Assembly: GCA_030748575.1 (NCBI GenBank)
Contig: JASMLR010000002.1
Coordinates: forward strand, 27,939-91,938
DNA from: Phycisphaerales bacterium
GTDB lineage: Bacteria > Planctomycetota > Phycisphaerae > Phycisphaerales > SM1A02
Reading direction: 5' to 3'
DNA: 64,000 nt
Shown here: piece by piece, positions 1 to 64,000 of the stretch
How the letters are laid out: each line of letters starts with the position of its first letter
Position numbering within the stretch: position 1 is the first letter of the stretch
Translations under genes and position numbers: made by a program
The notes under the pieces: generated by a model
The model's input: only the letters and a program-made list of their open reading frames with translations
Told to the model about the DNA's origin: nothing
Database searches by the model: none

Positions 1-1031
1 CGTTGAAGGATGGACTCGGCCGTTGCGATCATCTCCGCGTGGTGTCGGCGTTCTTCTGCCTCGTCCGCGCGGCAGATTACGACCTGCTCAACCTTGTCAA
101 ACTGATGGATGCGGTACAGGCCCGCCGTATCACGTCCCGCCGCGCCCGCTTCACGCCTGAAACAGGTCGATCGAGTCGCCATCTTCATCGGAAGCGATGC
201 CGCTTCGACAATCTCGTCCGCGTGCCTCCCCATGAGCCCGACTTCGCCGGTGCCGGCGAGAAACAGGTCCTGCCCCGCGCCGCGGGCCGACTCTTCGATG
301 TGATAGGCCTGCTCGCGGCCTTCCGGGAAGAACCCCGTGCCGAGCATGCACTCCTCCCGAACAATGACCGGTACGGACACGGGGGTGAAGCCAGCCTCAC
401 TCGTGATGACGTCCATGGCGAATTGAAGCACCGCTTCGTGAAGTCGCATGCCATCGCCGATCAGGCTGTAGTGGCGTGTTCCGCCAACCTTGACCGCCCG
501 CTCAAAGTCGACCAGGCCAAGTCGGTCCACCAGTTCAAGATGCGTTGCGGGTTCGAAGCCACGCTGGCCCTGGAACGGCGTGGCGGGGTCAAAGCCGTCC
601 GGGCTCCACCGTCGGATTTCCACGTTGTCTGCCGCCGAGCCACCTCGGGGCACGTCGGCGTCGGCCGGTAAGGGGACGTGCAGCAGGAGTGCCCGAAGCG
701 GGCTATCCATCTTCGCGACCTCGGCCTCGGCGTCCTGCACTTGTTTTTTGAGGGCGGCTGGTCGCGTCTCAAGTTCGGCAATTTCGGCCTCAATCGCAGC
801 GACATCGCCGGCGTCCGCGGACTTGAGCTGGCCCTTGAGCGCGCCGATGCGGGGGCCGATCTCCTTGGAGATCCGCTTCTGTTCAGCGCGGGCCGACTCC
901 TGTCTCGACAGCGCTTCCCGGCGGGCGGCATCCAGTTCGAGCAGGGCCGGAATGTCCACATCGACACCCTTTTCCTGAGCGCCGACGATGAACCGCTCGG
1001 GGTCTTCACGCAATGCCTTCAGGTCGATCAT
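1..1031 (-). CDS. serS: Seryl-tRNA synthetase, C-terminus beyond the window edge
   Basis: Charges tRNA-Ser with serine in the cytoplasm. The 343 residues in the window show the N-terminal helical arm that reads the long variable loop of tRNA-Ser (charged heptad-rich stretch, about residues 30-110). They also show the first part of the class II catalytic core, with motif 2 (CFRREAG) followed by LYRIHQFDKVE, a SerRS hallmark. Motif 3 and roughly the last 80-90 residues lie beyond position 1. The ATG at 1031 was chosen because the protein begins MIDLKALRED, the usual SerRS start. It is the last gene of a minus-strand run and starts 39 bases after the nadK stop. A tRNA-Ser(GGA) substrate gene is in the same window. 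Confidence 0.95.
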   Translation of the reverse strand, partial: MIDLKALREDPERFIVGAQEKGVDVDIPALLELDAARREALSRQESARAEQKRISKEIGPRIGALKGQLKSADAGDVAAIEAEIAELETRPAALKKQVQDAEAEVAKMDSPLRALLLHVPLPADADVPRGGSAADNVEIRRWSPDGFDPATPFQGQRGFEPATHLELVDRLGLVDFERAVKVGGTRHYSLIGDGMRLHEAVLQFAMDVITSEAGFTPVSVPVIVREECMLGTGFFPEGREQAYHIEESARGAGQDLFLAGTGEVGLMGRHADEIVEAASLPMKMATRSTCFRREAGAAGRDTAGLYRIHQFDKVEQVVICRADEAEERRHHAEMIATAESILQ

Positions 1032-1070
1032 GTGCGGAAGTGTACCGGGCTGAGGTCCGCCTTCGTCGAA

Positions 1071-1943
1071 TCAGCGGAAGACCGGCGGTGCCGCCCATCG
1101 CATGCGTTCGAGAAGAATCCGCCAGAAGGGTTCGCCCGGTCGAGTGACCATTGGAATGGTCTGGTCGTGCCGAAGGACCTGCACCCTGTCTCCCTCACGC
1201 AGCGGCGACTGCTGTTGGCCGTCAACGACCAGCGTCGTTCCCTCGTTGCACCGGCGAACCTCGATCTCGACGCCGCGAACAGCATCCATGACGATCGGCC
1301 GAAAGGCAAGAGACTGGGGTGCGATGGGGGAAACGACGAGCGCGTCGACGCCAGGCCCGATGATCGGCCCGCCAGCAGACAGGTTGTGCGCCGTCGAGCC
1401 GGTGGGGGAGGCGACGATGAGTCCGTCACCGCGGAGGTGCGGCCCGTGCACCCCTCCGATACGCAGCACGGCCTCGATCATGCGGTACGGCGGGCCGGCT
1501 GTGATGACCGCGTCATTCACCGAGACCGTACGGACGACCGATCCACTCGACTCATGCACCACCTGAAGCAGCATGTGCTGTCGAATGGGTGGCTCGCCGC
1601 CGAAGACCACATCGGCTTGATCTCGAAGTGCGTCGTGGTCGAAGGCGGCGAGAAAGCCCAGACGACCGCAGTTGACCCCGATCAGGGGAAGATCACGCCC
1701 GACGAGCCGCCGGGACTGCCCGATGACTGCGCCGTCGCCGCCCACAACCACCGCCAGGTCCGCGGCGAGTCCCTCCGGGAGTTGGCCACCGTCGGGGCAC
1801 GGATCGTTCAGAAACGCGGAGACATGCGCCCGCAAGTCCTTTTGAATGGCGTCCATGACGCCGCAGATGTCATCGCGGGACCGGTCACCGAGGAGGAGCA
1901 CGCGGGGTTTGTCTCGGGCGGTCATGGGGGCAGTATCGTTCAC
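1071..1943 (-). CDS. nadK: NAD kinase
   Basis: Phosphorylates NAD+ to NADP+ using ATP or polyphosphate; cytoplasmic. At 290 residues it has the normal family length. The GGDG motif is at residues 68-71, a VNDAV segment stands where the family has its conserved N-(E/D) pair, and the second-domain signature DGLIVASPTGSTAHNLSAGG is intact. The ATG at 1943 follows the ABC ATPase stop by 14 bases, so the two are probably cotranscribed. Nothing looks truncated. Confidence 0.95.
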   Translation of the reverse strand: MNDTAPMTARDKPRVLLLGDRSRDDICGVMDAIQKDLRAHVSAFLNDPCPDGGQLPEGLAADLAVVVGGDGAVIGQSRRLVGRDLPLIGVNCGRLGFLAAFDHDALRDQADVVFGGEPPIRQHMLLQVVHESSGSVVRTVSVNDAVITAGPPYRMIEAVLRIGGVHGPHLRGDGLIVASPTGSTAHNLSAGGPIIGPGVDALVVSPIAPQSLAFRPIVMDAVRGVEIEVRRCNEGTTLVVDGQQQSPLREGDRVQVLRHDQTIPMVTRPGEPFWRILLERMRWAAPPVFR

Positions 1944-1957
1944 AACGGGCCCGCCGG

Positions 1958-2905
1958 CTACCCGACGATTCCCTTCGTCAGTCGCATGAATGCAGCTTCC
2001 AGATCGACGCGGCCTCGCCTGAACTCACGGAGCCGAAAGCCCGCGGTGATCAGGCGTGACGGAATCTCCGAGGGGTCGAGTTGCTGGGCGGGGTCCAGGG
2101 CGATCTGAAGGACCGCGTCCCCGCCCACCCGCTCCAGACGCACCTTGGAGATGCCTGGAACGGCTTCGAGCAGTTGGGCGGCTTCTTCCGGTCGAGCTGC
2201 GACGATCGCCTCGTAGGAGACGCCGGATTCCGCAACGCGGAGCGCTTCCTCCATGGCTCCCGAGAAGCACAACGAGCCATGTTCAATGATTCCGACGCTG
2301 TCACAGAGTTCCGCTAGTTCGCTGAGAATGTGCGACGAAATGAGAATAGTCTTGCCGATGCGTCGCAGTTCCTTGAGCAACTCGCGAACCTCGACCCGTG
2401 CTCGCGGGTCGAGCCCTGCAGCGGGCTCATCCATCAACAGCACTTTCGGATCGTGCAGGAGTACGCGGGCGATGGAGAGACGCTGGCTCATTCCTCGACT
2501 CAGCCCTTCCACCTGCATCGTGGCTTTGTGGGTCAGGTCGGTGATCTCGAGCGCGTCGGACACGACCGATCGCCTTCTGGATCCGTGAATGCCGTAGCAG
2601 GCTGCGAAGAACTCGAGATACTCCGAGACGAGCATGTCGTCATAGGTGCCGATGAAGTCGGGGACGTATCCGATGATCGGTCGAATGAGCGCGTTCTGAT
2701 AGCCCACCGTGAGGCCGTCGATCCTCGCTTCGCCCCAACTTGGCTTCAGGAGCGTTGCGAGTATGCGGATGGTGGTCGTCTTGCCTGCGCCGTTCGGGCC
2801 GATGAAGCCGTAGCACGACCCTTCCTCGACCGTGAGGTTGAGGTTGTGCAGCGCCTTGAGGTCGCCGTAGGACTTCGAAAGGTTGATGGTCTCGATGATC
2901 GGCAT
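1958..2905 (-). CDS. ABC transporter ATP-binding protein
   Basis: Nucleotide-binding subunit of an ABC transporter, likely an exporter or a gliding/secretion-type complex. Walker A (GPNGAGKT) lies near residues 36-43, the signature region reads LSRGMSQR, Walker B is VLLMDEP, and the H-loop is SSHIL. An open frame extends 53 codons further upstream. I start at the ATG at 2905 (MPIIETINLS), because ABC homology begins there and the extension would run into the upstream gene. No permease is next to it; the upstream neighbour, 16 bases away, is a 772-aa membrane-anchored protein that may be its partner. The substrate cannot be told from the sequence. Confidence 0.9.
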   Translation of the reverse strand: MPIIETINLSKSYGDLKALHNLNLTVEEGSCYGFIGPNGAGKTTTIRILATLLKPSWGEARIDGLTVGYQNALIRPIIGYVPDFIGTYDDMLVSEYLEFFAACYGIHGSRRRSVVSDALEITDLTHKATMQVEGLSRGMSQRLSIARVLLHDPKVLLMDEPAAGLDPRARVEVRELLKELRRIGKTILISSHILSELAELCDSVGIIEHGSLCFSGAMEEALRVAESGVSYEAIVAARPEEAAQLLEAVPGISKVRLERVGGDAVLQIALDPAQQLDPSEIPSRLITAGFRLREFRRGRVDLEAAFMRLTKGIVG

Positions 2906-2921
2906 GGCTGTAGCGGTGACT

Positions 2922-5240
2922 CTACCGCACCCCTGAAAACGGGTCCGGTCGAGGAGGCGCGTCCGGAAGCCAGGTGCTCCATCGCAGCATGGTCTCACCC
3001 AGGGGCGGGTCGATGGGGTCGCCGTCGATGAACATGGGGACGGGGAGCGGATCGTCTTCGACAAAACCGGTGATCAGAAGCATCGGACCGCCGAGGCCCG
3101 CGCCAAGGTCCAGATCGGCCGCAAATCCTCTCGCCATGCGGTGAACCGCAGGTGGTGCCGGGTCACTGCCGGCGGGCCAGTGCGGCGGGGGCGTGAGGCG
3201 ATAGAGCCCCAACAGTTCAACCGCGTCATGTCGGGGCGGCGCAGCAGATCGAAGACCAAACATCTTGTGGATGCCTGCCGCCAGAGACTCAAGGTGCGCC
3301 GATGCCGCATGGCCAGCCTCGGGCTCAGGCAGCGTTGCCAGATCGAGGACACCACCGGGAGGGATGGGGTCCGTGAGCGACCACGCCCACACGTTGGCCG
3401 GCATGGAGGGTGGGCCGCCGTCTCGACGCGGGGGTCGTCTGGACTCGACCCAGAGCAGCGTGACATCCCGCAGCGGCGAGGCCAGGCCGCTTTGGAGACG
3501 CCCGCTCAGTTTCAGGCGGCCGGCTGCATCTCGCACCGTCGTGACCGGGGCGACGCTTCGGAGCCACGGGCCGTCGTCGGCCGCATTCGAATACCCGAAG
3601 CGTTCCATGGCGAATGATTGCGACGTGGCTCGGGCTTGCATGGGCACCTGATGCGGTGACTCGGCATCGGTCCGCAGCAGTCTGGTGTCCATGAAGGTGG
3701 CCCGGCCCGGGCCCTTGGTCGCCCACGTGTCGATACGGGCGGGAAAGCCATCAACGCCGGCGATCCCGACGTCGCGGCGCCCAGCGCCCGGAATGCGAAG
3801 GTCCACCCAACTCCGCACTCGCTGTACCGGTGTGTGCGCCAGTTCATCCACGATCGTGAAGTGTCTCCCCTCGACGCCGCTGAGGCTCACGCCCCCCGCG
3901 ACGGCCCAGGCGGCCACAGCGCCGACCCCACCGAGCACGCCAAATGCTGGCCACGCCAGATCGGGCCGGCCCAGACGATGCAGGCCCCACCACAAGCCGG
4001 GCCCACCGAGCAGAAGCCACCCGATCACCCACCCGAAGACCAACGCCAGTCTGCCCCCGGCGGCCACGGTCTGTTGAATCCCGGAATTGACGATGTCGTC
4101 TGAAAGGGGGGTGATGGTGGCGGCCGCTGGCGGCAGTCGCGAGCCTTCCGCGCGCTGCCGCCGCTGCCGTGGTGTGAGGGCGTCACCGCGGCGGCCAAGG
4201 ATCGGATTCCAGAAGGTGGCGGCGGCTGGGAGGGGCCCGGTCTGGTCCTCCTGCACGGTGTAGCGGGTCAGCACGGGCGAGGCCACGTCCAGGCCAAGGA
4301 CCGTCAGCCTTCCATGGCCGGCGGGTCTGGCGATGGCAAGCGGCTGGCCCGAGGGCGAGGCAAGAACCTCATGCCAGGGCTGACTCGGCCCGACCGCACC
4401 CGGGAAGACGGTGATCGGAAGGTCACCCGGCTGCAGTGGCGCCAGGGGGTCCGGTGATAGCGCCGTCGCGAGCGACCTGAGCGAGATCGAGACCCGCTCG
4501 CTCGGAGGGTCGAGTACCTGGGGCCACAGCGGGCGGCTTCCTCGAATCTCCCACGGATCGCCCACCGTTGGGAGCGACACGATGAGGTGCCCGCCCGCTT
4601 CGAGCCACCCGCGGAGCGCATCGCGTGATGCGGCCGACAGATCGTCCGGGCGGCCGGTCATGAGTATGGTCGACGCAGGTGCCAGGCCCGCTGCATCGTC
4701 GGGGACTGCGTCGGGTGGGATCGTCCGAACGAACGTTTCGATGGTGGTCCAGGGAGTGATGCTGGCCGTCGTCTGGGCGTCGTAGTCTTCGAGGCCGCCG
4801 CTGCGGTCGCCGACAACAAGGATGAGTTCGGCGCCCTCGTCCAACGACAAGACGCCCGGGTCGGTGTCCGACACCTGGGTCGAGGCCAGCAGGGTGAGAT
4901 CGTCCGGGTGGCGCAGCGAAATCCTCATGGGCCGATCAGTCACTCGGGGGACCAGCCCGTAGATCCACTCACGAACCGGCGCGCCCGCGAGCGGAATGGA
5001 CTGTGACCGCGCGACGGTGTCGCCGTCAGGGGTTCGTGACTCCCATTCAAGCACGTAGGCGCCGGGCTCAAGTGATCCGGGATCAACCGCAACCTCAATC
5101 CCCGCATATCGCCCCGGCGGAAGTACGTTGGCTGCCCCCGCCTGAACGACTTCGATGGTTGGCGGCGCGGCCGCAGCACGCAAGCACGGCGTCATCGCCG
5201 CTCCTGTCAGGACCACGGCGAACTGGAGGCGCCGATTCAA
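2922..5240 (-). CDS. Large membrane-anchored periplasmic protein, unknown function
   Basis: A 772-aa protein I do not recognise as a named family. A hydrophobic N-terminus ending in an Ala-rich cleavage-like site (residues 1-26) suggests export. Residues 40-130 look like a beta-rich ligand or surface domain. Residues 135-330 resemble the glutamine-amidotransferase-like or DUF4350-type fold seen in membrane proteins beside ABC genes (a DALRGWLEAGGHLIVSLP segment). Two membrane helices follow (about 397-417 and 429-452), then a long second soluble half. The start ATG overlaps the upstream peptidase stop by 4 bases (ATGA), and the ABC ATPase follows after 16 bases. The placement suggests it acts with that ATPase; this is inference. 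Confidence 0.7.
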   Translation of the reverse strand: MNRRLQFAVVLTGAAMTPCLRAAAAPPTIEVVQAGAANVLPPGRYAGIEVAVDPGSLEPGAYVLEWESRTPDGDTVARSQSIPLAGAPVREWIYGLVPRVTDRPMRISLRHPDDLTLLASTQVSDTDPGVLSLDEGAELILVVGDRSGGLEDYDAQTTASITPWTTIETFVRTIPPDAVPDDAAGLAPASTILMTGRPDDLSAASRDALRGWLEAGGHLIVSLPTVGDPWEIRGSRPLWPQVLDPPSERVSISLRSLATALSPDPLAPLQPGDLPITVFPGAVGPSQPWHEVLASPSGQPLAIARPAGHGRLTVLGLDVASPVLTRYTVQEDQTGPLPAAATFWNPILGRRGDALTPRQRRQRAEGSRLPPAAATITPLSDDIVNSGIQQTVAAGGRLALVFGWVIGWLLLGGPGLWWGLHRLGRPDLAWPAFGVLGGVGAVAAWAVAGGVSLSGVEGRHFTIVDELAHTPVQRVRSWVDLRIPGAGRRDVGIAGVDGFPARIDTWATKGPGRATFMDTRLLRTDAESPHQVPMQARATSQSFAMERFGYSNAADDGPWLRSVAPVTTVRDAAGRLKLSGRLQSGLASPLRDVTLLWVESRRPPRRDGGPPSMPANVWAWSLTDPIPPGGVLDLATLPEPEAGHAASAHLESLAAGIHKMFGLRSAAPPRHDAVELLGLYRLTPPPHWPAGSDPAPPAVHRMARGFAADLDLGAGLGGPMLLITGFVEDDPLPVPMFIDGDPIDPPLGETMLRWSTWLPDAPPRPDPFSGVR

Positions 5241-6634
5241 GGCCGCCCCATGGCCGCCATGGACGCAATGACGGCCGCGTGGGAGCGTGTGCCGCCCCGG
5301 TAACTCGCGACGTCGAACTTCTCGTTTGGTGAGTGCACGCGATCGTCGTCCAGCCCGAAGCCGATCAGCAGCGAGTCCGCGCCAAGCACCGTCTGGAATG
5401 AGCCAACGACCGGGATGGACCCGCCGCAGCCGACGAGCACGGCTCGTCGGTTCCAGATCTTCTCAAGGCCGACCTGTGCTGCCTCCAGCCAGGGGGAGGC
5501 GGTGGGCACCTGAATCGCGGGGTTGCAGCCGTGCGAGACGATGGACCAGGTGCACCCCTCCGGGAGGGCCTGGTCGAGGTGCCGGCGGATCGCCGCCTCA
5601 ATCGCGGCCGGATCCTGCCCGGGGACGAGTCGGCAACTGAACTTGGCGTTGGCCTGCGCCGGGATGACCGTCTTTGCGCCCTCCCCTCCGTACCCGCCGG
5701 TGATGCCATTGATGTCGAGCGTCGGTCGTGACCAGATGCGTTCAAGCACACTGCATCCGGCTTCGCCCGTCGATGACGAGAGTCCCGCTTCCGCGAGGAA
5801 TGCCGACGCATCGAATCCAAGATTGTTCCACTCAGTCAACTGCGCATCGGAGGGGTTCTGGACACCATCGTAGAACCCGTCGATCGTCACGCGCCCGGAA
5901 GCGTCGTGCAGGCCGCCGAGGATCTTCGCAAGTTCGTTGAGCGGGTTGACGACAGCGCCTCCGAACATGCCCGAGTGCAGATCGTGGCTCGGGCCGTGCA
6001 ATGTGACGTCCAGATAAACCATGCCGCGAAGCATCGTCGTGATGGCCGGCGTGCTCGGATTCCACATTCCGGTGTCGGACACGATGCATACGTCTGGCCG
6101 GAGTTCGTCGGCGTTGGCTTCGAGGAATGGATCGAGGCTTGGGCTTCCGCTCTCTTCTTCGCCTTCGAGCAGTACGGTCGCCCGAATGGGAATGCCACCT
6201 CCGACGTCATTCCAAGCGCGGAGCGCTTCCAGGAACATCATGAGTTGACCTTTGTCGTCGGCGGCACCTCTGGCCACGATCTGCTCGCCGTTGGCGCCGG
6301 CTCGAAGCACCGGTTCAAACGGCGGCGCATCCCAGAGTTCCAGCGGGTCGGGTGGCTGCACGTCGTAGTGGCCGTAGTACAGGATGTGCGGCGCGTTCGG
6401 TGGACCGTCGACATGCCCGACGACCATCGGGTGCCCCGTCGTCTCACGTACTGCAGCCTTGAAGCCTGACTCTGTCAGATACCGGGCGCATAACTCAGCC
6501 GCCGTCAGGACGTCGGCGTCATGGTCCGAGTCCGTGCTGACACTCGGAATTCTCAAGAGGTCGAAGAGCCGCTGCATCTGGGACTCGTGTGTCGAGTCGA
6601 GGTGTGCCAGGACCGTGTCGAGTGATGTTGACAT
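5237..6634 (-). CDS. M20 family dipeptidase / metallopeptidase
   Basis: A 465-aa zinc hydrolase of the M20 (ArgE/DapE/carnosinase) family. Metal-binding segments are visible: YGHYDVQP (His89, Asp91), GAADDKGQ (Asp126/127), LEGEEESGS (about 157-164), and a late GGSIPVV...H pattern. The dimerisation lid domain sits in the middle. Full-length M20 dipeptidases of this kind cleave Xaa-Xaa dipeptides in the cytoplasm. No signal peptide is seen. The gene starts 24 bases after the MauE/thioredoxin gene and overlaps the next gene by ATGA. The specific substrate is not deducible. Confidence 0.9.
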   Translation of the reverse strand: MSTSLDTVLAHLDSTHESQMQRLFDLLRIPSVSTDSDHDADVLTAAELCARYLTESGFKAAVRETTGHPMVVGHVDGPPNAPHILYYGHYDVQPPDPLELWDAPPFEPVLRAGANGEQIVARGAADDKGQLMMFLEALRAWNDVGGGIPIRATVLLEGEEESGSPSLDPFLEANADELRPDVCIVSDTGMWNPSTPAITTMLRGMVYLDVTLHGPSHDLHSGMFGGAVVNPLNELAKILGGLHDASGRVTIDGFYDGVQNPSDAQLTEWNNLGFDASAFLAEAGLSSSTGEAGCSVLERIWSRPTLDINGITGGYGGEGAKTVIPAQANAKFSCRLVPGQDPAAIEAAIRRHLDQALPEGCTWSIVSHGCNPAIQVPTASPWLEAAQVGLEKIWNRRAVLVGCGGSIPVVGSFQTVLGADSLLIGFGLDDDRVHSPNEKFDVASYRGGTRSHAAVIASMAAMGRP

Positions 6635-6658
6635 GAAGGGGTCTCGGTTCAGGACGTC

Positions 6659-7690
6659 TCAGAAGCCATGCCATGGAAGGCAGGCCGGGTCAATGAAGTC
6701 TTCCGCCTCCTGGGCGCACTGCACGACACCATCCTCGATGGCAACGACAACGGGGGGCGTCATCAGCCAGTCCACGCCGACGGGCAGCTCCACTTCGGCG
6801 CAGTCCACACATGGATTCTCGAGTTGCCCGTCCTCGATGAAGCCTTCCTTCATCTCCGGGATGGCGACGATCGTCGTGGGGGCCGGCGGATCGTAGGAGA
6901 AGTACTCCAGCAGCAGGTCGTGGCAGTGTTCGCACGTCCTGCTGTAGAAGATGAGGTACTGCCGGCCGTCCTCCAGGGAATCCGGCAGGGCGGTCACCCA
7001 GGAAATCAGGTCGATGTCACGTACACGCCGGCCGGGCCAGTCCGAGGTGTCCAGACTGTAGTAGCCCGGGAGTGTGCGGCCGGGCGTCTCGGTCGTGATG
7101 GGGTCGATGGTCTGCGCCGGCGCATCGGTGGACTCAACCTCGGTGGGGCCGCCGACGTCACCGGAGACGGCGCCCACCCGGATGAATGTTGTCAGGCCGA
7201 GGGCCACCGTAGTGATGGTCGCCAACGCCCAGGCGATGCGATTTGATGCCACACGGACCGGCCGGACAGGAAGTCCGATCGTGAGGATGAGGAGCGTGAG
7301 GTCGATGGAGAGCATGAGCCATGCTGGCGGCGAGTAACTCCCCAAGCATCCGCAATTGGTGAGGTTGCCATTGAAAATCTCGTACAACAGCACGCCGCAG
7401 AACGTCGACAACATGACGATCGCGCAACTCTTTGCCAGTCGCGGAATGAAGAGCATGATGGCGACGGCGGCGAATTCAATGGTGATGAATATCGAAAGGG
7501 CCGCGTACAGGTCCCATCCTGCTCCGTCGAGCAACTTGCGGAGGTGTTCAGGCAGGAGCTTCGGGGTCCGCTCCACGAGTTTGGTGGCGGCACCCACGGT
7601 GATCCACAAGGGAACGATGAGCCGAACGAGCACCAGCCCGGCTATGCCGGCGGGACCGTACGACGGAGATGTGCGAGAAGGATCGGTCAC
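6659..7690 (-). CDS. MauE/DoxX-like membrane protein fused to a thioredoxin-like domain
   Basis: A 343-aa protein in two parts. Residues 10-165 form four predicted helices of the MauE/DoxX type with the family motif NCGCLG (Cys113, Cys115). After a short helix and linker, residues 225-343 form a thioredoxin-like domain with CEHC (Cys253, Cys256), plus another Cys pair near the C-terminus. MauE-type proteins are thought to pass electrons across the membrane for disulfide formation, so a self-contained redox relay is likely. I chose the GTG at 7690 because it makes a 4-base GTGA overlap with the gmhA stop; an in-frame ATG at 7723 would add 11 residues inside gmhA. Confidence 0.75.
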   Translation of the reverse strand: MTDPSRTSPSYGPAGIAGLVLVRLIVPLWITVGAATKLVERTPKLLPEHLRKLLDGAGWDLYAALSIFITIEFAAVAIMLFIPRLAKSCAIVMLSTFCGVLLYEIFNGNLTNCGCLGSYSPPAWLMLSIDLTLLILTIGLPVRPVRVASNRIAWALATITTVALGLTTFIRVGAVSGDVGGPTEVESTDAPAQTIDPITTETPGRTLPGYYSLDTSDWPGRRVRDIDLISWVTALPDSLEDGRQYLIFYSRTCEHCHDLLLEYFSYDPPAPTTIVAIPEMKEGFIEDGQLENPCVDCAEVELPVGVDWLMTPPVVVAIEDGVVQCAQEAEDFIDPACLPWHGF

Positions 7691-8283
7691 GTGGTCTGGT
7701 CTCCCTGCGGTCTGGTCGCCCACGCATCGAGGCCTTCACAGAGCAGGTGAATGAGTACCTGATGGGCGTCCTGAACATGAGCTGAGTCATTGGCGTCGAC
7801 GACGATGGCGTGGTCACAGAGCGGCAGGCTCTCGCCGCCGTCTCCGCCGAGCAGCCCGACGGTCGCGCAGCCCATGGCCCGCGCGGCCGTCAGCGCATTG
7901 ACGATGTTGGCGCTTCGGCCCGATGTTGAGAGGACAACGAGCACGTCGTGTTCGCTTGCCAGTGCCTGCAGCGGCCGCGTGAAGATCTGTTCGAATCCGA
8001 AGTCGTTGGCAATACAGGTCAGTGCCGTCGGGTCCGCGGCGAGCATGGCTGAGGCCAGTGGACGCCGATCCGCGCGGTAGCGGCCCACGAGTTCTTCGGA
8101 AAGGTGCAGTGCCTGCGCAGCAGAGCCGCCGTTGCCGGCGGTCCAGATAGTCCCGCCCGCTTGCAGCCGATCGATCATGAGATCGAGCATGGCTGCGACG
8201 ACATCGCTGTGCTGTTGCAGCGACTGGACGGCGCGGGTGGAGCCTTGGAGCCGCGCTTCGATCATCTGTGTGTGTTCCATCAA
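7687..8283 (-). CDS. gmhA: Phosphoheptose isomerase / SIS-domain sugar isomerase
   Basis: Converts sedoheptulose 7-phosphate to glycero-manno-heptose 7-phosphate, the first step toward LPS inner-core heptose. At 198 aa it is the normal GmhA size. The phosphosugar-binding loops GNGGSA (50-55) and STSGRS (119-124) are present, as is the GmhA-type segment LSEELVGRYRADRRPL. The ATG at 8283 overlaps the cysteine desulfurase stop (ATGA) and the downstream gene starts inside its stop (GTGA), so all three should be co-translated. Other heptose genes are not in the window, so a related role (such as a DiaA-like SIS protein) cannot be excluded. Confidence 0.85.
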   Translation of the reverse strand: MMEHTQMIEARLQGSTRAVQSLQQHSDVVAAMLDLMIDRLQAGGTIWTAGNGGSAAQALHLSEELVGRYRADRRPLASAMLAADPTALTCIANDFGFEQIFTRPLQALASEHDVLVVLSTSGRSANIVNALTAARAMGCATVGLLGGDGGESLPLCDHAIVVDANDSAHVQDAHQVLIHLLCEGLDAWATRPQGDQTT

Positions 8284-9494
8284 CCTACGACCGCCCTTCC
8301 GACGCGTGATGACGCCTCCGCTGCAAGCGCCGCGCAGGCTGCGTCGATGTCTTCTCTGGTGGTAAATGCGCCAACGCTCAAGCGAACCGCGCCTCCCCGA
8401 TCCAGCGTTCCCATTGCAGCATGGGCGTAGGGAGCGCAGTGAATGCCAGCCCGCGTGAGGATTCCATGCTTCGACTCCAGCACGCTGGCCAGTTCCGCCG
8501 GCTCCCGCCCGTCGATTTCAACCGCGAAGACGCCGCAGCGGTTGGCGGGATCTCGGGGGCCGAACAGGCGGAGCCCTGGTATGGAGAGCAGACCTTCGAG
8601 CATCGCTTCGGTGCAGCGGGCATCACGCTCGTGGAGGTGGCTCCACGGGGTGTGTATGGCCCACTCAAGGGCCGCGCCGAGCCCGACGATCCCGGGCATG
8701 TTGTGCGAGCCCGATTCGTATCGATCAGGAAGTTCCATCGGCTGCACGTCGGACTCGCTTCGCGAGCCCGTTCCGCCAAGCCGCACGGGTGCCACGGTCG
8801 ACTCCATTCCGGGCCGGATCCAGAGTCCGCCCGTGCCGAGCGGTCCCAGGAGCCCTTTGTGGCCGGGAAAGGCGAGGAGGTCGACGCCCAACGCCCTGAC
8901 GTCAACGGGGCGGTGCCCCAGCGTCTGGGCGGCGTCAACCAGCAGCGGGACACCGGCATGCCGGCAGCGGTCGGCAATCGCCGCGATGGGCTGAACCGAG
9001 CCGGTGACGTTGGATCCGTGGTTGACGGCAACCAGGCTGGTGTGCGGGCCGATGGCCTCGGCAATCTCGTCGGGGTCGACAAGGAAAGTCTCGGGGTCAA
9101 CACGCACGTAGGTGGTGCTCACCCCGTCTGCTTCCAGATCACGCAGTGGCCGCAGCACGGAGTTGTGGTCCATGCGAGTCGTGACGACATGCATCGGTCT
9201 GCCCGCTCGCCGGGCACTCCTGACCGTGCCTTCGATCGCAAGCGAAAGCGCGTCGGTGCAGTTGAGGGTCAGGATGATCCGATCCGGATCATCCACGCCG
9301 ATGGTCTGGCACAGTGCGGTCCGGCAGGCCAGCATGGCTGCCGCGGCGTTGTGGACTTCGTCGTATCCGCCCCGGCCCGGGCTTGCTGGAATGCCCGCTT
9401 CCCATGCATGCATGGCCGGCCCGATGGCGGGGGCCTTCGGGTAACTCGTTGCGGCGTTGTCGAAATACCGCCGTTGGGTCGACTCGACGGACAT
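8280..9494 (-). CDS. Cysteine desulfurase family protein (class V aminotransferase)
   Basis: A PLP enzyme of the class V fold, 404 aa. The PLP lysine is Lys213 in GHKGLLGPLGTGG, and the catalytic cysteine is Cys353 in RAGIHCAPYAH. These motif versions match the TIGR01977-type cysteine desulfurase subgroup rather than canonical IscS or SufS. Such enzymes take sulfur from cysteine as a bound persulfide. An upstream open frame would add 87 residues of low-complexity sequence; I start at the ATG at 9494 (MSVESTQRRYFDNAAT) where homology begins. It is first in the eight-gene minus run and divergent from the gene at 9648. No scaffold protein or thiolation partner is adjacent. Confidence 0.88.
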   Translation of the reverse strand: MSVESTQRRYFDNAATSYPKAPAIGPAMHAWEAGIPASPGRGGYDEVHNAAAAMLACRTALCQTIGVDDPDRIILTLNCTDALSLAIEGTVRSARRAGRPMHVVTTRMDHNSVLRPLRDLEADGVSTTYVRVDPETFLVDPDEIAEAIGPHTSLVAVNHGSNVTGSVQPIAAIADRCRHAGVPLLVDAAQTLGHRPVDVRALGVDLLAFPGHKGLLGPLGTGGLWIRPGMESTVAPVRLGGTGSRSESDVQPMELPDRYESGSHNMPGIVGLGAALEWAIHTPWSHLHERDARCTEAMLEGLLSIPGLRLFGPRDPANRCGVFAVEIDGREPAELASVLESKHGILTRAGIHCAPYAHAAMGTLDRGGAVRLSVGAFTTREDIDAACAALAAEASSRVGRAVVG

Positions 9495-9647
9495 GCCGGG
9501 AGTATACCCACGGGCCCTCGGCGTTCGATGCCGCGGGCAGGGTCGACAGCCGACCGACCTGCTACACTCGAAGGCCCCGAAGACACCTCGAAACCACCTG
9601 CTGGAGGGGGGGCACGGGGTGGACGTGGAGTCGGGCGAAGGAGCCAG

Positions 9648-11153
9648 ATGATGGTCGTGATGCAGGTGGGCATGGCGTGTGTGATGTGCGGATTTGCCGC
9701 CCCCGATGCGGGAGGCGTATCTCCGGAGGATCTGGCCGCGCAGCTGAACAGTCATGCATCGGTGAAGGCTCCCCCGGCCGAGACGGCATGGGCGGCGCTG
9801 GCACCGGCGATCCGGGCGTTGCCGGCACCTCCCGACACCGTGGAACCGCTGCGTCAGGATTCCATCTGGCCGGGCATGGCCGATTGGGACGCGGTATCAG
9901 CGTGGGCTGCCGCAGGTGGCGACCTTGCCGAGGCCATCACGGACGCGGCGCAGCGGCCGGTGTTCGGAATCAAGTACGGCGTCGCCGCCGCAGCCCCCGA
10001 GGATGCCGCAGCCGGACTGGTTGTCGAGTTGGGAACGGAAGACGACCGTTTGATCCTGCCGTCATTCCGGTATCTCGATGGGGTGGCGGAAATGGCCGTC
10101 TGGACCGTCGCTGAGACGTACAGGCTTGCCGAAGCGGGCAAGGCCCAGGAGGGGCTGACGCTGCTGCTGGACGAACTCATGGTGCTCAGGCGGCTCGCGG
10201 ATCGCGAGTTCATGGACGAGAAGGAGGCGGCGCTGACGCTGCTTGCCTCCGGGATGCATGTGTTCCGTGACGTGACGTATCGCTATATGGACGACCTCTC
10301 CGGAGCGTTTCTGACGCACGCGGCGCTGCACGACATTCCGAGCCTGAGCCCGGGCCGCGAGAGCCTGTTCATGCCGGAGCATGACATGCGTTTGTGCGAG
10401 GCCTTGCTGCAGAACTCGTTTGATCAGTCGCTCGGTCTGCCGCTTGCTGACGAGTTCCCGGCAGTATTCACCGAGGTGCAGGTGGCGGCCACGAACCGGC
10501 CGTTGCAGCGATTCGGAGCCAGGCGACGGTGGGAGTCGATCTACGAAGGCCAGGACAGTCTGGAAGCCAACAAGGCACGCCTCCAGCTCATTTTCGACGA
10601 CTGGTGGCGTCGTTGGCGGTCCTCCGACGAGGACATGATGGGCCGACTGATTCTGGATCAACAGTCACAGTTCGAGTTGATGAACATCGCGAGATTTGCG
10701 GCGATCGACGCCGTGATTCACGACATGAGGAATCTCTTCAAGGCTCGAACGCGTTTGCAGATGGAAGTCAATGCATCGGCGACGGCGGCTGGCTTGGCCG
10801 CGTACAGGATCGAACGCGGTCTGTATCCCCAGACGCTGCGAACCGCGTTCGGCATCACGATGAACAAGGAATGGGCGAAGGACGGCCACGCGACGGTCAG
10901 CGAGGGCTATCGGCCATGGTTCAGATACCGAAGACTCGAGGCGCCCGCAGACCTCGATATCGGGACGGCCCGCGTCGAGATTCCCGCAGGTATCGGGCTG
11001 CTGTACAGCACGGGGCTCGACGGCGTGGACGGGTTGGCAACGCGACACGCGGATGAGCGGTGGCAGGGTGATCTGATCATCTGGCCACCGACCGAGGAAC
11101 TACTTCGCGGCGCTGAGAAGCCTGACGCCAAAGCGACGCCTCCGTCCCGTTGA
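9648..11153 (+). CDS. Secreted protein, unknown function
   Basis: A 501-aa protein with an N-terminal hydrophobic segment (MMVVMQVGMACVMCGFAA) that looks like a signal peptide. It has no domain I can name. The body is acidic and Ala/Leu-rich with predicted helices, and an Arg/Trp-rich stretch (about residues 285-325). The ATG pair at 9648/9651 has a good ribosome site (GAAGGAG, 9637-9643). The frame stays open far upstream, antisense to the cysteine desulfurase gene; that part is a shadow of the opposite strand. The trxB start follows after 23 bases. Similar length and layout occur in planctomycete secreted hypothetical proteins (inference). Confidence 0.75.
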   Translation: MMVVMQVGMACVMCGFAAPDAGGVSPEDLAAQLNSHASVKAPPAETAWAALAPAIRALPAPPDTVEPLRQDSIWPGMADWDAVSAWAAAGGDLAEAITDAAQRPVFGIKYGVAAAAPEDAAAGLVVELGTEDDRLILPSFRYLDGVAEMAVWTVAETYRLAEAGKAQEGLTLLLDELMVLRRLADREFMDEKEAALTLLASGMHVFRDVTYRYMDDLSGAFLTHAALHDIPSLSPGRESLFMPEHDMRLCEALLQNSFDQSLGLPLADEFPAVFTEVQVAATNRPLQRFGARRRWESIYEGQDSLEANKARLQLIFDDWWRRWRSSDEDMMGRLILDQQSQFELMNIARFAAIDAVIHDMRNLFKARTRLQMEVNASATAAGLAAYRIERGLYPQTLRTAFGITMNKEWAKDGHATVSEGYRPWFRYRRLEAPADLDIGTARVEIPAGIGLLYSTGLDGVDGLATRHADERWQGDLIIWPPTEELLRGAEKPDAKATPPSR

Positions 11154-11176
11154 TCCTCAATCAGGGAGCGAGATTC

Positions 11177-12157
11177 ATGAGCGGTGACTCCAGTTCGGAG
11201 CGTGTAGTGATCATTGGCAGTGGCCCGGCCGGTTGGACGGCGGCCATTTACGCAGCCCGGGCGGACCTGGAGCCTGTGTGCCTGATCGGCGTGCCCCGAT
11301 CCAACCCCGCGCCCGTACTGCCCGGGGGGCAGTTGATGCTGACGACTGAAGTCGAGAACTACCCGGGCTTCCCAGAGGGCATTTCCGGTCCCGACATGAT
11401 GCAGGGCTTTCAGCAGCAGGCGGAACGGTTTGGCACCCGGGTTCGGGGGGTCGATGTGACGGCGTGCGACTTTTCGTCCCGGCCCTTTACGCTGACGACA
11501 AGCGAAGGCGATACCGTCAAGGCCGACTCCGTCATCATCGCGACGGGCGCGACTGCGAACTGGATCGGCCTGGACAACGAACTGCGGCTGGCGACGTCTG
11601 GTGGGGGGGTGAGCGCATGTGCCGTCTGTGATGGTGCGTTGCCGGTATTCCGGGATCAGCCGCTTGCGGTCGTCGGCGGTGGGGACAGCGCCATGGAGGA
11701 AGCCTCCTATCTCGCCAAGTTCGGGTCCAAGGTCTATGTGATTCATCGCCGCGACACACTTCGCGCTTCGAAGGCCATGCAGGAGCGGGTGTTGTCCAAC
11801 GACGCCATTGAGATGGTCTGGGACAGTCAGGTCGTCGATGTGATCGGCGAGACGGTGATTGAGGCCGTGGAGCTCGAAAACACCAAGACCGGTCAACGCT
11901 CCCGGCTCGACGTGCGGGGTCTCTTTGTGGCGATCGGCCATACGCCGGCGACGTCATTCCTGGAGGGCAGCGGCGTGTTGCTTGACGACGCAGGCTATGT
12001 CGTTGTCGATGGTGGATCGTCACGCACCAATATTGACGGCGTGTTTGCGGCGGGCGACGTCGCCGACTCGATCTATCGTCAGGCGATTACGGCTGCCGGC
12101 ATGGGGTGCAAGGCTGCACTTGACGCCGAGCGGTGGCTCTCCGAGCACGCGGACTGA
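11177..12157 (+). CDS. trxB: Thioredoxin-disulfide reductase
   Basis: An NADPH- and FAD-dependent reductase that keeps thioredoxin reduced. At 326 aa it is the standard low-molecular-weight type: FAD motif GSGPAG (14-19), redox-active CAVC (Cys148, Cys151), NADPH-binding GGGDSAMEE, then HRRD, and the C-terminal FAD motif with FAAGDV. I use the ATG at 11177, which has GGGAG eight bases upstream; a TTG at 11150 would add nine residues. It ends exactly one base before the stop of the convergent symporter gene, with no spacer. Confidence 0.95.
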   Translation: MSGDSSSERVVIIGSGPAGWTAAIYAARADLEPVCLIGVPRSNPAPVLPGGQLMLTTEVENYPGFPEGISGPDMMQGFQQQAERFGTRVRGVDVTACDFSSRPFTLTTSEGDTVKADSVIIATGATANWIGLDNELRLATSGGGVSACAVCDGALPVFRDQPLAVVGGGDSAMEEASYLAKFGSKVYVIHRRDTLRASKAMQERVLSNDAIEMVWDSQVVDVIGETVIEAVELENTKTGQRSRLDVRGLFVAIGHTPATSFLEGSGVLLDDAGYVVVDGGSSRTNIDGVFAAGDVADSIYRQAITAAGMGCKAALDAERWLSEHAD

Positions 12158-13465
12158 TCAGGCTTCCGGGGTCGCCGGCGTGTCCGGTGTGATTCGGGTC
12201 ATGATCCGTGCGCCCACCGCGTCCCCCCAGACATTGACGGTCGTGCGGCACATGTCAAGGATGCGATCAACGCCCAGAATCACGCCAATGGCGGCGACCG
12301 GCAGCGTCGGCGCGTCGCCGAGGCTGCCGTTGACTGCTGCAATCACGATGACCATGGTGACCAGGCCCGCCGAGGGAATGCCCGCAGCGCCGACGGCGGC
12401 CAGTGTGGCGGTGACGACGACCAGAATGAGTTGCCCGAACTCAAGTTCGATGCCGTACAACTGGAACAGAAACACGACGGCAACTGCCTCATACAAGGCC
12501 GTCCCGTCCATGTTGATCGTCGCGCCGAGCGGGAGGACGAAATTGCCTGCCTGCTCAGAGCACTCGCCTTCGTCGATCGCCGTCTCGATGGTGACTGGCA
12601 GCGTGGCACTGCTTGAATCGGTGCCGAACGCCGTCAGCAGGGCCGGCTTCATTTTGCCCATGAACTGGAAGGGGCGCACGCGGCCGAAGAGTCGCAGGAT
12701 GAGCGGCAGCACGATGGCGCCGTGAATGAGCAGACCCAGCAGCACGGTCCCCATGTACCCGCCGAGAGGTCCGGTGACGTTCTCGAGGCCGATGCGGCCG
12801 ACGGTCCATGCGACGAGGAGAAACACGCCGATGGGGGTCAACCACACGACCCATTGAATGAGGGTCATCAGTCCTTCAAAGCCCGCGTCGAAGAATTCTC
12901 TCGCGGCGCGGGTCCGTTCGCCTCCGGCCGCCAGGGCAAGCCCCAGCCCGATGGCGAACACAATGATGCCGAGCGGCCTGCCGGCGCTCATCTCGGACAC
13001 GATGTTCGTGGGGATCAGCTGATACAGAATGTTGGTCCAGGTGCCGCCCATCGTCTTGGCGTCGACCTTGGCCGACAGCGAAGCGTCCGCGGCAAAGGCC
13101 GACTCTCCGCCGGCGCGAACAGATGCCTGGACGTCGGGGGGGAGGGACCCCGGATCGAAAAAGGTGACGAGCGCGGTGCCGATCGTGACCGCGATCAGCA
13201 TGGTTGCGAAGTAGTAGACGAGCGTGGCCCCGCCCAGGCGGCCCAGTTTGCGAGGATCGCCGATTCTCGTGATGCCCGCGACCACACTGAACAGCACAAG
13301 GGGGATGACCAGCAGCTTGAGCGGCCGGATGAGTACGAGGTCTCCGGCGACCTTCGTCCAGTGGTCGCCACCGATCTCGCTTCCGTGCAGCGCGAATTGG
13401 CCGACGATGGCCCCCAGGACCATTCCCGTGACGATCAGCGTGGTGAGCAGAGTGGCTGGCTTCAT
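12158..13465 (-). CDS. Dicarboxylate/amino acid:cation symporter (DAACS family)
   Basis: An inner-membrane sodium- or proton-coupled carrier for acidic amino acids or C4-dicarboxylates, 435 aa. Eight hydrophobic helices and two re-entrant loops are apparent. The family signatures are the serine-rich SSSATLP hairpin (inside FGTDSSSATLP), the helix 7 motif NMDGTALYE, and the helix 8 region with DRILDMCRTTVNVWGD, where the conserved Asp and Asn/Arg bind substrate. It is convergent with trxB and lies 32 bases downstream of aspS. GltP, DctA and serine carriers share these motifs, so substrate choice is open. Confidence 0.9.
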   Translation of the reverse strand: MKPATLLTTLIVTGMVLGAIVGQFALHGSEIGGDHWTKVAGDLVLIRPLKLLVIPLVLFSVVAGITRIGDPRKLGRLGGATLVYYFATMLIAVTIGTALVTFFDPGSLPPDVQASVRAGGESAFAADASLSAKVDAKTMGGTWTNILYQLIPTNIVSEMSAGRPLGIIVFAIGLGLALAAGGERTRAAREFFDAGFEGLMTLIQWVVWLTPIGVFLLVAWTVGRIGLENVTGPLGGYMGTVLLGLLIHGAIVLPLILRLFGRVRPFQFMGKMKPALLTAFGTDSSSATLPVTIETAIDEGECSEQAGNFVLPLGATINMDGTALYEAVAVVFLFQLYGIELEFGQLILVVVTATLAAVGAAGIPSAGLVTMVIVIAAVNGSLGDAPTLPVAAIGVILGVDRILDMCRTTVNVWGDAVGARIMTRITPDTPATPEA

Positions 13466-13497
13466 GCCGCCAGCCTACCGATCGCGGGCCGATCGTG

Positions 13498-15279
13498 TCA
13501 GACGCTGGCTTCCTCGACCACCGAGACGTGCAACTCGTCGAGTTGCTCGCCGTCCACCGGCCCGGGGGCGTCGGTCATGAGGTCGGCACCGTTCTGGGTC
13601 TTCGGGAAGGCGATGACGTCTCGAATGTTGTCGGTGCTCGTGAGCAGCATGACGAGCCGGTCGAGGCCGAACGCGACGCCACCGTGAGGGGGAGCGCCTT
13701 GTTTCAGGGCGTCGAGCAGGAAGCCGAACTTGACGGCCCGTTCCTCTTCGCTCAGGCCGAGAATCCTGAAGACCGTCTCCTGCACTTCGGGGTCGTGGAT
13801 ACGGATGGACCCACCGCCGATCTCAGATCCGTTGAGCACCATGTCGTATCCGGCAGAGACGACGGCGCCGGGGTCGGTCTCGAGTTTCTCGATGTCTTCC
13901 GGGAGCGGAGCAGTAAACGGGTGGTGCTCGCTGAGCCACCGCTGCTTGTCCTCGCTCCACCGGAACATCGGGAAGTCGACCACCCAGAGCGCCTTCCAGG
14001 CGGTGGTGTCGACCAGATCCAACACGCGGGCCGCATGCAGCCGAACCTGACCGAGTGACTCGCAGGCATGGAGCCAACTGTCGCAGCCCATCAGGATGGT
14101 GTCGCCCGGCTCAATCTCGAGGGTGGCGGCCAGATCATCGGCCACGTTGTTGATGAACTTCGCGATGCCACCTTCAAAGCCGTTCTCAGTGACTTTGGTC
14201 CACGGCAGCCCGCCGGCTCCGTGCGTCTTGGCCGTCTCCTGAAGCTGGTCGAGGACTTTCCGCGTGAGCTTGTCGGCCGACGCGGGGATACGAATCGCCT
14301 TGACGACGCCATCCTCTTTGGCCAGTGCTGACTGGAACACCTTGAAGTCCGTCCGCCCTGCGATCTCCGAAATGTCCGTGAGCGGCAGGTCGAACCGCAG
14401 GTCGGGGCGATCCGATCCCCAGACGTCAATGGCTTCACGCCAGGACATCCGCGGGACCTGGCCGAGGTCGAGGCCCAGCAGGTGCTTGAAGACCCGCCGC
14501 ACGAAGCCCGTCATGATCTTGAGGACTTCGTCGCGGTCGACAAAGGACATCTCCAGATCGATCTGGGTGAATTCCGCCTGCCGGTCGGCCCGCGGGTCCT
14601 CGTCTCGAAGGCACTTGCAGATCTGCAGGTACCGGTCGCATCCTGCGACCATCAGAATCTGCTTGAAGATCTGCGGGCTCTGCGGGAGCGCGTACCACTT
14701 GCCGGGGTAGATGCGGGACGGAACGATGAAGTCACGGGCGCCTTCCGGTGTGCTCTTGATGAGCAGCGGCGTCTCGACCTCAAGAAATGACAGGTTGTGA
14801 AAGTACTGGCGTGTCAAGGCGCACAGGTCGTGTCGCATCTGCAGCGTTCGCTGCATGGAGGGCCGGCGCAGGTCGATGTATCGATGGCGAAGCCGCACTT
14901 CCTCTGAGATCTTGGACGCCTCGTGGTCATCGGGGAGAATGGGCGGGTTGCTCGCTCTGGAGAAGATGGTCAGGCCTTTGCCCCGAATCTCGATCTCGCC
15001 GGTTGCGAGTCTCGGGTTGACGCCACCTTCGCGTCGTCCGACGGCGCCCGTGATCTGAACGACGTCTTCACGGCGAAGTGAGCGTGCTGCTTCCATGACC
15101 TCCGGGTCGCAGTCCTCCTGGTCGAAGACCGCCTGCGTCATGCCCGCTCGATCTCGAACATCCACGAACACGAGCCCCTTGCCCTGATCGCGGAAGGTGT
15201 TGACCCATCCGCAAATGGTGGCACTGGTATCGATCTGATCCAGACCGAGTTCGCCGCAGGTGTGGGTGCGCATAGCCAT
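13498..15279 (-). CDS. aspS: Aspartyl-tRNA synthetase
   Basis: Charges tRNA-Asp. The 593-aa length and layout are those of bacterial AspRS. There is an OB-fold anticodon domain (1-110), then class II motif 2 context [18 protein letters not shown]-like (written here as separate segments [10 protein letters not shown] and [10 protein letters not shown]). The bacterial GAD insertion follows (about 300-400), then the C-terminal GLDRLVML motif 3 region. Because some bacteria lacking AsnRS use a non-discriminating AspRS, dual specificity is possible but cannot be told here. A TACAAT -10-like element lies upstream on the minus strand at 15340-15335. It is divergent from lpxB. Confidence 0.96.
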
Positions 15280-15394
15280 GATGTCGGTGGACTCCTCGCG
15301 TGCCGATGTTCATCCCCGGAGCTTGAAGCGACGCATTGTATCGCATCTCTCCAGCCTGCCGCCCAGTCGCCGCTGGAACTGTATCCTGCCCCGC

Positions 15395-16543
15395 ATGGCC
15401 GCCGACTCGGGCTCATCAGGTCCCGTCATTCTCTTTACCGCATTCGAACCGAGTGGTGACGCGCTTGCCGCCCCTGTGATCCGGCAGTTGCGGAAGATGC
15501 ATCCGGAGTGGTCGATCTACGCGTGGGGCGGCGACGCCATGGAGGCCGCCGGGGCGCATCTGGCCGGCCGGACCGCCGGAGACGGCGCCATGGGGCTGGG
15601 CGCGATCGCCCACGCCCGCACGGTGCGTCGCCAGGTCAAGGCCATTCGGCGGTGGATCAAGAGCTGCCGACTGATGCTCCATGTGCCGGTTGATTCTCCG
15701 GCCGCCAACTTTCCGATCTGCCAGGCGGCCCGCAAGGCGAGCGCGAGGATTGTTCATCTGGCGGCGCCACAGATGTGGGCGTGGGGGAGTTGGCGGGTGA
15801 GGAAGCTGCGCAAGTTGACCGATCATGTCTGTTGCCTGCTTCCCTTCGAGCCCAGATGGTTCGGAGAAAAGGGCATCAAGGGGAGCTTTGTCGGGCATCC
15901 TGCCATCAACCGGGTGCTCGACAGCGAGGATCTGCAGCGGCGACTTCACGGCATGCCCGGTGGGGCCCCACGCATCGCGCTGCTTCCGGGGTCGCGTACT
16001 CAGGAGGTCAACCGGAACATACGGCTGCTTGTCAAGGTGTTTGAGGAGTTGCGGCACCGCCACATGACCATGTCCGGTGTGATCGTTGCCGCATCGGATC
16101 AGGCCGCTCAGGCTGTCCGGTCCAGACTCGGGGAGTTTCCGATGGGCCTGAGCATGGTCCAGAATATGCGGGACGAGTCGATCGCCTGGTGCGATCTCGC
16201 CATTGCGGTGTCGGGGACGGTCACCCTCGACATCATGCGACAGTGCCAGCCGATGATCGGGGTGTACAAGGCCGGGATGTTGTCGTGCCTGGGCGCCAAG
16301 GTGCTGCTTCGTACGCCGTACAAACTGCTGCCGAACATCATCGCTGACGACGCGATCGTTCCCGAGTACGTGCCGTGGTGCCGGGGGGCGGGCCCGATCA
16401 TTTCAAAGGCCCAGTGGCTTCTGGACGACAGCCGCAGAGCAGCCGAGCAGCAGCAGGGACTGCGGCGAGCGCTCGGGGCCTATCGGGGTCATGACTTTGC
16501 GACCGAGTGCGCCACCATCATTGCTGAGACCGCGAAGGCCTAG
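15395..16543 (+). CDS. lpxB: Lipid-A-disaccharide synthase
   Basis: Joins UDP-2,3-diacylglucosamine and lipid X to form the lipid A disaccharide at the inner membrane. 382 aa, GT19 family. Signatures include FEPSGD near the N-terminus, the VDSPAANF segment (family VDaPdFN), AAPQMWAW, FVGHP, the LLPGSRTQEV motif and SGTVTLD. The ATG at 15395 was chosen since the family start is M...ILFTA-EPSGD; the frame is open further upstream into the divergent aspS region. It shows that the organism makes lipid A, consistent with gmhA elsewhere in the window. The other lpx genes are not adjacent. Confidence 0.93.
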   Translation: MAADSGSSGPVILFTAFEPSGDALAAPVIRQLRKMHPEWSIYAWGGDAMEAAGAHLAGRTAGDGAMGLGAIAHARTVRRQVKAIRRWIKSCRLMLHVPVDSPAANFPICQAARKASARIVHLAAPQMWAWGSWRVRKLRKLTDHVCCLLPFEPRWFGEKGIKGSFVGHPAINRVLDSEDLQRRLHGMPGGAPRIALLPGSRTQEVNRNIRLLVKVFEELRHRHMTMSGVIVAASDQAAQAVRSRLGEFPMGLSMVQNMRDESIAWCDLAIAVSGTVTLDIMRQCQPMIGVYKAGMLSCLGAKVLLRTPYKLLPNIIADDAIVPEYVPWCRGAGPIISKAQWLLDDSRRAAEQQQGLRRALGAYRGHDFATECATIIAETAKA

Positions 16544-16570
16544 GTCTGACGGGGGCGGCTTCCTAACGCG

Positions 16571-17242
16571 TCAGGCATGGTGAACCGGATAGATGCGGGC
16601 GACCCCGTGGCGATTGCCCACGCGGTCCTGCAGAGAGAACTGCCGCTCGGTCGGGGCGCTGATCGGGAGCCCCTGATCCAGACAATGTCGCTGCCAGACC
16701 TCGAAGTCATGCGCCGCGACCTCCGCACGCTCGACCCAGAGCACGATGAGCAGGCCGGCGTGAAAGATCCTGGCGTCGCCACGCAGTTTGGCAATGTCCT
16801 TTCGCACCGTGCCGAGAAGTTCGTTTGACCAGGACGGGTTGGCGCCGCGTTCTGAGAACTGCGCGACGACCTTGACTTCAAGCCAGAACGCCTCCTCGAG
16901 CGGAACGGCTTCGGGGTCATCGAAGAGCGTGGCCGCGGCGGCGGGGTCCTGAAGCGGTCTGCCGTCGGGCGTGAGGACAAGGTCACACCGCCTACCTTCG
17001 GCCCGCGAGCGGCGAGGTCGGGCCGCCGGGTACCGCACTTCCCGGTGGACGCCGAACCCGGCCGTTTCCATGGCGTCGGCGAGCATGGGGTGCAGCGACA
17101 CTTCGTCCAGAACGTCGATGCCGTGTACCGCCTGCGCCTCTCGGTCAAGGTCGATACGGCGGGCCAGTCCGGCTTCCACCGCGTCGGCGATGTCAGCGAC
17201 GTGCCACCGCACGCCGGGCGGGTCAGTTGCGTTTGCCATCAT
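16571..17242 (-). CDS. Unknown protein, possible PD-(D/E)XK nuclease fold
   Basis: A 223-aa protein without a family I can name. A CDLVL strand (Asp87), followed 34 residues later by FWLEVKV (Glu122, Lys124), gives the D...ExK spacing of PD-(D/E)XK nucleases. After it comes a helix-rich region (NELLGTVRKDIAKL) and then a LLIVLWV core strand. This is a pattern match only. The start overlaps the end of the AGCS transporter gene by 20 bases, with a second ATG at 17239, so it is probably cotranscribed with the transporters. It ends 27 bases from the convergent lpxB stop. It could equally be a non-catalytic member of that fold. Confidence 0.6.
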   Translation of the reverse strand: MMANATDPPGVRWHVADIADAVEAGLARRIDLDREAQAVHGIDVLDEVSLHPMLADAMETAGFGVHREVRYPAARPRRSRAEGRRCDLVLTPDGRPLQDPAAAATLFDDPEAVPLEEAFWLEVKVVAQFSERGANPSWSNELLGTVRKDIAKLRGDARIFHAGLLIVLWVERAEVAAHDFEVWQRHCLDQGLPISAPTERQFSLQDRVGNRHGVARIYPVHHA

Positions 17243-19055
17243 GCCGTTTGATCTCGCCTCGCTTCAGCCTGCCGAAGTAGCCGTGCCAGGCCGCCATGGC
17301 GGTGCCACCGAAGATCAGCATGATCGGGATGTTCACCCACAACATGAGGCCGGTGCCGAGGTCCGAGAGGTTGCCGATCTCTTTGGTGGTTGTCACGATG
17401 CCTGCCGTCGCCACCACGATGAGGGCGCAGTAAATGATCTTGTAGGCGCCTACGGCCCACTCTCCAAGCAGGAAGACGATGCCTTGCTCGCCGTAGTACG
17501 ACCACGAGATCATCGTGCTGATTGCAAACAGCCAACTGGCGATCAGGATCAGCCACGTGCCGACGCCGGGGAACTGGCGGTTGATGGCGTATGCCGTGAG
17601 TGTGGCTCCCATGTAGTCCTCGTAAAGCGCCGGTTCCACCAGTTCGGGTCGCTCATCCGAGTTGGCCATCGCTCTCCAATGGTCGACCTCGGAGTCATTC
17701 ACATGGATTTTGTCCCAACGCACATAGGAGGCCGACGCTTCTGGAATGATGACAGTGCCCGTGAGCATGACTCTGTTGGACGCCGTAGCTTCGTTGAGCC
17801 CGCCGCCGGCGGCGATCGAGAAGACGTTGTCGGAATCAACCCACGGCCCGCCGAGTTCGAGTCCCGCCTCCGTTCGCTCCGGCAACTCCGTGTGGCCGTA
17901 GGTGATCGGCTCGCCATCGATGTTGAACTCGTGTGGGGTCCCCAATACCCAGGCCCGGTGGTCGATGCCCTCCTCGTCCTGCCAGTGGACGAGTGACACG
18001 GGCGGGCTCGATGTGAACACGCCGTCGGCCCCTTCCATTCCGTCGCCACGGGTCAGGGCGCCTGTCGACAGAATGACCAGGGCGGTGAGCGTGCACACGA
18101 CGATCGTGTCGATGAAAGGCTCCAGGCCTGCGACGACGCCTTCGCTGACCGGCTCACCGGTCTGGGCCGCAGAGTGCGCAATCGGGGAGGACCCCTGCCC
18201 GGACTCACTTGAGAAGAGGGCACGCTTCATGCCCCAAAGAAACGCCGTTCCGGCGGCTCCGCCGATGAAGGCGCCGCCTGCCTCGGAGGGGTTGAACGCG
18301 GCGGTGAAGATGGACGCAAAGACGTCGGGGATGACGCCAAGGTTGAATGAAAGCACGGCCAGCGCGATCACGACGTACAGCACGCACATGAACGGCACCA
18401 GAACGCCGGCGACCGAGCCGATCCGCTTGATGCCCCCGATGATCACCAGGGCAACGATGATCGCGAGCGCAAGCCCCGTCATCCACTCGGGAAGATTGGT
18501 TGCTTCGCGGGTGATGTCACCGACGTTCCACGCCTGAAACATGTTCCCCCCGGTCACGGCCGAGATGAGCAGGGTCAGGCAGAACAACACGCCGATGAAC
18601 TGGCCGATGGCCCCGAGTCCCCATCGCTTCATGCCTTCCGCGACGACAAACATGGGCCCGCCGTGCGGGTTGTCCGGGTCATCGGTGTTTCTGAAGAGCA
18701 TCGACTGCGTGACTTCAGTGCTCTTGAGGGCCATGCCCACGATGCCGATGATCCACATCCAGAAGACGGCCCCCGGCCCGCCGATGGCGATGGCGATGGC
18801 CACGCCGCCGATGTTGCCGATCCCGACCGTTGCCGAGAGTGCGGCCGAGAGCGCCTGAAAGTGACTGATGGCGCCGGGGTCGTCGGGGTCGTCGTACTTT
18901 CCCGACGTGACCGCGACGCCGTGCGTCAGCGCCCTGAACTGGCAGATTCCGCTCCAGAGTGTGAAGAGCAGGCCGGTCGCGAGCAGGATGTAGAGCATCC
19001 AGTCGGTCCAGATGTAGCCATTGACGGTTTCGAGCGCGTTGTTGAACCGATCCAT
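17223..19055 (-). CDS. Sodium:alanine/glycine symporter (AGCS) with a large insertion
   Basis: An inner-membrane sodium-coupled small amino acid carrier of the AGCS family. It shows SATVGIGNIGGVA, a GGPGAVFWMW helix, the HGGPMF loop and the late GTWLILIASWLFAISTMISW helix. At 610 aa it is longer than the usual 450-540. The surplus is a hydrophilic stretch of about 150 residues (near 335-490), rich in Glu, Asp and beta-type sequence, between two late membrane helices. It likely faces the periplasm. It follows the NSS symporter by 24 bases and overlaps the next gene by 20. Alanine and glycine are the family's common substrates; the actual one is unknown. Confidence 0.88.
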   Translation of the reverse strand: MDRFNNALETVNGYIWTDWMLYILLATGLLFTLWSGICQFRALTHGVAVTSGKYDDPDDPGAISHFQALSAALSATVGIGNIGGVAIAIAIGGPGAVFWMWIIGIVGMALKSTEVTQSMLFRNTDDPDNPHGGPMFVVAEGMKRWGLGAIGQFIGVLFCLTLLISAVTGGNMFQAWNVGDITREATNLPEWMTGLALAIIVALVIIGGIKRIGSVAGVLVPFMCVLYVVIALAVLSFNLGVIPDVFASIFTAAFNPSEAGGAFIGGAAGTAFLWGMKRALFSSESGQGSSPIAHSAAQTGEPVSEGVVAGLEPFIDTIVVCTLTALVILSTGALTRGDGMEGADGVFTSSPPVSLVHWQDEEGIDHRAWVLGTPHEFNIDGEPITYGHTELPERTEAGLELGGPWVDSDNVFSIAAGGGLNEATASNRVMLTGTVIIPEASASYVRWDKIHVNDSEVDHWRAMANSDERPELVEPALYEDYMGATLTAYAINRQFPGVGTWLILIASWLFAISTMISWSYYGEQGIVFLLGEWAVGAYKIIYCALIVVATAGIVTTTKEIGNLSDLGTGLMLWVNIPIMLIFGGTAMAAWHGYFGRLKRGEIKRHDGKRN

Positions 19056-19079
19056 GGGAGTCTCCGCGATCCTGAGCGG

Positions 19080-20870
19080 TCAGTGCATGAGTTGAAATGA
19101 GATCTCGTTGACATCGATGAGCCCGACCTTATCGAGCAGCACGACGACGACGAGCAGGGGGGCCACGAATCTCACAAGGAACAACCAGCCCGTGGCGACT
19201 GGCCCGGACAGGTCCGAGAGTTCGGCGTTACGGATTCTGGCCGGCATGATCCACCCGGCGTAGATGGCGATGAGCAGGCCGCCGAGCGGCAGCATCCAGT
19301 TGCTGGTGAGCAGGTCCATCGTGTCAAAGAAGGACTGGCCATACCCGGGCAGCCAGGATGTCATCCTGAACCCTGCGGAATTGGCGAAGGCCGTGATGAT
19401 CCCGAACGCGAAGATGACTCCGCCCAGCGTCCACGCGGCTTTGGGTCTGCTCCACGCGTGCGCGTCGATCAGATAGGACGCCACAACCTCCAGCAGCGAA
19501 ATGGCGCTGGTCAACGCGGCGAAGACGAGCAATCCGAAGAAGACAATGCCGAGCATCATGCCCAACTCGCCCATTTCCGCAAACGCCAGCGGCATACTCA
19601 TGAAGACGAGCCCCGGCCCACTGCTCGGGTCCTGTCCATACGAGAAGATGATCGGGAACATCATCAGGCAAGCCAACAGGGCGATCGACGTGTCGAAGAT
19701 TGCAATCGACACGGACTCACCCATCAGTCCGCCTCCACCGCGGCGTTGATACGACCCGTATGTCACCATCGCGCCCATGCCGAGCGAGAGCGTGAAGAAT
19801 GCATGGCCGAGCGCTTCGAGCACGCCACGGGGCTCCAATTCGTTTGGATCGGGACTGAACACGAAAGACACGGCCTGCCCGAATCCGGGTTGGAAGAACC
19901 CGTAGACAACGAGGAACACGATGAAGAGCATCAGCAGCGGCATCAGCACGCGGCACGTCCGTTCAATGCCCGCGCCGACGCCGCTGGCGACGACCAGAAT
20001 CGTCAGGAACATGAAGATTGCGGCCCAGAACGTGCTGGTCCAGCCATCCTTGAGGAGCCCCATGAAAACGTCCGTCACCTCACCACTGATGATCGATCGC
20101 CGCTTCAGGGTGGTGGCCGCTTCTCTCACTTCGTCATCGGATAGCGCAGCGACGGACGCGGCCGCGGTTGCTTTGGCCTCGTCGACGGCCGCCTCTCGAT
20201 CTGCCAGCTCGGGCGAAACCGCCTCATAGGCAGCCTTGATGAGCGGATCCTGCAGAATCAGTTCGTGGTCGACGCCCGGCTTTGATGCGGCTCTTTCGTA
20301 GACCTCCCATGCCTCCCAGGTGGACGGCGCGAACTGCCGTCTCCACGCCCTGACCGCATCCTCTGTCGGCTCGGATGCCTCCTGGGCAATCAGGGTGTCC
20401 CGCATGGAGTCGACCCCGACCGTTCCGCGATACACCACCGCCGCGTCCTCGGCCTTCTGGCTGATTGGATTGGTGAACCCGACGACCGACTTGAGCGTGT
20501 AGTCCATCGCCCAGCCCGCAACCACGATGTAGAACGAGAGAATGAGGAACCCCGCGACGACACCCAGCCAGCCAACGGCCGACCAGCCTGTCGGGCCGCC
20601 CTGCAGTCGCTTGAATGCTTCGACGGGTTGGGCCTGTGCGGCGCGGCCGATCATGATCTCCGCGATGAGAATCGGCAGGCCGACCAGTGCGATGCAGACG
20701 AGGTAGATGAGGACGAAGAGCCCGCCACCATTCTCGCCGGTGATGTACGGGAACTTCCAGATGTTGCCCAGCCCGACGGCTGATCCGGCCGCGGCAAGGA
20801 CGAATCCGGTGCGGCTGCCCCAGTGAGTTCGACCTGCCTTGGCAGGTCCCTCGTCCTTCGACTCCTGCAT
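19080..20870 (-). CDS. Sodium-dependent transporter, NSS/SNF family
   Basis: A sodium-coupled amino acid or amine carrier with the LeuT fold, 596 aa. The NSS signature is clear: GSRTGFVLAAAGSAVGLGN then IWKFPYITGENGGG (helix 1), followed by about eleven more helices. A helical, charged insertion of about 130 residues (roughly 120-255) sits in the second extracellular-loop region, longer than in LeuT. I start at the ATG at 20870 because GGAGG lies six bases upstream; the frame is open for 41 more codons without such a site. It heads a minus-strand set with the AGCS symporter and a nuclease-fold candidate. Confidence 0.9.
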   Translation of the reverse strand: MQESKDEGPAKAGRTHWGSRTGFVLAAAGSAVGLGNIWKFPYITGENGGGLFVLIYLVCIALVGLPILIAEIMIGRAAQAQPVEAFKRLQGGPTGWSAVGWLGVVAGFLILSFYIVVAGWAMDYTLKSVVGFTNPISQKAEDAAVVYRGTVGVDSMRDTLIAQEASEPTEDAVRAWRRQFAPSTWEAWEVYERAASKPGVDHELILQDPLIKAAYEAVSPELADREAAVDEAKATAAASVAALSDDEVREAATTLKRRSIISGEVTDVFMGLLKDGWTSTFWAAIFMFLTILVVASGVGAGIERTCRVLMPLLMLFIVFLVVYGFFQPGFGQAVSFVFSPDPNELEPRGVLEALGHAFFTLSLGMGAMVTYGSYQRRGGGGLMGESVSIAIFDTSIALLACLMMFPIIFSYGQDPSSGPGLVFMSMPLAFAEMGELGMMLGIVFFGLLVFAALTSAISLLEVVASYLIDAHAWSRPKAAWTLGGVIFAFGIITAFANSAGFRMTSWLPGYGQSFFDTMDLLTSNWMLPLGGLLIAIYAGWIMPARIRNAELSDLSGPVATGWLFLVRFVAPLLVVVVLLDKVGLIDVNEISFQLMH

Positions 20871-20952
20871 ACACGCCTCCGTTTGCCCGGAACGGTCGGC
20901 GGCCATCTTAGAGGACTCGCCCCGCCTGCGGTGCTGCTCATACCATGCCCCT

Positions 20953-21945
20953 ATGGAGGCACCATTTCGTATCCGCAGCGATCTCGGCCGCATTGTCGAG
21001 GGGGGGTTCGCGTATCCGCTCGGCGTTCAGTCCGGTGGGCAGCGGCCACGCGTGGCGGGGTGGTCGCGAGGTGTACTGGAGGCGGACGAAACGCATCCTG
21101 AGACGCTGACCTACACGATTGCCGTGTCGCACGAACTGGTCCGGCCACTCCTGCATGAACTGTTTCGACTGCTTCCCCGTCGCGTGAACGGCCTGCTGGA
21201 GTTGGGAAGCCGTGACGCCTATCGGGAGGTTGATGTGTTCATCGGGGACGACATCGATCTGGACCGCTTTCGGGGCACCTGGGACCTGTTTGAGCCCATT
21301 CTGCTGGAGGACGCCATGCTTGGTGCGGGGGTGAACACGCCGTCGCCCTTCCTGGAGATCTTCCTCGATCCGGACAAGCGGATCATCGTGCATGTCGAGT
21401 CCGGGGGTCTGGGCGTCATCGAGAAGATCCTCCGCCGCTTCGGCGTCGAGCGGAGGCACGACGAGGACATCCAGCCGATTCGGTCGATTGCAGACCTGTC
21501 TCTCCGCGGCGTGCTTGAGCAGCGACCGGCCGCCATGCTCGATTCAGATCACCTGCTTCAGGAACTCAGAGTCGCCTGGAAACTTCGTCTCGACGACGAC
21601 CCGGACCGCAACCTCGACGCGCGGGGCCGGGACATCGGGCTGACACTCTGGAGGGGCCTGGCCCAGGTTGACCAGGAGGATCCCGCTGGCAGGCGAATCG
21701 GCCAGGCAAGCATCTGGGGCGTCGCCACGTGCCGCCGCGCGATGTCACAGATGATCCGGGACCACATCGCATCAGACGAGGAGTGGGAACTCATCGAGGT
21801 CCTCAATCTCGATCGGGTCGCGCTGGATGACCGACCACCGGAACTGGACGCGCTGACGTCGCCCCTGACGGTCGATGGTGTGCTGCTGTACCAGGTTGAG
21901 GTGCTTGGCACCGCGCCCGGCGGATGGGATGGTCGCGATGGCTGA
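20953..21945 (+). CDS. Conserved hypothetical cytoplasmic protein
   Basis: A 330-aa soluble protein with balanced codon use and no signal peptide or membrane helix. I do not recognise a domain. It has a mixed alpha/beta look with an acidic LEDAMLGAG...SPFLEIFLDPDKRIIVHVES segment (two pieces, residues about 115-145) and many Asp/Arg residues in the second half. The ATG at 20953 is the first in-frame one compatible with the divergent NSS gene. It overlaps the next gene by 8 bases, so it is likely cotranslated with the YkgJ-like protein. Confidence 0.7.
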   Translation: MEAPFRIRSDLGRIVEGGFAYPLGVQSGGQRPRVAGWSRGVLEADETHPETLTYTIAVSHELVRPLLHELFRLLPRRVNGLLELGSRDAYREVDVFIGDDIDLDRFRGTWDLFEPILLEDAMLGAGVNTPSPFLEIFLDPDKRIIVHVESGGLGVIEKILRRFGVERRHDEDIQPIRSIADLSLRGVLEQRPAAMLDSDHLLQELRVAWKLRLDDDPDRNLDARGRDIGLTLWRGLAQVDQEDPAGRRIGQASIWGVATCRRAMSQMIRDHIASDEEWELIEVLNLDRVALDDRPPELDALTSPLTVDGVLLYQVEVLGTAPGGWDGRDG

Positions 21946-22399
21946 GCCTGCTGAGGCACCCTGGTACGCGTCGGGGCTCCGATTCGAATGCAGCCGGTGT
22001 GGAAACTGCTGCACCGGCCCGCCCGGCGCCGTGTGGTTTGACGCCGCCGAAGGGGCGGCGATGGCCGGGGTGCTCGGTGTGAGCGAGTCGACCTTCCATC
22101 GGCGCTATGCCCGGCGGGTCAACGGGCACTGGTCGCTTCAGGAAAGGAAGGGGCCGGGGGGTATGGACTGCGTGTTTCTCACGCGAGACGGCGAAGGGCG
22201 GGCGGGGTGCCGGCTGTATGCAGCCCGGCCGCGGCAGTGCCGAACCTGGCCCTTCTGGCCCGAGAACCTGGAGTCCAGAGGGGCGTGGGACGCGGTGCGG
22301 GCCCACACGCCGTGCCCCGGCATGGGGAGTGGCCCCGTCGTGACGGTCGAGGAAATCGTCGCGAGGCTCAAGGACACCCCAAGTGACCATGCGGGCTGA
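21938..22399 (+). CDS. YkgJ-family cysteine cluster protein
   Basis: A 153-aa member of the YkgJ (Fe-S/zinc cysteine cluster) family. The N-terminal motif is [12 protein letters not shown] (Cys18, 21, 24, 25), followed by [24 protein letters not shown] and a final CPGMG. This spread of eight or so cysteines is the family pattern and is thought to bind a metal cluster; the biochemical role is unsettled. I use the ATG at 21938, which overlaps the upstream gene by 8 bases (another ATG is at 21929). The PPIase gene follows. Confidence 0.85.
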
Positions 22400-22484
22400 A
22401 CACGATGCGGGCGGCTCGCGTAGGATGAGCCGTTCCGGCGGGGTTTCAAGCACTTCAATCCCCTTTCAACAACAGAGGAAGACC

Positions 22485-23624
22485 ATGCGACGATCGATGT
22501 TTCTGATGATGGCTGTTTGCGTCGCTACAGGCTCAGCGCTGGCGGAGGACGGGGCGTCCACCTCGGCCGAGTCTCCGATGCAGTACGTGGAGATGAAGAC
22601 GAACAGGGGTGACATGGTGCTCATGCTCGACCCCGTTGCTGCGCCGGAAACGTGCAGGAACTTCATGGAGTACGCCGGCGACGGCGCGTATGACGGCACG
22701 ATCTTTCATCGAGTCATTCCAAACTTCATGGTGCAGGGCGGCGGGTTCGATACGGAACTCGCCAAGCGTCAGACGCGGGGCGGCATTGTCAACGAGTGGC
22801 AGAACGGGCTGAAGAATCGCCGAGGAACGATCTCCATGGCGAGGATCGGGGGCCAGCCGGAATCTGCAACCAACCAGTTCTTCATCAACGTTCGTGACAA
22901 CAGCCAGCTTGACCGGCCGCAGCGGGACGGCGCGGCCTATGCCGTGTTTGGTGAGGTCGTGTCCGGGGAGGACGTTCTGGACGCCATCAGGGACACGCCC
23001 TGCGGCTCGGTGAACGGTCCCACCGGGCAGCCCTTTCCAAACATGCCGGTTGATGCAGTCGTGATCGAGTCCGTGCGTGCGATCACGCCGGCCCAAGCAG
23101 AAGCGGCGTCCAAGGGCGCGACGTCCGGAGAGCAGCAGTGGAGAGCGGCGCAGGTTGCCGCTTCGAAGGCGTCCAAAGCGGAGGCCGAACAACAAGCCAA
23201 ACGAAGGGAGATGTTGTCGATGAGTGTGGATCAGTGTCTGGATGCCAAGGATGACCTTCCCGGCGCGTCGACGGGTGACGCTTCGGCGGAACGCAGTGAC
23301 ACGGGACTTGCGTGGTTCGATCTCGTTGAAGGAAGTGGTGAGGCGCCTGCGGGCCCTTCGACGACCGTGCGGGTGCACTACACCGGCTATCTCGTTGACG
23401 GGACCAAGTTCGATAGCAGCGTCGACCGCGGCGAGCCCATCGACTTCCCCCTCAACCGAGTGATTCCCGGCTGGACCGAAGGGGTCGGGTCGATGAAGGT
23501 CGGGGGCAAGCGCAAACTCGTGATTCCATCGGATCTCGGCTACGGCTCGCGGGGTACGCCGGGCGGCCCCATCCCCCCGAACGCGACGCTCGTGTTCGAT
23601 GTGGAACTGCTGGAACTGCCATAA
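22485..23624 (+). CDS. Secreted dual prolyl isomerase: cyclophilin plus FKBP
   Basis: Catalyses cis/trans proline isomerisation, probably in the periplasm. 379 aa with a signal peptide (1-20). Residues 31-200 are a cyclophilin: [13 protein letters not shown], the ATNQFFINV segment and [12 protein letters not shown]. Residues 205-248 form an Ala/Lys/Glu-rich, probably helical linker. Residues 272-379 are an FKBP domain: [35 protein letters not shown] and a [12 protein letters not shown] end strand. Both active-site regions look intact. The ATG at 22485 has GAGGA upstream; the frame is open 34 codons further. A strong terminator follows at 23656. Confidence 0.93.
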
Positions 23625-23655
23625 TCAGCGAGGAAAGCTCGCATTTGCGGAGATT

Positions 23656-23698
23656 GCCGGCGGCTGGTTCCAGATCGGAACTGGCCGCCGGCGTTTTT
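23656..23698 (+). terminator. Intrinsic terminator after the dual prolyl isomerase gene
   Basis: A 9-bp GC stem, GCCGGCGGC (23656-23664) with GCCGCCGGC (23684-23692), is extended by an inner GTTCC/GGAAC pairing. It is followed at once by GTTTTTC. It lies 31 bases after the stop codon and is one of only two textbook intrinsic terminators in the window. Confidence 0.85.
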
Positions 23699-23848
23699 CG
23701 AGTCATGATGTCTATGCTGGAGTACGCAGAATCTGAACAGCGATGCCACCAATTCGCGTGTTGATTGGGCGGGGTTCGTCCGATATACGTGATGGCAAGG
23801 AGGACCTACTCGGCCTCGCCGCCCTTGATCTGGCGACGCCGATCGCAC

Positions 23849-24481
23849 ATGACGGCACTGACGAGCTTTCTCGACGACCCGGTTCTGGTACTCAACCGTG
23901 GCTACGCGGCGACTCGCATCGTGCCCGCTCGTCAGGCGTTTGTCCTTCTCTTTCGTCGCGTCGCGGAAGTCATTTCGGTGGTCGATGGCCGCTGGGAGCA
24001 GTTTGACGTCTCTTCCTGGCTGGAGGTCGCTGCGTTGCAGCGGCGATATGAGGCGTCCAAGCACGACTGGATTCGAACGGCCTCGGCGATGGTCGCGGTC
24101 CCTCGGATCATTCGGGTGCATTGCTGCACCCGAGTACCCGATCACCACGTGCCACTGAACCGCCGCAATCTCTATGCGCGGGATGGCAGCACATGCCAGT
24201 ATTGCGGCAAGCGGTTCCCCACAGCGGAACTGTCCATCGACCATGTTCAGCCGCAGTCACGGGGTGGTGAGAACAGTTGGACAAATCTCGTATGCGCCTG
24301 TGTTCGGTGCAACGCGCGAAAGGGAAACAAGACTCCGCGGGAAGCCGGAATGGCGCTTGTCCGCGCCCCTCGTCAACCGAAGACCTGTCCGGATCGCTCG
24401 GTCAGGCTTCGCCGTCGTCACTATGAAGTTTGGAAGGTGTTTCTGAATGAAGCGTACTGGACAGTCGAACTGCGCGATTGA
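23849..24481 (+). CDS. HNH endonuclease domain protein
   Basis: A 210-aa protein with an N-terminal PVLVLNRGYAATRIVPARQAF region typical of a chromosomal HNH subfamily. The C-terminal HNH zinc-finger fold has CQYC (116-119), SIDHVQP (catalytic Asp131-His132 context), a central Asn in SWTNLV and a second pair CVRC (151-154). The function of this subfamily is not established; it is not tied here to any restriction or mobile element. The start is uncertain: the ATG at 23849 begins next to the conserved part, but an ATG at 23792 and a TTG at 23765 are in frame, and none has a good ribosome site. Confidence 0.82.
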   Translation: MTALTSFLDDPVLVLNRGYAATRIVPARQAFVLLFRRVAEVISVVDGRWEQFDVSSWLEVAALQRRYEASKHDWIRTASAMVAVPRIIRVHCCTRVPDHHVPLNRRNLYARDGSTCQYCGKRFPTAELSIDHVQPQSRGGENSWTNLVCACVRCNARKGNKTPREAGMALVRAPRQPKTCPDRSVRLRRRHYEVWKVFLNEAYWTVELRD

Positions 24482-24489
24482 GATCATCT

Positions 24490-24509
24490 ACCGGCTCATG
24501 ATGGCCGGT
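24490..24509. terminator. Possible convergent terminator hairpin between HNH gene and truB
   Basis: A 6-bp perfect stem (ACCGGC at 24490, GCCGGT at 24504) with an 8-base loop lies 8 bases after the HNH stop, in the 157-base convergent gap. There is no T-run, so termination is only a guess. The rest of the gap shows nothing. Confidence 0.35.
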
Positions 24510-24638
24510 TGGTATGTCCCGGAGCCAGTCCCCGCATTCTGGGCTGCGTCGCCTCGCACCCTGTACCGACGTCCGTTTGATGCTTCGCCCGTCTCTCGGA
24601 GTGGAGGCCGCCGGAGGGGCCGCTGTCGCCGCTGACCT

Positions 24639-25361
24639 TCAGGGCGTTCCGCCGATTCGCTCCATCGCTTCGGCGATCCCGATCAGATGCGCTCCGCTCA
24701 GGGGGTCCGGGACATCGTCCAGATGGACAGCCTCGTCGAGCGAGAACGGACCCACCGCAGTCCGCCGAATGGACGCGCAGCAACCTCCTGTCCCCAATGC
24801 GGTCCCCAGATCACGAGCGAGCGAGCGGACATAGAAGCCCTTCCCGCAGGCGATGTCAATGCGGGCCATCGGCCAGGCATATTCCAGCAGTTCGATGTGG
24901 TCGACCCGGACCGGCCGCGGGGGAAGGTCCACGGGCTGGTCCTTCCTGGCTAGCGCATAGGCGCGGCGGCCGTTGACCTTGACCGCGCTGAAGGCCGGTG
25001 GGGCCTGCATGATGTCGCCCTGAAATTTCCTGAGGGCCTCCCGAATGGATGCCGGGGTCGGCGGGACCGCGACGTCAACCGGAATCGGCTCCGCCTCCAG
25101 ATCGTCCGTGGCGGTCCGAATCGACAGATCAACCTCGGTCTCATACCGCTTGGCGGTTGCAACGACCTGCTCCAGTTGGCGGGTGGCCTTGCCCAGGCCG
25201 AGCACCAGCACGCCGCTGGCGCGGGGGTCGAGCGTGCCGCCGTGCCCTGTCTTCCGCCCGCCAGCGCGGCGTCGAACCACTGCGACGGCACGCATGGAGG
25301 ACGGGCCGACCGGTTTGTCCAGCACGAGAAAGCCGTTGATTGACGCGTCCGTATCAGCCAT
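24639..25361 (-). CDS. truB: tRNA pseudouridine-55 synthase
   Basis: Makes pseudouridine at position 55 in the T-loop of tRNAs. 240 aa. The catalytic aspartate is Asp45 in GHGGTLDPRASG. KRYE, the AFSAVKVNGRRAYALAR segment and the GFYVRSLARDLG motif complete the TruB signature. It is slightly short at the C-terminus (no PUA domain), as in many bacteria. It is transcribed away from the tRNA-Ser gene that starts 79 bases upstream on the other strand, a fitting but probably chance neighbour. Confidence 0.95.
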   Translation of the reverse strand: MADTDASINGFLVLDKPVGPSSMRAVAVVRRRAGGRKTGHGGTLDPRASGVLVLGLGKATRQLEQVVATAKRYETEVDLSIRTATDDLEAEPIPVDVAVPPTPASIREALRKFQGDIMQAPPAFSAVKVNGRRAYALARKDQPVDLPPRPVRVDHIELLEYAWPMARIDIACGKGFYVRSLARDLGTALGTGGCCASIRRTAVGPFSLDEAVHLDDVPDPLSGAHLIGIAEAMERIGGTP

Positions 25362-25397
25362 GGACGGCAGGGTAGGCGATCACCGACGCGGCCCCGG

Positions 25398-25427
25398 TTG
25401 CCGTTGCTGGCGTGTCCGACCTACAAT
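25398..25427 (+). promoter_or_regulatory. Predicted sigma-70-like promoter of tRNA-Ser
   Basis: TTGCCG (25398-25403) and TACAAT (25422-25427) are separated by 18 bases. Transcription would begin near 25434, a few bases before the tRNA. The pattern is like those before tRNA-Pro and before the RNA locus at 41360. Confidence 0.55.
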
Positions 25428-25439
25428 CCGCCGTTCATA

Positions 25440-25527
25440 GGGCAGGTGACCGAGCGGCTGAAGGTGCGGCACTGGAAATGCCGTGTACGATTTTTTCGTA
25501 CCGTGGGTTCGAATCCCACCCTGTCCG
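25440..25527 (+). tRNA. tRNA-Ser (anticodon GGA)
   Basis: 88 bases. The acceptor stem is GGGCAGG/CCTGTCC with one G-U pair, and the discriminator is G. The anticodon arm is CGGCA-CTGGAAA-TGCCG, giving anticodon GGA. A long type II variable arm is present, and the T-loop is GGTTCGAATCC. CCA is not encoded. A large hairpin starts right after it. Confidence 0.95.
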
Positions 25528-25559
25528 TTTCGGCCGGAGCCGAGAGGCTCGGGCCGAAA
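25528..25559 (+). terminator. Trailer hairpin after tRNA-Ser
   Basis: TTTCGGCC (25528) pairs with GGCCGAAA (25552). Inside is GAGCC-GAGA-GGCTC, a GNRA-capped stem. There is no T-run, so it may serve as a processing stop or a termination aid. The apical stem resembles that of the hairpin after tRNA-Val. Confidence 0.5.
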
Positions 25560-25591
25560 CGTCGGTGCGGGCCGCTTTTCGCCACCTCACA

Positions 25592-25619
25592 TTGCCCCAA
25601 CGCGTTGGTCGGGTACCAT
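25592..25619 (+). promoter_or_regulatory. Predicted promoter of tRNA-Pro
   Basis: TTGCCC (25592-25597), a 16-base spacer and TACCAT (25614-25619) lie 11 bases before tRNA-Pro. It lies downstream of the tRNA-Ser trailer hairpin, so the two tRNAs are likely separate units. Confidence 0.5.
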
Positions 25620-25629
25620 GCCCCATTCA

Positions 25630-25704
25630 CGGGCTGTAGCGCAGCTTGGTTAGCGCGTCTGACTGGGGGTCAGAAGGTCGGAGGTTCGAATCCTCTCAGC
25701 CCGA
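25630..25704 (+). tRNA. tRNA-Pro (anticodon GGG)
   Basis: 75 bases. The acceptor stem CGGGCTG/CAGCCCG begins with the C1-G72 pair typical of tRNA-Pro. The anticodon arm is TCTGA-CTGGGGG-TCAGA, giving GGG. The T-arm is intact. CCA is not encoded. Its last nine bases overlap the 3' end of lspA on the opposite strand. Confidence 0.95.
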
Positions 25705-26361
25705 TTCGCTTGCGCCGCTGGGTCGACTCGCTCGGCGGTCCCGCACCCACATGTCCACCATCACCAGACCCATGCCCGTCAAGAGCATGACGTCCGCGAT
25801 GTTGAAGACCCAGGGCCAGACTTCAGTGGCCCCGCCGGGCCATGCGAGCCCAAACGGAAGTTCCCATCCCGGAAGCATGTGCAGGAAGTCCCGCACGCGG
25901 CCGAGCAGCAGCCTGTCCCAGAGATTGCCAAGTGCGCCGGCCAGAATCAACGCAATACCGATGTGGAGTAGCCGCTGTCTGGCCTCGGTCCGCCACCCGA
26001 ACAGCCAGATGGCGACACCCGCGGCCACCACGCTGAAGCAGATGAAAAACCAACGCTGGTGCGCCCCGATGCCAAACACGGCGCCGCTGTTGAGCACGAG
26101 TTGAAAGTTCAGCAGGTCACCGGGGAGGGCCTGCACACCGGCGTGTGGAGGAATGGGGGCGTACCCGGGGTTGTTCAGGGCGGCGACGCGGTCCACTTCG
26201 ACCGGCGTCTGCGCAACGCTGGCAAACGCCCATCGCTTGGTGCTCAGGTCGATCGTCAGTCCTGCAAGCACGACGGTCGCCAGAAGCAACCACGCGCCGG
26301 CGGAAGTACACGCCTGTCGCTGCGGTCGAGTCCCCGGGTCCTCCGTCGCTGGTGGGGTCAC
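25696..26361 (-). CDS. lspA: Lipoprotein signal peptidase (signal peptidase II)
   Basis: An inner-membrane aspartic protease that removes lipoprotein signal peptides. 221 aa, four membrane helices. The catalytic aspartates are Asp158 (GRVRDFL) and Asp190 (FNIADV), with LVLNSGAVFG and ALGNLWDR as supporting motifs. It is longer than the usual 160-170 aa, mainly through an N-terminal extension and a loop of about 35 residues (50-85). The ATG overlaps the upstream gene by 4 bases (ATGA). Its stop codon lies within the complement of tRNA-Pro. Substrates in the window include the MltA, SYLF and YtkA-like lipoproteins. Confidence 0.93.
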   Translation of the reverse strand: MTPPATEDPGTRPQRQACTSAGAWLLLATVVLAGLTIDLSTKRWAFASVAQTPVEVDRVAALNNPGYAPIPPHAGVQALPGDLLNFQLVLNSGAVFGIGAHQRWFFICFSVVAAGVAIWLFGWRTEARQRLLHIGIALILAGALGNLWDRLLLGRVRDFLHMLPGWELPFGLAWPGGATEVWPWVFNIADVMLLTGMGLVMVDMWVRDRRASRPSGASESG

Positions 26362-27296
26362 CGGCGACGCCCGGTTCGTTCCTGCTCACGGGCGGTGTCA
26401 ATCGTCATTCTCGCCCAGGGCTTGGCGCGGAGCCTTGCCTTGCGGATCGGCTTGCCGCTCTCTTCGCAGATGCCATATACGCCATCAGCGATGCGCTTCA
26501 GTGCGGCATCGATCTCGATAATGCGTTCCCGCTCGGAGGCGGAAATGCCGAGCATCAGGTCCTGTTCGTACGCATCCGAGCCGACGTCCGCCATGTGAAT
26601 GGGCATACTGGACGTCCCGCCGGAATTCGTACGAAGCGCCTCGGTCTCCATGGAATCCAGCGCCGAAAGGACCTCCCCCCGTTTGGCGAGCAGGAGCTTG
26701 CGGAACTCCTTGAGATCGTCGGCAGTCAGGCGGGACTTGGCGGGTTTGCGTGGGCGGGCAGCGGTCTTCGAGGTCGGCTTGGCCGCAGCCTTGCGTTTGC
26801 CGGCGGTCGCTGACGCGTCGACCGCGATGCGCCGGACGCGGCGGCCATTGACAACGACGTATCCATCTCGATCGGCCTCACTGGACAGGGCTGCTTCCAT
26901 CACGGTGCGGCGAGTGCGCCGGCGGGCCGGGGCCGCCTTGTCCTTGGTCGTCGACTTCTTGCTTGTGGACTTGGTGGCCGCCGATGCTCTGGACGCTGCC
27001 TTGGAGGCCGAGGCCTTTTTGGTGGTCTTCTTCGCGGTCTTCTTGGCCGTCTTCTTCGCGGTCTTCTTCGCGGTCTTCTTCGCGGTCTTCTTGGAAGCCT
27101 TCTTCGTGGTCTTCCTGGCCGCAGACTTCTTGGCCGAGGTCTTGCGGGTCACCTTCTTGCGTGTGGCAGCCTTCTTCGACGCAGCCTTCTTCGACGCAGC
27201 CTTCTTCGACGCAGCCTTCTTGGCTGGCCGCGTGGTCTTCTTTCTGGTCGCTGCCTTCTTGGCGGACGGGGCCTTCCGAGTTGTCTTCTTCGCCAC
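26358..27296 (-). CDS. DksA/TraR-like protein with a histone H1-like Lys/Ala tail
   Basis: 312 aa in two parts. Residues 2-130 are almost only Lys, Ala, Thr, Ser and Arg, with tandem AASKK and KKTA repeats, as in bacterial histone H1-like proteins. Residues 200-312 are a DksA/TraR-type coiled coil and C-terminal domain: ELR-type helix, HMADVGSDAYEQD, then GVYGICEESGKPI. Only one of the four zinc cysteines remains, as in zinc-independent DksA forms. A DNA-tethered regulator acting on RNA polymerase is a reasonable inference. The GTG at 27296 is chosen because the repeats start there (VAKKTTRK); the frame is open 53 codons upstream. lspA is coupled by ATGA. Confidence 0.85.
   Translation of the reverse strand: MAKKTTRKAPSAKKAATRKKTTRPAKKAASKKAASKKAASKKAATRKKVTRKTSAKKSAARKTTKKASKKTAKKTAKKTAKKTAKKTAKKTTKKASASKAASRASAATKSTSKKSTTKDKAAPARRRTRRTVMEAALSSEADRDGYVVVNGRRVRRIAVDASATAGKRKAAAKPTSKTAARPRKPAKSRLTADDLKEFRKLLLAKRGEVLSALDSMETEALRTNSGGTSSMPIHMADVGSDAYEQDLMLGISASERERIIEIDAALKRIADGVYGICEESGKPIRKARLRAKPWARMTIDTAREQERTGRRR
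27030..27221 (-). repeat. In-gene tandem repeats coding for KKTA and AASKK
   Basis: Two blocks of short DNA repeats: about five copies of a 12-base unit (gtcttcttcgcg on the plus strand) at 27030-27090, and about three of a 15-base unit (cttcttcgacgcagc) at 27173-27217. They code for the lysine-rich tail and are likely to vary in copy number. Confidence 0.85.
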
Positions 27297-27479
27297 GTGA
27301 TCCGATCCTGTCAGGGGCGGTCCATTCCCAGCCTCGTTCGGCCCCGGAAGGGGGATGGGTCGCCTCGAAATTGTTTCCTTGCAGGCACTTAGGTTTCGGC
27401 CGAGCCGGAGGCGGGTCCGCCGCCGGGTGGGCCGAATCAGGGGAGGATACGGCACACGCGGTGGGTGGTCAACGCCGCG

Positions 27480-28460
27480 TCAGGAGGCCGCGGGCTCAGT
27501 CAGCGTGCCCATGCGGCGGAATCGGTCATATCGGTGCTCAACGAGCGTTCGCGGGTTGAGTCGCGTGACTTCATGCAGCCGATCCACCAGGTGCCGCTCC
27601 AGCCGTTCTGCGGCGGCTTGAGGATCCCTATGGGCCCCTCCCACGGGCTCCTCGATGACGGCATCGACAATGCCGTTTCGGAGATTGTCGGCGGCGGTCA
27701 ACGCCAGGGCATTCGCTGCTGCCGCGTTGGTCTCTTCGTTGGCCTCTTTCCAGAGGATGGCCGCGCAGCCTTCCGGGCTGATCACCGAGTACCAGGCGTA
27801 CTCAAGCATGTCGACGCGGTCGGCGACGGCGATCCCCAGCGCGCCCCCTGACCCGCCCTCGCCGATGACCACGGAGACGATCGGGGTGGACAGTCGGCTC
27901 ATGTCCCGCATGTTCACTGCGATCGCCTCGGCCTGTCCCCGTTCTTCAGGGCCCATGCCCGGGTAGGCGCCGGGCGTGTCCACGAGCGTCACGATGGGAA
28001 GCCCGAACTTCTCGGCCAACTTCATCTTGGCCAGCGCCTTGCGATACCCCTCCGGGTGCGCGCATCCGAAGTTGCACAGAATGCGTTCTTCTGTGGTTCG
28101 CCCCTTCTGATGCCCGATCACCATGACCTTGAACGGGCCGATGCGGCCAAGGCCGGTGATGATGGCTGGGTCGTCTCCAAAGCGGCGATCGCCATGGAGC
28201 TCGCGGAAGTCGCGGCAGATGGCGTTGATGTAGTCTGCGGTCTGTGGCCGTTGCGGGTGCCGGGCCACCTTGACGATGTCCACGGGCGGGAGTCCGGCGT
28301 AGATCTTTCGGAACAACTCTTCGCGATTGGCCTGAAGGGACGCGATCTCCTCGGCCAGTGTGTCGGCGTCTCCTCGCCCCTCCAGGGCGGCAATCTGCGC
28401 GTCGAGATCCTGAATGGGCTTCTCAAACGGCAGCGGGGCTGGTTCGGTCGGCGCGGCCAT
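27480..28460 (-). CDS. accA: Acetyl-CoA carboxylase carboxyltransferase subunit alpha
   Basis: Transfers the carboxyl group from biotin carrier protein to acetyl-CoA in fatty acid synthesis, as a complex with AccB, AccC and AccD. 326 aa. Clear AccA segments are present: ELHGDRRFGDDPAI, GHQKGR, the NFGCAHPEGYRKALR-like run, DTPGAYPG and GEGGSGGALGI. The ATG at 28460 is used; the frame is open 16 codons further without support. None of the partner genes is in the window. It is divergent from proC with 50 bases between starts. Confidence 0.95.
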   Translation of the reverse strand: MAAPTEPAPLPFEKPIQDLDAQIAALEGRGDADTLAEEIASLQANREELFRKIYAGLPPVDIVKVARHPQRPQTADYINAICRDFRELHGDRRFGDDPAIITGLGRIGPFKVMVIGHQKGRTTEERILCNFGCAHPEGYRKALAKMKLAEKFGLPIVTLVDTPGAYPGMGPEERGQAEAIAVNMRDMSRLSTPIVSVVIGEGGSGGALGIAVADRVDMLEYAWYSVISPEGCAAILWKEANEETNAAAANALALTAADNLRNGIVDAVIEEPVGGAHRDPQAAAERLERHLVDRLHEVTRLNPRTLVEHRYDRFRRMGTLTEPAAS

Positions 28461-28510
28461 GGTGGCTGCAATGGTATCGGGGGGGGCTGCTGAGCGTATC
28501 CTCCGCACCT

Positions 28511-29302
28511 ATGGACATGGGCTTTCTCGGCGTCGGACACATGGGCATGGCTGTGCTGGAGGGCGTCCTCGCATCCGGAATGGTCGATGCGAAGGCGGTT
28601 CTTGCGGTGGACCATGAGGCGAGACGTCGTGAGCGGGCGTCGACCCTCGGGTGTCAGGTGTCCGCTGACGCTGCCGACGTCCGCGGTCTGCCGATGATCG
28701 TGCTGTGCACGCGGCCTCAAAGCTTTGCCGAGGCGGCAGAAGAACTGCGTAGTGACGGGGACCGCCTTCTGGTTTCGGTCATGGCTGGCGTGGAGTCGGC
28801 GCGGATTGCAGCGGCGTGCGGCCTTGGTTCCAGAGTGGTCCGCGCCATGCCCAATGCGCCGGCCGCCGTTGGCAAGGGCATGACCGCGATTGCCGCGGGC
28901 GCCGGCGCCCGGGCGGGCGATCTGGATCGCGCGGCGGAACTCTTCTCGGGTGTGGGCCGCGTGGTGGAGGTTGCGGAGTCATCGATGCACGCGGTGACAG
29001 CGGTGTCGGGGTCCGGGCCGGCGTGGTTCTACCTGCTGGCCGAGGCGATTCGAGAAGAGGGCATGGCGCTGGGTTTGGAAGCGAGCGTTGCGGAGGCGTT
29101 GATTCGGGGAACGATGGAGGGCGCCGCGGCCATGATGGGCGGCGATTCACGCTCGCCGGCCGAACTGCGTGATGCCGTCACGACCCCGGGGGGGACAACC
29201 GAGGCGGGGCTTGAGGCCATGCGGGCCAACGGGCTGGTCAATGCGGTTCGCGCCGGAGTGCAAGCGGCCTGCCGCCGCAGCGAGGCATTGTCGGACGGCT
29301 GA
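28511..29302 (+). CDS. proC: Pyrroline-5-carboxylate reductase
   Basis: The last step of proline synthesis, reducing pyrroline-5-carboxylate with NAD(P)H. 263 aa. The N-terminal Rossmann motif GVGHMGMA is there, along with the RAMPNAPAAVGKG region and the C-terminal signature AVTAVSGSGPAWFY followed by DAVTTPGGTTEAGL. The ATG at 28511 is used; MGFLG at 28517 is a possible alternative. It is convergent with the ABC permease gene, with 9 bases between stops. Confidence 0.94.
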   Translation: MDMGFLGVGHMGMAVLEGVLASGMVDAKAVLAVDHEARRRERASTLGCQVSADAADVRGLPMIVLCTRPQSFAEAAEELRSDGDRLLVSVMAGVESARIAAACGLGSRVVRAMPNAPAAVGKGMTAIAAGAGARAGDLDRAAELFSGVGRVVEVAESSMHAVTAVSGSGPAWFYLLAEAIREEGMALGLEASVAEALIRGTMEGAAAMMGGDSRSPAELRDAVTTPGGTTEAGLEAMRANGLVNAVRAGVQAACRRSEALSDG

Positions 29303-29311
29303 CTCGGCGAA

Positions 29312-30433
29312 TCAGAAGTCGCGGCGCCGGAAGATGATCAGGGCGACGATCAGGATGACCGCCTCAAAGACAAGTGACTTGAGGATGATTGACCACGCAG
29401 GAATCTCCTCTTCCTTCTCCATGTGCCGCGCCTGAGCTTCCTCTTCTTCACTCAGCTTCCGCGGCGGTTCGTCTTCGTCATCGAAGGCCGCTCCTGACAT
29501 CAGGTCCATCAATGTCGTGTCGGTGTTTCGTTCCAGCGCCCGGTGCAGGAGGCCCAGCGTTCTCGCTGTTTCCGGCAGCACGGTTCGCACTCCGCTGATG
29601 ATCGCTGCCCACGGCGCCAGCTGCGATTGTGCCTTTCGGGCCCGGTCCATCGCCGCCTGCGGGCCCACCGCCCAGTGCGCCGCGTCCTCGGCGTCCAACT
29701 CGTCGCCAGCGGCCTCGGCCTCACTGGTTTCCTCGTCCAGTTCCGCGACTCTCGCTTCGGTCCGCTCAACCGTCGCGTCCAGGCGATAGGAGAACTGTGA
29801 CATGATGTCGTCGGCCGTGCGGACGCTGAAGGAACTGAACCAGAACAGGAGCGTTGCGAGTAGCGCGATGAGTGTCGATCGGGTGATGACCCCGACCAAC
29901 ACGTTGACGCAGAACAGGTAGCTGTAGAAGAGCGTGATGATCGGAATCGCCAGGAAGATGGCCGGATCCCAGGCGTCGACCCGCCACCCCGCCGCGAGAA
30001 ACGCGCCGAGCGTGAACACGGATACCTGGAGTACGACAAACAGGAGGCCGCCGGCGTACTTCACGAAGAAGATCGTCGATCTCCGGGTTGGGCGGGACAC
30101 AACCAGTTCAACGGCGCCGGCCGAGAGGAAGGACGGAAAGATCGAGGATGTTGAGATGAGCGCCAGGATTGAAGCGGCCCAGGCGAGCCACATATTCACG
30201 ATGAACGCCGAGTAGATGCCGAGGTAGAGCGTCCTGGACATCGGCGAGCCTGCGTAGATGAACTCGCTCTCGATGTGGGTGAGACCGTAGAAGAGGCTGA
30301 TGCCATTCGCGTCGAATCCGATGGAGGCATAGGCGACGATGACGAGCACGTTCAGGCCCATCACCCCCTTGAACAACCACTCGGCCCTCAGGGACAACCA
30401 CGACTCGCGAAGGATGGCAAGGATGGACGTCAT
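29312..30433 (-). CDS. ABC transporter permease
   Basis: A 373-aa membrane subunit with about six helices and a long cytoplasmic or periplasmic acidic segment (about 195-340) rich in Glu, Asp and Ala before the last helix. The layout matches the ABC-2/NosY-like permease type. The ATG at 30433 overlaps the ATPase stop by 4 bases (ATGA), so the two form one exporter. The frame is open further up, inside the ATPase gene, and I reject that part. Substrate unknown. Confidence 0.85.
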   Translation of the reverse strand: MTSILAILRESWLSLRAEWLFKGVMGLNVLVIVAYASIGFDANGISLFYGLTHIESEFIYAGSPMSRTLYLGIYSAFIVNMWLAWAASILALISTSSIFPSFLSAGAVELVVSRPTRRSTIFFVKYAGGLLFVVLQVSVFTLGAFLAAGWRVDAWDPAIFLAIPIITLFYSYLFCVNVLVGVITRSTLIALLATLLFWFSSFSVRTADDIMSQFSYRLDATVERTEARVAELDEETSEAEAAGDELDAEDAAHWAVGPQAAMDRARKAQSQLAPWAAIISGVRTVLPETARTLGLLHRALERNTDTTLMDLMSGAAFDDEDEPPRKLSEEEEAQARHMEKEEEIPAWSIILKSLVFEAVILIVALIIFRRRDF

Positions 30434-31383
30434 GTCGCCTTGCTCACCTTGCCCTGGACCGCGCCCGGAACGGCGCCGTCGAGGTCGTCGGCATCCTTCA
30501 GGGCCCGCATGAAGAGGTCTTCGAGAGACTCCCTGAACTCCTGAACCGACGTCACGATGCCGCCGGCACCGCGGACGGCGTCGATGACCGCCTGCACATC
30601 TTCGTCCGATGCGTTGGGAAGCGAGACGGTTCGCAGGTCTCCTTCTCGCTCGACCTCGAACGCAAGGGAATCCACGTCGGCGCCCCGCCACTGCACGACC
30701 CACCGCAGGCCACCGCAGGTGAGTTCCTCCAGCGTGCCTTCCATGGCGACGCGGCCCTTGACGACGACGGCAAGCTGGTCGCAGATGGACTCCAACTCGG
30801 CCAGAATGTGGCTGTTGATCAGAATGGTGCGGCCCTCACGCCTCAGGTGATGGAGGAGGTCGCGAATCTCTCGTCGGCCGACCGGATCCACGCCGTCGGT
30901 CGGCTCATCGAGCAGCAACAGTTCAGGGTCGGCCAGGAGCGCCTGCGCCAGGCCGAGCCGCTGCTGCATGCCCTTCGAGAACGTCCCCACCTTGTGGGAC
31001 CGCCACGCCGTCATGCCCACGAGGTCGAGCTTCTCTGCGATCCGTCGAACCCGCTCCGGGCGGCGGATGTGGGAGAGCCCGCCGTAGTAGTGCAGCGCCT
31101 GTTCGGCCGTCATGTACGGTGGAAAGCGATGGTGTTCCGGGAGATAGCCAACACGCCGCAGCGTGGGCTTGTGTCCGATGGGATGGCCCAGCATCGTGCC
31201 TGACAGTCTGGACGCGTGAATTACGGTCATCAGAATCTTCACGAGCGTCGACTTGCCTGCGCCGTTCGGGCCGAGCAGGCAGAAGATCTGCCCCTGATCA
31301 ACGTGCATGGACACGCCACGCAGCGCCAGCACCTTGCGGCCGAAGGTCTTGTGAACATCGGTGAGTTCAATGACGTGTGACAC
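30430..31383 (-). CDS. ABC transporter ATP-binding protein
   Basis: A 317-aa ATPase subunit. Walker A is GPNGAGKS (about residues 38-45), the signature region is FSKGMQQRLGLAQ, Walker B is LLLLDEP and the H-loop is NSHIL. A C-terminal extension of about 95 residues resembles the regulatory end of drug- or multicopper-type ABC-2 ATPases. It is coupled to the permease by ATGA. Its start lies 38 bases from the divergent ubiD start. Confidence 0.92.
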   Translation of the reverse strand: MSHVIELTDVHKTFGRKVLALRGVSMHVDQGQIFCLLGPNGAGKSTLVKILMTVIHASRLSGTMLGHPIGHKPTLRRVGYLPEHHRFPPYMTAEQALHYYGGLSHIRRPERVRRIAEKLDLVGMTAWRSHKVGTFSKGMQQRLGLAQALLADPELLLLDEPTDGVDPVGRREIRDLLHHLRREGRTILINSHILAELESICDQLAVVVKGRVAMEGTLEELTCGGLRWVVQWRGADVDSLAFEVEREGDLRTVSLPNASDEDVQAVIDAVRGAGGIVTSVQEFRESLEDLFMRALKDADDLDGAVPGAVQGKVSKAT

Positions 31384-31421
31384 GACGGATCGATGGTAGC
31401 CGAGGAGCTATCCTCCGGGGC

Positions 31422-33293
31422 ATGGCGCCGAGAACGCTACAGACCCTTCTGTCCGACCTCGATCAAGCAGGACACCTGCATCGCATTTCGGACCCTGTGT
31501 CGCCGCTTCTGGAAGTTGCTGCGTTGGCGGTGCGAGAGTCCGCTTGTCCGTCGCTTGCTGCAGGGCGAGGCATCGTGGATCAGGAGGCGGCGGACTTGGG
31601 CGGCCGCGTTCTCTACTTCGAGAAGGTCGATGGGTGCGACTTCCCTCTGGTCATGAATGTCTTTGGCTCCTATGACCGCATTCAGCGGGCGATGCGATGT
31701 GAAGACGGAGGTCTGGAGCGGCTTGCCGCGCGAATCGAGGCCTTGACGCGTCTTGAGCCCCCGCGGGGCCTGCGTGACCTGGCTCGCCGCGTGCGGTCCC
31801 TCGCCCCTGTGCTCAGAGCGTCTCCCAAGTTGGTGCGCCGGGGCATCTGTCAGGACGAAGTACGCCTCACTTCCCGGGGGGAGGTTGACCTGCGGCGGCT
31901 CCCACTGATCAAGTGCTGGCCGCTTGATGGTGATCCGGCCGCCGTGGGGTGGCCGGTCGACGCTGCGCAGGCTGGCACAGCCGCGGGGGAAGGGAGGTAC
32001 ATCACCTTGGCCGGCATGCACACGATTCATGCCCGCGATCGCGATGAAGCGCGGCCTCGGTCGCACAACATCGGGATGTACCGGGCCCAACTCGTGGGCG
32101 CGACGTCGCTCGCCATGCACTGGCACGTCCATCACGATGGCGCCGCCCATTGGCGGTCGTGGAAGGACATCGGTGAGCGGATGCCGATTGCGATCTGTCT
32201 CGGCGGCGAGCCGGTGCTTCCATACGCGGCGACGGCGCCGCTGCCGCCCGGCATCAGCGAGTTGCTCATGGCCGGGTACCTTGAGGGTCGCGGCATTCCG
32301 ATGGTGCGGGCCAAGACGGTGCCGCTCCGCGTGCCTGCCAACTCGGAGATCGTGATCGAAGGCTGGGTGCGGACGGACTGCGGCGCCTGCGGGTGGACAC
32401 CGGATTCGGGCGAGCCCATCGGTGATGGGGCGGTACTGGAAGGACCATTTGGCGACCATACCGGCTACTACTCACTGCCCGATCGCTACCCGCTGGTTGA
32501 TGTCACTGCAGTGACGCATCGGCGGGGTGCCGTGTTCCCCGCCACAGTGGTCGGCCCGCCACCGCAGGAAGATTACTGGCTTGGGAAGGCGACCGAACGC
32601 GTCTTCCTGCCGCTTCTGAAGACGCTCGTCCCGGACCTTGTGGATTACGACCTGCCCATGGCCGGGTGCTTCCACAACTGGGTTGTCCTGAGCATTCGCA
32701 AGGCCTATCCAATGCAGGCCAGACGCATCATGCATGCGGTCTGGGGTGCGGGACAGATGGCCTGGACCAAGTGCGTGGTGGTTGTCGACGCCGACGAGGT
32801 TGACGTGCACGATCAGGACGCGGTCATGCGGGCGGTCTTTACGCACGTTGACTTTGAGCGGGATGTGGAACTCACGAAGGGCCCGCTGGACATCCTCGAC
32901 CATGCGGCCGTTTCCCGTGGGGCCGGCGGCAAAATCGGGTTCGATGCCACGCCGCGTTGGCACGGCGAGGGCGATGGGACGCCGGCCGTGGTTGACCTCC
33001 CGGGTGTTCGCGCGGCGGTGCCGAAGGCGCACGCTCCCGAGTGGGGGCGGGGCCGGTGCCTGCTCTGCGTTGAAGACGCCGCCCCACCTGACGGATGGAC
33101 CGGGCTGATGGTGCGGCTTGACGAAGACGTTGATCTGCGGGATCGAATGCGGGTGTGGTTTCACATGCTCGCCAACATCGACCCGTCGCGCGATGTGCAG
33201 GTCCGGAGCGGCGTGATGCGCATCGACGCAAGGTCCAAGTCCGGTTCGACCGTTCGCCCCTGGCCACCGTTCCTTGGCTGGACCTCAGTGTGA
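31422..33293 (+). CDS. ubiD: UbiD family decarboxylase
   Basis: Non-oxidative decarboxylase of the UbiD family, which needs prenylated FMN made by a UbiX-type protein. 623 aa. Family landmarks include MYRAQLVG followed by SLAMHWHVHHDGAAH (cofactor-binding side), the LEGRGIPMVRAKTV segment, EIVIEGWV, and EGPFGDHTGYYS with the catalytic glutamate. Members act in ubiquinone, menaquinone (futalosine route) or aromatic acid metabolism; which one applies here is unknown. The ATG at 31422 is used. The gene overlaps mltA tail to tail by 9 bases. Confidence 0.9.
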   Translation: MAPRTLQTLLSDLDQAGHLHRISDPVSPLLEVAALAVRESACPSLAAGRGIVDQEAADLGGRVLYFEKVDGCDFPLVMNVFGSYDRIQRAMRCEDGGLERLAARIEALTRLEPPRGLRDLARRVRSLAPVLRASPKLVRRGICQDEVRLTSRGEVDLRRLPLIKCWPLDGDPAAVGWPVDAAQAGTAAGEGRYITLAGMHTIHARDRDEARPRSHNIGMYRAQLVGATSLAMHWHVHHDGAAHWRSWKDIGERMPIAICLGGEPVLPYAATAPLPPGISELLMAGYLEGRGIPMVRAKTVPLRVPANSEIVIEGWVRTDCGACGWTPDSGEPIGDGAVLEGPFGDHTGYYSLPDRYPLVDVTAVTHRRGAVFPATVVGPPPQEDYWLGKATERVFLPLLKTLVPDLVDYDLPMAGCFHNWVVLSIRKAYPMQARRIMHAVWGAGQMAWTKCVVVVDADEVDVHDQDAVMRAVFTHVDFERDVELTKGPLDILDHAAVSRGAGGKIGFDATPRWHGEGDGTPAVVDLPGVRAAVPKAHAPEWGRGRCLLCVEDAAPPDGWTGLMVRLDEDVDLRDRMRVWFHMLANIDPSRDVQVRSGVMRIDARSKSGSTVRPWPPFLGWTSV

Positions 33294-34553
33294 GGCCAGA
33301 GCGCCCGGGCCGCTCCACCCGTCGTTGACCTGAGCGACCTCGCCGGGCTTCAGGAAGAAGTAATAGAGGTGACCCTCGTTCTGCTGGCGGCCGGCCAGAA
33401 GTTCGGCCATCGGGCCGGTCCCGAGATAGAGGTCGGCCCGGCCTGGCGCGCGAATGGCGCCGCCCGTGTCCTGATCCAGCATGAACTGTGTGAACCGCTC
33501 GCGGTTGCCCGAAAACCGCAGGGTGTCGGTGTCAACCAGCACCACGCCTGCGCGGGGAAACAGCGACTTGTCGGTGGCGACCGACCGCCGCGATGTCACC
33601 GGGAATCCCAGAGATCCGGCTGGCCAACTGCCACCGTCATACTCCTGGAAGAAGACGAATGACTCGTTCTTACGCATGGCCTGCTCGACGGCGTGTGGGT
33701 TCTGCTTCCATAGCCGCCGAATGGACGGCAGGCTCGCCCCACCTTCCGGCAGCAGACCTTCGTCGATGAGGGCTCTGCCGAGGCTGGCGTAGGGGCGATC
33801 GGTCTTTCCGGCGTAGCCGACGTACATCGGCTCCTCATCTTCCAGGATGAGCTTCGCCGACCCGTTGACGTGCACGATGAATGCGTCGAGCGGGTTCTCC
33901 ATCCAGACGACTTCGGTGCCGTCAAGCAGTCCCGTCCGCTCGATCTCCGCGCGGCTCGGCCAGGTCGCGATCCCGCCGTCGGGCCGGCGCCTGCCGAGTG
34001 GTTCGCCGGACTCCGGGTGCGTGACCAGATCGTCTGGCCGACCGTACAGCGGCGTGTCATAGCCCGTGCGGCGGGTGCGGCTGGCGCGGAAGGTCGGTGA
34101 GCAGTACGCAGTGAACAGCACGGTGCCCTCGTCGTCGCAGCCGATGGACTCGTAGACGTCGAAGCGACTGAGCAGTTCGGCGCGAAAGGCGGCGGCGTCG
34201 GACGCCTGCATGCACAGATCACGAAACGCCACGACGCTGGCGCGTGCCCGGTCGTGATCGATGTCGCAACTGGGATACCACTGCAGGGTGGATGGATTGT
34301 CGAACCAGGCAATCGACGCATCGGCAGCGTCGCGCAGGAAGAGGTCCCGCTGCTCCCAGGCCCGGTCGATGGCGGTAAGTCGCTCCGGGTCAACGACCTT
34401 TCGCAGGGGCGATCGTCCCTCCGGGAGCGGGCGAGCGTAGTTGGGGCCGGCGGTCGCGGCAGGCTCAGTCAGTGTGTCGTGCTGCTGGCATCCCGCAAGG
34501 AATCCCGCAAGCAAGGCGATCAGGGCGGCGGTTGAGGCGGTGAGATGTCGCAT
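33285..34553 (-). CDS. mltA: Membrane-bound lytic murein transglycosylase A (lipoprotein)
   Basis: Cleaves peptidoglycan glycan strands to 1,6-anhydromuramyl products. 422 aa. The lipobox is LAGFLAGC (Cys22). MltA features are visible: TAYCSP, the YVGYAGKTDRPYASLGRAL segment, FVFF and the C-terminal 3D-type motif DQDTGGAIRAPGRADLYLG with the catalytic Asp context. Export and lipid attachment would use lspA elsewhere in the window. A 304-base gap separates its start from the divergent tatA gene. Confidence 0.92.
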   Translation of the reverse strand: MRHLTASTAALIALLAGFLAGCQQHDTLTEPAATAGPNYARPLPEGRSPLRKVVDPERLTAIDRAWEQRDLFLRDAADASIAWFDNPSTLQWYPSCDIDHDRARASVVAFRDLCMQASDAAAFRAELLSRFDVYESIGCDDEGTVLFTAYCSPTFRASRTRRTGYDTPLYGRPDDLVTHPESGEPLGRRRPDGGIATWPSRAEIERTGLLDGTEVVWMENPLDAFIVHVNGSAKLILEDEEPMYVGYAGKTDRPYASLGRALIDEGLLPEGGASLPSIRRLWKQNPHAVEQAMRKNESFVFFQEYDGGSWPAGSLGFPVTSRRSVATDKSLFPRAGVVLVDTDTLRFSGNRERFTQFMLDQDTGGAIRAPGRADLYLGTGPMAELLAGRQQNEGHLYYFFLKPGEVAQVNDGWSGPGALASH

Positions 34554-34857
34554 CGGGGTGGGCTCCGGAGCGTAGGTTCGATCGGGCGGGCGGTTCGACT
34601 GGCCGCGTCCCTCCTTGCATCGGCCGGATATGGCGTGCGAGGACAGTCAATGGTGGGTCCCAAAGGGCGTGGAGGCCTGCCTTTGGCGACTTTGAGCATA
34701 CCGGCGTGGGCTCCCGGCGATGTCGCTTGGCGTGCAGCGGGAGGTGGGGCGGCTCGCAGCCCGTCGTCATCCTGAATTCGGGGGTGCTCTGGCTCACGTG
34801 CGGGTACACTGAACAGATCCCGGCGGCACCTGCAGACCCGCCTCGGAGGCTTTTCCC
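34554..34857. other. Intergenic region between mltA and tatA
   Basis: 304 bases between divergent starts. A possible -10 box (TACACT, 34805-34810) faces tatA but has no convincing -35. GGAGG at 34845-34849 is the tatA ribosome site. An open frame with many Pro/Arg codons runs through here; its composition does not look like protein. I see no RNA gene. Confidence 0.5.
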
Positions 34858-35154
34858 ATGATTGGCACGCTCTCCCTTCACTCAACGATGTTCGCTTTCG
34901 GCATGCCCGGCGGCTGGGAGTGGATCGTCATCCTGGTCATCGGCCTGCTGATTTTCGGCCGCCGCCTTCCAGAGGTCGGCAAGAGCATCGGCAAGAGCAT
35001 TGTGGAATTCAAGCGTGGCGTGAAGGGAATCCACGAAGAGATTGAGGCCGAGTCCAACAAGTCGGAGGACACCCCGCGTATAGCCGCCAAGGGGTCGGAG
35101 TCCGAGATGCCCGTCGATGAAATGCCTGTCCGGCAGGATGACTCCGCCGGTTGA
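34858..35154 (+). CDS. tatA: Sec-independent translocase subunit TatA/E
   Basis: Forms the pore of the twin-arginine export pathway. 98 aa: a short periplasmic N-terminus, one membrane helix (about 20-36, WIVILVIGLLIFG), the FGRRLPEVGKSIG hinge and amphipathic helix, then a charged tail. TatB would have a similar plan, but the FG hinge and length favour TatA/E. The ATG at 34858 has GGAGG eight bases upstream; an ATG at 34888 (MFAFG) is possible. tatC is not in the window. Confidence 0.92.
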   Translation: MIGTLSLHSTMFAFGMPGGWEWIVILVIGLLIFGRRLPEVGKSIGKSIVEFKRGVKGIHEEIEAESNKSEDTPRIAAKGSESEMPVDEMPVRQDDSAG

Positions 35155-35168
35155 ATGCCGGGCGGCGA

Positions 35169-35208
35169 TATACTCCGCCGCTTCGATTGGAGCACGCCTT
35201 GGCGTGCT
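35169..35208 (+). promoter_or_regulatory. -10 box and leader inverted repeat before tRNA-Val
   Basis: TATACT (35169-35174) is a 5-of-6 match to the -10 consensus; no good -35 is at the right distance. Further on, AGCACGCC-TT-GGCGTGCT (35191-35208) is a perfect 8-bp inverted repeat in the presumed tRNA leader. Confidence 0.45.
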
Positions 35209-35218
35209 CGCCCGCATC

Positions 35219-35292
35219 GGGCGATTAGCTCAGTTGGCTAGAGCGCACGGATCACACCCGTGAGGTCACAGGTTCGAGTCCTGTATCGCCCA
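35219..35292 (+). tRNA. tRNA-Val (anticodon CAC)
   Basis: 74 bases. The acceptor stem GGGCGAT/ATCGCCC is fully paired, and the discriminator is A. The anticodon arm is CACGG-ATCACAC-CCGTG, giving CAC. The T-arm is ACAGG-TTCGAGT-CCTGT. CCA is not encoded. Its last 18 bases are part of a 64-bp direct repeat whose second copy is at 35421-35484. Confidence 0.95.
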
Positions 35293-35338
35293 TTCGTCCG
35301 CGGTGGTCGGAGCCTGCGGCTCCACCACCGCTTCCTCA
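35275..35338 (+). repeat. 64-bp direct repeat, copy 1 (tRNA-Val 3' end plus trailer)
   Basis: Identical to 35421-35484. It starts in the T-loop of tRNA-Val and covers the acceptor 3' strand and a trailer hairpin (GCGGTGGT at 35300 pairing with ACCACCGC at 35324, with GGAGCC-TGC-GGCTCC inside). Confidence 0.95.
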
Positions 35339-35346
35339 TGGACGAT

Positions 35347-35384
35347 GGTGGCGACCAGACGTCGCCACCGGCGGCTTCGCCGCC
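35347..35384. repeat. Two stem-loops between the 64-bp repeats
   Basis: GGTGGCGAC (35347) pairs with GTCGCCACC (35361), and GGCGGC-TTC-GCCGCC follows at 35370-35384. With the hairpins inside each 64-bp copy, this makes four stable stem-loops in under 200 bases. Confidence 0.8.
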
Positions 35385-35420
35385 GTCAGGAGCCGTATCT
35401 TCCTCGCTTCACTCGGGCGC

Positions 35421-35484
35421 CGAGTCCTGTATCGCCCATTCGTCCGCGGTGGTCGGAGCCTGCGGCTCCACCACCGCTTCCTCA
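35421..35484 (+). repeat. 64-bp direct repeat, copy 2
   Basis: An exact copy of 35275-35338, 146 bases away, holding the last 18 bases of tRNA-Val without the rest of the gene. Its last bases supply the stop codon (35482-35484, minus strand) of the sulfotransferase gene, so that gene ends exactly at the repeat border. Confidence 0.95.
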
Positions 35485-36480
35485 CTCGCCGCGAAGCCGC
35501 CGCCAGGTTCTGGCGATGAGATAGGTCGGGCTGCGTTTGATGCGGGTGAGGTAGAACCACCCGTACCGAATGGGCGCAATTCGGAGCGACTTGCGTGCCT
35601 GCTTCATGTTGCGGGCCGACGCCTTGCCGATGGTGTGCGGAAGTTCCGGGTACCAGCGGGCCATGGCATCACCCAGGCCGTATCGCTCCACGAGCAGATC
35701 CATGGCCGCAATCTCATACGGCATGAGGCGATCGGGGTATTGGAAGATGCGAGACGTGTTGAGACCACGCGTCTTGCTCTCTAGTGAATACTTGTTCTCG
35801 GCCGGGTTGACGTGCGGAATGTCCAGGAGCGCATCGTCGTACGGCTCCCCGATCCAGTCGCAGAGACTCTTGACGGTTTCGGCGGGGCGTCCTGCCAAGT
35901 CTTCATACCGCAGCACTCGGAAGCGATCCGGATACGCGGTCGAACACTGTTCCGCGATCCGCGACCCGCGGCTCCATCCCATCATGGTGCTCAGAATGAC
36001 TTCCACGCGGTGATTCCGGCGGCGTTCGGACGCCGCGAGATCCCACGGATTGCGAAGCATGTACAGCAGCCTGGAGTCGGGGATGCGTTCGAGGATCTCC
36101 TTGGCGTAGAAGATGTAACTCGTCCCCTTCTGAGCCCATCGGTGGCATCCCATGTGCGTTGAGACGGCGTTCATGGCATCGAGATACAACTGCAGGGTGG
36201 GCGTGTCGGGCGCATCCCTGACCGCGCTGAGGATGTACTCGGCGAGCCACTCGCGATGCGCCGGCGCCTCCAGATCGATGAGCCGGGTCAGACGGCGAGC
36301 CCGGCTCGCCGGGTCGCGATCGCGGTCGAGCAAGTGGTGCTGCTCCAGCACGACCGATTCGGCCACCTGCGAGTAGACCCCGGGGATTTGCCCCAGCAGC
36401 AGGGCAGTCACGGTGTTGCCCGAGTGCTGCCGCCCGGATACGAAAATCGGGCTACGGGGTGTGTCAGGAGTTGGGGCCAT
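35482..36480 (-). CDS. Sulfotransferase family protein
   Basis: Transfers sulfate from PAPS to an unknown acceptor. 332 aa. The 5'-phosphosulfate loop appears as VSGRQHSGNT near the N-terminus, the 3'-phosphate motif as MLRNPWDLAAS, and LRYEDLAGRPAET is the usual later motif. No signal peptide is clear. The ATG at 36480 is chosen; the frame is open 30 codons upstream into the next gene's end. Its stop codon lies in the second 64-bp repeat. It sits 47 bases after the methionine gamma-lyase-type gene. The acceptor may be a surface sugar or small molecule; this is inference. Confidence 0.82.
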   Translation of the reverse strand: MAPTPDTPRSPIFVSGRQHSGNTVTALLLGQIPGVYSQVAESVVLEQHHLLDRDRDPASRARRLTRLIDLEAPAHREWLAEYILSAVRDAPDTPTLQLYLDAMNAVSTHMGCHRWAQKGTSYIFYAKEILERIPDSRLLYMLRNPWDLAASERRRNHRVEVILSTMMGWSRGSRIAEQCSTAYPDRFRVLRYEDLAGRPAETVKSLCDWIGEPYDDALLDIPHVNPAENKYSLESKTRGLNTSRIFQYPDRLMPYEIAAMDLLVERYGLGDAMARWYPELPHTIGKASARNMKQARKSLRIAPIRYGWFYLTRIKRSPTYLIARTWRRLRGE

Positions 36481-36527
36481 GGGGGGCGTAGCGTACCGGC
36501 GTGAGTGGTTCGGAGGTCGGTCGCCGC

Positions 36528-37757
36528 TTAGAGCCCGACCGCTTCGAGCGATCGCTCCAATTGCCCCCATCGCTGCTCAAGCGACCCGGTGTAGCCGACG
36601 CTGATCCGCACGAGCCCCGGAAGGATGCCGGCGTCTCCGAGTGATGCGTCATCCAGTTCGCTGGACGTCGATGCGGCCGGACACGAGAGCAATGTTTCGG
36701 CATACCCGAGACTGACGGCCATGTACCCGAAGCCCTCCTGATTCTGGAGATGCTCCATGAAGGCGTTGGCCTTCTCGGTTGTGCCAAGATCGACGGTCAG
36801 CAGGCCACCAGCGCCGAAACCCGGGTTCGATATGCGTGAGAGCTGCTCGTGGTCCGGATGATCTGCGAGCCCCGGGTAGCAGGCTGGCAAGCCGCGGTCG
36901 GACAGCCGCTGGGCAAAGGTCGCCGCGCGGGCGGCATGTTCTCGCATGCGAATTGGAAGGTGGGGCAGTCGCATGGCGATCTCGTAGGCGCCGCGTGGAT
37001 CGAGTGTCGGGCCAAGCAGCATGAGCGCGCCGGTGTGCAGGTCGAAGAGTTCATCGATGAAGGCCCGGTCGGCGCACACGGCCCCGGCCACCAGGTCGCT
37101 GGCGCCATTGATGAACTTCGTGAGGCTGTGGATGACAACGTCCGCGCCGTGCAGTCGAGGCGTTACGACGAGCGGGGCGAAGGTATTGTCGACGACCAGC
37201 CGAGCGTCGTGGGCGTGCGCCAGGTCCGCGAGTCGGGCCAGATCGGGCACCCGGAGCGTGGGGTTCGAGATCGTCTCGACGTAGAGGACCCGTGTTCCGC
37301 TTTGGAATGCGGATTTGACGGCGTCCTCGTCCTGCGTGTCCACAAACGTGGTCGTGATGTTCGCCTTGGCCGGAAGAAAGTCATTGAGGAACGCCCACGT
37401 TCCTCCATAGAGCGTGTTGGACGCGACGACATGCTCGCCCGCATTGCAGCATTGGAGAATGACCGCCGAGATCGCGGCCATTCCGCTGCCTGTGCAATAG
37501 GCTGACTCGCACGCTTCCATGGCGGCGAGTTGTCTCGCGAGCACGAGTACGGTCGGGTTGAAGTGCCTGCCGTAGAGGTAACAGCCGCCCACGTCTGGGC
37601 CGCGCATGCCCTGAAACATCTCGGGCATGGTGCCGGCTTCGAGGACCGTAAACGTGCTGCTCGTCTCGATCGACAGGTTGACGCCCCCGTGTTCGCCGAA
37701 CTCATGCCGAACCGAAGCGAGGGCTGCGGCTGGGTCGTGATCGGTGGGTGTGGTCAT
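36528..37757 (-). CDS. Trans-sulfuration PLP enzyme (methionine gamma-lyase / cystathionine type)
   Basis: A PLP enzyme of the Cys/Met metabolism family, 409 aa. It shows YGRHFNPT, the CTGSGMAAIS cofactor loop, YVETISNPT, the VVDNTFAP strand and the PLP-lysine motif HSLTKFINGASD. The family includes cystathionine gamma-synthase and -lyase, methionine gamma-lyase and O-acetylhomoserine sulfhydrylase, and I cannot pick among them with certainty. The ATG at 37757 has GGGAG upstream; 20 more in-frame codons precede it. Divergent from upp with 53 bases between starts. Confidence 0.85.
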   Translation of the reverse strand: MTTPTDHDPAAALASVRHEFGEHGGVNLSIETSSTFTVLEAGTMPEMFQGMRGPDVGGCYLYGRHFNPTVLVLARQLAAMEACESAYCTGSGMAAISAVILQCCNAGEHVVASNTLYGGTWAFLNDFLPAKANITTTFVDTQDEDAVKSAFQSGTRVLYVETISNPTLRVPDLARLADLAHAHDARLVVDNTFAPLVVTPRLHGADVVIHSLTKFINGASDLVAGAVCADRAFIDELFDLHTGALMLLGPTLDPRGAYEIAMRLPHLPIRMREHAARAATFAQRLSDRGLPACYPGLADHPDHEQLSRISNPGFGAGGLLTVDLGTTEKANAFMEHLQNQEGFGYMAVSLGYAETLLSCPAASTSSELDDASLGDAGILPGLVRISVGYTGSLEQRWGQLERSLEAVGL

Positions 37758-37810
37758 CGCGGGCTCCCTGAAGCGTCCCATGGTACGAATCCGGCGGGTA
37801 TCGTGAAGGC

Positions 37811-38452
37811 ATGCCACATCCGGACCACCCGAACCTGCACGTTCTGGAACACCCCCTCATCCAGGACAAACTTGCGAGGATTCGCGAAATTGGAACCCCT
37901 CCGGGGTTCTTCCGGGCACTGGTTTCCGAAGTCGCCGGTCTGATGGTGTTTCAAGTGAGCCGGGATCTGCCGCTCCGCGCCGACACCGTTCAGACGCCGC
38001 TCGAGACCACGAAGGTTTTTCGACTCGCGGCACCTGTGACGATTGTGCCCATTCTTCGCGCCGGAATCGGGCTTGCTGACGGCGTGGCGTCACTGATGCC
38101 GGAAGCCCGCGTCGGGCACATCGGGCTGTACCGCGACGAGTCGTCGCTCGAGCCCGTCAGCTACTACTGCAAACTGCCTGATGACATCGCGGACGGCCCC
38201 GTGTTTCTGGTCGATCCCATGTTGGCGACGGGGGGGTCGGCTGCAGCCGCGGTCAAGGTGTTGCGGGATCATGGCTGCAAGGACATCCGAATGGTGTGCC
38301 TGGTTGCAGCCCCCGAAGGCGTTCGGGCCATGGCCGAGGCCGATGACGCGGTGCAGGTCTTCACCGCGTCACTCGATCGTGAATTGAGTGACGTGGGATA
38401 CATCCTGCCGGGGCTGGGCGACGCTGGCGATCGCATGTTCGGTACGCGCTAG
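37811..38452 (+). CDS. upp: Uracil phosphoribosyltransferase
   Basis: Salvages uracil to UMP with PRPP. 213 aa, normal length. Characteristic segments: PLIQDKLARIR near the start, ILRAGIGLADG, the PRPP loop VDPMLATGGSA and the C-terminal DRELSDVGYILPGLGDAGDR with the uracil-binding loop. Its start is divergent from the PLP enzyme. A weak hairpin (CTCGGG at 38458, CCCGAG at 38470) follows the stop and may terminate it. Confidence 0.95.
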   Translation: MPHPDHPNLHVLEHPLIQDKLARIREIGTPPGFFRALVSEVAGLMVFQVSRDLPLRADTVQTPLETTKVFRLAAPVTIVPILRAGIGLADGVASLMPEARVGHIGLYRDESSLEPVSYYCKLPDDIADGPVFLVDPMLATGGSAAAAVKVLRDHGCKDIRMVCLVAAPEGVRAMAEADDAVQVFTASLDRELSDVGYILPGLGDAGDRMFGTR

Positions 38453-38514
38453 GGCAACTCGGGCCTGTTCCCGAGCCGCGAGACTCAGCCGGCCGTTTCT
38501 TCACGTGGTGCTGA

Positions 38515-40203
38515 TCACCGACGACGGGGCGCCCGGTCCAGCCACCACTGGAGCATCGGCTCGCCGCGCGCTCGGTCCAGCCCGTAGGCCGCGTGCATGG
38601 CACGGCCGCACGCCGTGAGGTGCCTGTATCGCGCCGCGTCATCCTCCGCAGCCTGCGCCGATTCAAAGGACTCAGCCGCTGCGGCCCAGGCGTCCTCTCC
38701 GGCCGGCGTCGGAAGTTGGAGGACGTCGCTGGCGCTCAACTTGATGGCGTGGGGCGATCGAGCGGCCCCGAGTCGTCGGTGCATGGCGTGGATGGAAACG
38801 GCCGGGCATGCAAGCACCGCAGCAACCGCAGCCAGTCGGTCCGACGTGATGGTCATGACCGGAACGCTTGGCAGCCAGTGACCGCGCTCGTCCAGAACAG
38901 GCTCAAGTACGCGGGTCTGCGTCGGGAGAAGCACCTTGGGGACGAGCCTGGTGGCTGCCCAGCGCCGCATGTCGGCGTCCAGCTTCGAGAGGCGTATGCC
39001 GGGCCGCCGCCACCGGCGACCGTGCAGGCGGATGTCGCGGTCTGCCCAGGCGCACCGCGCCGGATCGAGCGCGCCGGATGTCACAACAGGCGCCACGTCA
39101 GCCGGAGGGCTGCTCCGGACCGACTCAATGGCGTCCCGAAGGCCGTAGTACTGATCGCGAAAGTCTGCCGTGGCCCGAGCGATGTCGCCGAGTGTGCCGC
39201 CCGTCTGCAAGGTCGGAGCGTCCGGTACACCCAACGCAGCCGAGGCGAGCGAAGACCAGCACGAACCACGCGACAGGGCGGTCGCGTCCGGAAGGGTCCG
39301 GGGGGGGAGGTCGGCGCGGCGGGCGATGGATGGGCGGGTCTTCGAGTGGTGCAGGGCAAGGGCGACGGTATGCACCTGGGCGTCAAACACCCGCGTGCTG
39401 CTTGACCAGGCGAACGTCACACAGCACGTCGATGTGATCGCATCGCGGATGGCCGTCGTGTCCCGCGCCGTGAGCAGCGAGATGGGCTGGACCATGCCGA
39501 GTCGGCCGCCTCGCCGCAGCGCCCGGGTCGCCGCCAGAAGGAAGATCGCGGCCTGGTCTGCATAGGCGCCGATGGGCACGCCGAACAGGGCGGACGCGCG
39601 GCGGCGAAGGCCCTCCGCCGGCGTTCGGCTCCGAAGCGGACTCCCGAACGGGGGGTTGCCGAGGATGACGTCGGCCTTCACGCCGGGTAGGGCGTCGTCG
39701 TCAAAGGCGTCGATCGTCCGGATTCCACTGGCGGCTGCCGCGTCTCCGCCTGCCAGCGCCGTCAGCCGTCCGCGAAGCCAGGCGGTGGCGAGCGGGTCCA
39801 CATCGAAGCCCCGGAGCGACGGCCCGCAGCGGCGCCAGGATTCGGCCACGCTGCCTCCGTGGCGGCCCCGCCACCGTGCGGTCAGTCGCTCGCCCGCGGC
39901 GAGGAGAAAGCGGCCGGTGCCGCAGGCCGGGTCCAGCGTGATGGGCGTTTCCTGACCGTGGGCCTCCATCCAGGGGTCAAGCGACTGGTCAAGCAGCAGG
40001 GCGACGAGCGGTGGCGGCGTATAGAACGCCCCGGCGGCGCGGCGGGCGGCCGCCGGGTCGGTGGGTCCGGAAAGCCGGGCGGTCACCTCCGGAATGATGG
40101 TCTCACCCTCGGTTCCTGCCATGGCCAGCGCGTGGATGGCGGCTGGGGCGTCGCCGCCACGATCGGCAATGTGTTGGAGGAGGGTGTCGACGTCCAATGG
40201 CAT
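38515..40203 (-). CDS. Orphan N6-adenine DNA methyltransferase (Eco57I-like)
   Basis: An AdoMet-dependent adenine methyltransferase, 562 aa. Motif X FYTP (60-63), motif I DPACGTG (91-97) and motif IV NPPF (183-186) are in the gamma-class order. The C-terminal 250 residues, with RPGIRLSKLD, could be the target recognition part, as in type IIG or BREX-like enzymes. No nuclease domain is seen in the chain and no restriction gene is next to it. The ATG at 40203 is used; an in-frame ATG at 40215 is also possible. The neighbours (upp and a small unknown) give no defence context. Confidence 0.82.
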   Translation of the reverse strand: MPLDVDTLLQHIADRGGDAPAAIHALAMAGTEGETIIPEVTARLSGPTDPAAARRAAGAFYTPPPLVALLLDQSLDPWMEAHGQETPITLDPACGTGRFLLAAGERLTARWRGRHGGSVAESWRRCGPSLRGFDVDPLATAWLRGRLTALAGGDAAAASGIRTIDAFDDDALPGVKADVILGNPPFGSPLRSRTPAEGLRRRASALFGVPIGAYADQAAIFLLAATRALRRGGRLGMVQPISLLTARDTTAIRDAITSTCCVTFAWSSSTRVFDAQVHTVALALHHSKTRPSIARRADLPPRTLPDATALSRGSCWSSLASAALGVPDAPTLQTGGTLGDIARATADFRDQYYGLRDAIESVRSSPPADVAPVVTSGALDPARCAWADRDIRLHGRRWRRPGIRLSKLDADMRRWAATRLVPKVLLPTQTRVLEPVLDERGHWLPSVPVMTITSDRLAAVAAVLACPAVSIHAMHRRLGAARSPHAIKLSASDVLQLPTPAGEDAWAAAAESFESAQAAEDDAARYRHLTACGRAMHAAYGLDRARGEPMLQWWLDRAPRRR

Positions 40204-40249
40204 CCGAGGCACCATAGCCGGGTGTCGATTGGCGCTGCCGCCCCGCGCT

Positions 40250-40582
40250 ATGGGGGTCTGCACCGACATTCGCGCGGTAGCGGACATCCCCGGAGAGGGA
40301 GAGGTCGTGTTGCTGGAGTCGACCGCGTGGGATCCTCACTGGCGGCAGCCGCTGGTGCTGGAAGAGCCGGCGCCGCTGCCGGCCGGAACGGTGCTTCGGA
40401 CGTCATGGCGGATTGCCAACACGGAGGAGAACCCGCGGAATCCCTTTGTGCCGGTCCAGAGGCTCTCGATGGCGCGAAGAACCGGGGCAGTGGCGCTCCT
40501 GCTGCACGTGGCCGCCGAAGACGCGGCTGCCGATACGCGCCTTCACGCCTGGCACAAGACGCTTATGCGTGCTCGGCGCTGA
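40250..40582 (+). CDS. Small protein resembling a copper monooxygenase C-terminal piece
   Basis: 110 aa. Its middle (DIPGEGEVVLLESTAWDPHWR, then LPAGTVLRTSWRIANTEENPRNP) resembles the C-terminal beta domain of planctomycete proteins related to copper type II ascorbate-dependent monooxygenases (usual form: D-x(2)-W-x(3)-Y...LPKGT...NSxxNPxNPD). The catalytic copper-binding half is missing. It may be a decayed remnant or a stand-alone domain. A TTG at 40229 is another start option. Divergent from the methyltransferase with 46 bases between starts. I am not sure it is a functional gene. Confidence 0.5.
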   Translation: MGVCTDIRAVADIPGEGEVVLLESTAWDPHWRQPLVLEEPAPLPAGTVLRTSWRIANTEENPRNPFVPVQRLSMARRTGAVALLLHVAAEDAAADTRLHAWHKTLMRARR

Positions 40583-40669
40583 GTGCCCGCATCATCCGCT
40601 GCGGCTCTGCTACTGTGCCCCCGCGCGCCGATCGCTTTGTGGCGCCTTACCCGAATAAGGAGTTTGCCG

Positions 40670-41230
40670 ATGACGATGCACGCTGCCCGAAGTCTGGTCT
40701 TTGTTTCGCTGCTTGCAGCGACGGTGCTGGCGATGGCCTGCAGCTCAAGTTCTCCGGCGCCGGCAACAGAAGGCCAGCGGCTTGACAGTGCCAACGCTTC
40801 GTCGTCGGCGCTGGATGGGTTCAGGCGTGATCCAAAGGCCGGGAAGTTCTTTGACACAGCCTATGGTTGGGCGGTGTTTCCGAAGATCACCAAAGGCGCC
40901 GTTGGTCTGGGTGTCGCGTCCGGATCGGGGGAGGTCTATGTTGGAGGGTCGCTCATCGGCTACGCGAAGGTGACAAGTGTGACCATCGGCGCGCAGATCG
41001 GCGGGCAGACGTTCTCGGAAATCATCTTCTTTGAGAACCGCTTCGCACTGGACAAGTTCAAGAACAACCAGTTCACCGGCTCAGCGTCTGCTGGTGCGGT
41101 TGCCGGTGAGAGCGGCGGACTCAACATGGCCGACTACAGCCATGGGGTCGCCATCTTCACGCGAAACAACAGCGGCCTTATCGTGGCGGCGGATGTCGGC
41201 GGCCAAAAGTTTGAGTACGAATCGAAATAG
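40670..41230 (+). CDS. SYLF-domain (Ysc84-like) lipoprotein
   Basis: 186 aa. Lipobox LAMAC with a following Ser run (CSSSS), so a lipoprotein. The rest is the SYLF/Ysc84 fold: GWAVFPKITKGAVGLGVASG, GGSLIGYAKV, then the SEIIFFEN and FARxNSGL-like segments. The domain binds lipids in eukaryotes; in bacteria its role is unknown. The ATG at 40670 has AAGGAG seven bases upstream. A 6-bp hairpin (AGGCCC/GGGCCT, 41229-41247) overlaps the stop codon and may end the transcript. Confidence 0.88.
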   Translation: MTMHAARSLVFVSLLAATVLAMACSSSSPAPATEGQRLDSANASSSALDGFRRDPKAGKFFDTAYGWAVFPKITKGAVGLGVASGSGEVYVGGSLIGYAKVTSVTIGAQIGGQTFSEIIFFENRFALDKFKNNQFTGSASAGAVAGESGGLNMADYSHGVAIFTRNNSGLIVAADVGGQKFEYESK

Positions 41231-41323
41231 GCCCTTCTGGCGGGCCTGAACAGGGTCGCGGCCATGGGCTCCACCGGTTGTCCACCGGGTTGTCCCCCAT
41301 TTCATCCACCGAGTTCGCGGCGC

Positions 41324-41352
41324 TTGCACCCGCGGCTGCGGCGGCGTATTAC
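41324..41352 (+). promoter_or_regulatory. Predicted promoter of the 1.2-kb RNA locus
   Basis: TTGCAC (41324-41329), a 17-base spacer and TATTAC (41347-41352). It matches the form of the two tRNA promoters in the window (TTGCCG-18-TACAAT and TTGCCC-16-TACCAT). Transcription would begin near 41360. Positions 41231-41323 hold only the possible SYLF terminator hairpin and nothing else I can name. Confidence 0.45.
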
Positions 41353-41359
41353 TACATGC

Positions 41360-42561
41360 GTTGTCGCTGCCTGCTCGGCCGAGGCCGGACTGGCGCAAGG
41401 CTCTTTGAAAAGCGGAGAAGTACGTGTCGGACGGCGGGCCCCGCCCGACCTGGAACGGAGCGAGATCGAAAGGTCGAACTCGACGCGCGTGGTTTCCCGA
41501 CATTCCACGATGCGGATCACCAGGAAGGAACACAGGGCGCCCGCAGTCACATTCGAAGGCCGCCGCGGTTCAAACCGCCGGCAGGCCACTGCAGAATCGA
41601 ATGGTGATCGGCAAGGACGTGACGAACCCGCTTCGGCGGGGGATACAACTCCGTTTCGACGGAGGGAGCGTGCCGCGTGAAGGCGAGTCTCGCAAGAGGC
41701 AAGCAGGCATCGGCAGGTCAGTGTGTGAGGTCGGCAGCGTGTGGACCCGAAAGGGAACCCCCTCGGCTGGCCAGACCACATTGAGCAAGTTCAACAGAGG
41801 AGACTCTGAAGGACCAGGACCCGAAAGGGCCCTGGCCACGCCACCGAACACGGACGACGCCTCATAAAGTGAATGATGCATGCCTGCGGGCACACGTCAT
41901 TCGCGACGCGTCGATCTTGACAGTCCAGAGCCCCGCCCCACAGAACCGTTCGGTGTCCTGCACCGGGCGATGAAAGGGGGGACAGGGGAAGTTCGAGGGC
42001 GGCATGACTGCCCGGGCCGGCGGTTCCGGCGGCCCGAGCAATTGATGCCGTGGACCACCTCACGCGACCAAGTCGAGCAGCCAGCCGATGCCCACACCGG
42101 ACGTGGGACGGCAACGTGTATGTGCGTGCAAACGTGCAGACACAGCGTCAAGGTTGGTGGAAGTCTTGCCAAGACCGCGAGGGGGACGATGACCAAGAAG
42201 TACGGGATCCCCGGAGTCGACGGACACCGGGGGAGATCCGAATGCCGTACCGAAAAGAGCATCGCTCGAAGAGGATGGAGCGGAAATGCCACAACGCTCG
42301 TCGCGAGGCAACGCGGCGGGGCCGCGGCCATTCAAGGACACCGACACGCCCGATGTGCACCGGGTAAGGCAGGGCCGCCTGCCGAGATCACCGCGAGCGC
42401 CGATCATCGTCGACCGTCGAAAGACGTCGAATGAGGATCGGTCTGGTTCAGCCCGGCCGAGCAGCCAGCGACACCTCAAGTGTGTGGGGGGTACCCCCGC
42501 GCTTGGGGGAGGAGAGAAGAAGCGGGGACGAGTTTGACGACTCGTCCCCGCGTTTCTTTTT
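41360..42561 (+). ncRNA. Candidate large structured non-coding RNA
   Basis: About 1.2 kb without a protein-like frame on either strand. On the plus strand it is dense with hairpins capped by stable tetraloops. GAAA loops: 41464-41475, 41746-41755, 41814-41835, 42415-42426. GCAA loop: 42122-42137. TTCG loops: 41627-41640, 41649-41664. Longer pairings: GGCAT/ATGCC around CGGGCCG/CGGCCCG (42001-42049), GGATC-CCCGG with CCGGG-GATCC (42205-42239), GGCAGG-GCCG-CCTGCC (42368-42383), CCGATC/GATCGG enclosing the last GAAA hairpin (42400-42441). A promoter-like pair precedes it and a 12-bp terminator closes it. The GNRA/UUCG loops fit only the plus-strand transcript. I could not match it to RNase P, tmRNA, 6S, SRP, rRNA or a group II domain V. 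It may be a new class or a diverged member of a known large class such as GOLLD, ROOL or OLE. Confidence 0.55.
42522..42561 (+). terminator. Strong intrinsic terminator of the RNA locus
   Basis: A perfect 12-bp stem (GCGGGGACGAGT, 42522-42533, with ACTCGTCCCCGC, 42540-42551), a 6-base loop and then GTTTCTTTTT. No protein gene on the plus strand ends within 1.2 kb upstream, so it must close a non-coding transcript. From 42562 to 42633 I see nothing further. Confidence 0.9.
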
Positions 42562-42633
42562 GCGCACTTGGCGTTTTGGGGGGGCGTTTGGAGGGGGCGT
42601 TCGGCGGTGCGTGCGCCGCTGAGGGCGGCCTGG

Positions 42634-43005
42634 TTACCCGGCGCGGACGCCGTCGATGGGCAACGCCGGTGGTATGTCTTCCTCCGAGGGCACCATCAGA
42701 TCGATCGTGTTGATCCAGGCCTTCGGGATCTTCTGCACACTTCCCACCTGATCAGGACCCCGTGAGTCGGTCAGCGCGATGAACTGGTCGCACTCGTGGA
42801 TCAGCAGACCGACGGTATGCACCTCCGCAAGTGGGCGGAGCGCGAACTCGACCATGTCTTCGGGGTCTTCCCAACCCGGCCCGCCTCGCGCCTCGGCGTC
42901 GACCCACCGGACCGATACGACTGGCCACGACTGTGTCAGGGTTCGATCAACATCATCCGAGTGGGTGGACCCTTGTACTTCGCTTCCAGGCCTGACGTTG
43001 GGCAT
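42634..43005 (-). CDS. Small protein resembling short phage hypothetical proteins
   Basis: 123 aa, acidic, with no signal or membrane segment. The core, VVSVRWVDAEARGGPGWED, followed by VHTVGLLIHECDQFIALTDS and VQKIPKAWI, recalls a class of short phage proteins built as V-RW-D...GW-D...VG-L--E-D--I-L......IP---I. This likeness is from memory of the pattern. GGAGG lies seven bases before the ATG at 43005, a strong ribosome site. The open frame upstream of 43005, antisense to the ankyrin gene, is not coding. Its 3' end faces the terminator of the RNA locus. Confidence 0.65.
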   Translation of the reverse strand: MPNVRPGSEVQGSTHSDDVDRTLTQSWPVVSVRWVDAEARGGPGWEDPEDMVEFALRPLAEVHTVGLLIHECDQFIALTDSRGPDQVGSVQKIPKAWINTIDLMVPSEEDIPPALPIDGVRAG

Positions 43006-43109
43006 GTAGAACCTCCAGTCCGAGAATGCCTGCCACCCCCCGGATGTTTCGGCCGGTCCGGGTAGACTTGGCCGAGGGCCCGTTGCGGCCCGATTGGAGG
43101 CGTTCCGTC

Positions 43110-44297
43110 GTGAAGAAAATGTGCCTGCTGCTGACCCTGGCCTCGGGATGGCTGCTCTCTGAAGCGGCCGCGTCAGCGCAGACGGCTTCGGTGGCAGAGG
43201 TGCCGAGCATCCCGACGCCGGCTGCCATGGCCGCCGCGGCGGCTTCGGGGGGGGGCCTGATGCGAGCCGTCGCGTCCGGCGATGCTGCCGCGGCAGCCGA
43301 CGCGCTGGCCGCCGGGGCTGATCCCAACGCGGTGCTGCAGATCTCGGCGGCAGGAGCCTCGATGACCGCGACCGCACTCGCTGCCGCCGTGGCAGGGCCG
43401 GAGATGGTGACGGTCCTGATCCGGGCTGGGGGCGATGTGAACGGCGCAGGCAGGAGCGTGCCCCCGCTGGCCGCTGCGGCCGTGGCGTGCCGGCCCGAGG
43501 CGGCGACGCTGCTGCTGGCGCACGGGGCCCGCCCGGCGGGGCCAGGGAGTCCTGATGCCGCCTCGCCCCTGATGGCCGCGTGCCAGGGGTCGTGCCCGTC
43601 CGTGGCTCGCTTGCTGCTCGATCATGGAGCCAGCGCGCACCTGGTGACCCCATCCGGCCTGACGCCGCTGATGGCCGCCGCCTGGTGGGGCTCGTCCGGG
43701 TGTGTTCGTTTGCTGCTCGCGCATGACGCCGACCTGCTTGCGACCGACCATGCCGGGCACGATGGCATCTATCTGGCGGCCGTTCGAGACCACCCCGACT
43801 GCCTGAACCTGCTCCTCGAAGCCGGGGGCGAAGCAGATCGCGCGACGATTCGCGGATGGACCGCGCTGATGGCGGCGGCCCGAAGCGGATGCACGCGATG
43901 TGTCGAGTCGTTGCTCGAGCATCATGCTGATGCTGGTGATCGAACGCCGGCCGGGTGGACGGCACTTCACGAGGCAGCGCGGCACTGCCACGCAGACATC
44001 GCCAGACTGCTGGTCCAGGCGGATGCTGCTGCCGGGGGCCGCGGACGCCCTCCGGCAGGGCCGTTGGCTACGGCCGTGCAGAACATCTGCCCGGGTGTCA
44101 TGAAGGCAGTCCTTGAATCCATCGATGACCTGAAGTCGTACCGCCGGCACCTCGATCGCGCGGCGGCCATGCTCGAAGATCGCGGAGCGGATCCGACCCT
44201 GCCCGAAGCCGTCAAGGCGAGGATCGAGAAGTGCATGGCCGCCATTGAGTCGGCTCGCTCGCATGTGGAAGACGGCGCGGAAGAGGAGACGCCCTGA
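43110..44297 (+). CDS. Secreted ankyrin-repeat protein
   Basis: 395 aa with a signal peptide (KKMCLLLTLASGWLLSEAAASAQ spread over residues 2-24). Residues 50-330 hold about eight ankyrin repeats, with recurring (A)LLLxxGA, GxTPLMxAAxxG and cysteine-rich variants such as GCxxCVxLLL. A short helical tail ends in EEETP. Such proteins bind partners through the repeats; the partner is unknown. The GTG at 43110 is chosen with GGAGG at 43096-43100. The STAS gene begins 3 bases after its stop, so the two are an operon. Confidence 0.85.
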   Translation: MKKMCLLLTLASGWLLSEAAASAQTASVAEVPSIPTPAAMAAAAASGGGLMRAVASGDAAAAADALAAGADPNAVLQISAAGASMTATALAAAVAGPEMVTVLIRAGGDVNGAGRSVPPLAAAAVACRPEAATLLLAHGARPAGPGSPDAASPLMAACQGSCPSVARLLLDHGASAHLVTPSGLTPLMAAAWWGSSGCVRLLLAHDADLLATDHAGHDGIYLAAVRDHPDCLNLLLEAGGEADRATIRGWTALMAAARSGCTRCVESLLEHHADAGDRTPAGWTALHEAARHCHADIARLLVQADAAAGGRGRPPAGPLATAVQNICPGVMKAVLESIDDLKSYRRHLDRAAAMLEDRGADPTLPEAVKARIEKCMAAIESARSHVEDGAEEETP

Positions 44298-44300
44298 AAC

Positions 44301-44654
44301 ATGCAGCTCCACCCGAGAGAGATTGATGGCGACATCATGGTGCTTGCCGTTGACGGTGGCCTCGACGGTACGACGTCCGCCGGCTTCACCGACGATGTGT
44401 TGTCGATCGTTGACGGCGGCGTGAAGCGATTGATTCTGGACTGCAGCGGGTTGACGGCCGTCACCAGCGTTGGCATCGGAGCCCTGCTGCGGTTGCATGC
44501 CCGCGCGGCCCGGCTCGGCGGTGACGTCAAACTGGCGGGTGTTCAGGCCCTCCCGATGCAGGTCCTGCGGCTGATGCGGCTCGACGCCGTATTCGAACTG
44601 TATGACACCGTCGATCGGGCTCGCCTTGCATTCCGTCCGCCGGCGGAGGATTGA
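44301..44654 (+). CDS. STAS-domain anti-sigma factor antagonist-like protein
   Basis: 117 aa, a single STAS domain of the SpoIIAA/RsbV type. Strand-helix order and the segment LILDCSGLTAVTSVGIGALLRL (two pieces, about 45-66) carry Ser56 at the position that a kinase phosphorylates in RsbV. A matching anti-sigma kinase is not in the window. It follows the ankyrin gene by 3 bases and would act in the cytoplasm, whereas the ankyrin protein seems exported, so a direct partnership is doubtful. Confidence 0.88.
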   Translation: MQLHPREIDGDIMVLAVDGGLDGTTSAGFTDDVLSIVDGGVKRLILDCSGLTAVTSVGIGALLRLHARAARLGGDVKLAGVQALPMQVLRLMRLDAVFELYDTVDRARLAFRPPAED

Positions 44655-44717
44655 GCTTCGCCGAAGGTGGAGAATGCGCAGATTGGGCCTCGACTCGAAA
44701 CCGGGTAGGCTCTCACC

Positions 44718-46130
44718 ATGATCGATCTGCTGCTTGCCTGCTGTCTGGCCGAACCATCAGCGACCGAGGTGACGCACGCGGCGCCCAACATCGTCATCGT
44801 GTTCGTCGACGACATGGGATGGGGTGATCTTCCTTCACAGGGTGCAAGCGGATGGTCCATGCCGAACCTGGCCAGGTTGGAGCGTGAGGGCACGCGGTTC
44901 ACGCACTTCACCGTTGCCCAGCCGGTGTGCTCAGCGTCGCGGGCGGCGCTCCTGACCGGGTGCTGGCCGAATCGGCTGGGCATTCACGGGGCGTTGGGTC
45001 CCTCGAGCGAGGTTGGGCTTCACAGCAAGGAGACGACGCTGGCAGAACTCTGCAAGGCGTCCGGGTACGCAACGGCCGCGATCGGGAAGTGGCATCTGGG
45101 GGACCACCCTGCGTTCCTTCCAACACGCCACGGCTTCGACACGTTCTTCGGAATCCCGTACTCGAACGACATGTGGCCCGGCCATCCGGAACTCCCGAAG
45201 CACTGGCCACCGCTTCCCCTGATCGAGCAGGACGTCGTCATCGAGCGGATCGAGACGCTGGAGGGTCAGCGTCCACTCACATCGCGGTTCACGCGGTGTG
45301 CTGTTGAGTTCATCCACAACCACGCCGACACACCGTTTCTGCTTTATCTGGCCCATCCACAGCCGCACGTGCCACTGGCGTGCGGTGATCAGTGGCGGGG
45401 ATCGAGTGAGCAGGGGCTCTATGGCGATGTGATGCAGGAAATCGATTGGAGCGTCGGTGAGGTCCTGGAGGCGTTGGACACCAATGACCTCGCCGAGCGG
45501 ACCATCGTCCTCTTTGCAAGCGACAACGGCCCGTGGCTCTCCTACGGTGATCACGCGGGATCGACTGGCGGGCTCCGTGAAGGCAAGGGGACGACCTATG
45601 AGGGTGGGTTGCGGGTTCCATGTCTGGTGCGGTGGCCCGGCCAGGTTCCGGCGGGCGCCGTTGAGCACGCCCCGTGGGGGTCGATCGATGTGATGCCGAC
45701 CCTGGCCAGTGCGATCGGCACGCCGATCGGACACGGGATCGACGGCCGCGATGCAACGTCGGTGCTGCGGGGCAACGGCGAGCCCTCTCGAGAGGTCGAC
45801 CTGTATTACTACAGAACGAACGAACTGCAGGCCGTGCGGTCGGGGACGTGGAAGTTGCATCTTCCCCATGGATATCGATCGCTGGAAGGGCGACCGGGGG
45901 GCAGCGGTGGCGTGCCTGCGACCTACACGTGGAACGTGCCCCAGCCGCTGGCCCTGTATGACCTGGCATCGGACCCGGGGGAGACGACCGACGTGCAGGC
46001 GTCGCATCCGGAGATTGTGGAGCGGCTGCTCGCCACGGTCGAGGCTGCCCGGGCCGACCTCGGAGATGCATTGACGCAGCGGCTCGGCGTCGGTCTCCGG
46101 GAGCCGGGGCGAGTCAGTCCAGCACCTTGA
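44718..46130 (+). CDS. Type I sulfatase (formylglycine-dependent)
   Basis: Hydrolyses sulfate esters, probably of polysaccharides, in the periplasm. 470 aa. The N-terminal DDMGWGD metal motif follows a short hydrophobic leader. The maturation motif is CSASRAALLTG (Cys71 to Arg75), that is C-x-A-x-R rather than the usual C-x-P-x-R; formylglycine-generating enzyme accepts Ala there. GKWHLG (123-128), SDNGP and the GGLRVPCLVRWPG segment complete the family pattern. It overlaps the convergent GNAT gene by 17 bases. Sulfatases are abundant in marine planctomycetes. Confidence 0.93.
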   Translation: MIDLLLACCLAEPSATEVTHAAPNIVIVFVDDMGWGDLPSQGASGWSMPNLARLEREGTRFTHFTVAQPVCSASRAALLTGCWPNRLGIHGALGPSSEVGLHSKETTLAELCKASGYATAAIGKWHLGDHPAFLPTRHGFDTFFGIPYSNDMWPGHPELPKHWPPLPLIEQDVVIERIETLEGQRPLTSRFTRCAVEFIHNHADTPFLLYLAHPQPHVPLACGDQWRGSSEQGLYGDVMQEIDWSVGEVLEALDTNDLAERTIVLFASDNGPWLSYGDHAGSTGGLREGKGTTYEGGLRVPCLVRWPGQVPAGAVEHAPWGSIDVMPTLASAIGTPIGHGIDGRDATSVLRGNGEPSREVDLYYYRTNELQAVRSGTWKLHLPHGYRSLEGRPGGSGGVPATYTWNVPQPLALYDLASDPGETTDVQASHPEIVERLLATVEAARADLGDALTQRLGVGLREPGRVSPAP

Positions 46131-46599
46131 TCATCTGCAGGCAGGGGTTGGCCTCGTCCCACAGCGTCGGGAACTCGGTCAAGGGCGAGAACCCCATGGC
46201 TTCGTACCAACGCCGCGTCCGTTCGTAGTGCTCGCAGATCCTGCGGGGGGACAGCGTCTTGACTTGCAGGTATCGCCCTCCGGTCCGCCGGACATGCCGC
46301 TCGGCTTCGGCCAGGAGCAGCCGGCCCACACCCTTGCGATGCCATTCAGGCCGAACGCCAAGCACATGCAACTCGGACGATGACGGGAAGTGTTGGTCAA
46401 TGGTCAGAAACCCGATGGCTTCATCGCGGTGCATGGCCAGCGTTGTCGGCAATTGTTCGATCTTCTCCACGTATTCAATGATCGATGACTCGATGCCGAA
46501 CCACTCCGGGAGCGAGCGAAGGATGGGTTCGCACGCAGCGGCGAGCCCTGTTGCAGGCGAGAGGATTCGAACGTCGGCCACGGGCGACATGGTCGACAC
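46114..46599 (-). CDS. GNAT family N-acetyltransferase
   Basis: 161 aa. Acetyl-CoA-binding motif A is seen as VRPEWHRKGVGRLLLAEAE (R/Q-x-x-G-x-G/A form), with the LHVLGV strand before it and the YEAMGF segment after. The substrate is unknown. It overlaps the sulfatase gene at its 3' end and starts 16 bases from the rarD start on the other strand. Confidence 0.88.
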   Translation of the reverse strand: MSTMSPVADVRILSPATGLAAACEPILRSLPEWFGIESSIIEYVEKIEQLPTTLAMHRDEAIGFLTIDQHFPSSSELHVLGVRPEWHRKGVGRLLLAEAERHVRRTGGRYLQVKTLSPRRICEHYERTRRWYEAMGFSPLTEFPTLWDEANPCLQMIKVLD

Positions 46600-46614
46600 G
46601 ATATCCTGTCACGC

Positions 46615-47550
46615 TTGGAAGGGCGTCCCACACAAGCACGTGACCACGCGACGGCGGGCGTTTTCATGGCCGTGGGCGCGTATGGGTGGTGGGCGGTTGT
46701 GACGCCGCTCTACTACCGGATCGTTGATGACGTTCCGGTTGGTGAACTGCTTGCGTGGCGGGTGTTGTCTGGCATTCCGGCCATGTGGTTGCTGCTTGCG
46801 GTGACCGGACGATTGGGAGAGGTGTGGCGGGCGATTCGCACGCCCCGGGTGCTCGGGCTGCTGGCCGTGTCCTCTGTGCTCATTGCCATCAACTGGGTTG
46901 TGTTCGTGTGGGCGGTGATCGACAACAGATTGAGCGAGGCGAGTCTGGGGTACTACATCAATCCACTGGTCTGGGTTGCGCTCGGGACGATACTGCTCGG
47001 GGAGCGGATGCGGTTGGCTCAGTGGATTGCCGTCGGCCTTGCGGGCGTGGGCGTCGCCGTTCTGGCGTGGCGTCTCGGAGGTGTTCCCTGGATCTCACTG
47101 ACGCTCGCATGTTCGTTTGCGTTGTATGGCCTCACGCGAAAGCAGGTCGCCGCAGCGCCAGCGGCGGGCCTGGCCGTCGAGATGCTGCTCCTGAGCCCAT
47201 TCATGCTGGCCCTCATGTGGTGGGGCCATGTCGAGCATGGAAACGCCGCCATCGCGGGACCATGGTGGGTAACGCTTCTGCTGCTGGCGGGCGGCGTGGT
47301 CACGCTCGTGCCGCTCGTGCTGTTCGCCGGTGGGGCCAGGCGGCTTCAACTGACGACCATGGGTGTGCTTCAGTACATCTCGCCGACCGGGCAACTTCTG
47401 CTTGCAGTCATTGCATTCAATGAGCCGTTCGGTGTGGAACGCGTGATTGCCTTTGGCTTCATCTGGGCCGCCGTCATCACGTACTCGGCCGACTCGCTGC
47501 GACACGCGAGGGCTGAAGCTCGCATCGCAAGCCCGCTTATGGACCAGTGA
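46615..47550 (+). CDS. rarD: EamA-family transporter RarD
   Basis: An inner-membrane protein with ten predicted helices, 311 aa. RarD features are GVFMAVGAYGWWAVVTPLYYR at the start, the INWVVFVWAVIDNRLSEASLGYYINPL segment (read as two parts) and LQYISPT near the end. Members are drug/metabolite-type permeases with unknown substrates. The TTG at 46615 is the only start that keeps the whole first helix plus a few residues; an ATG at 46666 would cut into it. No ribosome site is seen. Confidence 0.88.
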   Translation: MEGRPTQARDHATAGVFMAVGAYGWWAVVTPLYYRIVDDVPVGELLAWRVLSGIPAMWLLLAVTGRLGEVWRAIRTPRVLGLLAVSSVLIAINWVVFVWAVIDNRLSEASLGYYINPLVWVALGTILLGERMRLAQWIAVGLAGVGVAVLAWRLGGVPWISLTLACSFALYGLTRKQVAAAPAAGLAVEMLLLSPFMLALMWWGHVEHGNAAIAGPWWVTLLLLAGGVVTLVPLVLFAGGARRLQLTTMGVLQYISPTGQLLLAVIAFNEPFGVERVIAFGFIWAAVITYSADSLRHARAEARIASPLMDQ

Positions 47551-47587
47551 TGCCGGGTGGTCCGGAGAGACCTGCTATGCTCGTCGC

Positions 47588-47620
47588 GGCCAAACCTGAG
47601 AACGTGGCCAAACTTGGAAC
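47588..47620 (+). repeat. Short imperfect 18-bp direct repeat upstream of the GYF/CD225 gene
   Basis: GGCCAAAC occurs at 47588 and again at 47606, each followed by a purine-rich tail. A TATGCT sequence lies about 10 bases before the first. Two sites one and a half helix turns apart could be a regulator target; this is inference. Confidence 0.35.
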
Positions 47621-47682
47621 ATAGGTCGGGGAACACAGTTCGGCAGCACGGCCCAAGCTGAGCACCCGCGGGAGGACATGCA

Positions 47683-48177
47683 GTGGCACAGTATGAAGTG
47701 CGTCGGGGCTCAGAGCAGTTTGGTCCCTATGACCATGAGACGTTGTTCAACTACTACCGGGAAGGCCGCGTCGTCGCCACCGATGAGGTGCGTGAAGTAG
47801 GCGCGGCCCACTGGCAGACGATGCAGCAGTTCTCCCAACCTCAGGGTATGACGCCGCAAAGCATGCCGCCTCCGGGCATGCCACCGCAGGGCATGGCGCC
47901 GCCAACGGGCCAGGTGGCCCAGCCCGTGCACGTCCAACGCATGAGCCTGGCCGGTCCGATTCTCGTCACGCTCTTCTGCTGTATTCCGTTTGGGATCGTG
48001 AGCATCGTGTACGCCGCGCAGGTGAACTCCAAGGCGAGTGTTGGAGATGTTGCGGGTGCCGAAGAGTCACGGGGGAAGGCGACCATGTGGATGTGGCTCG
48101 GCTTTGGCTTGGGGCTTGCCGGAACGATCATCTACATTGTTGGTGTCTCCGCATCGGGCTCTTCTCCTTTTGATTGA
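47683..48177 (+). CDS. GYF_2 domain plus CD225/dispanin-like membrane protein
   Basis: 164 aa. Residues 1-55 form a GYF_2 domain (QYEVRRGSEQFGPYDHETL...W). Residues 58-85 are a Pro/Met/Gln-rich linker with repeats of MPPxGM. Residues 88-160 hold two membrane helices in the CD225/dispanin pattern (LFCCIPFGIVSIVYAAQVNSK, then WMWLGFGLGLAGTII). Start is the GTG at 47683 with GGGAGG upstream. The DUF2752 gene follows at once. Such pairs recur in Bacteria without a known role. Confidence 0.85.
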   Translation: MAQYEVRRGSEQFGPYDHETLFNYYREGRVVATDEVREVGAAHWQTMQQFSQPQGMTPQSMPPPGMPPQGMAPPTGQVAQPVHVQRMSLAGPILVTLFCCIPFGIVSIVYAAQVNSKASVGDVAGAEESRGKATMWMWLGFGLGLAGTIIYIVGVSASGSSPFD

Positions 48178-48215
48178 GGCGTGGTGGTCGCGGGCCTGTA
48201 ACCGGACGTGCTGTA

Positions 48216-48611
48216 GTGCTTGAGCGTGAGGCAGTCGGCGTGCGCAGGCGGGTTGCAGCCGGCCTGATGCTGCTCTTCGGCGGCGTGGTGCTGCTCACAC
48301 TGGCGGTGCGGCATCCGGATACGGTTTCGTGGGCCCCCATCTGCCTGTGGCGAGAGGCGACCGGGACGCTGTGCGCCGGATGTGGCACCGGACGTGGAAT
48401 GCACCACCTGTTGCAGGGAGACCTGATGGCTGCCTGGCGGCTGAACCCGCTCATGCTGCTGCTGGGAATCCCTGCCGCAGCCATCGTCGGCCTCGGAGAG
48501 GGCGTGGTGCTGGTCGCAGGTCGGCGGATTCGATGGCCTGCGTGGCCCTCCTGGCTCGGGTGGACGCTTTTGGCCGTGGTCGTGGGGTGGTGGGTCGGCA
48601 GAAACCTCTGA
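48216..48611 (+). CDS. DUF2752 membrane protein
   Basis: About 131 aa with three membrane helices. The DUF2752 signature is LCAGCGTGRGMHHLLQGDL followed by WRLNPL. The start is uncertain: I use the GTG at 48216; a TTG at 48174 would overlap the upstream stop, and a GTG at 48240 would still keep the first helix. Function unknown; it is probably cotranscribed with the GYF/CD225 gene. Confidence 0.75.
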   Translation: MLEREAVGVRRRVAAGLMLLFGGVVLLTLAVRHPDTVSWAPICLWREATGTLCAGCGTGRGMHHLLQGDLMAAWRLNPLMLLLGIPAAAIVGLGEGVVLVAGRRIRWPAWPSWLGWTLLAVVVGWWVGRNL

Positions 48612-48703
48612 GCCGGGGGGGTCTGAACACGCCTTCACACGGCATGTGACCTTGAATGAGAAGATCTGCGGTTCTCTGCTCCAGACTTCGCCTGTAGGGT
48701 GCA

Positions 48704-48720
48704 AGCGGGGTGTCCCCGCT
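48704..48720 (+). promoter_or_regulatory. Hairpin in the leader of the HAF-repeat gene
   Basis: AGCGGGG-TGT-CCCCGCT is a perfect 7-bp stem that ends 11 bases before the AAAGGAG ribosome site of the next gene. It may stabilise the leader or mark the end of the preceding transcript. Confidence 0.35.
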
Positions 48721-48743
48721 CACCGAGCCGAAAGGAGCGCATC

Positions 48744-49940
48744 ATGATTGGTGTATGGATGGCTACGTGCAGCATCGTGGCGGTGCCGCAATTCGAAATC
48801 GTCGAGATCGGGACGTTTGGAACGGGGCCCTGCGGCGCCCATGACGTCAGTGAGGTGGATACGGCGTGTGGGCAGGGGACAGCGCCGAACGGACTGTCGC
48901 TACACGCCTTCTACTGGGACGGCGCGGTCATGCACAACATTCCACCGCTCAATGCGCCTGCCGGCGGGAACACCTGGGGATTCTCGATGAACAGGCATGG
49001 GCATGTGGTCGGGTACTCCACGGCGGCGACCGGCTCGACCTTTCATCCCTACGTGTGGTCACCGGAGCAGGGGACCGTCGATCTTGGCGTGCCATCCTGG
49101 GCTTCCGGCGACTACGGTCGGGCGCTGGACATCAATGATGCCGGGACCATTGTGGGGCTTGTGGGGACCGTTCCGTACAACATCCGAGGGTGCATCTGGA
49201 TCGATGGAGACATGCGGCAGGTACAGCCCTTCGGTGGTACGGAGTCACAGTGCCTGGCGGTCAATGAACTGAACGACGTTGTCGGCTTCGCGCGGCTCGA
49301 GTCGGGAAAGATGCGTGGCTTCGTGGCGCCAAACGGGAACGTCGATGCCGTGATTGAACTTGAAGCGCCAGAGGGCGGCGGCGCGCGGGCAACCGACATC
49401 AATGAACAGCGTGTTGTGTGCGGCTGGGGGGCGAATGAAGACGGCACGTATCACGGACTGCGTTGGTCGATCGAAGGTGGTATGGAGTATCTGGAAGCCC
49501 CTCCGGGGTGGCAGGCATTCGCATACGACATCAATGAATCGGGCTGGATCGTCGGGCAGGCGTGGGGCCCCGAATCGGTGGCGGGCATCGAGTACCACGC
49601 CTGCCTGTGGATTGACGACACGTTTGTGCTTCTGGATGACCTGGTGGTCGGTAATGAAGAGGGTGCTGCCTTCAACGTTGCCCGCGGCGTGAACGAGCAT
49701 GGTTGGATCGCAACGTCGATGGCCTTTGACGGTCAGGACAACCGGGCGGCACTGCTCCGGCCGCTGGCATCTCTTCCAGGGGATGTCAATGGCGATGGCA
49801 TCATTGGCACCGATGATCTTCTGATGGTGATCGCCCAGTGGGGCCCGTGTGGGGCGTCATGCGAGGCGGACATCAACGGCGATGGCCTTGTCGGCACCGA
49901 TGATCTGTTGGTCATTCTGGCGGGCTGGACGTCCGGCTGA
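48744..49940 (+). CDS. HAF-repeat protein with a dockerin-like C-terminus
   Basis: 398 aa. Six or so HAF-type repeats run through it (GFSMNRHGHVVGYS, DINDAGTIVGL, AVNELNDVVGFA, DINEQRVVCGW, DINESGWIVGQ, GVNEHGWIA), a beta-propeller-like array found in secreted proteins. The last 55 residues have two calcium-loop motifs, GDVNGDGIIGTDDLLMVI and ADINGDGLVGTDDLLVIL, as in dockerin type I and typical of Phycisphaerales. The leader is short (MIGVWMATCSIVAV). The ATG at 48744 has AAAGGAG at 48731-48737. The role is unknown. Confidence 0.88.
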   Translation: MIGVWMATCSIVAVPQFEIVEIGTFGTGPCGAHDVSEVDTACGQGTAPNGLSLHAFYWDGAVMHNIPPLNAPAGGNTWGFSMNRHGHVVGYSTAATGSTFHPYVWSPEQGTVDLGVPSWASGDYGRALDINDAGTIVGLVGTVPYNIRGCIWIDGDMRQVQPFGGTESQCLAVNELNDVVGFARLESGKMRGFVAPNGNVDAVIELEAPEGGGARATDINEQRVVCGWGANEDGTYHGLRWSIEGGMEYLEAPPGWQAFAYDINESGWIVGQAWGPESVAGIEYHACLWIDDTFVLLDDLVVGNEEGAAFNVARGVNEHGWIATSMAFDGQDNRAALLRPLASLPGDVNGDGIIGTDDLLMVIAQWGPCGASCEADINGDGLVGTDDLLVILAGWTSG

Positions 49941-50124
49941 CGGGGGCGGCCAGAGTTTGATCCACATCGGGCGTCAGCCTCCCGCAGCCACAGGTGCAGG
50001 TCGGGACCACGGCGGTGCCTTCAGCCCATCCACAACAGCCGCGGCGCCGACGGCAGATCCGACGGCGTCGCGGAGTCTCTGGGTTGGAGAGGGCGGGAGG
50101 CGGGGCTGGTTCCACGTCACTCAT
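49912..50124 (-). CDS. Possible small Cys/Arg-rich protein
   Basis: 70 aa with clustered cysteines (RICRRRRGCCGWAEG, then CTCGCG) that might bind a metal. The ATG overlaps the stop of the upstream carboxymuconolactone decarboxylase-like gene by 4 bases (ATGA), like the coupled genes elsewhere in the window. The 3' end overlaps the dockerin-like coding end by 29 bases. I have no homology evidence, so it may be a chance frame in a 180-base gap. Confidence 0.35.
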   Translation of the reverse strand: MSDVEPAPPPALSNPETPRRRRICRRRRGCCGWAEGTAVVPTCTCGCGRLTPDVDQTLAAPVSRTSSPPE

Positions 50125-50417
50125 GCCGTTGGAGTGCTCGGCCCGGCCGCGTCATCGAAGATCCGGATAGCAACCTTGCTGAAGGCGTGGGCCGGGCCCC
50201 CGCCCATCAACACGGCAACATCGAGCGACTCGAGCAATTCTTCGCGGGATGCGCCCGCCTTGACGGCGAGGGGCACATGGTGGTGGAGGCAGTGCTCGCA
50301 GAGCCTGCTGACGGCGGCGACGATCGCCATGAGTTCCTTCGTCTTGACGTCAAGGGTGCCGGGCTCAAGCACGGCGTGATACATGGTCCGGAAGGCCTTT
50401 TCGGATGCTGCTCTCAT
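50121..50417 (-). CDS. Carboxymuconolactone decarboxylase-like (AhpD-type) protein
   Basis: 98 aa. The AhpD/CMD core is seen: KTKELMAIVAAVSRLCEHCLHHH (CEHC redox pair and nearby His) followed by AGASREELLESLDVAVLMGG. CMD proteins with Cys-x-x-Cys often act in peroxide defence; those with other residues are decarboxylases. The ATG at 50417 is chosen; the frame is open 27 codons upstream. Divergent from the thioredoxin-like gene. Confidence 0.85.
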   Translation of the reverse strand: MRAASEKAFRTMYHAVLEPGTLDVKTKELMAIVAAVSRLCEHCLHHHVPLAVKAGASREELLESLDVAVLMGGGPAHAFSKVAIRIFDDAAGPSTPTA

Positions 50418-50583
50418 GGGGGGTCTCTCTCTGGGAATTGGTGGTCCCGATGCCGGTGACTGTCGTGTGAGGGGCGACAAGGTAGTGATTCGTTTCACCT
50501 GATGCGGCGTTTGCAGCGGTTTGCTCTCAAGAGGTCGCTGGTGCGGCTGCTAGACTGGGCTTGTTCAGGAGGAAACCCACCCC

Positions 50584-51837
50584 ATGCGTGGAATCACGAT
50601 GACGGCCCTTGCATTGGCACTGTCCACCGCGGCAGCGGCGCAGCAGAAGATCAAGCCGCCCCACATCAAACCACCGAATCCCGAGCCGCTGACCGTGCTG
50701 GACGCGTTCATCGACGCCACCGGGGGCGCAGCGGCCTACAAGGGGCTCAAGGGCTTGTATCGCTCATACCAATGGACGATCGGGGACGACACGGGAGACT
50801 CCGAGGTGCGGGCCAGGCCCGGGGGCGCATTCGCGCAGGACATGACGATGCGCGGAAGCAGCTGGCACGAATCCCAGGGCTCCGATGGCATGCGGACCTG
50901 GCAGGAAGACGCGGCCGGCACCTGTTGGAAGGTTGACCCGGAGGTGGGCCTGCAACTCCGTATGGAGCAGGACCCGACGGCCATGCTCGACCTGCAGTCA
51001 TACACCCGCGCGATGACGGTGACAGGGCAGGTCGAGGTCGCGGGTCGTCAGTGCTGGCGTCTGGTCGCGGTTCCGACCGCGGGGCGGCCCTGGTATCTGT
51101 TCTTCGACGCAGAGACCGGGCTGCTGAACCGGCTGGAATTCAGCAGACCCGATGGCGACGGCGGCATGCTCCTCGTGACGCACGCCTACGAAGACTGGAA
51201 GCCGGCCGGCCCCATCAAGGTTCCGGGAACCGTTCGTGAGTGGTCCAAGGCGGGCCACGTCACCATGACCCTGAAGACGGCTGAGGCCGTCGCAGTACCG
51301 CCGGAGGCGGTTGCATTGCCGCCCTGCGCGGTGGAGGCATTCGCGGAACCGGAGCCGTCCAGCGGGTCGGCCGAGCGGGGGGCGTGGCACGGTCGACTCA
51401 TCGACATGATCGGACCGACCCTCGTCAACGCCGACGGCACCGAGATGCCGTCCAGCATGCTGGCTGACACGGAACACGTGCTGTTGTACTTCACGGCCAA
51501 GTGGTGTGGCCCGTGCCGCCGATTCACGCCCAGCCTGGTCGAGTTTGCCAAGGCCCACGCCGACAGCGAGACCTTTGCGATCGTTGTAGTCAGCAGCGAC
51601 CGCAAGAAGGACGACATGTTCAAATACATGACGGACTACGGCATGAACTTTCCTGCCGTGCCGTACGCGCGGCGAGATTCAAGTGGCATCAAGAAGGCAT
51701 GGGGCGCCCGCGGTATTCCGAATCTCGTGTGGCTCGGTCCCGATGATTCGGTAACGATGGGCAGTTACGATCAGGGCCGGTACGTCGGGCCGAGCAAGGT
51801 GCTGGAGGCCTTCAAGCGCCGTATCGGCGCCGAATAG
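50584..51837 (+). CDS. Secreted protein with a C-terminal thioredoxin-like (nucleoredoxin-type) domain
   Basis: 417 aa with a signal peptide (1-19). Residues 35-235 form a domain that looks like a LolA-type or outer-membrane lipoprotein carrier fold (FIDATGG...YRSYQ, GLLNRLEF). Residues 275-417 are a thioredoxin fold with WCGPC (307-311) and YARRDSSGIKKAWGARGIPNLVW, nearest to tryparedoxin/nucleoredoxin. A periplasmic thiol-disulfide role is likely. The ATG at 50584 has GGAGG upstream. The stop is 19 bases from the convergent metallopeptidase stop. Confidence 0.85.
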   Translation: MRGITMTALALALSTAAAAQQKIKPPHIKPPNPEPLTVLDAFIDATGGAAAYKGLKGLYRSYQWTIGDDTGDSEVRARPGGAFAQDMTMRGSSWHESQGSDGMRTWQEDAAGTCWKVDPEVGLQLRMEQDPTAMLDLQSYTRAMTVTGQVEVAGRQCWRLVAVPTAGRPWYLFFDAETGLLNRLEFSRPDGDGGMLLVTHAYEDWKPAGPIKVPGTVREWSKAGHVTMTLKTAEAVAVPPEAVALPPCAVEAFAEPEPSSGSAERGAWHGRLIDMIGPTLVNADGTEMPSSMLADTEHVLLYFTAKWCGPCRRFTPSLVEFAKAHADSETFAIVVVSSDRKKDDMFKYMTDYGMNFPAVPYARRDSSGIKKAWGARGIPNLVWLGPDDSVTMGSYDQGRYVGPSKVLEAFKRRIGAE

Positions 51838-51856
51838 ACTCGCGGGTCCGTCGCAC

Positions 51857-52270
51857 TCACGCATACCCCAGACGATCCAGATCATCCTCGTCCAGGCCGT
51901 GATGGTGACCGAGTTCGTGCAGCAGTGTGATCCGGATTTCTTCACGCACCACTGACCACGCGTCAGCACACGGCGGGCTGGCTGCCGCGGCACGGTCCGC
52001 CGCGGCCGCGAGAATGCCTCGCCGGTACAGGTGGACGGTGTCTGGGAGCACGCCGGAGTCTTCAACACTGCGGTCGGTCAGTGGGAGCCCCGAGTGCAGG
52101 CCGCAGATACTGTCTGGTTCGGCTTCAAACGACTCGAGTACGTCGGGCGCGGGCTGGTCCTCGACAATCACAGGGACTTCTTCGATGACGGCGTGGAGGT
52201 GCCGTGGGAGCACTTTCAGAACCGACTCCAGGGCAGCGTCGAACCGGCGTCGCTCGGCTTCGGTCAGCAC
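51857..52270 (-). CDS. Minimal zincin metallopeptidase family protein
   Basis: 137 aa. The zinc site is LLHELGHHHGLDEDDLDRLGY, an HExxH-xx-H-like motif near the C-terminus, as in the small DUF1025/PF06262 metallopeptidases. No signal peptide. The biological target is unknown. It overlaps the DUF2520 gene by 7 bases. Confidence 0.87.
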   Translation of the reverse strand: MLTEAERRRFDAALESVLKVLPRHLHAVIEEVPVIVEDQPAPDVLESFEAEPDSICGLHSGLPLTDRSVEDSGVLPDTVHLYRRGILAAAADRAAAASPPCADAWSVVREEIRITLLHELGHHHGLDEDDLDRLGYA

Positions 52271-53148
52271 GGATCGGTACCGCGGGCGCAGACGGACGAC
52301 CGAATGGCGTCAGCCTTGTCCGCGTCCAGGCCGCCTCGCTCGACCGCGTAGGGAAGGCACAACGCGACCAGATCCTGATACAGCGGGACAAGGTGCGGCG
52401 CTTCCACCGCGAGCACGCGGAGGTGCTCCTCAATAGTCCCCGCGTCGCCGCGAACAACCGGGCCCATGACGGCATGCGGTACGCCGAGGCGTTCAAGGTT
52501 CGTGCCGGCTTCGCGAACCATTCGGCCCATGGCTGTCGCTCCGACCTCCCGGTCAAGACCGAGATGAGTCCACAAGTCCACGGCCGATGCGAGCAGTCCG
52601 GTCATGAGCCCGCCGACCAGGGATGCGGACAGGTGATAGAGGGCGCGGTGTGAGGCCGGGATGTCAACAGGTTCCAGACCGAGGTCGCGTGCCAGGTCGG
52701 TCAGCCACGGCCGAGCGACCGCATCACCGTCGATGGCGGCAGTAGCGCCGTGCAGGGCCTCGTGGCCGCGACCGCCGGCAGCGACCACCATCACCGGGTG
52801 GAGTGACCCCGCGTGCGCCCCGCGTCCGACGGCCACATCGACGGCCGCGAGCCCCTTCGCCCCGGCGGTGTGGGCCACAATGGTTCCCTCGACATCATGA
52901 AGAGTCGATGCGACGGGTGAGATGGCGTCATCGGGAACGCACAGCAGGATGGCGCCGACGCTCGGGTCGATGTCGCCTGGCGACGCAACGAGTTGGCATC
53001 CGATCTCGTGGGCAAGCCCTTCACGCCGTTCGGGATGCCGTGAGGCGATCGCGACCACCTGCCTTCCGGCAGCATGCGCGCCTCGGGCCAGTGCAGCCCC
53101 CATGGCACCGGCCCCCACGATGGCAATCGTTCTCACTCGGTCAGTCAT
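52264..53148 (-). CDS. Rossmann-fold and DUF2520 domain oxidoreductase-like protein
   Basis: 294 aa. N-terminal NAD(P)-binding motif VGAGAMGAA, LLCVPDD, then the GSLHPVMV segment. The C-terminal half is the helical DUF2520 dimer domain (ASHRALYHLSASLVGGLM). Related to prephenate- and ketopantoate-type reductases; the reaction is unknown. It starts 8 bases inside the end of the small membrane gene at 53141 and is probably in the same transcript as feoAB. Confidence 0.85.
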   Translation of the reverse strand: MTDRVRTIAIVGAGAMGAALARGAHAAGRQVVAIASRHPERREGLAHEIGCQLVASPGDIDPSVGAILLCVPDDAISPVASTLHDVEGTIVAHTAGAKGLAAVDVAVGRGAHAGSLHPVMVVAAGGRGHEALHGATAAIDGDAVARPWLTDLARDLGLEPVDIPASHRALYHLSASLVGGLMTGLLASAVDLWTHLGLDREVGATAMGRMVREAGTNLERLGVPHAVMGPVVRGDAGTIEEHLRVLAVEAPHLVPLYQDLVALCLPYAVERGGLDADKADAIRSSVCARGTDPC

Positions 53149-53329
53149 GCTCGGAGGATCGTCGAGATCGGGCCAGATGTCGACCCTCGTGGGTCAGCGT
53201 GGTTCGTTTCCAGCCGCCGGAGGCCCGGCCGCGGCGCACTGCCCGCTTCACCAGTGGTCTGAGGGCGAACCCCATGGCGGCGATCGCTGCGACCGAGACG
53301 ACCCAGAATTGCCAGTCGGCCCAGGGCAT
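53141..53329 (-). CDS. Small membrane protein coupled to feoB
   Basis: 62 aa: one membrane helix (WQFWVVSVAAIAAMGFAL, about 6-23) followed by a strongly basic tail (Arg/Lys/His). The ATG shares its last base with the feoB stop (TGATG), a clear coupling signal. FeoB genes often carry a small partner (FeoC or a FeoB-associated Cys-rich protein). This one has no cysteine, so if it is a partner it is of another sort. Too short for a family call. Confidence 0.65.
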   Translation of the reverse strand: MPWADWQFWVVSVAAIAAMGFALRPLVKRAVRRGRASGGWKRTTLTHEGRHLARSRRSSEHD

Positions 53330-55230
53330 CAGGACCAGCCCGCCGCCAATGCGATGCGATAGGCGATCCATGCCGCCGTCCACGCGACGCCGGTCATCCA
53401 CCCAAACTGCAGAAACGCCCACTTCCAGCCGCCGGCCTCTCGGGCCGTGACGGCGAGGGTTGGCAGGCACTGCATGGCCAGAACGAAGAAGACCAGCAGG
53501 CTTGCTGCGGTGGCCCGCCCGAGCATGGGCGAGCCGTCGTCGCGGGTGGCCTGTTCGATCCGCTGGATGACCTTCGGGTCGTCGATGTCTTCGTTGTCGG
53601 CGACGAGCACGGCCATCGTGGATACGAAGACCTCGCGAGCAGCGAACGATGTCATGACACCAACGGTCAGTTTCCAATCCAGCCCGATCGGTTCGAACAC
53701 AGGCTGTACCGCCCGGCCAATGCGTCCCGCAAAGGACCAGGCCATCGGGTTGGCTGTTTCGACCTGCGCCGCCGGCGTGTCAATGGTGGTGGGCGAGGCG
53801 TGTTCGGGCGGTTTGGGATAGGAACTCAGCCACCACAGGACGATCACCATGGCGAGGATGACCGTCCCGGCCTTGCGAAGGAAAAGCAGACTGCGGTCCC
53901 AGCACACCAGCAGGGCAGTCCTGATCGACGGCCATTGGTAGGCGGGTAGTTCCAGCACCATGGGTCGGCTCTTGCCCTTCAGGAGAGTTCGTCGGACCAG
54001 TAGCGAACTCAGCAGCGCCGCCGTGATACCCAACGCATAGCAGCCGGCAAAGACGAGCCCTGCCACGACCGGCTGGTCGTGAAACAACACACCGATGAGC
54101 AGCACGTACACAGGGACCCGCGCCGAGCACGAAAGAAACGGCGCCACGAGGATGACCGCAATTCGGTCGCGTCGGTCCGGGACGAGCCTGGCCGACATGA
54201 CGGCGGGAATCGCGCACGCATGGGCCGACAGCATGGGCACGAATGCCTGACCTGGAAGCCCGAATCGTCGCAGCACGCGATCCATGACGAAGGCGGCGCG
54301 GGCGAGGTAGCCGGTGTCCTCCAGAATGGCAATCAGGAAGAACAGCAGAATGATCTGTGGGAGAAACACAACCGTGCCGGCCAGACCGCCGACCACACCA
54401 TCGACCATCAAATCCCTGATGGCACCCTCAGGAAGCACCGCGCCGACCCAGCCTCCGACGTGCCCGAAGATCTGCTCGATCAGATCCATGGGGACACCTG
54501 CGAACTCGAAGATGGTCCAGAACAGGCCGGCCATGATCAGGAGAAACGTCGCAATGCCCAGCACGGGGTGTGTGAACGCCATGTCCAGCCGATGTCCGAT
54601 GCGTCCACCGCTCTCGGAGTTGGGCGTGGGGATGCTCTCCCGGACGACGCCGTTGGCCCACTGCTCAACGGCGGCAGGGTCGTCCGCAGCAGGGAGCGAA
54701 GCGGTTGGAACCGCAGCGGTACGGATCGCTGCGACCAACTCGCTGCGACCTCGGCCCTTTCTGCCGGCGGTCGGTATCACCGGGCACCCCAGCCAGGATG
54801 CGAGCCGGTCGGGGTCGATCTCCAGACCTCGTCGCCGCGCGACATCCACCTTGGTCAGGGCGACGACGCAGGGGACGTCAACGGCAAGGACTTCGGCAGC
54901 CAGATGAAGCCCCCGGGAGAGGTTGGACGCGTCGAGGACCAGCAGCATGACATCGGGCTGAAAGTCCGTGTCTCCGGCGAGGCAGTCGCGAACGACGTCC
55001 GACTCCGGCACGCTCAGGGAGAGCGACCAGGCCCCCGGGAGGTCCATCACGGTCAGATCGCCGCTGCTTCCGACCCGTGCTTCAAAGGTCGTTCCCGGGA
55101 TGTTCGCCGTCTGCGCCCGCAAGCCACACAGCAGGTTGAAGAGCGTCGTCTTGCCGACGTTTGGTTGGCCGACCATCGCGACGGAGCGACCGCCGAGCCC
55201 CGCCTGCATGTTCGATTGTTCCCTCGTCAT
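53329..55230 (-). CDS. feoB: Ferrous iron transport protein B
   Basis: A GTP-driven ferrous iron importer of the inner membrane, 633 aa. The N-terminal G domain has GQPNVGKTT (G1, 21-29), DLPGAWS (G3) and LTKVD (G4), followed by the dissociation-inhibitor helices. The core membrane region contains the two Gate motifs (VFLPQIILLFF...ILEDTGYLARAAF and a later pair with FFVLAMQCLPT). It is slightly shorter than E. coli FeoB but intact. It follows feoA by 12 bases and precedes a coupled small protein. A Fur-like site lies before feoA. Confidence 0.95.
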   Translation of the reverse strand: MTREQSNMQAGLGGRSVAMVGQPNVGKTTLFNLLCGLRAQTANIPGTTFEARVGSSGDLTVMDLPGAWSLSLSVPESDVVRDCLAGDTDFQPDVMLLVLDASNLSRGLHLAAEVLAVDVPCVVALTKVDVARRRGLEIDPDRLASWLGCPVIPTAGRKGRGRSELVAAIRTAAVPTASLPAADDPAAVEQWANGVVRESIPTPNSESGGRIGHRLDMAFTHPVLGIATFLLIMAGLFWTIFEFAGVPMDLIEQIFGHVGGWVGAVLPEGAIRDLMVDGVVGGLAGTVVFLPQIILLFFLIAILEDTGYLARAAFVMDRVLRRFGLPGQAFVPMLSAHACAIPAVMSARLVPDRRDRIAVILVAPFLSCSARVPVYVLLIGVLFHDQPVVAGLVFAGCYALGITAALLSSLLVRRTLLKGKSRPMVLELPAYQWPSIRTALLVCWDRSLLFLRKAGTVILAMVIVLWWLSSYPKPPEHASPTTIDTPAAQVETANPMAWSFAGRIGRAVQPVFEPIGLDWKLTVGVMTSFAAREVFVSTMAVLVADNEDIDDPKVIQRIEQATRDDGSPMLGRATAASLLVFFVLAMQCLPTLAVTAREAGGWKWAFLQFGWMTGVAWTAAWIAYRIALAAGWS

Positions 55231-55242
55231 GGCCGAGCGGGG

Positions 55243-55455
55243 TCAGTTGCCGACTTCGACCTGAATCGATTCTGTCAGGCACCTCGCCAAGCCAAGCCGT
55301 GTGGACCCGGTCTCCACGATGCAGGAAGCGCCAGCGCGGCACATGGTGACCTCAGCCCCCTCGCGAAGCCCCATCGCGCGAAGCAGCGCCGCGTCTGCCC
55401 CCTGGGTCGCAACGACCAGGGCGGTTGTGCCGGTTTCCAGACAGTCGAGGGTCAC
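55243..55455 (-). CDS. feoA: Ferrous iron transport protein A
   Basis: 70 aa, an SH3-like FeoA domain: RAMGLREGAEVTMCRAG and LGLARCLTESIQVEV. It is required for FeoB activity in other bacteria, likely by direct binding. The start is the GTG at 55455 with AGGAG just upstream; both lie beside the Fur-like palindrome. First gene of the feo operon. Confidence 0.93.
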   Translation of the reverse strand: MTLDCLETGTTALVVATQGADAALLRAMGLREGAEVTMCRAGASCIVETGSTRLGLARCLTESIQVEVGN

Positions 55456-55465
55456 GGTGGTCTCC

Positions 55466-55486
55466 TGCTGAGAATCAGTCTCAGCA
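55466..55486 (-). promoter_or_regulatory. Fur-box-like operator upstream of feoA
   Basis: A perfect palindrome TGCTGAGA-ATCAG-TCTCAGCA. Its centre, TGAGAATCAGTCTCA (55469-55483), differs by one base from the 7-1-7 Fur consensus TGAnAATnATTnTCA. It lies 11-31 bases before the feoA start and touches the ribosome site, so Fe-bound Fur could block both transcription and leader use. Confidence 0.7.
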
Positions 55487-55514
55487 AGAATGCTACCGTG
55501 AGGTCACCATTGAT

Positions 55515-56138
55515 TCAAGCGTCAGGGCTGCCCAGGACCTCGGCCGTCCGCCGCCTTCGCCGGCTGGCCGCCAGAGACGCCAGCAGGGCCAGCCCGCCGG
55601 GGGCCGGAATGCCGAGATACTCCAGAATCAGCGATCCTCCGAGATACATCCCGGCGGGCTCGCCCGAGCCGTCCGTCCAACTCGACGCCATCAGCACCTG
55701 GACGTGCCCGTCGTCCCCGGTAAAGAGGTTGGCCACCTCCAGATCGACCGATCCGGAGGCCGGGCCGAAGACGCCGTGGGCGTAGTCGGTGGGAAACGGC
55801 TGTTCAAGCCAGCCCAGGGGCTCACCGGCCAGATCGACGGCCAGAATGCCCAGATAGGCGTCGCTGGCCCAATTGGGTGTGCCGGTGTTGTCGTACGTCT
55901 CAAGGACGACGTCTTCCCACCGCAGCCGCATGATCTGCCGGTCCGGATCGACCTCAAACGTGCCCACCACGGCGGGCGGTCCGCCAACGTAGGCGATGCC
56001 GGAGAGGTCGAAAATGGCCTGTTCGTACCCCTCCTGGCTGCCATCCTGGCCGCTTGCCAGCGCCAGGGGCGATGCTGCCAGCAAGGCAGCCGCAACCACA
56101 CCGGCCCGAAATGTCCTCTTCTCGCTCACGGGGTGCAC
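55515..56138 (-). CDS. PEP-CTERM-type secreted protein
   Basis: 207 aa with a signal peptide (RAGVVAAALLAASPLALASG). The end, IPAPGGLALLASLAASRRRRR, is the PEP-CTERM plan: a PAP/PEP-like motif, hydrophobic helix and basic cluster for sorting by an exosortase. The body is beta-rich, acidic and has WASDAYLGILAVD. No exosortase is in the window. It lies upstream of feoA on the same strand with 59 bases between, but the Fur site suggests feo has its own promoter. Confidence 0.82.
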   Translation of the reverse strand: MHPVSEKRTFRAGVVAAALLAASPLALASGQDGSQEGYEQAIFDLSGIAYVGGPPAVVGTFEVDPDRQIMRLRWEDVVLETYDNTGTPNWASDAYLGILAVDLAGEPLGWLEQPFPTDYAHGVFGPASGSVDLEVANLFTGDDGHVQVLMASSWTDGSGEPAGMYLGGSLILEYLGIPAPGGLALLASLAASRRRRRTAEVLGSPDA

Positions 56139-56242
56139 TCACCCTCAGCCTACAGGCAGCGACCTGCAACGCAAGCGAACATCCGGCCATTTTCGGACCT
56201 CAATCGGCGGCCGGTTTCCGGTCCGTCTCAAAACCAACACGA

Positions 56243-56260
56243 CCTCCCCGTGAGGGGAGG
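56243..56260 (-). terminator. Hairpin downstream of the small ORF at 56299
   Basis: CCTCCCC-GTGA-GGGGAGG, a perfect 7-bp stem. On the minus strand it is followed, seven bases later, by a T-rich run (GTTGGTTTTG). It may end the transcript of the 71-aa gene. Otherwise 56139-56298 shows nothing. Confidence 0.4.
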
Positions 56261-56298
56261 CCGTATTGCATCCGGTGAAAGGGGCTCGAAGTCACGCT

Positions 56299-56514
56299 TC
56301 AGCGGAGTCCAAGCGCCTCGGTGATGACATGGGCTGCTTCACCCGGGGTCCAGCCGTAGTTCCAGAGTTCTTCTAGATCGGTCGTATCGGTGCCTGTGGC
56401 GAGCAGAATCTCGCCCCGCGAAAGGTCGTACCGGTGCTCGGTTCGACGAAGGAGGCGGCGAAGTCGCGTTCGCCAGGCGTCCCAAGTCCAGTCGTGGGGG
56501 GTTCGAGTCTGCAT
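56299..56514 (-). CDS. Small conserved-looking protein, unknown
   Basis: 71 aa, basic N-terminal half (RTRLRRLLRRTEHRYDL) and acidic C-terminal half (TTDLEELWNYGWTPGEAAHV). Trp-rich, no membrane segment. The mix of residues looks like a folded protein rather than a chance frame, but I know no family. No clear ribosome site precedes the ATG at 56514. The 223 bases above (56515-56737) include an A/T-rich patch near 56590-56630 that may hold promoters for this gene or the next. Confidence 0.5.
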   Translation of the reverse strand: MQTRTPHDWTWDAWRTRLRRLLRRTEHRYDLSRGEILLATGTDTTDLEELWNYGWTPGEAAHVITEALGLR

Positions 56515-56737
56515 GGGTCAGGTCCAGTCGGTGGGGGGCACCATGCCCTCCACCATCACCTACGCACGAGGTCGGTTGATGGTGTGTCCGAGAACAGTTA
56601 TTCCCTGAAATTTTTCCAATTGAACTCTGATTCGGCCATCCTCGTAAGAGCAGTGCGAGCAATCCGAACAACACTGTCACGGCGATGCCGCGGAGGCCAG
56701 CACCATCACTCGATTTCCACGCATTCCACATCCGGCC

Positions 56738-57601
56738 ATGCTGTGCGTTGGCGGTCTGGTCGCCTTGGCGGTCGTCTTGTGCACCGCCGAGGTGCTGCAA
56801 CTCATGGACCGGGTGGCCGGTATGGGCTCGGTGTGGGCCTGGTCGGTCGGCCTCTGCGCAGGCGTGCTGCTCATCGGGGCGGCATGGCTGATCGTGCGTG
56901 AGATCCGGGGGTGGCTGGCGGTGCGACGGGTGGACCGCGTGCGGGCTGTTCTTGAAGGTTCGGCGGTCGCCGGCGGTGTCACCGTGCTGCGTCGGTGGGC
57001 TCGGAGCCTCCCCGCGTCCCTGGCCGGCAGTGCTGCGCAGACAGACCTGACGCGACACCTCGAAGCGTCCGATCTGCAGCAGGCCATTGCGACCACGGAT
57101 GTGTTGCTACGAGAACTCGACGCCCAGGCCGACTGCCACATTCGCCGTGAGTCTGCAAAGACGGGTTTGCTCGTCTCGCTGTCCGGCGTAGCTGCCCTTG
57201 ACTCTGTGATCTGTCTCTGGCGCAGTGCCCGATTGATGCGGCAGGTGGCATCGACCTACGGCGCGCGGCCCGGCGCCATCGGCACGCTTCGGCTTGCTCG
57301 CATGGTGCTGGTGCATGCCATTGCCGTGGATCTCTCGCAGCATGCGGCTGATGTGGTATCGACTCGAGTGGGACCAGTGGCGGCGGCTGGCGGCCAGGGG
57401 CTTCTCGCGGCGACGTTGACGGCCCGGCTCGGATTGTGGACGCAGCAGGTCTGCAGGCCGGCATCCAAGCCTCGGCGAAGCGTCGCCGGATTCGCCGCTG
57501 GGTCTGCTGCAGACGAAGTGGCACATCACGTCAGGAAAACGGTGCAGCGAGCGGCGCGTGTGTTCAGGGTGCGGGCCGATACGCAAGCGGGGACGAGCTG
57601 A
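56738..57601 (+). CDS. UPF0283/YcjF-like (DUF697) membrane protein
   Basis: 287 aa. Two N-terminal membrane helices, a soluble linker with basic residues, then the TIGR01620/YcjF-like C-terminal domain: SVICLWRSARLMRQVASTYGARPG, LRLARMVL and LTARLGLWTQQVCRP. Its E. coli relative YcjF lies beside the GTPase-like YcjX; no such gene is here. It overlaps the convergent DCC/LMF gene by 38 bases. Function unknown. Confidence 0.8.
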   Translation: MLCVGGLVALAVVLCTAEVLQLMDRVAGMGSVWAWSVGLCAGVLLIGAAWLIVREIRGWLAVRRVDRVRAVLEGSAVAGGVTVLRRWARSLPASLAGSAAQTDLTRHLEASDLQQAIATTDVLLRELDAQADCHIRRESAKTGLLVSLSGVAALDSVICLWRSARLMRQVASTYGARPGAIGTLRLARMVLVHAIAVDLSQHAADVVSTRVGPVAAAGGQGLLAATLTARLGLWTQQVCRPASKPRRSVAGFAAGSAADEVAHHVRKTVQRAARVFRVRADTQAGTS

Positions 57602-59498
57602 AGAAGCGAGTCCGCTTCCACCAGTCGCCCGTCTCGGCCCGGTCTTCAGGCGTCGTGAACTCGTAGTGGTCGATGGTCCATCGAATGGCCCGAGGGGGCT
57701 TGGTGGGACCTGTTTCGATGAGATCCAGAACAACCGGATCGAGCACGGCGAGTCTGCGCATCAACATGGGGAGCACCTCCCGGCCTGTGACGAGCAACGC
57801 GCCGGATTGGTCGTGCACGCGTCGCTCGCGAATGGCACGCTCGTACCCAATGGCATCGAACCACATCTGCCAGTCCAGGCGGGGCATGCCCGGCTGGCAA
57901 AAGGCGCCGGGCCGATTCAGCGGGCCGGGCTTCCACTTGAAGACGACGGGCTGCCACACGCCCTCTTCGTCCTGCCATTCAATCCCGAGTTCGGGTCGGG
58001 TCGTGGTCATGACCGCAAAGAGCCCGTAGTAGCCCACTGGATGCCAGGGGGCGGCGGCGGCCTGGGCAATCGCGATCGGCCGCCAGGCTGCACGATGGGT
58101 TGCCTGATTCCAGATGGATGCAAGGACCAGAACGCCAATCGCACTGGCCAGGACGAACCGTGTCCATCGGACGGTGCGGCCGTTGACTGCTCGAAGACCC
58201 ACCGCGATGCGCCCGCGGGCGGCCTTTGGCCAGAGCAGAAGGAGGACGGCATCGTCCAGCATGGCGATACACAGGACGATGGTGAGCCAGTTGAAGAATC
58301 CGTAGTTGCCGGTTGCGGCGATGCAGAGCATCAGGCCGGCGATGGACGCCGCTCCAATGGTCCGGGGCACCCTCGGAAGCAGCAGAAGCAGGGGGCACCC
58401 GAGTTCGATGACGAACATCAGAAGGCAGGCGGCGCGGAGTATCCAGTCGGGAAGCGACACGGCCAGCCAGGCCGGCCACCATGGCAGCGGCTGCGTCCAG
58501 AGGTGAAATGTCAATGCAGTGCAGTCCGCCCACACCGGGTCGCCGCTCTGCAGTTTGGCGAGCCCGCCGAAAAACACCAGGCGGGCCAGGAGCAGGACAA
58601 GCAGCCAATGAACGAGCCGCGATGGCCGCCGAGCGGCGGGACTGTTCAGCCGCCACGTCGCGGGGCACCACAGTACGGCGAGGAGCCCGCACTCAAGCAG
58701 GAGCGCATCCCACTGGAACTGCATGAACACGCTGCCGACCGTGACCAGAGAGAGGTACATCGCCCAACTTGTGAGTGAGGCAAGGAGTGGCGCGACGCCG
58801 AGGGTCAACAGCACGGCTGCAACCGCGCCGATGATCCAGGTGGCGGTCAACAGGCCGTCGCCGCCGAACCATTGGAGCGTGGGGAGGCTCCACCAGGCGC
58901 CGGCGGGAGCTGCCGCCTGCATCATGACTGCGGCGGGGCGAAGGCCCTGCTCGCCCACGAGGCCGAGAATCTGATGCCCGATGGAGAGGAAGGCGGCGAG
59001 ATAGATCATGCCGAGGAGGCGAAGAAACATCCGGCGGGTCAGCAGGAGCGTACTGGGCGCCTCGATACGGCCCAGCAGCAACCGGGATGCAGTCAGGGCT
59101 GTTCGCCGTCGCCGCGCCACCCACCCATAGGCGAGATCTGCCACACGCCGGGCTGGTGGCATCCGAAGCAGTGTGTCCGGCCACGTACGGATTCCTGCAA
59201 TCGCCATCACGCGTGCCACGGCCGCAGCGCCGCTCAGATGCGTGCCGTCAGGAAGTATGAGGTGGATGGCGGCCTGGAACGACGTCCGGGGGATCGATGG
59301 ATAGGCCGCCGCCGCATGGTTGATGGTCGCCAGTGCGACGCGGTCACCGGCCAGCGCATGCAGTCGGCGGATCCATCGCCTGCAGAATTCGCAGTCGCCG
59401 TCCCAGACGACCAGTGGTCGATCAGACGGCAGGGCTGCCTCGGGGAGTTGGGCCCCGCAGGGTGAAGCGCATGTGGAACAGGATTCGCAGCCGGACAT
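57564..59498 (-). CDS. DCC thiol-oxidoreductase-like domain fused to lipase maturation factor
   Basis: 644 aa. N-terminus CESCSTCASPC (residues 4-14) looks like a metal or redox cysteine cluster. Residues 25-140 are a DUF393/DCC domain with DGDCEFC (33-39). From 165 onward comes a multi-helix membrane domain of the lipase maturation factor (LMF1) type, ending in a soluble domain with PGMPRLDWQMWFDA and WWKRTRFF. LMF1 helps fold lipases in the ER of animals; bacterial forms are uncharacterised. The ATG at 59498 is chosen since a start at 59531 would lie inside a terminator-like hairpin. Confidence 0.85.
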   Translation of the reverse strand: MSGCESCSTCASPCGAQLPEAALPSDRPLVVWDGDCEFCRRWIRRLHALAGDRVALATINHAAAAYPSIPRTSFQAAIHLILPDGTHLSGAAAVARVMAIAGIRTWPDTLLRMPPARRVADLAYGWVARRRRTALTASRLLLGRIEAPSTLLLTRRMFLRLLGMIYLAAFLSIGHQILGLVGEQGLRPAAVMMQAAAPAGAWWSLPTLQWFGGDGLLTATWIIGAVAAVLLTLGVAPLLASLTSWAMYLSLVTVGSVFMQFQWDALLLECGLLAVLWCPATWRLNSPAARRPSRLVHWLLVLLLARLVFFGGLAKLQSGDPVWADCTALTFHLWTQPLPWWPAWLAVSLPDWILRAACLLMFVIELGCPLLLLLPRVPRTIGAASIAGLMLCIAATGNYGFFNWLTIVLCIAMLDDAVLLLLWPKAARGRIAVGLRAVNGRTVRWTRFVLASAIGVLVLASIWNQATHRAAWRPIAIAQAAAAPWHPVGYYGLFAVMTTTRPELGIEWQDEEGVWQPVVFKWKPGPLNRPGAFCQPGMPRLDWQMWFDAIGYERAIRERRVHDQSGALLVTGREVLPMLMRRLAVLDPVVLDLIETGPTKPPRAIRWTIDHYEFTTPEDRAETGDWWKRTRFFSSSPLAYRPAP

Positions 59499-59516
59499 GG
59501 TGTCGCAGGATACGAC

Positions 59517-59546
59517 AGCCCGCCTCGGCAAACGCCGAGGCGGGCT
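59517..59546. terminator. 13-bp hairpin between choice-of-anchor gene and DCC/LMF gene
   Basis: AGCCCGCCTCGGC-AAAC-GCCGAGGCGGGCT, a perfect 13-bp stem, 23 bases after the stop of the gene at 59569. It has no T-run. It probably ends that gene's transcript and sets the next gene's start downstream of it. Confidence 0.6.
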
Positions 59547-59568
59547 GGATCATTCGGATGTACGCCGA

Positions 59569-61773
59569 TCAACAGCCCGAGCCGAAGGCGCCGAGCACAA
59601 TGAGGACGTCATCGACCGTGTACGGATCTCCGAAGCCGGCGATGACCAGAAGGATGTCCTCGACGTCGACGACGTTGTTGCCGTCGAGATCGCCTACGCA
59701 GTCCTCGCAGTCAACGGAGGAGATGGACACGCCGTCGACGCCTGCCTCGACGACCGACCCGTCGCCCGTATCGGCGGCCTCGAAGGCGACGCGAAGTTGG
59801 GTCGTCGGGTCAATACCCGGGACTGATGCAAGGTCGAACTGCACCGTGTACCAGCCACCTCCGGCCTCCGGCCCGGTCGGGCCGACCTCTTCCAGGATCG
59901 ACCAGGTGCTGCCGCCGTCGTCGGAGATGCGGATGGTGAAGATGTCCGAGTTCGGCGCGGCGCCGAAGTTGTTTGAGTACCACCGTGTGTACTCAAGCAC
60001 TGCCGCCGGGGATGAGGCGTCCAGGATGGGTGAGATGAGCGTTGTTGTGCCACCGTCGACGTCGCTGTTGCCGGAGACGTTGTCGGTCACCCAGCACTGG
60101 CCGCTGCCGTCGCCATCGGTCGGAGGATCGCCTCGATCGCCACCGCCCGCGGGAACACCTCGGCCCCACTGGCCATCGGTGCAGTTGTTCTCGACCGTCC
60201 AGCCCGGATTCGTTTCGCCGTCGTCGTCAAAGGTGACAGTGATGTCGCTTGCTGACAGGATCGAGCCCGATGCGGCGGTGACGCTGAACCCGTCATTGGT
60301 CGTAACGATCGCTTCGAAGTCCACCATGCGGCCGCACTCGGTGGGGCCAAACGTCGCGCGGAGCATGGTTGGGTTTCCAGGCTTCTCGATCGACATGCCA
60401 GCCTGGGTCCACCCGGTCCCATCATTCCAGCGAAGGGCCGTCTCGGCCATGTCCAGATCCACGCCGTCGATCATGGTTGCCTGAATGCGGAACGAGTCGC
60501 CGCCGGTTGGGGCAAGGAGCTCCGGCATGGGGTCCATGACCATGGTGCCGACGGACGGCGCTGTCGTGGTCCAGACAAAGAGGCCACGCTCCAGGTCGGA
60601 TCCGATCACGGTTCCGCTGGGGAAGTACGGGAACGTGCTCCAGATGCCGTTGAACTGGGCAGCGTCGCTTCCCGGGTAGGTGTCAAACCAGGCGATCTGC
60701 TCCGGGTTGAGCCGGTCCGTGATATCAAAGATGCGCAGGCCACTCCGGTAGTTCGCCTGAAACATCGTGTCGCCGCGGATGTAGAGGTTGTGGTCGACTG
60801 ACGAAGACCCGGTCGTGCATGTGCCTGCCTGAAACGGGTTCGACAGGTTGCTGACATCGAGGATACGGGTCGTCGTCGGGGTCCCCGTGTACTGCTCGTC
60901 CAACTCATCATTCAGGTAGAAGTAGTGGAAGTCCTCGGTCAGCCACCCCTGGTGGGAGTAGTTGTTGTTGGTGTGCTGCATTTGGGAGACCACGAAGATG
61001 TTGTCCTTGTCGGTCACATCCACGATGGACAGTCCTGTCTCGTTCCAGCCGCCGTTGTAGCCGGCGCAGCAAAAAGCAATCTGTCGACCTTCGTACTGGG
61101 TTCCGGGCGGATAGGTCACAACCTGAACGTCGTGGACGTACTTGGTGATCCAGCTGCCAACGTGGGGCGGGTTGGTGGCCGACGCATTCAGGTCGTAGAT
61201 TCGCAGGCCGTTGTCACCGCCGCCGCATCGATAGAGGAAGCCGCTGTCTGTGTCGATGGCGACGTTGTGCGTTGCCGTCGTGCCGCCCGATGTGACGGTG
61301 TTGACGTGCGTCACGACACCGAGGTCGATGTTGGCGAGGTTCACCACCTGGATGCCGTCTCCACCTTCGCTGACGATGTAGGCGTAGTCCTCGAAGATTT
61401 TGACATCCCGCCAGAGGCTCTCCGGCCCCGTGATTTTTCCGACGATGCTCGGAGACGCGGGATCCGTGATATCAACGAAACTCGTTCCGCTGGAGTCAGT
61501 GATGACCGCGTACTCACGGCCGGAGCCGGATACGTATCCCCAGCAGTCGCTGCCGGTTTCGGCGCCGCCGAGATCATCCAGCGAGAGCCACGCCTGGAGC
61601 GTGATGTCTCCGTACTGCTCAAAGCCGCCCCGCATGGGAACCCCTTCGCCCGCGGTCCAGCCCGGGCCTCGATAGGGGCCGAACCGGTCGTTCACCTTGG
61701 GGTCGTCCGAATGGGCGGACGCTAGGCCGACTGCCGAGGCAGCCATTGCCGAGGCCAAGCAGATACGCAACAT
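59569..61773 (-). CDS. Choice-of-anchor B family protein with LVIVD-type repeats and a dockerin-like tail
   Basis: 734 aa with a signal peptide (LRICLASAMAASAVGLASA). Residues 60-430 are beta-propeller-like LVIVD repeats (FVDITDPASPSIVG, IQVVNLANI, RIFDITDRLNPEQ), the choice-of-anchor B pattern. A beta-sandwich follows (about 430-510), then a jelly-roll-like domain (520-690), and a tail GDLDGNNVVDVEDILLVIAG as in dockerins. Start at 61773 with GAGGAG seven bases upstream. Likely a surface or periplasmic binding protein. Confidence 0.87.
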   Translation of the reverse strand: MLRICLASAMAASAVGLASAHSDDPKVNDRFGPYRGPGWTAGEGVPMRGGFEQYGDITLQAWLSLDDLGGAETGSDCWGYVSGSGREYAVITDSSGTSFVDITDPASPSIVGKITGPESLWRDVKIFEDYAYIVSEGGDGIQVVNLANIDLGVVTHVNTVTSGGTTATHNVAIDTDSGFLYRCGGGDNGLRIYDLNASATNPPHVGSWITKYVHDVQVVTYPPGTQYEGRQIAFCCAGYNGGWNETGLSIVDVTDKDNIFVVSQMQHTNNNYSHQGWLTEDFHYFYLNDELDEQYTGTPTTTRILDVSNLSNPFQAGTCTTGSSSVDHNLYIRGDTMFQANYRSGLRIFDITDRLNPEQIAWFDTYPGSDAAQFNGIWSTFPYFPSGTVIGSDLERGLFVWTTTAPSVGTMVMDPMPELLAPTGGDSFRIQATMIDGVDLDMAETALRWNDGTGWTQAGMSIEKPGNPTMLRATFGPTECGRMVDFEAIVTTNDGFSVTAASGSILSASDITVTFDDDGETNPGWTVENNCTDGQWGRGVPAGGGDRGDPPTDGDGSGQCWVTDNVSGNSDVDGGTTTLISPILDASSPAAVLEYTRWYSNNFGAAPNSDIFTIRISDDGGSTWSILEEVGPTGPEAGGGWYTVQFDLASVPGIDPTTQLRVAFEAADTGDGSVVEAGVDGVSISSVDCEDCVGDLDGNNVVDVEDILLVIAGFGDPYTVDDVLIVLGAFGSGC

Positions 61774-61840
61774 GTGGGCACTCCTCTCGAAACCCTCACC
61801 CGCCACTCAAGGTACACGATCGCGGGGGCGAGGCGAGCGT

Positions 61841-63088
61841 CTATTCGTGCGTTTCGGGGTTCTGGATGCCGGTTTCCGGGGGCGGGCTGCGGAGGAGTGT
61901 GCTGGGCGGGTCGCCGGTCAGGGCCGAAAGAAACGCTTCCAGATCGGCCAGTTGTGCTGGGGAGAAGTCCAGCGGCCTGAGGACATCCTCCGCGTGGTGG
62001 TGCCGGCGAACCTGTTGCTCCAGCGTGTTGTAGAAGGTCAGGACGTCTGTGAGGGTTTCAAAGTTGCCAGCGTGCATGTAGGGGGGGGTCGCTGCGACGT
62101 TCCGCAGCGAGGGCGTCTTGAAGGCGCCCCAGTGTTCGGTTCCGATGCGAATGGCAGCGGTTCGCCTGGCCTTGCGGCTCTCCGGAGCGTCGCTGTGCGG
62201 CCCGTCGGCGCGGAAGGCGCTTGCCCGAAGCAACGGGTAGCCGGCCCCCCGCCCCGGGTGTGGCGTGGCGTCGTCGGCTGGCGGGAGTGACAGGTCGTGA
62301 AACTCCAGATCGGACAAGGTTGGCCCGAAGTGACATTGCCGGCAGCCTGCGGCTCCGGCGAAGAGTGCCAGGCCTCGAACAGCGGGCTCACCCAGAATGT
62401 CATCGTCCCGAGTCCCTGCGTTCACGGCAGCGACCCATCGATCAAAGTCGGATTCGCCAGGCTGAAGGAGCCGCTCGTACGCAGCGATCGCCTTGCCGAG
62501 TGTGGCAAACGCCGTGTCGATCGTCTGGCGGTCGGCGGGATGCATAGCCTCCCACGACGAAGTGCCCGGCCGCGCGCCACTTGGGAATCGAACGGTGTCC
62601 GAGATGTCCGGCATGGGGCCAGCGATGGACTCGTACAGGCTGCGAAGTGGGGGTGTTTCCGCGACGTGCCGCACGGCATCCAGGCGTGATCCGTCCATTT
62701 CAATCGGATTCTCGATCGGCCCAAGTGCCTGAGACCAGAGCGAGTCGGCACGCCCGTCCCAGAAGAGCCAGCGATGGTGCGCTGCGCCCAGCACGGTGGG
62801 CGTGTTGAACGACCCGGACCCGGCGGCCTCCGCGACCGCCCGGCCATCCGTAAAGGCGAGCGCCGGGTCATGGCACGTGGCGCACGATGTGTCTCTACGC
62901 CCGGACAAGGCCGGGTCAAAGAACAGCATGTGCCCCAGCGTTGCGGCCGTCGGGTTGTCCGCAAGTGCATTGGTGGGCTCTGCCGGAGGCGGTGGGACCG
63001 GGCTTGCGGCCCGTGCAAATGCGATCACAGCCGGGTCGAGATCGACCGACGGCTGACACAGCAACGCCATGACGACAACTGCGATCAC
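61841..63088 (-). CDS. Di-haem cytochrome c peroxidase (MauG/CcpA family)
   Basis: 415 aa with a leader (MIAVVVMALLCQP). Two c-type haem sites: CATCH (69-73) and CRQCH (249-253). ALGPIENPIEM and KTPSLRNVAATPPYMHAG are further family segments. Such enzymes reduce peroxide or modify partner proteins in the periplasm. The start overlaps the preceding gene (ATGA), so it is the third gene of the NHL / YtkA-like / peroxidase operon. c-haem assembly genes are not in the window. Confidence 0.92.
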   Translation of the reverse strand: MIAVVVMALLCQPSVDLDPAVIAFARAASPVPPPPAEPTNALADNPTAATLGHMLFFDPALSGRRDTSCATCHDPALAFTDGRAVAEAAGSGSFNTPTVLGAAHHRWLFWDGRADSLWSQALGPIENPIEMDGSRLDAVRHVAETPPLRSLYESIAGPMPDISDTVRFPSGARPGTSSWEAMHPADRQTIDTAFATLGKAIAAYERLLQPGESDFDRWVAAVNAGTRDDDILGEPAVRGLALFAGAAGCRQCHFGPTLSDLEFHDLSLPPADDATPHPGRGAGYPLLRASAFRADGPHSDAPESRKARRTAAIRIGTEHWGAFKTPSLRNVAATPPYMHAGNFETLTDVLTFYNTLEQQVRRHHHAEDVLRPLDFSPAQLADLEAFLSALTGDPPSTLLRSPPPETGIQNPETHE

Positions 63089-63468
63089 TTCAGCACGACT
63101 GCCTCTCGGGCGCGGTGCAGTACGCCGCGATCGTCAATGACGTCGAAGTCGAATACCCATTCACCGGGCATGTGCAGCAGCACGTCGCGGACGATCCAGG
63201 CATCCGGACCAGTCTGCTCGGGCGTCACGATGACGTTCATGCCGTGCCGATGTGCGGGCATGGTGGCATCGAACACCATGTCATGTCCACGGAGCGAACC
63301 ATGTGCCGGTTCGACCTGCACGACGATGTCGAAGTACTCGTTGGTTGGGACGACCTGCGGTGGTTGAGGGGTCCACGTGATCCCGTACTGTCCGTCCGTC
63401 GTTCGCAGGCCCTGCGATCCGCATCCGCCGATCGCGAGCAGAGTCGTACACAGCAGGAGTCTGATCAT
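63085..63468 (-). CDS. YtkA/FixH-like lipoprotein
   Basis: 127 aa. Lipobox LLAIGGC after a hydrophobic leader. The body holds the YtkA-like beta-sandwich pattern with MPAHRHGMNV (His and Met that could bind copper) and HMPGEWVFDFDV. GGAGG lies five bases before the ATG at 63468. It overlaps both neighbours by 4 bases. YtkA-like domains occur near copper and cytochrome genes; a metal role is inference. Confidence 0.8.
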   Translation of the reverse strand: MIRLLLCTTLLAIGGCGSQGLRTTDGQYGITWTPQPPQVVPTNEYFDIVVQVEPAHGSLRGHDMVFDATMPAHRHGMNVIVTPEQTGPDAWIVRDVLLHMPGEWVFDFDVIDDRGVLHRAREAVVLK

Positions 63469-64000
63469 TGATCCTCCGTTTCGCCGCCGCCTCGGGCGGG
63501 GGTCGTATGTTGCCGCGTCCAGGCGCGGCCGGCGCCGAACGTCATGATCCATGTGCCGTCCGGCTCAAACATCTGAGCGCGGTGATTTCCATGATCGAGC
63601 ACGATGACGCGGCCGTGGTGGTCCACTTCGATGGCGGCTGGCCTCCACAATTCGCCGTGCCCGGTGCCCCGGCCTCCCCAGTGGCCCAGCGGCTCGCCGG
63701 CGGGACTGAAGTGGTGCACGCGGTGTCCGGCCCGGTCCAGTACGAGCAGTGATCCATCTGCCGCGACCGCCAGATCCACCGGATCTTCGACGGCGGGCAA
63801 GGCGACGGTGTCGACCGGCCAGTCGCCCGTCAACTGGACTCGGGGCCCGAATGCATCCAGCACGGCCATGCGGCCAGCAGGCCCGTCCGCGGCGATCGGG
63901 AGTCGCGCGGCGCTCGGCGGCGCCGCGGTGTGCTGGCCATCGGCCTGGAGCCATCGAGCGTGGCCGGTGACGCCATCCAGATGCAGGAGCCCCTGGTCGG
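63465..64000 (-). CDS. NHL-repeat protein, N-terminus beyond the window edge
   Basis: 178 residues in the window. At least two NHL (six-bladed propeller) repeats: DLAVAADGSLLVLDRAGHRVHHF and AAIEVDHHGRVIVLDHGNHRAQMF. The frame stays open to position 64000, so the start lies outside; an internal ATG at 63869 is not the start because coding-like sequence continues above it. The stop overlaps the lipoprotein gene start (ATGA). NHL proteins bind protein, sugar or RNA partners. Confidence 0.82.
   Translation of the reverse strand, partial: DQGLLHLDGVTGHARWLQADGQHTAAPPSAARLPIAADGPAGRMAVLDAFGPRVQLTGDWPVDTVALPAVEDPVDLAVAADGSLLVLDRAGHRVHHFSPAGEPLGHWGGRGTGHGELWRPAAIEVDHHGRVIVLDHGNHRAQMFEPDGTWIMTFGAGRAWTRQHTTPARGGGETEDQ

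What the first reader, a model, noticed from the sequence alone, without database searches (positions are those of the whole stretch)
41324..42561. Candidate 1.2-kb structured non-coding RNA of possibly new class
The only large gap in a dense genome region carries a promoter-like pair, at least seven tetraloop hairpins (four GAAA, one GCAA, two TTCG) all oriented for the plus strand, several long-range pairings, and a 12-bp intrinsic terminator with no plus-strand protein gene upstream to justify it. No frame on either strand has protein-like composition. Very long, ornate bacterial RNAs are rare and mostly of unknown function. I do not recognise the motifs of RNase P, tmRNA, 6S, SRP, rRNA or group I/II introns. 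It could also belong to a known large class (GOLLD, ROOL, OLE, HEARO) too diverged for me to see.
Basis: partly seen in the sequence, partly recalled or inferred. Interest (0 to 1): 0.85.

Follow-up and report, generated by a model that had tools for sequence, protein, structure and literature searches.

The report
New large rRNA-style structured noncoding RNA
A 1.2-kb gap in this marine Phycisphaerales genome encodes a large, elaborately folded RNA that makes no protein, matches no known RNA family, recurs in 14 genomes of the order, and carries the signals normally used to make ribosomal RNA; what it does is unknown.

Summary
The finding is real. Window 41359-42561 (+) encodes a large structured noncoding RNA with no match among 4,227 Rfam families. 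I found 14 members: 7 of 9 genomes of the window's genus and 7 more across three families of the order, none elsewhere. They show no coding signal (129/143 indels are not multiples of three). Covariation is strong: on the genus alignment 101 of 296 pairs have compensatory changes (shuffled 48 +/- 4; slid 19-28). All 13 members with both ends carry a helix of about 25-38 pairs joining the 5' and 3' ends, with unrelated sequence between families, like an rRNA leader-trailer helix. Just inside it lies a BoxA antitermination signal matching those before 16S, 23S and tRNA arrays in the same genomes. A second long-range helix joins the BoxA region to a core about 900 nt away, also with compensatory changes. 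The core holds an invariant palindromic hairpin loop, GUGCAC, which suggests dimerisation. Two congeners cleanly lack the RNA at the same site, so it is discrete and dispensable. RNase P and tmRNA lie elsewhere. Best reading: an undescribed large RNA class made like rRNA and acting in trans, probably as a dimeric scaffold; the function is inferred only.

The parts
41267..41311 (+). array of four TCCAC-type boxes (41270, 41281, 41293, 41305; spacing 11, 12, 12 bp) just upstream of the promoter; resembles DnaA boxes (TTATNCACA)
   Evidence: Conserved in position in homologues. Boxes with <=2 mismatches to TTATNCACA: 39 in 13 upstream regions against 10.5 +/- 3.7 in random genomic segments, 0 of 300. 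That DnaA is the binder is inference.
41324..41352 (+). promoter: -35 TTGCAC, 17-nt spacer, -10 TATTAC; predicted start near 41359
   Evidence: Sequence; conserved in the genus, with equivalents such as TTGCAC-16-TTTAAT (G028) and TTGAGG-17-TTTAAT (G048). Does not pass the strict scan.
41363..41393 (+). P1, 5' arm of the terminal helix
   Evidence: Pairs with 42443-42472 (28 pairs); equivalent helix in all 13 homologues with both ends, better than each of 100 dinucleotide shuffles in every case.
41400..41413 (+). BoxA antitermination signal (GCTCTTTGAAAAGC)
   Evidence: Same motif in the leaders of 16S, 23S and tRNA arrays of relatives and in their copies of this RNA.
41422..41430 (+). P2, 5' arm of the long-range helix (CGTGTCGG)
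   Evidence: Pairs with CCGACACG at 42341-42348; compensatory changes in G002, G040, G056, G069 and a clean T-A / C-G split (6/7).
41604..41851 (+). variable insert with several tetraloop hairpins, mostly absent from G001, G002, G006, G008
   Evidence: Alignment A2.
41992..42051 (+). conserved GAGGGCGGCAUG...GGCCGGCGGUUCCGGCGGCC domain
   Evidence: Nearly invariant in the genus; the GAGGGYGGYRU-like block recurs in G028, G029, G048, G096 and, as GAGAGCGGCGU, in G069.
42155..42477 (+). 3' domain modelled as R1
   Evidence: 39 of 64 pairs with changes on both sides against 20.0 +/- 2.8 shuffled (0/500) and 10-18 slid; 87.7% of cells paired against 33-43% slid.
42341..42391 (+). core CCGACACGCCC-GAUGUGCAC-CGGGUAAGGCAGGGCCGCCUGCCGAGAUCAC: P2 3' arm, hairpin with invariant palindromic loop GUGCAC, and covarying hairpin 42368-42383
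   Evidence: 12-sequence alignment A7; GUGCAC present in all 14 members.
42443..42472 (+). P1, 3' arm of the terminal helix
   Evidence: See P1 5' arm; always about 80-96 nt after the core in homologues.
42516..42561 (+). intrinsic terminator (13-bp GC-rich stem 42522-42551, then T-run)
   Evidence: genus members keep it with compensatory changes; G028, G040, G048, G056, G069, G096 end in terminators of unrelated sequence.

Best explanation
The locus is the gene of a large (about 0.85-1.35 kb in different species), independently transcribed, structured noncoding RNA of an undescribed class found in the order Phycisphaerales. It is transcribed from its own promoter, under an array of DnaA-box-like sites, to its own intrinsic terminator. 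A BoxA near its 5' end would load the rRNA-type antitermination complex (NusB/NusE), so that RNA polymerase completes a long untranslated RNA despite Rho. The two ends pair in a long terminal helix like the leader-trailer helices of pre-rRNA, which probably helps the RNA fold and could be an RNase III substrate. A second long-range helix brings the 5' region to a highly conserved core. The core presents a hairpin whose loop is an invariant self-complementary GUGCAC, so two copies could join by a kissing loop. Shown by comparison: structure, boundaries, lack of coding, BoxA and distribution. Inferred: expression, Nus-factor use, processing, dimerisation, and action in trans as an RNA or RNP scaffold (a catalytic role is not excluded).
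For: No Rfam match in the region at E up to 5. Homologues in 6 of 8 other genomes of the genus and in 7 genomes of three families of the order. Full-length genus alignment: 101/296 pairs with both-side changes against 48.2 +/- 4.4 shuffled and 19-28 slid. 3' domain across families: 39/64 against 20.0 +/- 2.8. Terminal helix in 13/13, each better than 100 dinucleotide shuffles, with unrelated sequence between families. Long-range P2 helix with compensatory changes. BoxA: pattern TCNTTGRCAWGTGA gives 16 sites in 8 genomes and 0 for the reversed control; at least 11 precede 16S, 23S, tRNA arrays or belong to this RNA. In G008 the 23S leader reads TCTTTGACAAGTGA and this RNA TCTTTGAGAAGTGA. Not coding: 129/143 indels not multiples of three, no three-base periodicity. 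Discrete unit: same-site absence in G005 and G007 with flanking genes kept. Not the missing RNase P or tmRNA: both are elsewhere. Leader-trailer helix and BoxA roles in rRNA: PMC10250234; symmetric kissing loops in GOLLD, ROOL and OLE: PMC12286853.
Against: No expression data. The window's own genome has no assembled 16S, so BoxA was compared with relatives; the G000 copy (TCTTTGAAAAGCGG) is less close to the order-level motif than G008's. The GUGCAC loop is invariant, so intermolecular pairing has no covariation support; one of the member searches used a pattern containing GUGCAC (though G028, G029, G040, G048, G056, G069 and G096 were found by BLAST or covariance models), and G008, G040, G048 and G096 have further GUGCAC copies that could pair within the molecule. 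The patchy distribution (14 of about 400 order genomes, with limited sensitivity for diverged copies) and two clean absences show that it is not essential to the lineage.
Confidence: 0.75

Rival explanations
1. A long precursor that is cut into one or more smaller functional RNAs, with the rest as spacer, like a tRNA array or pre-rRNA.
For: BoxA and the terminal helix are pre-rRNA features; conservation is uneven, with a variable insert at 41604-41851 and strong cores at 41992-42051 and 42155-42477.
Against: Conserved pairing spans the whole molecule, including P2 that ties the 5' end to the core; no internal known RNA.
Confidence: 0.13
2. A very diverged member of a known large RNA class (GOLLD, ROOL, OLE, HEARO, raiA, group II intron).
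For: Similar size, ornate structure and possible kissing loop.
Against: No Rfam match to any of 4,227 families even at E up to 5 with permissive filters, none in diverse homologues at gathering thresholds; none in phages, plasmids or viral contigs, while ROOL is known from phages and prophages (PMC12286853); no HNH, IscB or reverse-transcriptase gene noticed beside it.
Confidence: 0.06
3. A cis-acting element: leader, attenuator or long 3' UTR of a neighbouring gene.
For: In the genus it follows the SYLF gene on the same strand; in family f5 it follows HDAC-YkgJ-YkgJ.
Against: Neighbours differ between families; it has its own promoter and terminator; in the window the downstream gene is on the other strand; two congeners lack it with the neighbours kept.
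Confidence: 0.03
4. RNA of a mobile element or prophage.
For: Patchy distribution.
Against: One copy per genome; conserved neighbourhood within the genus and within family f5; no viral, phage or plasmid relative; no mobile-element gene noticed beside it.
Confidence: 0.03

Closest known systems
GOLLD, ROOL and OLE RNAs (large ornate bacterial RNAs)
   Same: Large, elaborately structured, noncoding; homo-oligomers through symmetric kissing loops in those classes (PMC12286853), and an invariant palindromic hairpin loop here.
   Different: No detectable sequence or structure homology; no phage relative found; carries BoxA and a terminal leader-trailer-like helix; found only in Phycisphaerales.
Pre-rRNA transcription units (rrn leader-trailer)
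   Same: Near-identical BoxA motif in the same genomes, and a long helix joining 5' leader and 3' trailer (PMC10250234).
   Different: Not rRNA: no match to SSU or LSU models; BoxA lies inside the terminal helix rather than before its 5' strand.
BoxA-led CRISPR arrays
   Same: BoxA used for a long untranslated transcript other than rRNA (as reported in PMC7862264, citing Stringer et al. 2020; the primary paper was not read).
   Different: No repeat array and no cas genes noticed; a single folded RNA.

Membership tests
Any Rfam 15 family (incl. GOLLD, ROOL, OLE, HEARO, group I/II introns, 6S, SRP) | match to the family's covariance model | tested here: not met
   No match at gathering or at E up to 5 in 41100-42800; none in order-level homologues at gathering.
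RNase P RNA | being the genome's RNase P RNA | tested here: not met
   Canonical RNase P RNA is elsewhere in all 9 genus genomes.
tmRNA | being the genome's tmRNA | tested here: not met
   Match above cut-off elsewhere in 7 of 9 genus genomes, own genome included.
Large ornate noncoding RNA (loose kind) | over 500 nt, complex structure supported by covariation, not coding | tested here: met
Large ornate noncoding RNA (loose kind) | discrete transcript, homo-oligomer | not testable with these tools
   Needs RNA-seq, native gel, cryo-EM.
BoxA-controlled stable RNA operon | BoxA near the 5' end matching the stable-RNA leaders of the same genome | tested here: met
   G008, G040, G048, G096 and G069 (tRNA array); less close in G056; own genome has no assembled 16S to compare.
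BoxA-controlled stable RNA operon | NusB/NusE-dependent antitermination | not testable with these tools
   Needs experiment.
DnaA-regulated promoter | DnaA boxes bound by DnaA | tested here: inconclusive
   Boxes enriched (39 against 10.5 +/- 3.7) but most differ from consensus by two bases; binding not tested.

The most novel reading that the evidence does not exclude
A further product of the BoxA-controlled stable-RNA regime beside rRNA and tRNA: a homodimeric RNA machine (possibly a ribozyme or the core of a new RNP), made and folded like rRNA, timed by DnaA-type sites, with a molecular function unlike any known RNA.
Probability: 0.35. Interest if true: 0.95.

Novelty: new variant of a known kind. 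Interest (0 to 1): 0.85.

Why it matters
Few bacterial RNAs of this size and complexity are known, and most have no known function. This one has strong covariation support, defined ends, a testable quaternary contact, and natural absences in close relatives. Its rRNA-style BoxA and terminal helix suggest that long untranslated RNAs of other kinds may borrow the rRNA-making machinery, and BoxA could serve as a search handle for more of them. A complete genome (ZRK34, CP050848) carries a copy, so expression could be checked directly if that strain is in culture.

Tried and rejected
Rfam at permissive thresholds: nothing. RNase P or tmRNA in disguise: both found elsewhere. Frameshifted protein gene: rejected by indel lengths and lack of periodicity. 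A short ORF after GAGGGCGGC (AUG...): not conserved between G001, G004, G006 and G008 (alignment A2, read by eye). L079 (Proteobacteria MAG): chance pattern match, no structure or terminator, beside a ribonucleotide reductase-like gene. Weak model hits in G039 (inside a coding region), G087, G219, G651: lack the core motif. G036, G037, G011 BLAST hits: not extended by the profile. Replication-origin reading: dnaA is on another contig (G000) or about 1.7 Mb away (G056). RNA beside YkgJ in G044, G052, G060, G053: not detected. Literature searches for a Phycisphaerales RNA of this kind found none, within an open-access library only.

Full report
Observation. Between a plus-strand SYLF/Ysc84 lipoprotein gene (ending at 41230) and a minus-strand gene (from 42634) lies a stretch without a plausible gene. 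It holds a promoter-like pair (TTGCAC 41324, TATTAC 41347), many hairpins and a 13-bp intrinsic terminator at 42522-42551. Rfam finds nothing there, even at E up to 5.

Homologues. A DNA search finds the locus in six of eight other genomes of the genus at 70-79% identity, one cut by a contig end; the gene context was read in full for G001 and is the same. Distant copies appear in G028, G029 and G040. A covariance model of the 3' domain (R1) adds G048, G056 and G096, and a second core model (R2) adds G069: 14 members in all. A search of 392 genomes drawn from the phylum found none outside the order. A degenerate core pattern run over about 85,000 species genomes gave 13 places, 12 in Phycisphaerales or unclassified Planctomycetota and one chance match. 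Viral contigs and phages hold none, and plasmids gave only one 38-base match. From BoxA to the T-run the RNAs measure 813-1323 nt. Absence calls in other genomes are weak, because only a few candidates per genome were scored in the large searches.

It is not coding. Between the window and five congeners, 129 of 143 indels are not multiples of three, and substitutions show no three-base periodicity.

Structure. On an unconstrained MAFFT alignment of nine sequences from two families, the 3' domain has 39 of 64 pairs with changes on both sides (shuffled 20.0 +/- 2.8, 0 of 500; slid by 1-3 columns 10-18), and 87.7% of cells paired against 33-43% when slid. On the seven-sequence genus alignment the full-length structure has 101 of 296 such pairs (shuffled 48.2 +/- 4.4; slid 19-28) and 91.8% of cells paired against 35-42%. 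The structure was derived from these same alignments, so the slid control leans in its favour; the shuffles and the cross-family helices below do not depend on that. Three elements stand out. P1, the terminal helix (41363-41393 with 42443-42472), has an equivalent in all 13 homologues with both ends; each scores above every one of 100 dinucleotide shuffles, while the sequences differ entirely between families. P2 (about 41422-41430 with 42341-42348) ties the region after BoxA to the core some 900 nt away; it shows G-C to A-U in G002, a T-A/C-G split of 6 to 7, and further compensation in G040, G056 and G069. The core hairpin (stem GCCCG/CGGGU, varying at its top pair) displays the loop GUGCAC, invariant in all members; next to it a six-pair hairpin (42368-42383) covaries freely.

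Transcription. Near the 5' end, between P1 and P2, stands GCTCTTTGAAAA (41400). In relatives with assembled rRNA a near-identical motif precedes 16S rRNA. A search for TCNTTGRCAWGTGA in eight genomes gave 16 sites and none for the reversed control. Five precede 16S or 23S rRNA, three precede tRNA arrays, three belong to this RNA, and five are unassigned: two lie near mobile or cassette genes, two are degenerate versions, one was not examined. In single genomes the two forms are nearly identical: G008 23S TCTTTGACAAGTGA against RNA TCTTTGAGAAGTGA; G048 16S TCTTTGACAAGTGA against RNA TCCTTGACAAGTGA. I read this as an rRNA-type BoxA. BoxA is the necessary and sufficient element for forming the rRNA antitermination complex in E. 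coli, and the leader-trailer helix is needed for 30S formation there (PMC10250234). Upstream of the promoter an array of TCCAC-type boxes with 11-12-bp spacing recurs; matches to the DnaA box with two or fewer mismatches number 39 against 10.5 +/- 3.7 in random genomic segments. That DnaA binds them is a guess. Each of three genomes tested encodes two DnaA-like proteins, and the RNA is not next to dnaA.

Independence. Neighbours differ between families, but are conserved within the genus (SYLF) and within family f5 (HDAC-YkgJ-YkgJ upstream in G040, G048 and G056). In G005 and G007 the SYLF gene is followed by only about 65 and 345 bp before the same minus-strand gene, with no RNA. So it is a discrete, single-copy, dispensable gene, not a leader of its neighbours.

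Mechanism. Shown by comparison: structure, ends, BoxA, distribution. Inferred: the RNA is transcribed under Nus-factor antitermination, closes through P1 as pre-rRNA does, is perhaps trimmed by RNase III, and acts in trans. The palindromic loop suggests a kissing-loop dimer; symmetric kissing loops help hold GOLLD, ROOL and OLE complexes together, and some of those loops are likewise highly conserved (PMC12286853). Against this, some members hold further GUGCAC copies that could pair within the molecule, and an invariant loop cannot show covariation.

Comparison and novelty. No known family fits. RNase P and tmRNA are present elsewhere in the genome. As a family it is new; as a kind it belongs with the large ornate bacterial RNAs, with an rRNA-like transcription and end-closing design that I know of in none of them (own knowledge, not an exhaustive search). 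I therefore call it a new variant of a known kind.

Limits. There are no expression data, R-scape was not available, many members are metagenome assemblies, model E-values are rough, and the identity of G-numbered genomes with named records rests on equal contig lengths.

Noticed in passing
L138 (G040:C25), L142 (G069:C594), L144 (G048:C32): Long tRNA arrays (several to more than a dozen tRNA genes within 3 kb) preceded by the same BoxA as rRNA; BoxA may mark all stable-RNA operons in these genomes.
   Followed up: partly
G006:C187:8001-8735: RNase P RNA match spans 735 nt and scores 140 bits, against about 390-400 nt and 246-268 bits for complete copies in congeners; an insertion of about 340 nt or an assembly fault.
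   Followed up: no
L146 (G040:C31:3080) and L145 (G056:C1:3881493): BoxA-like motifs followed by a transposase-like gene and an RHS-like cassette instead of a stable RNA; possibly insertions behind a stable-RNA leader.
   Followed up: partly
G000, G048, G056: Each genome encodes a second DnaA-like protein scoring 275-340 bits, below the family cut-off.
   Followed up: no
L136 (G008:C2:122166): The 23S rRNA has its own BoxA leader about 280 nt upstream, while a 16S fragment lies on another contig, so the rRNA genes may be unlinked.
   Followed up: no
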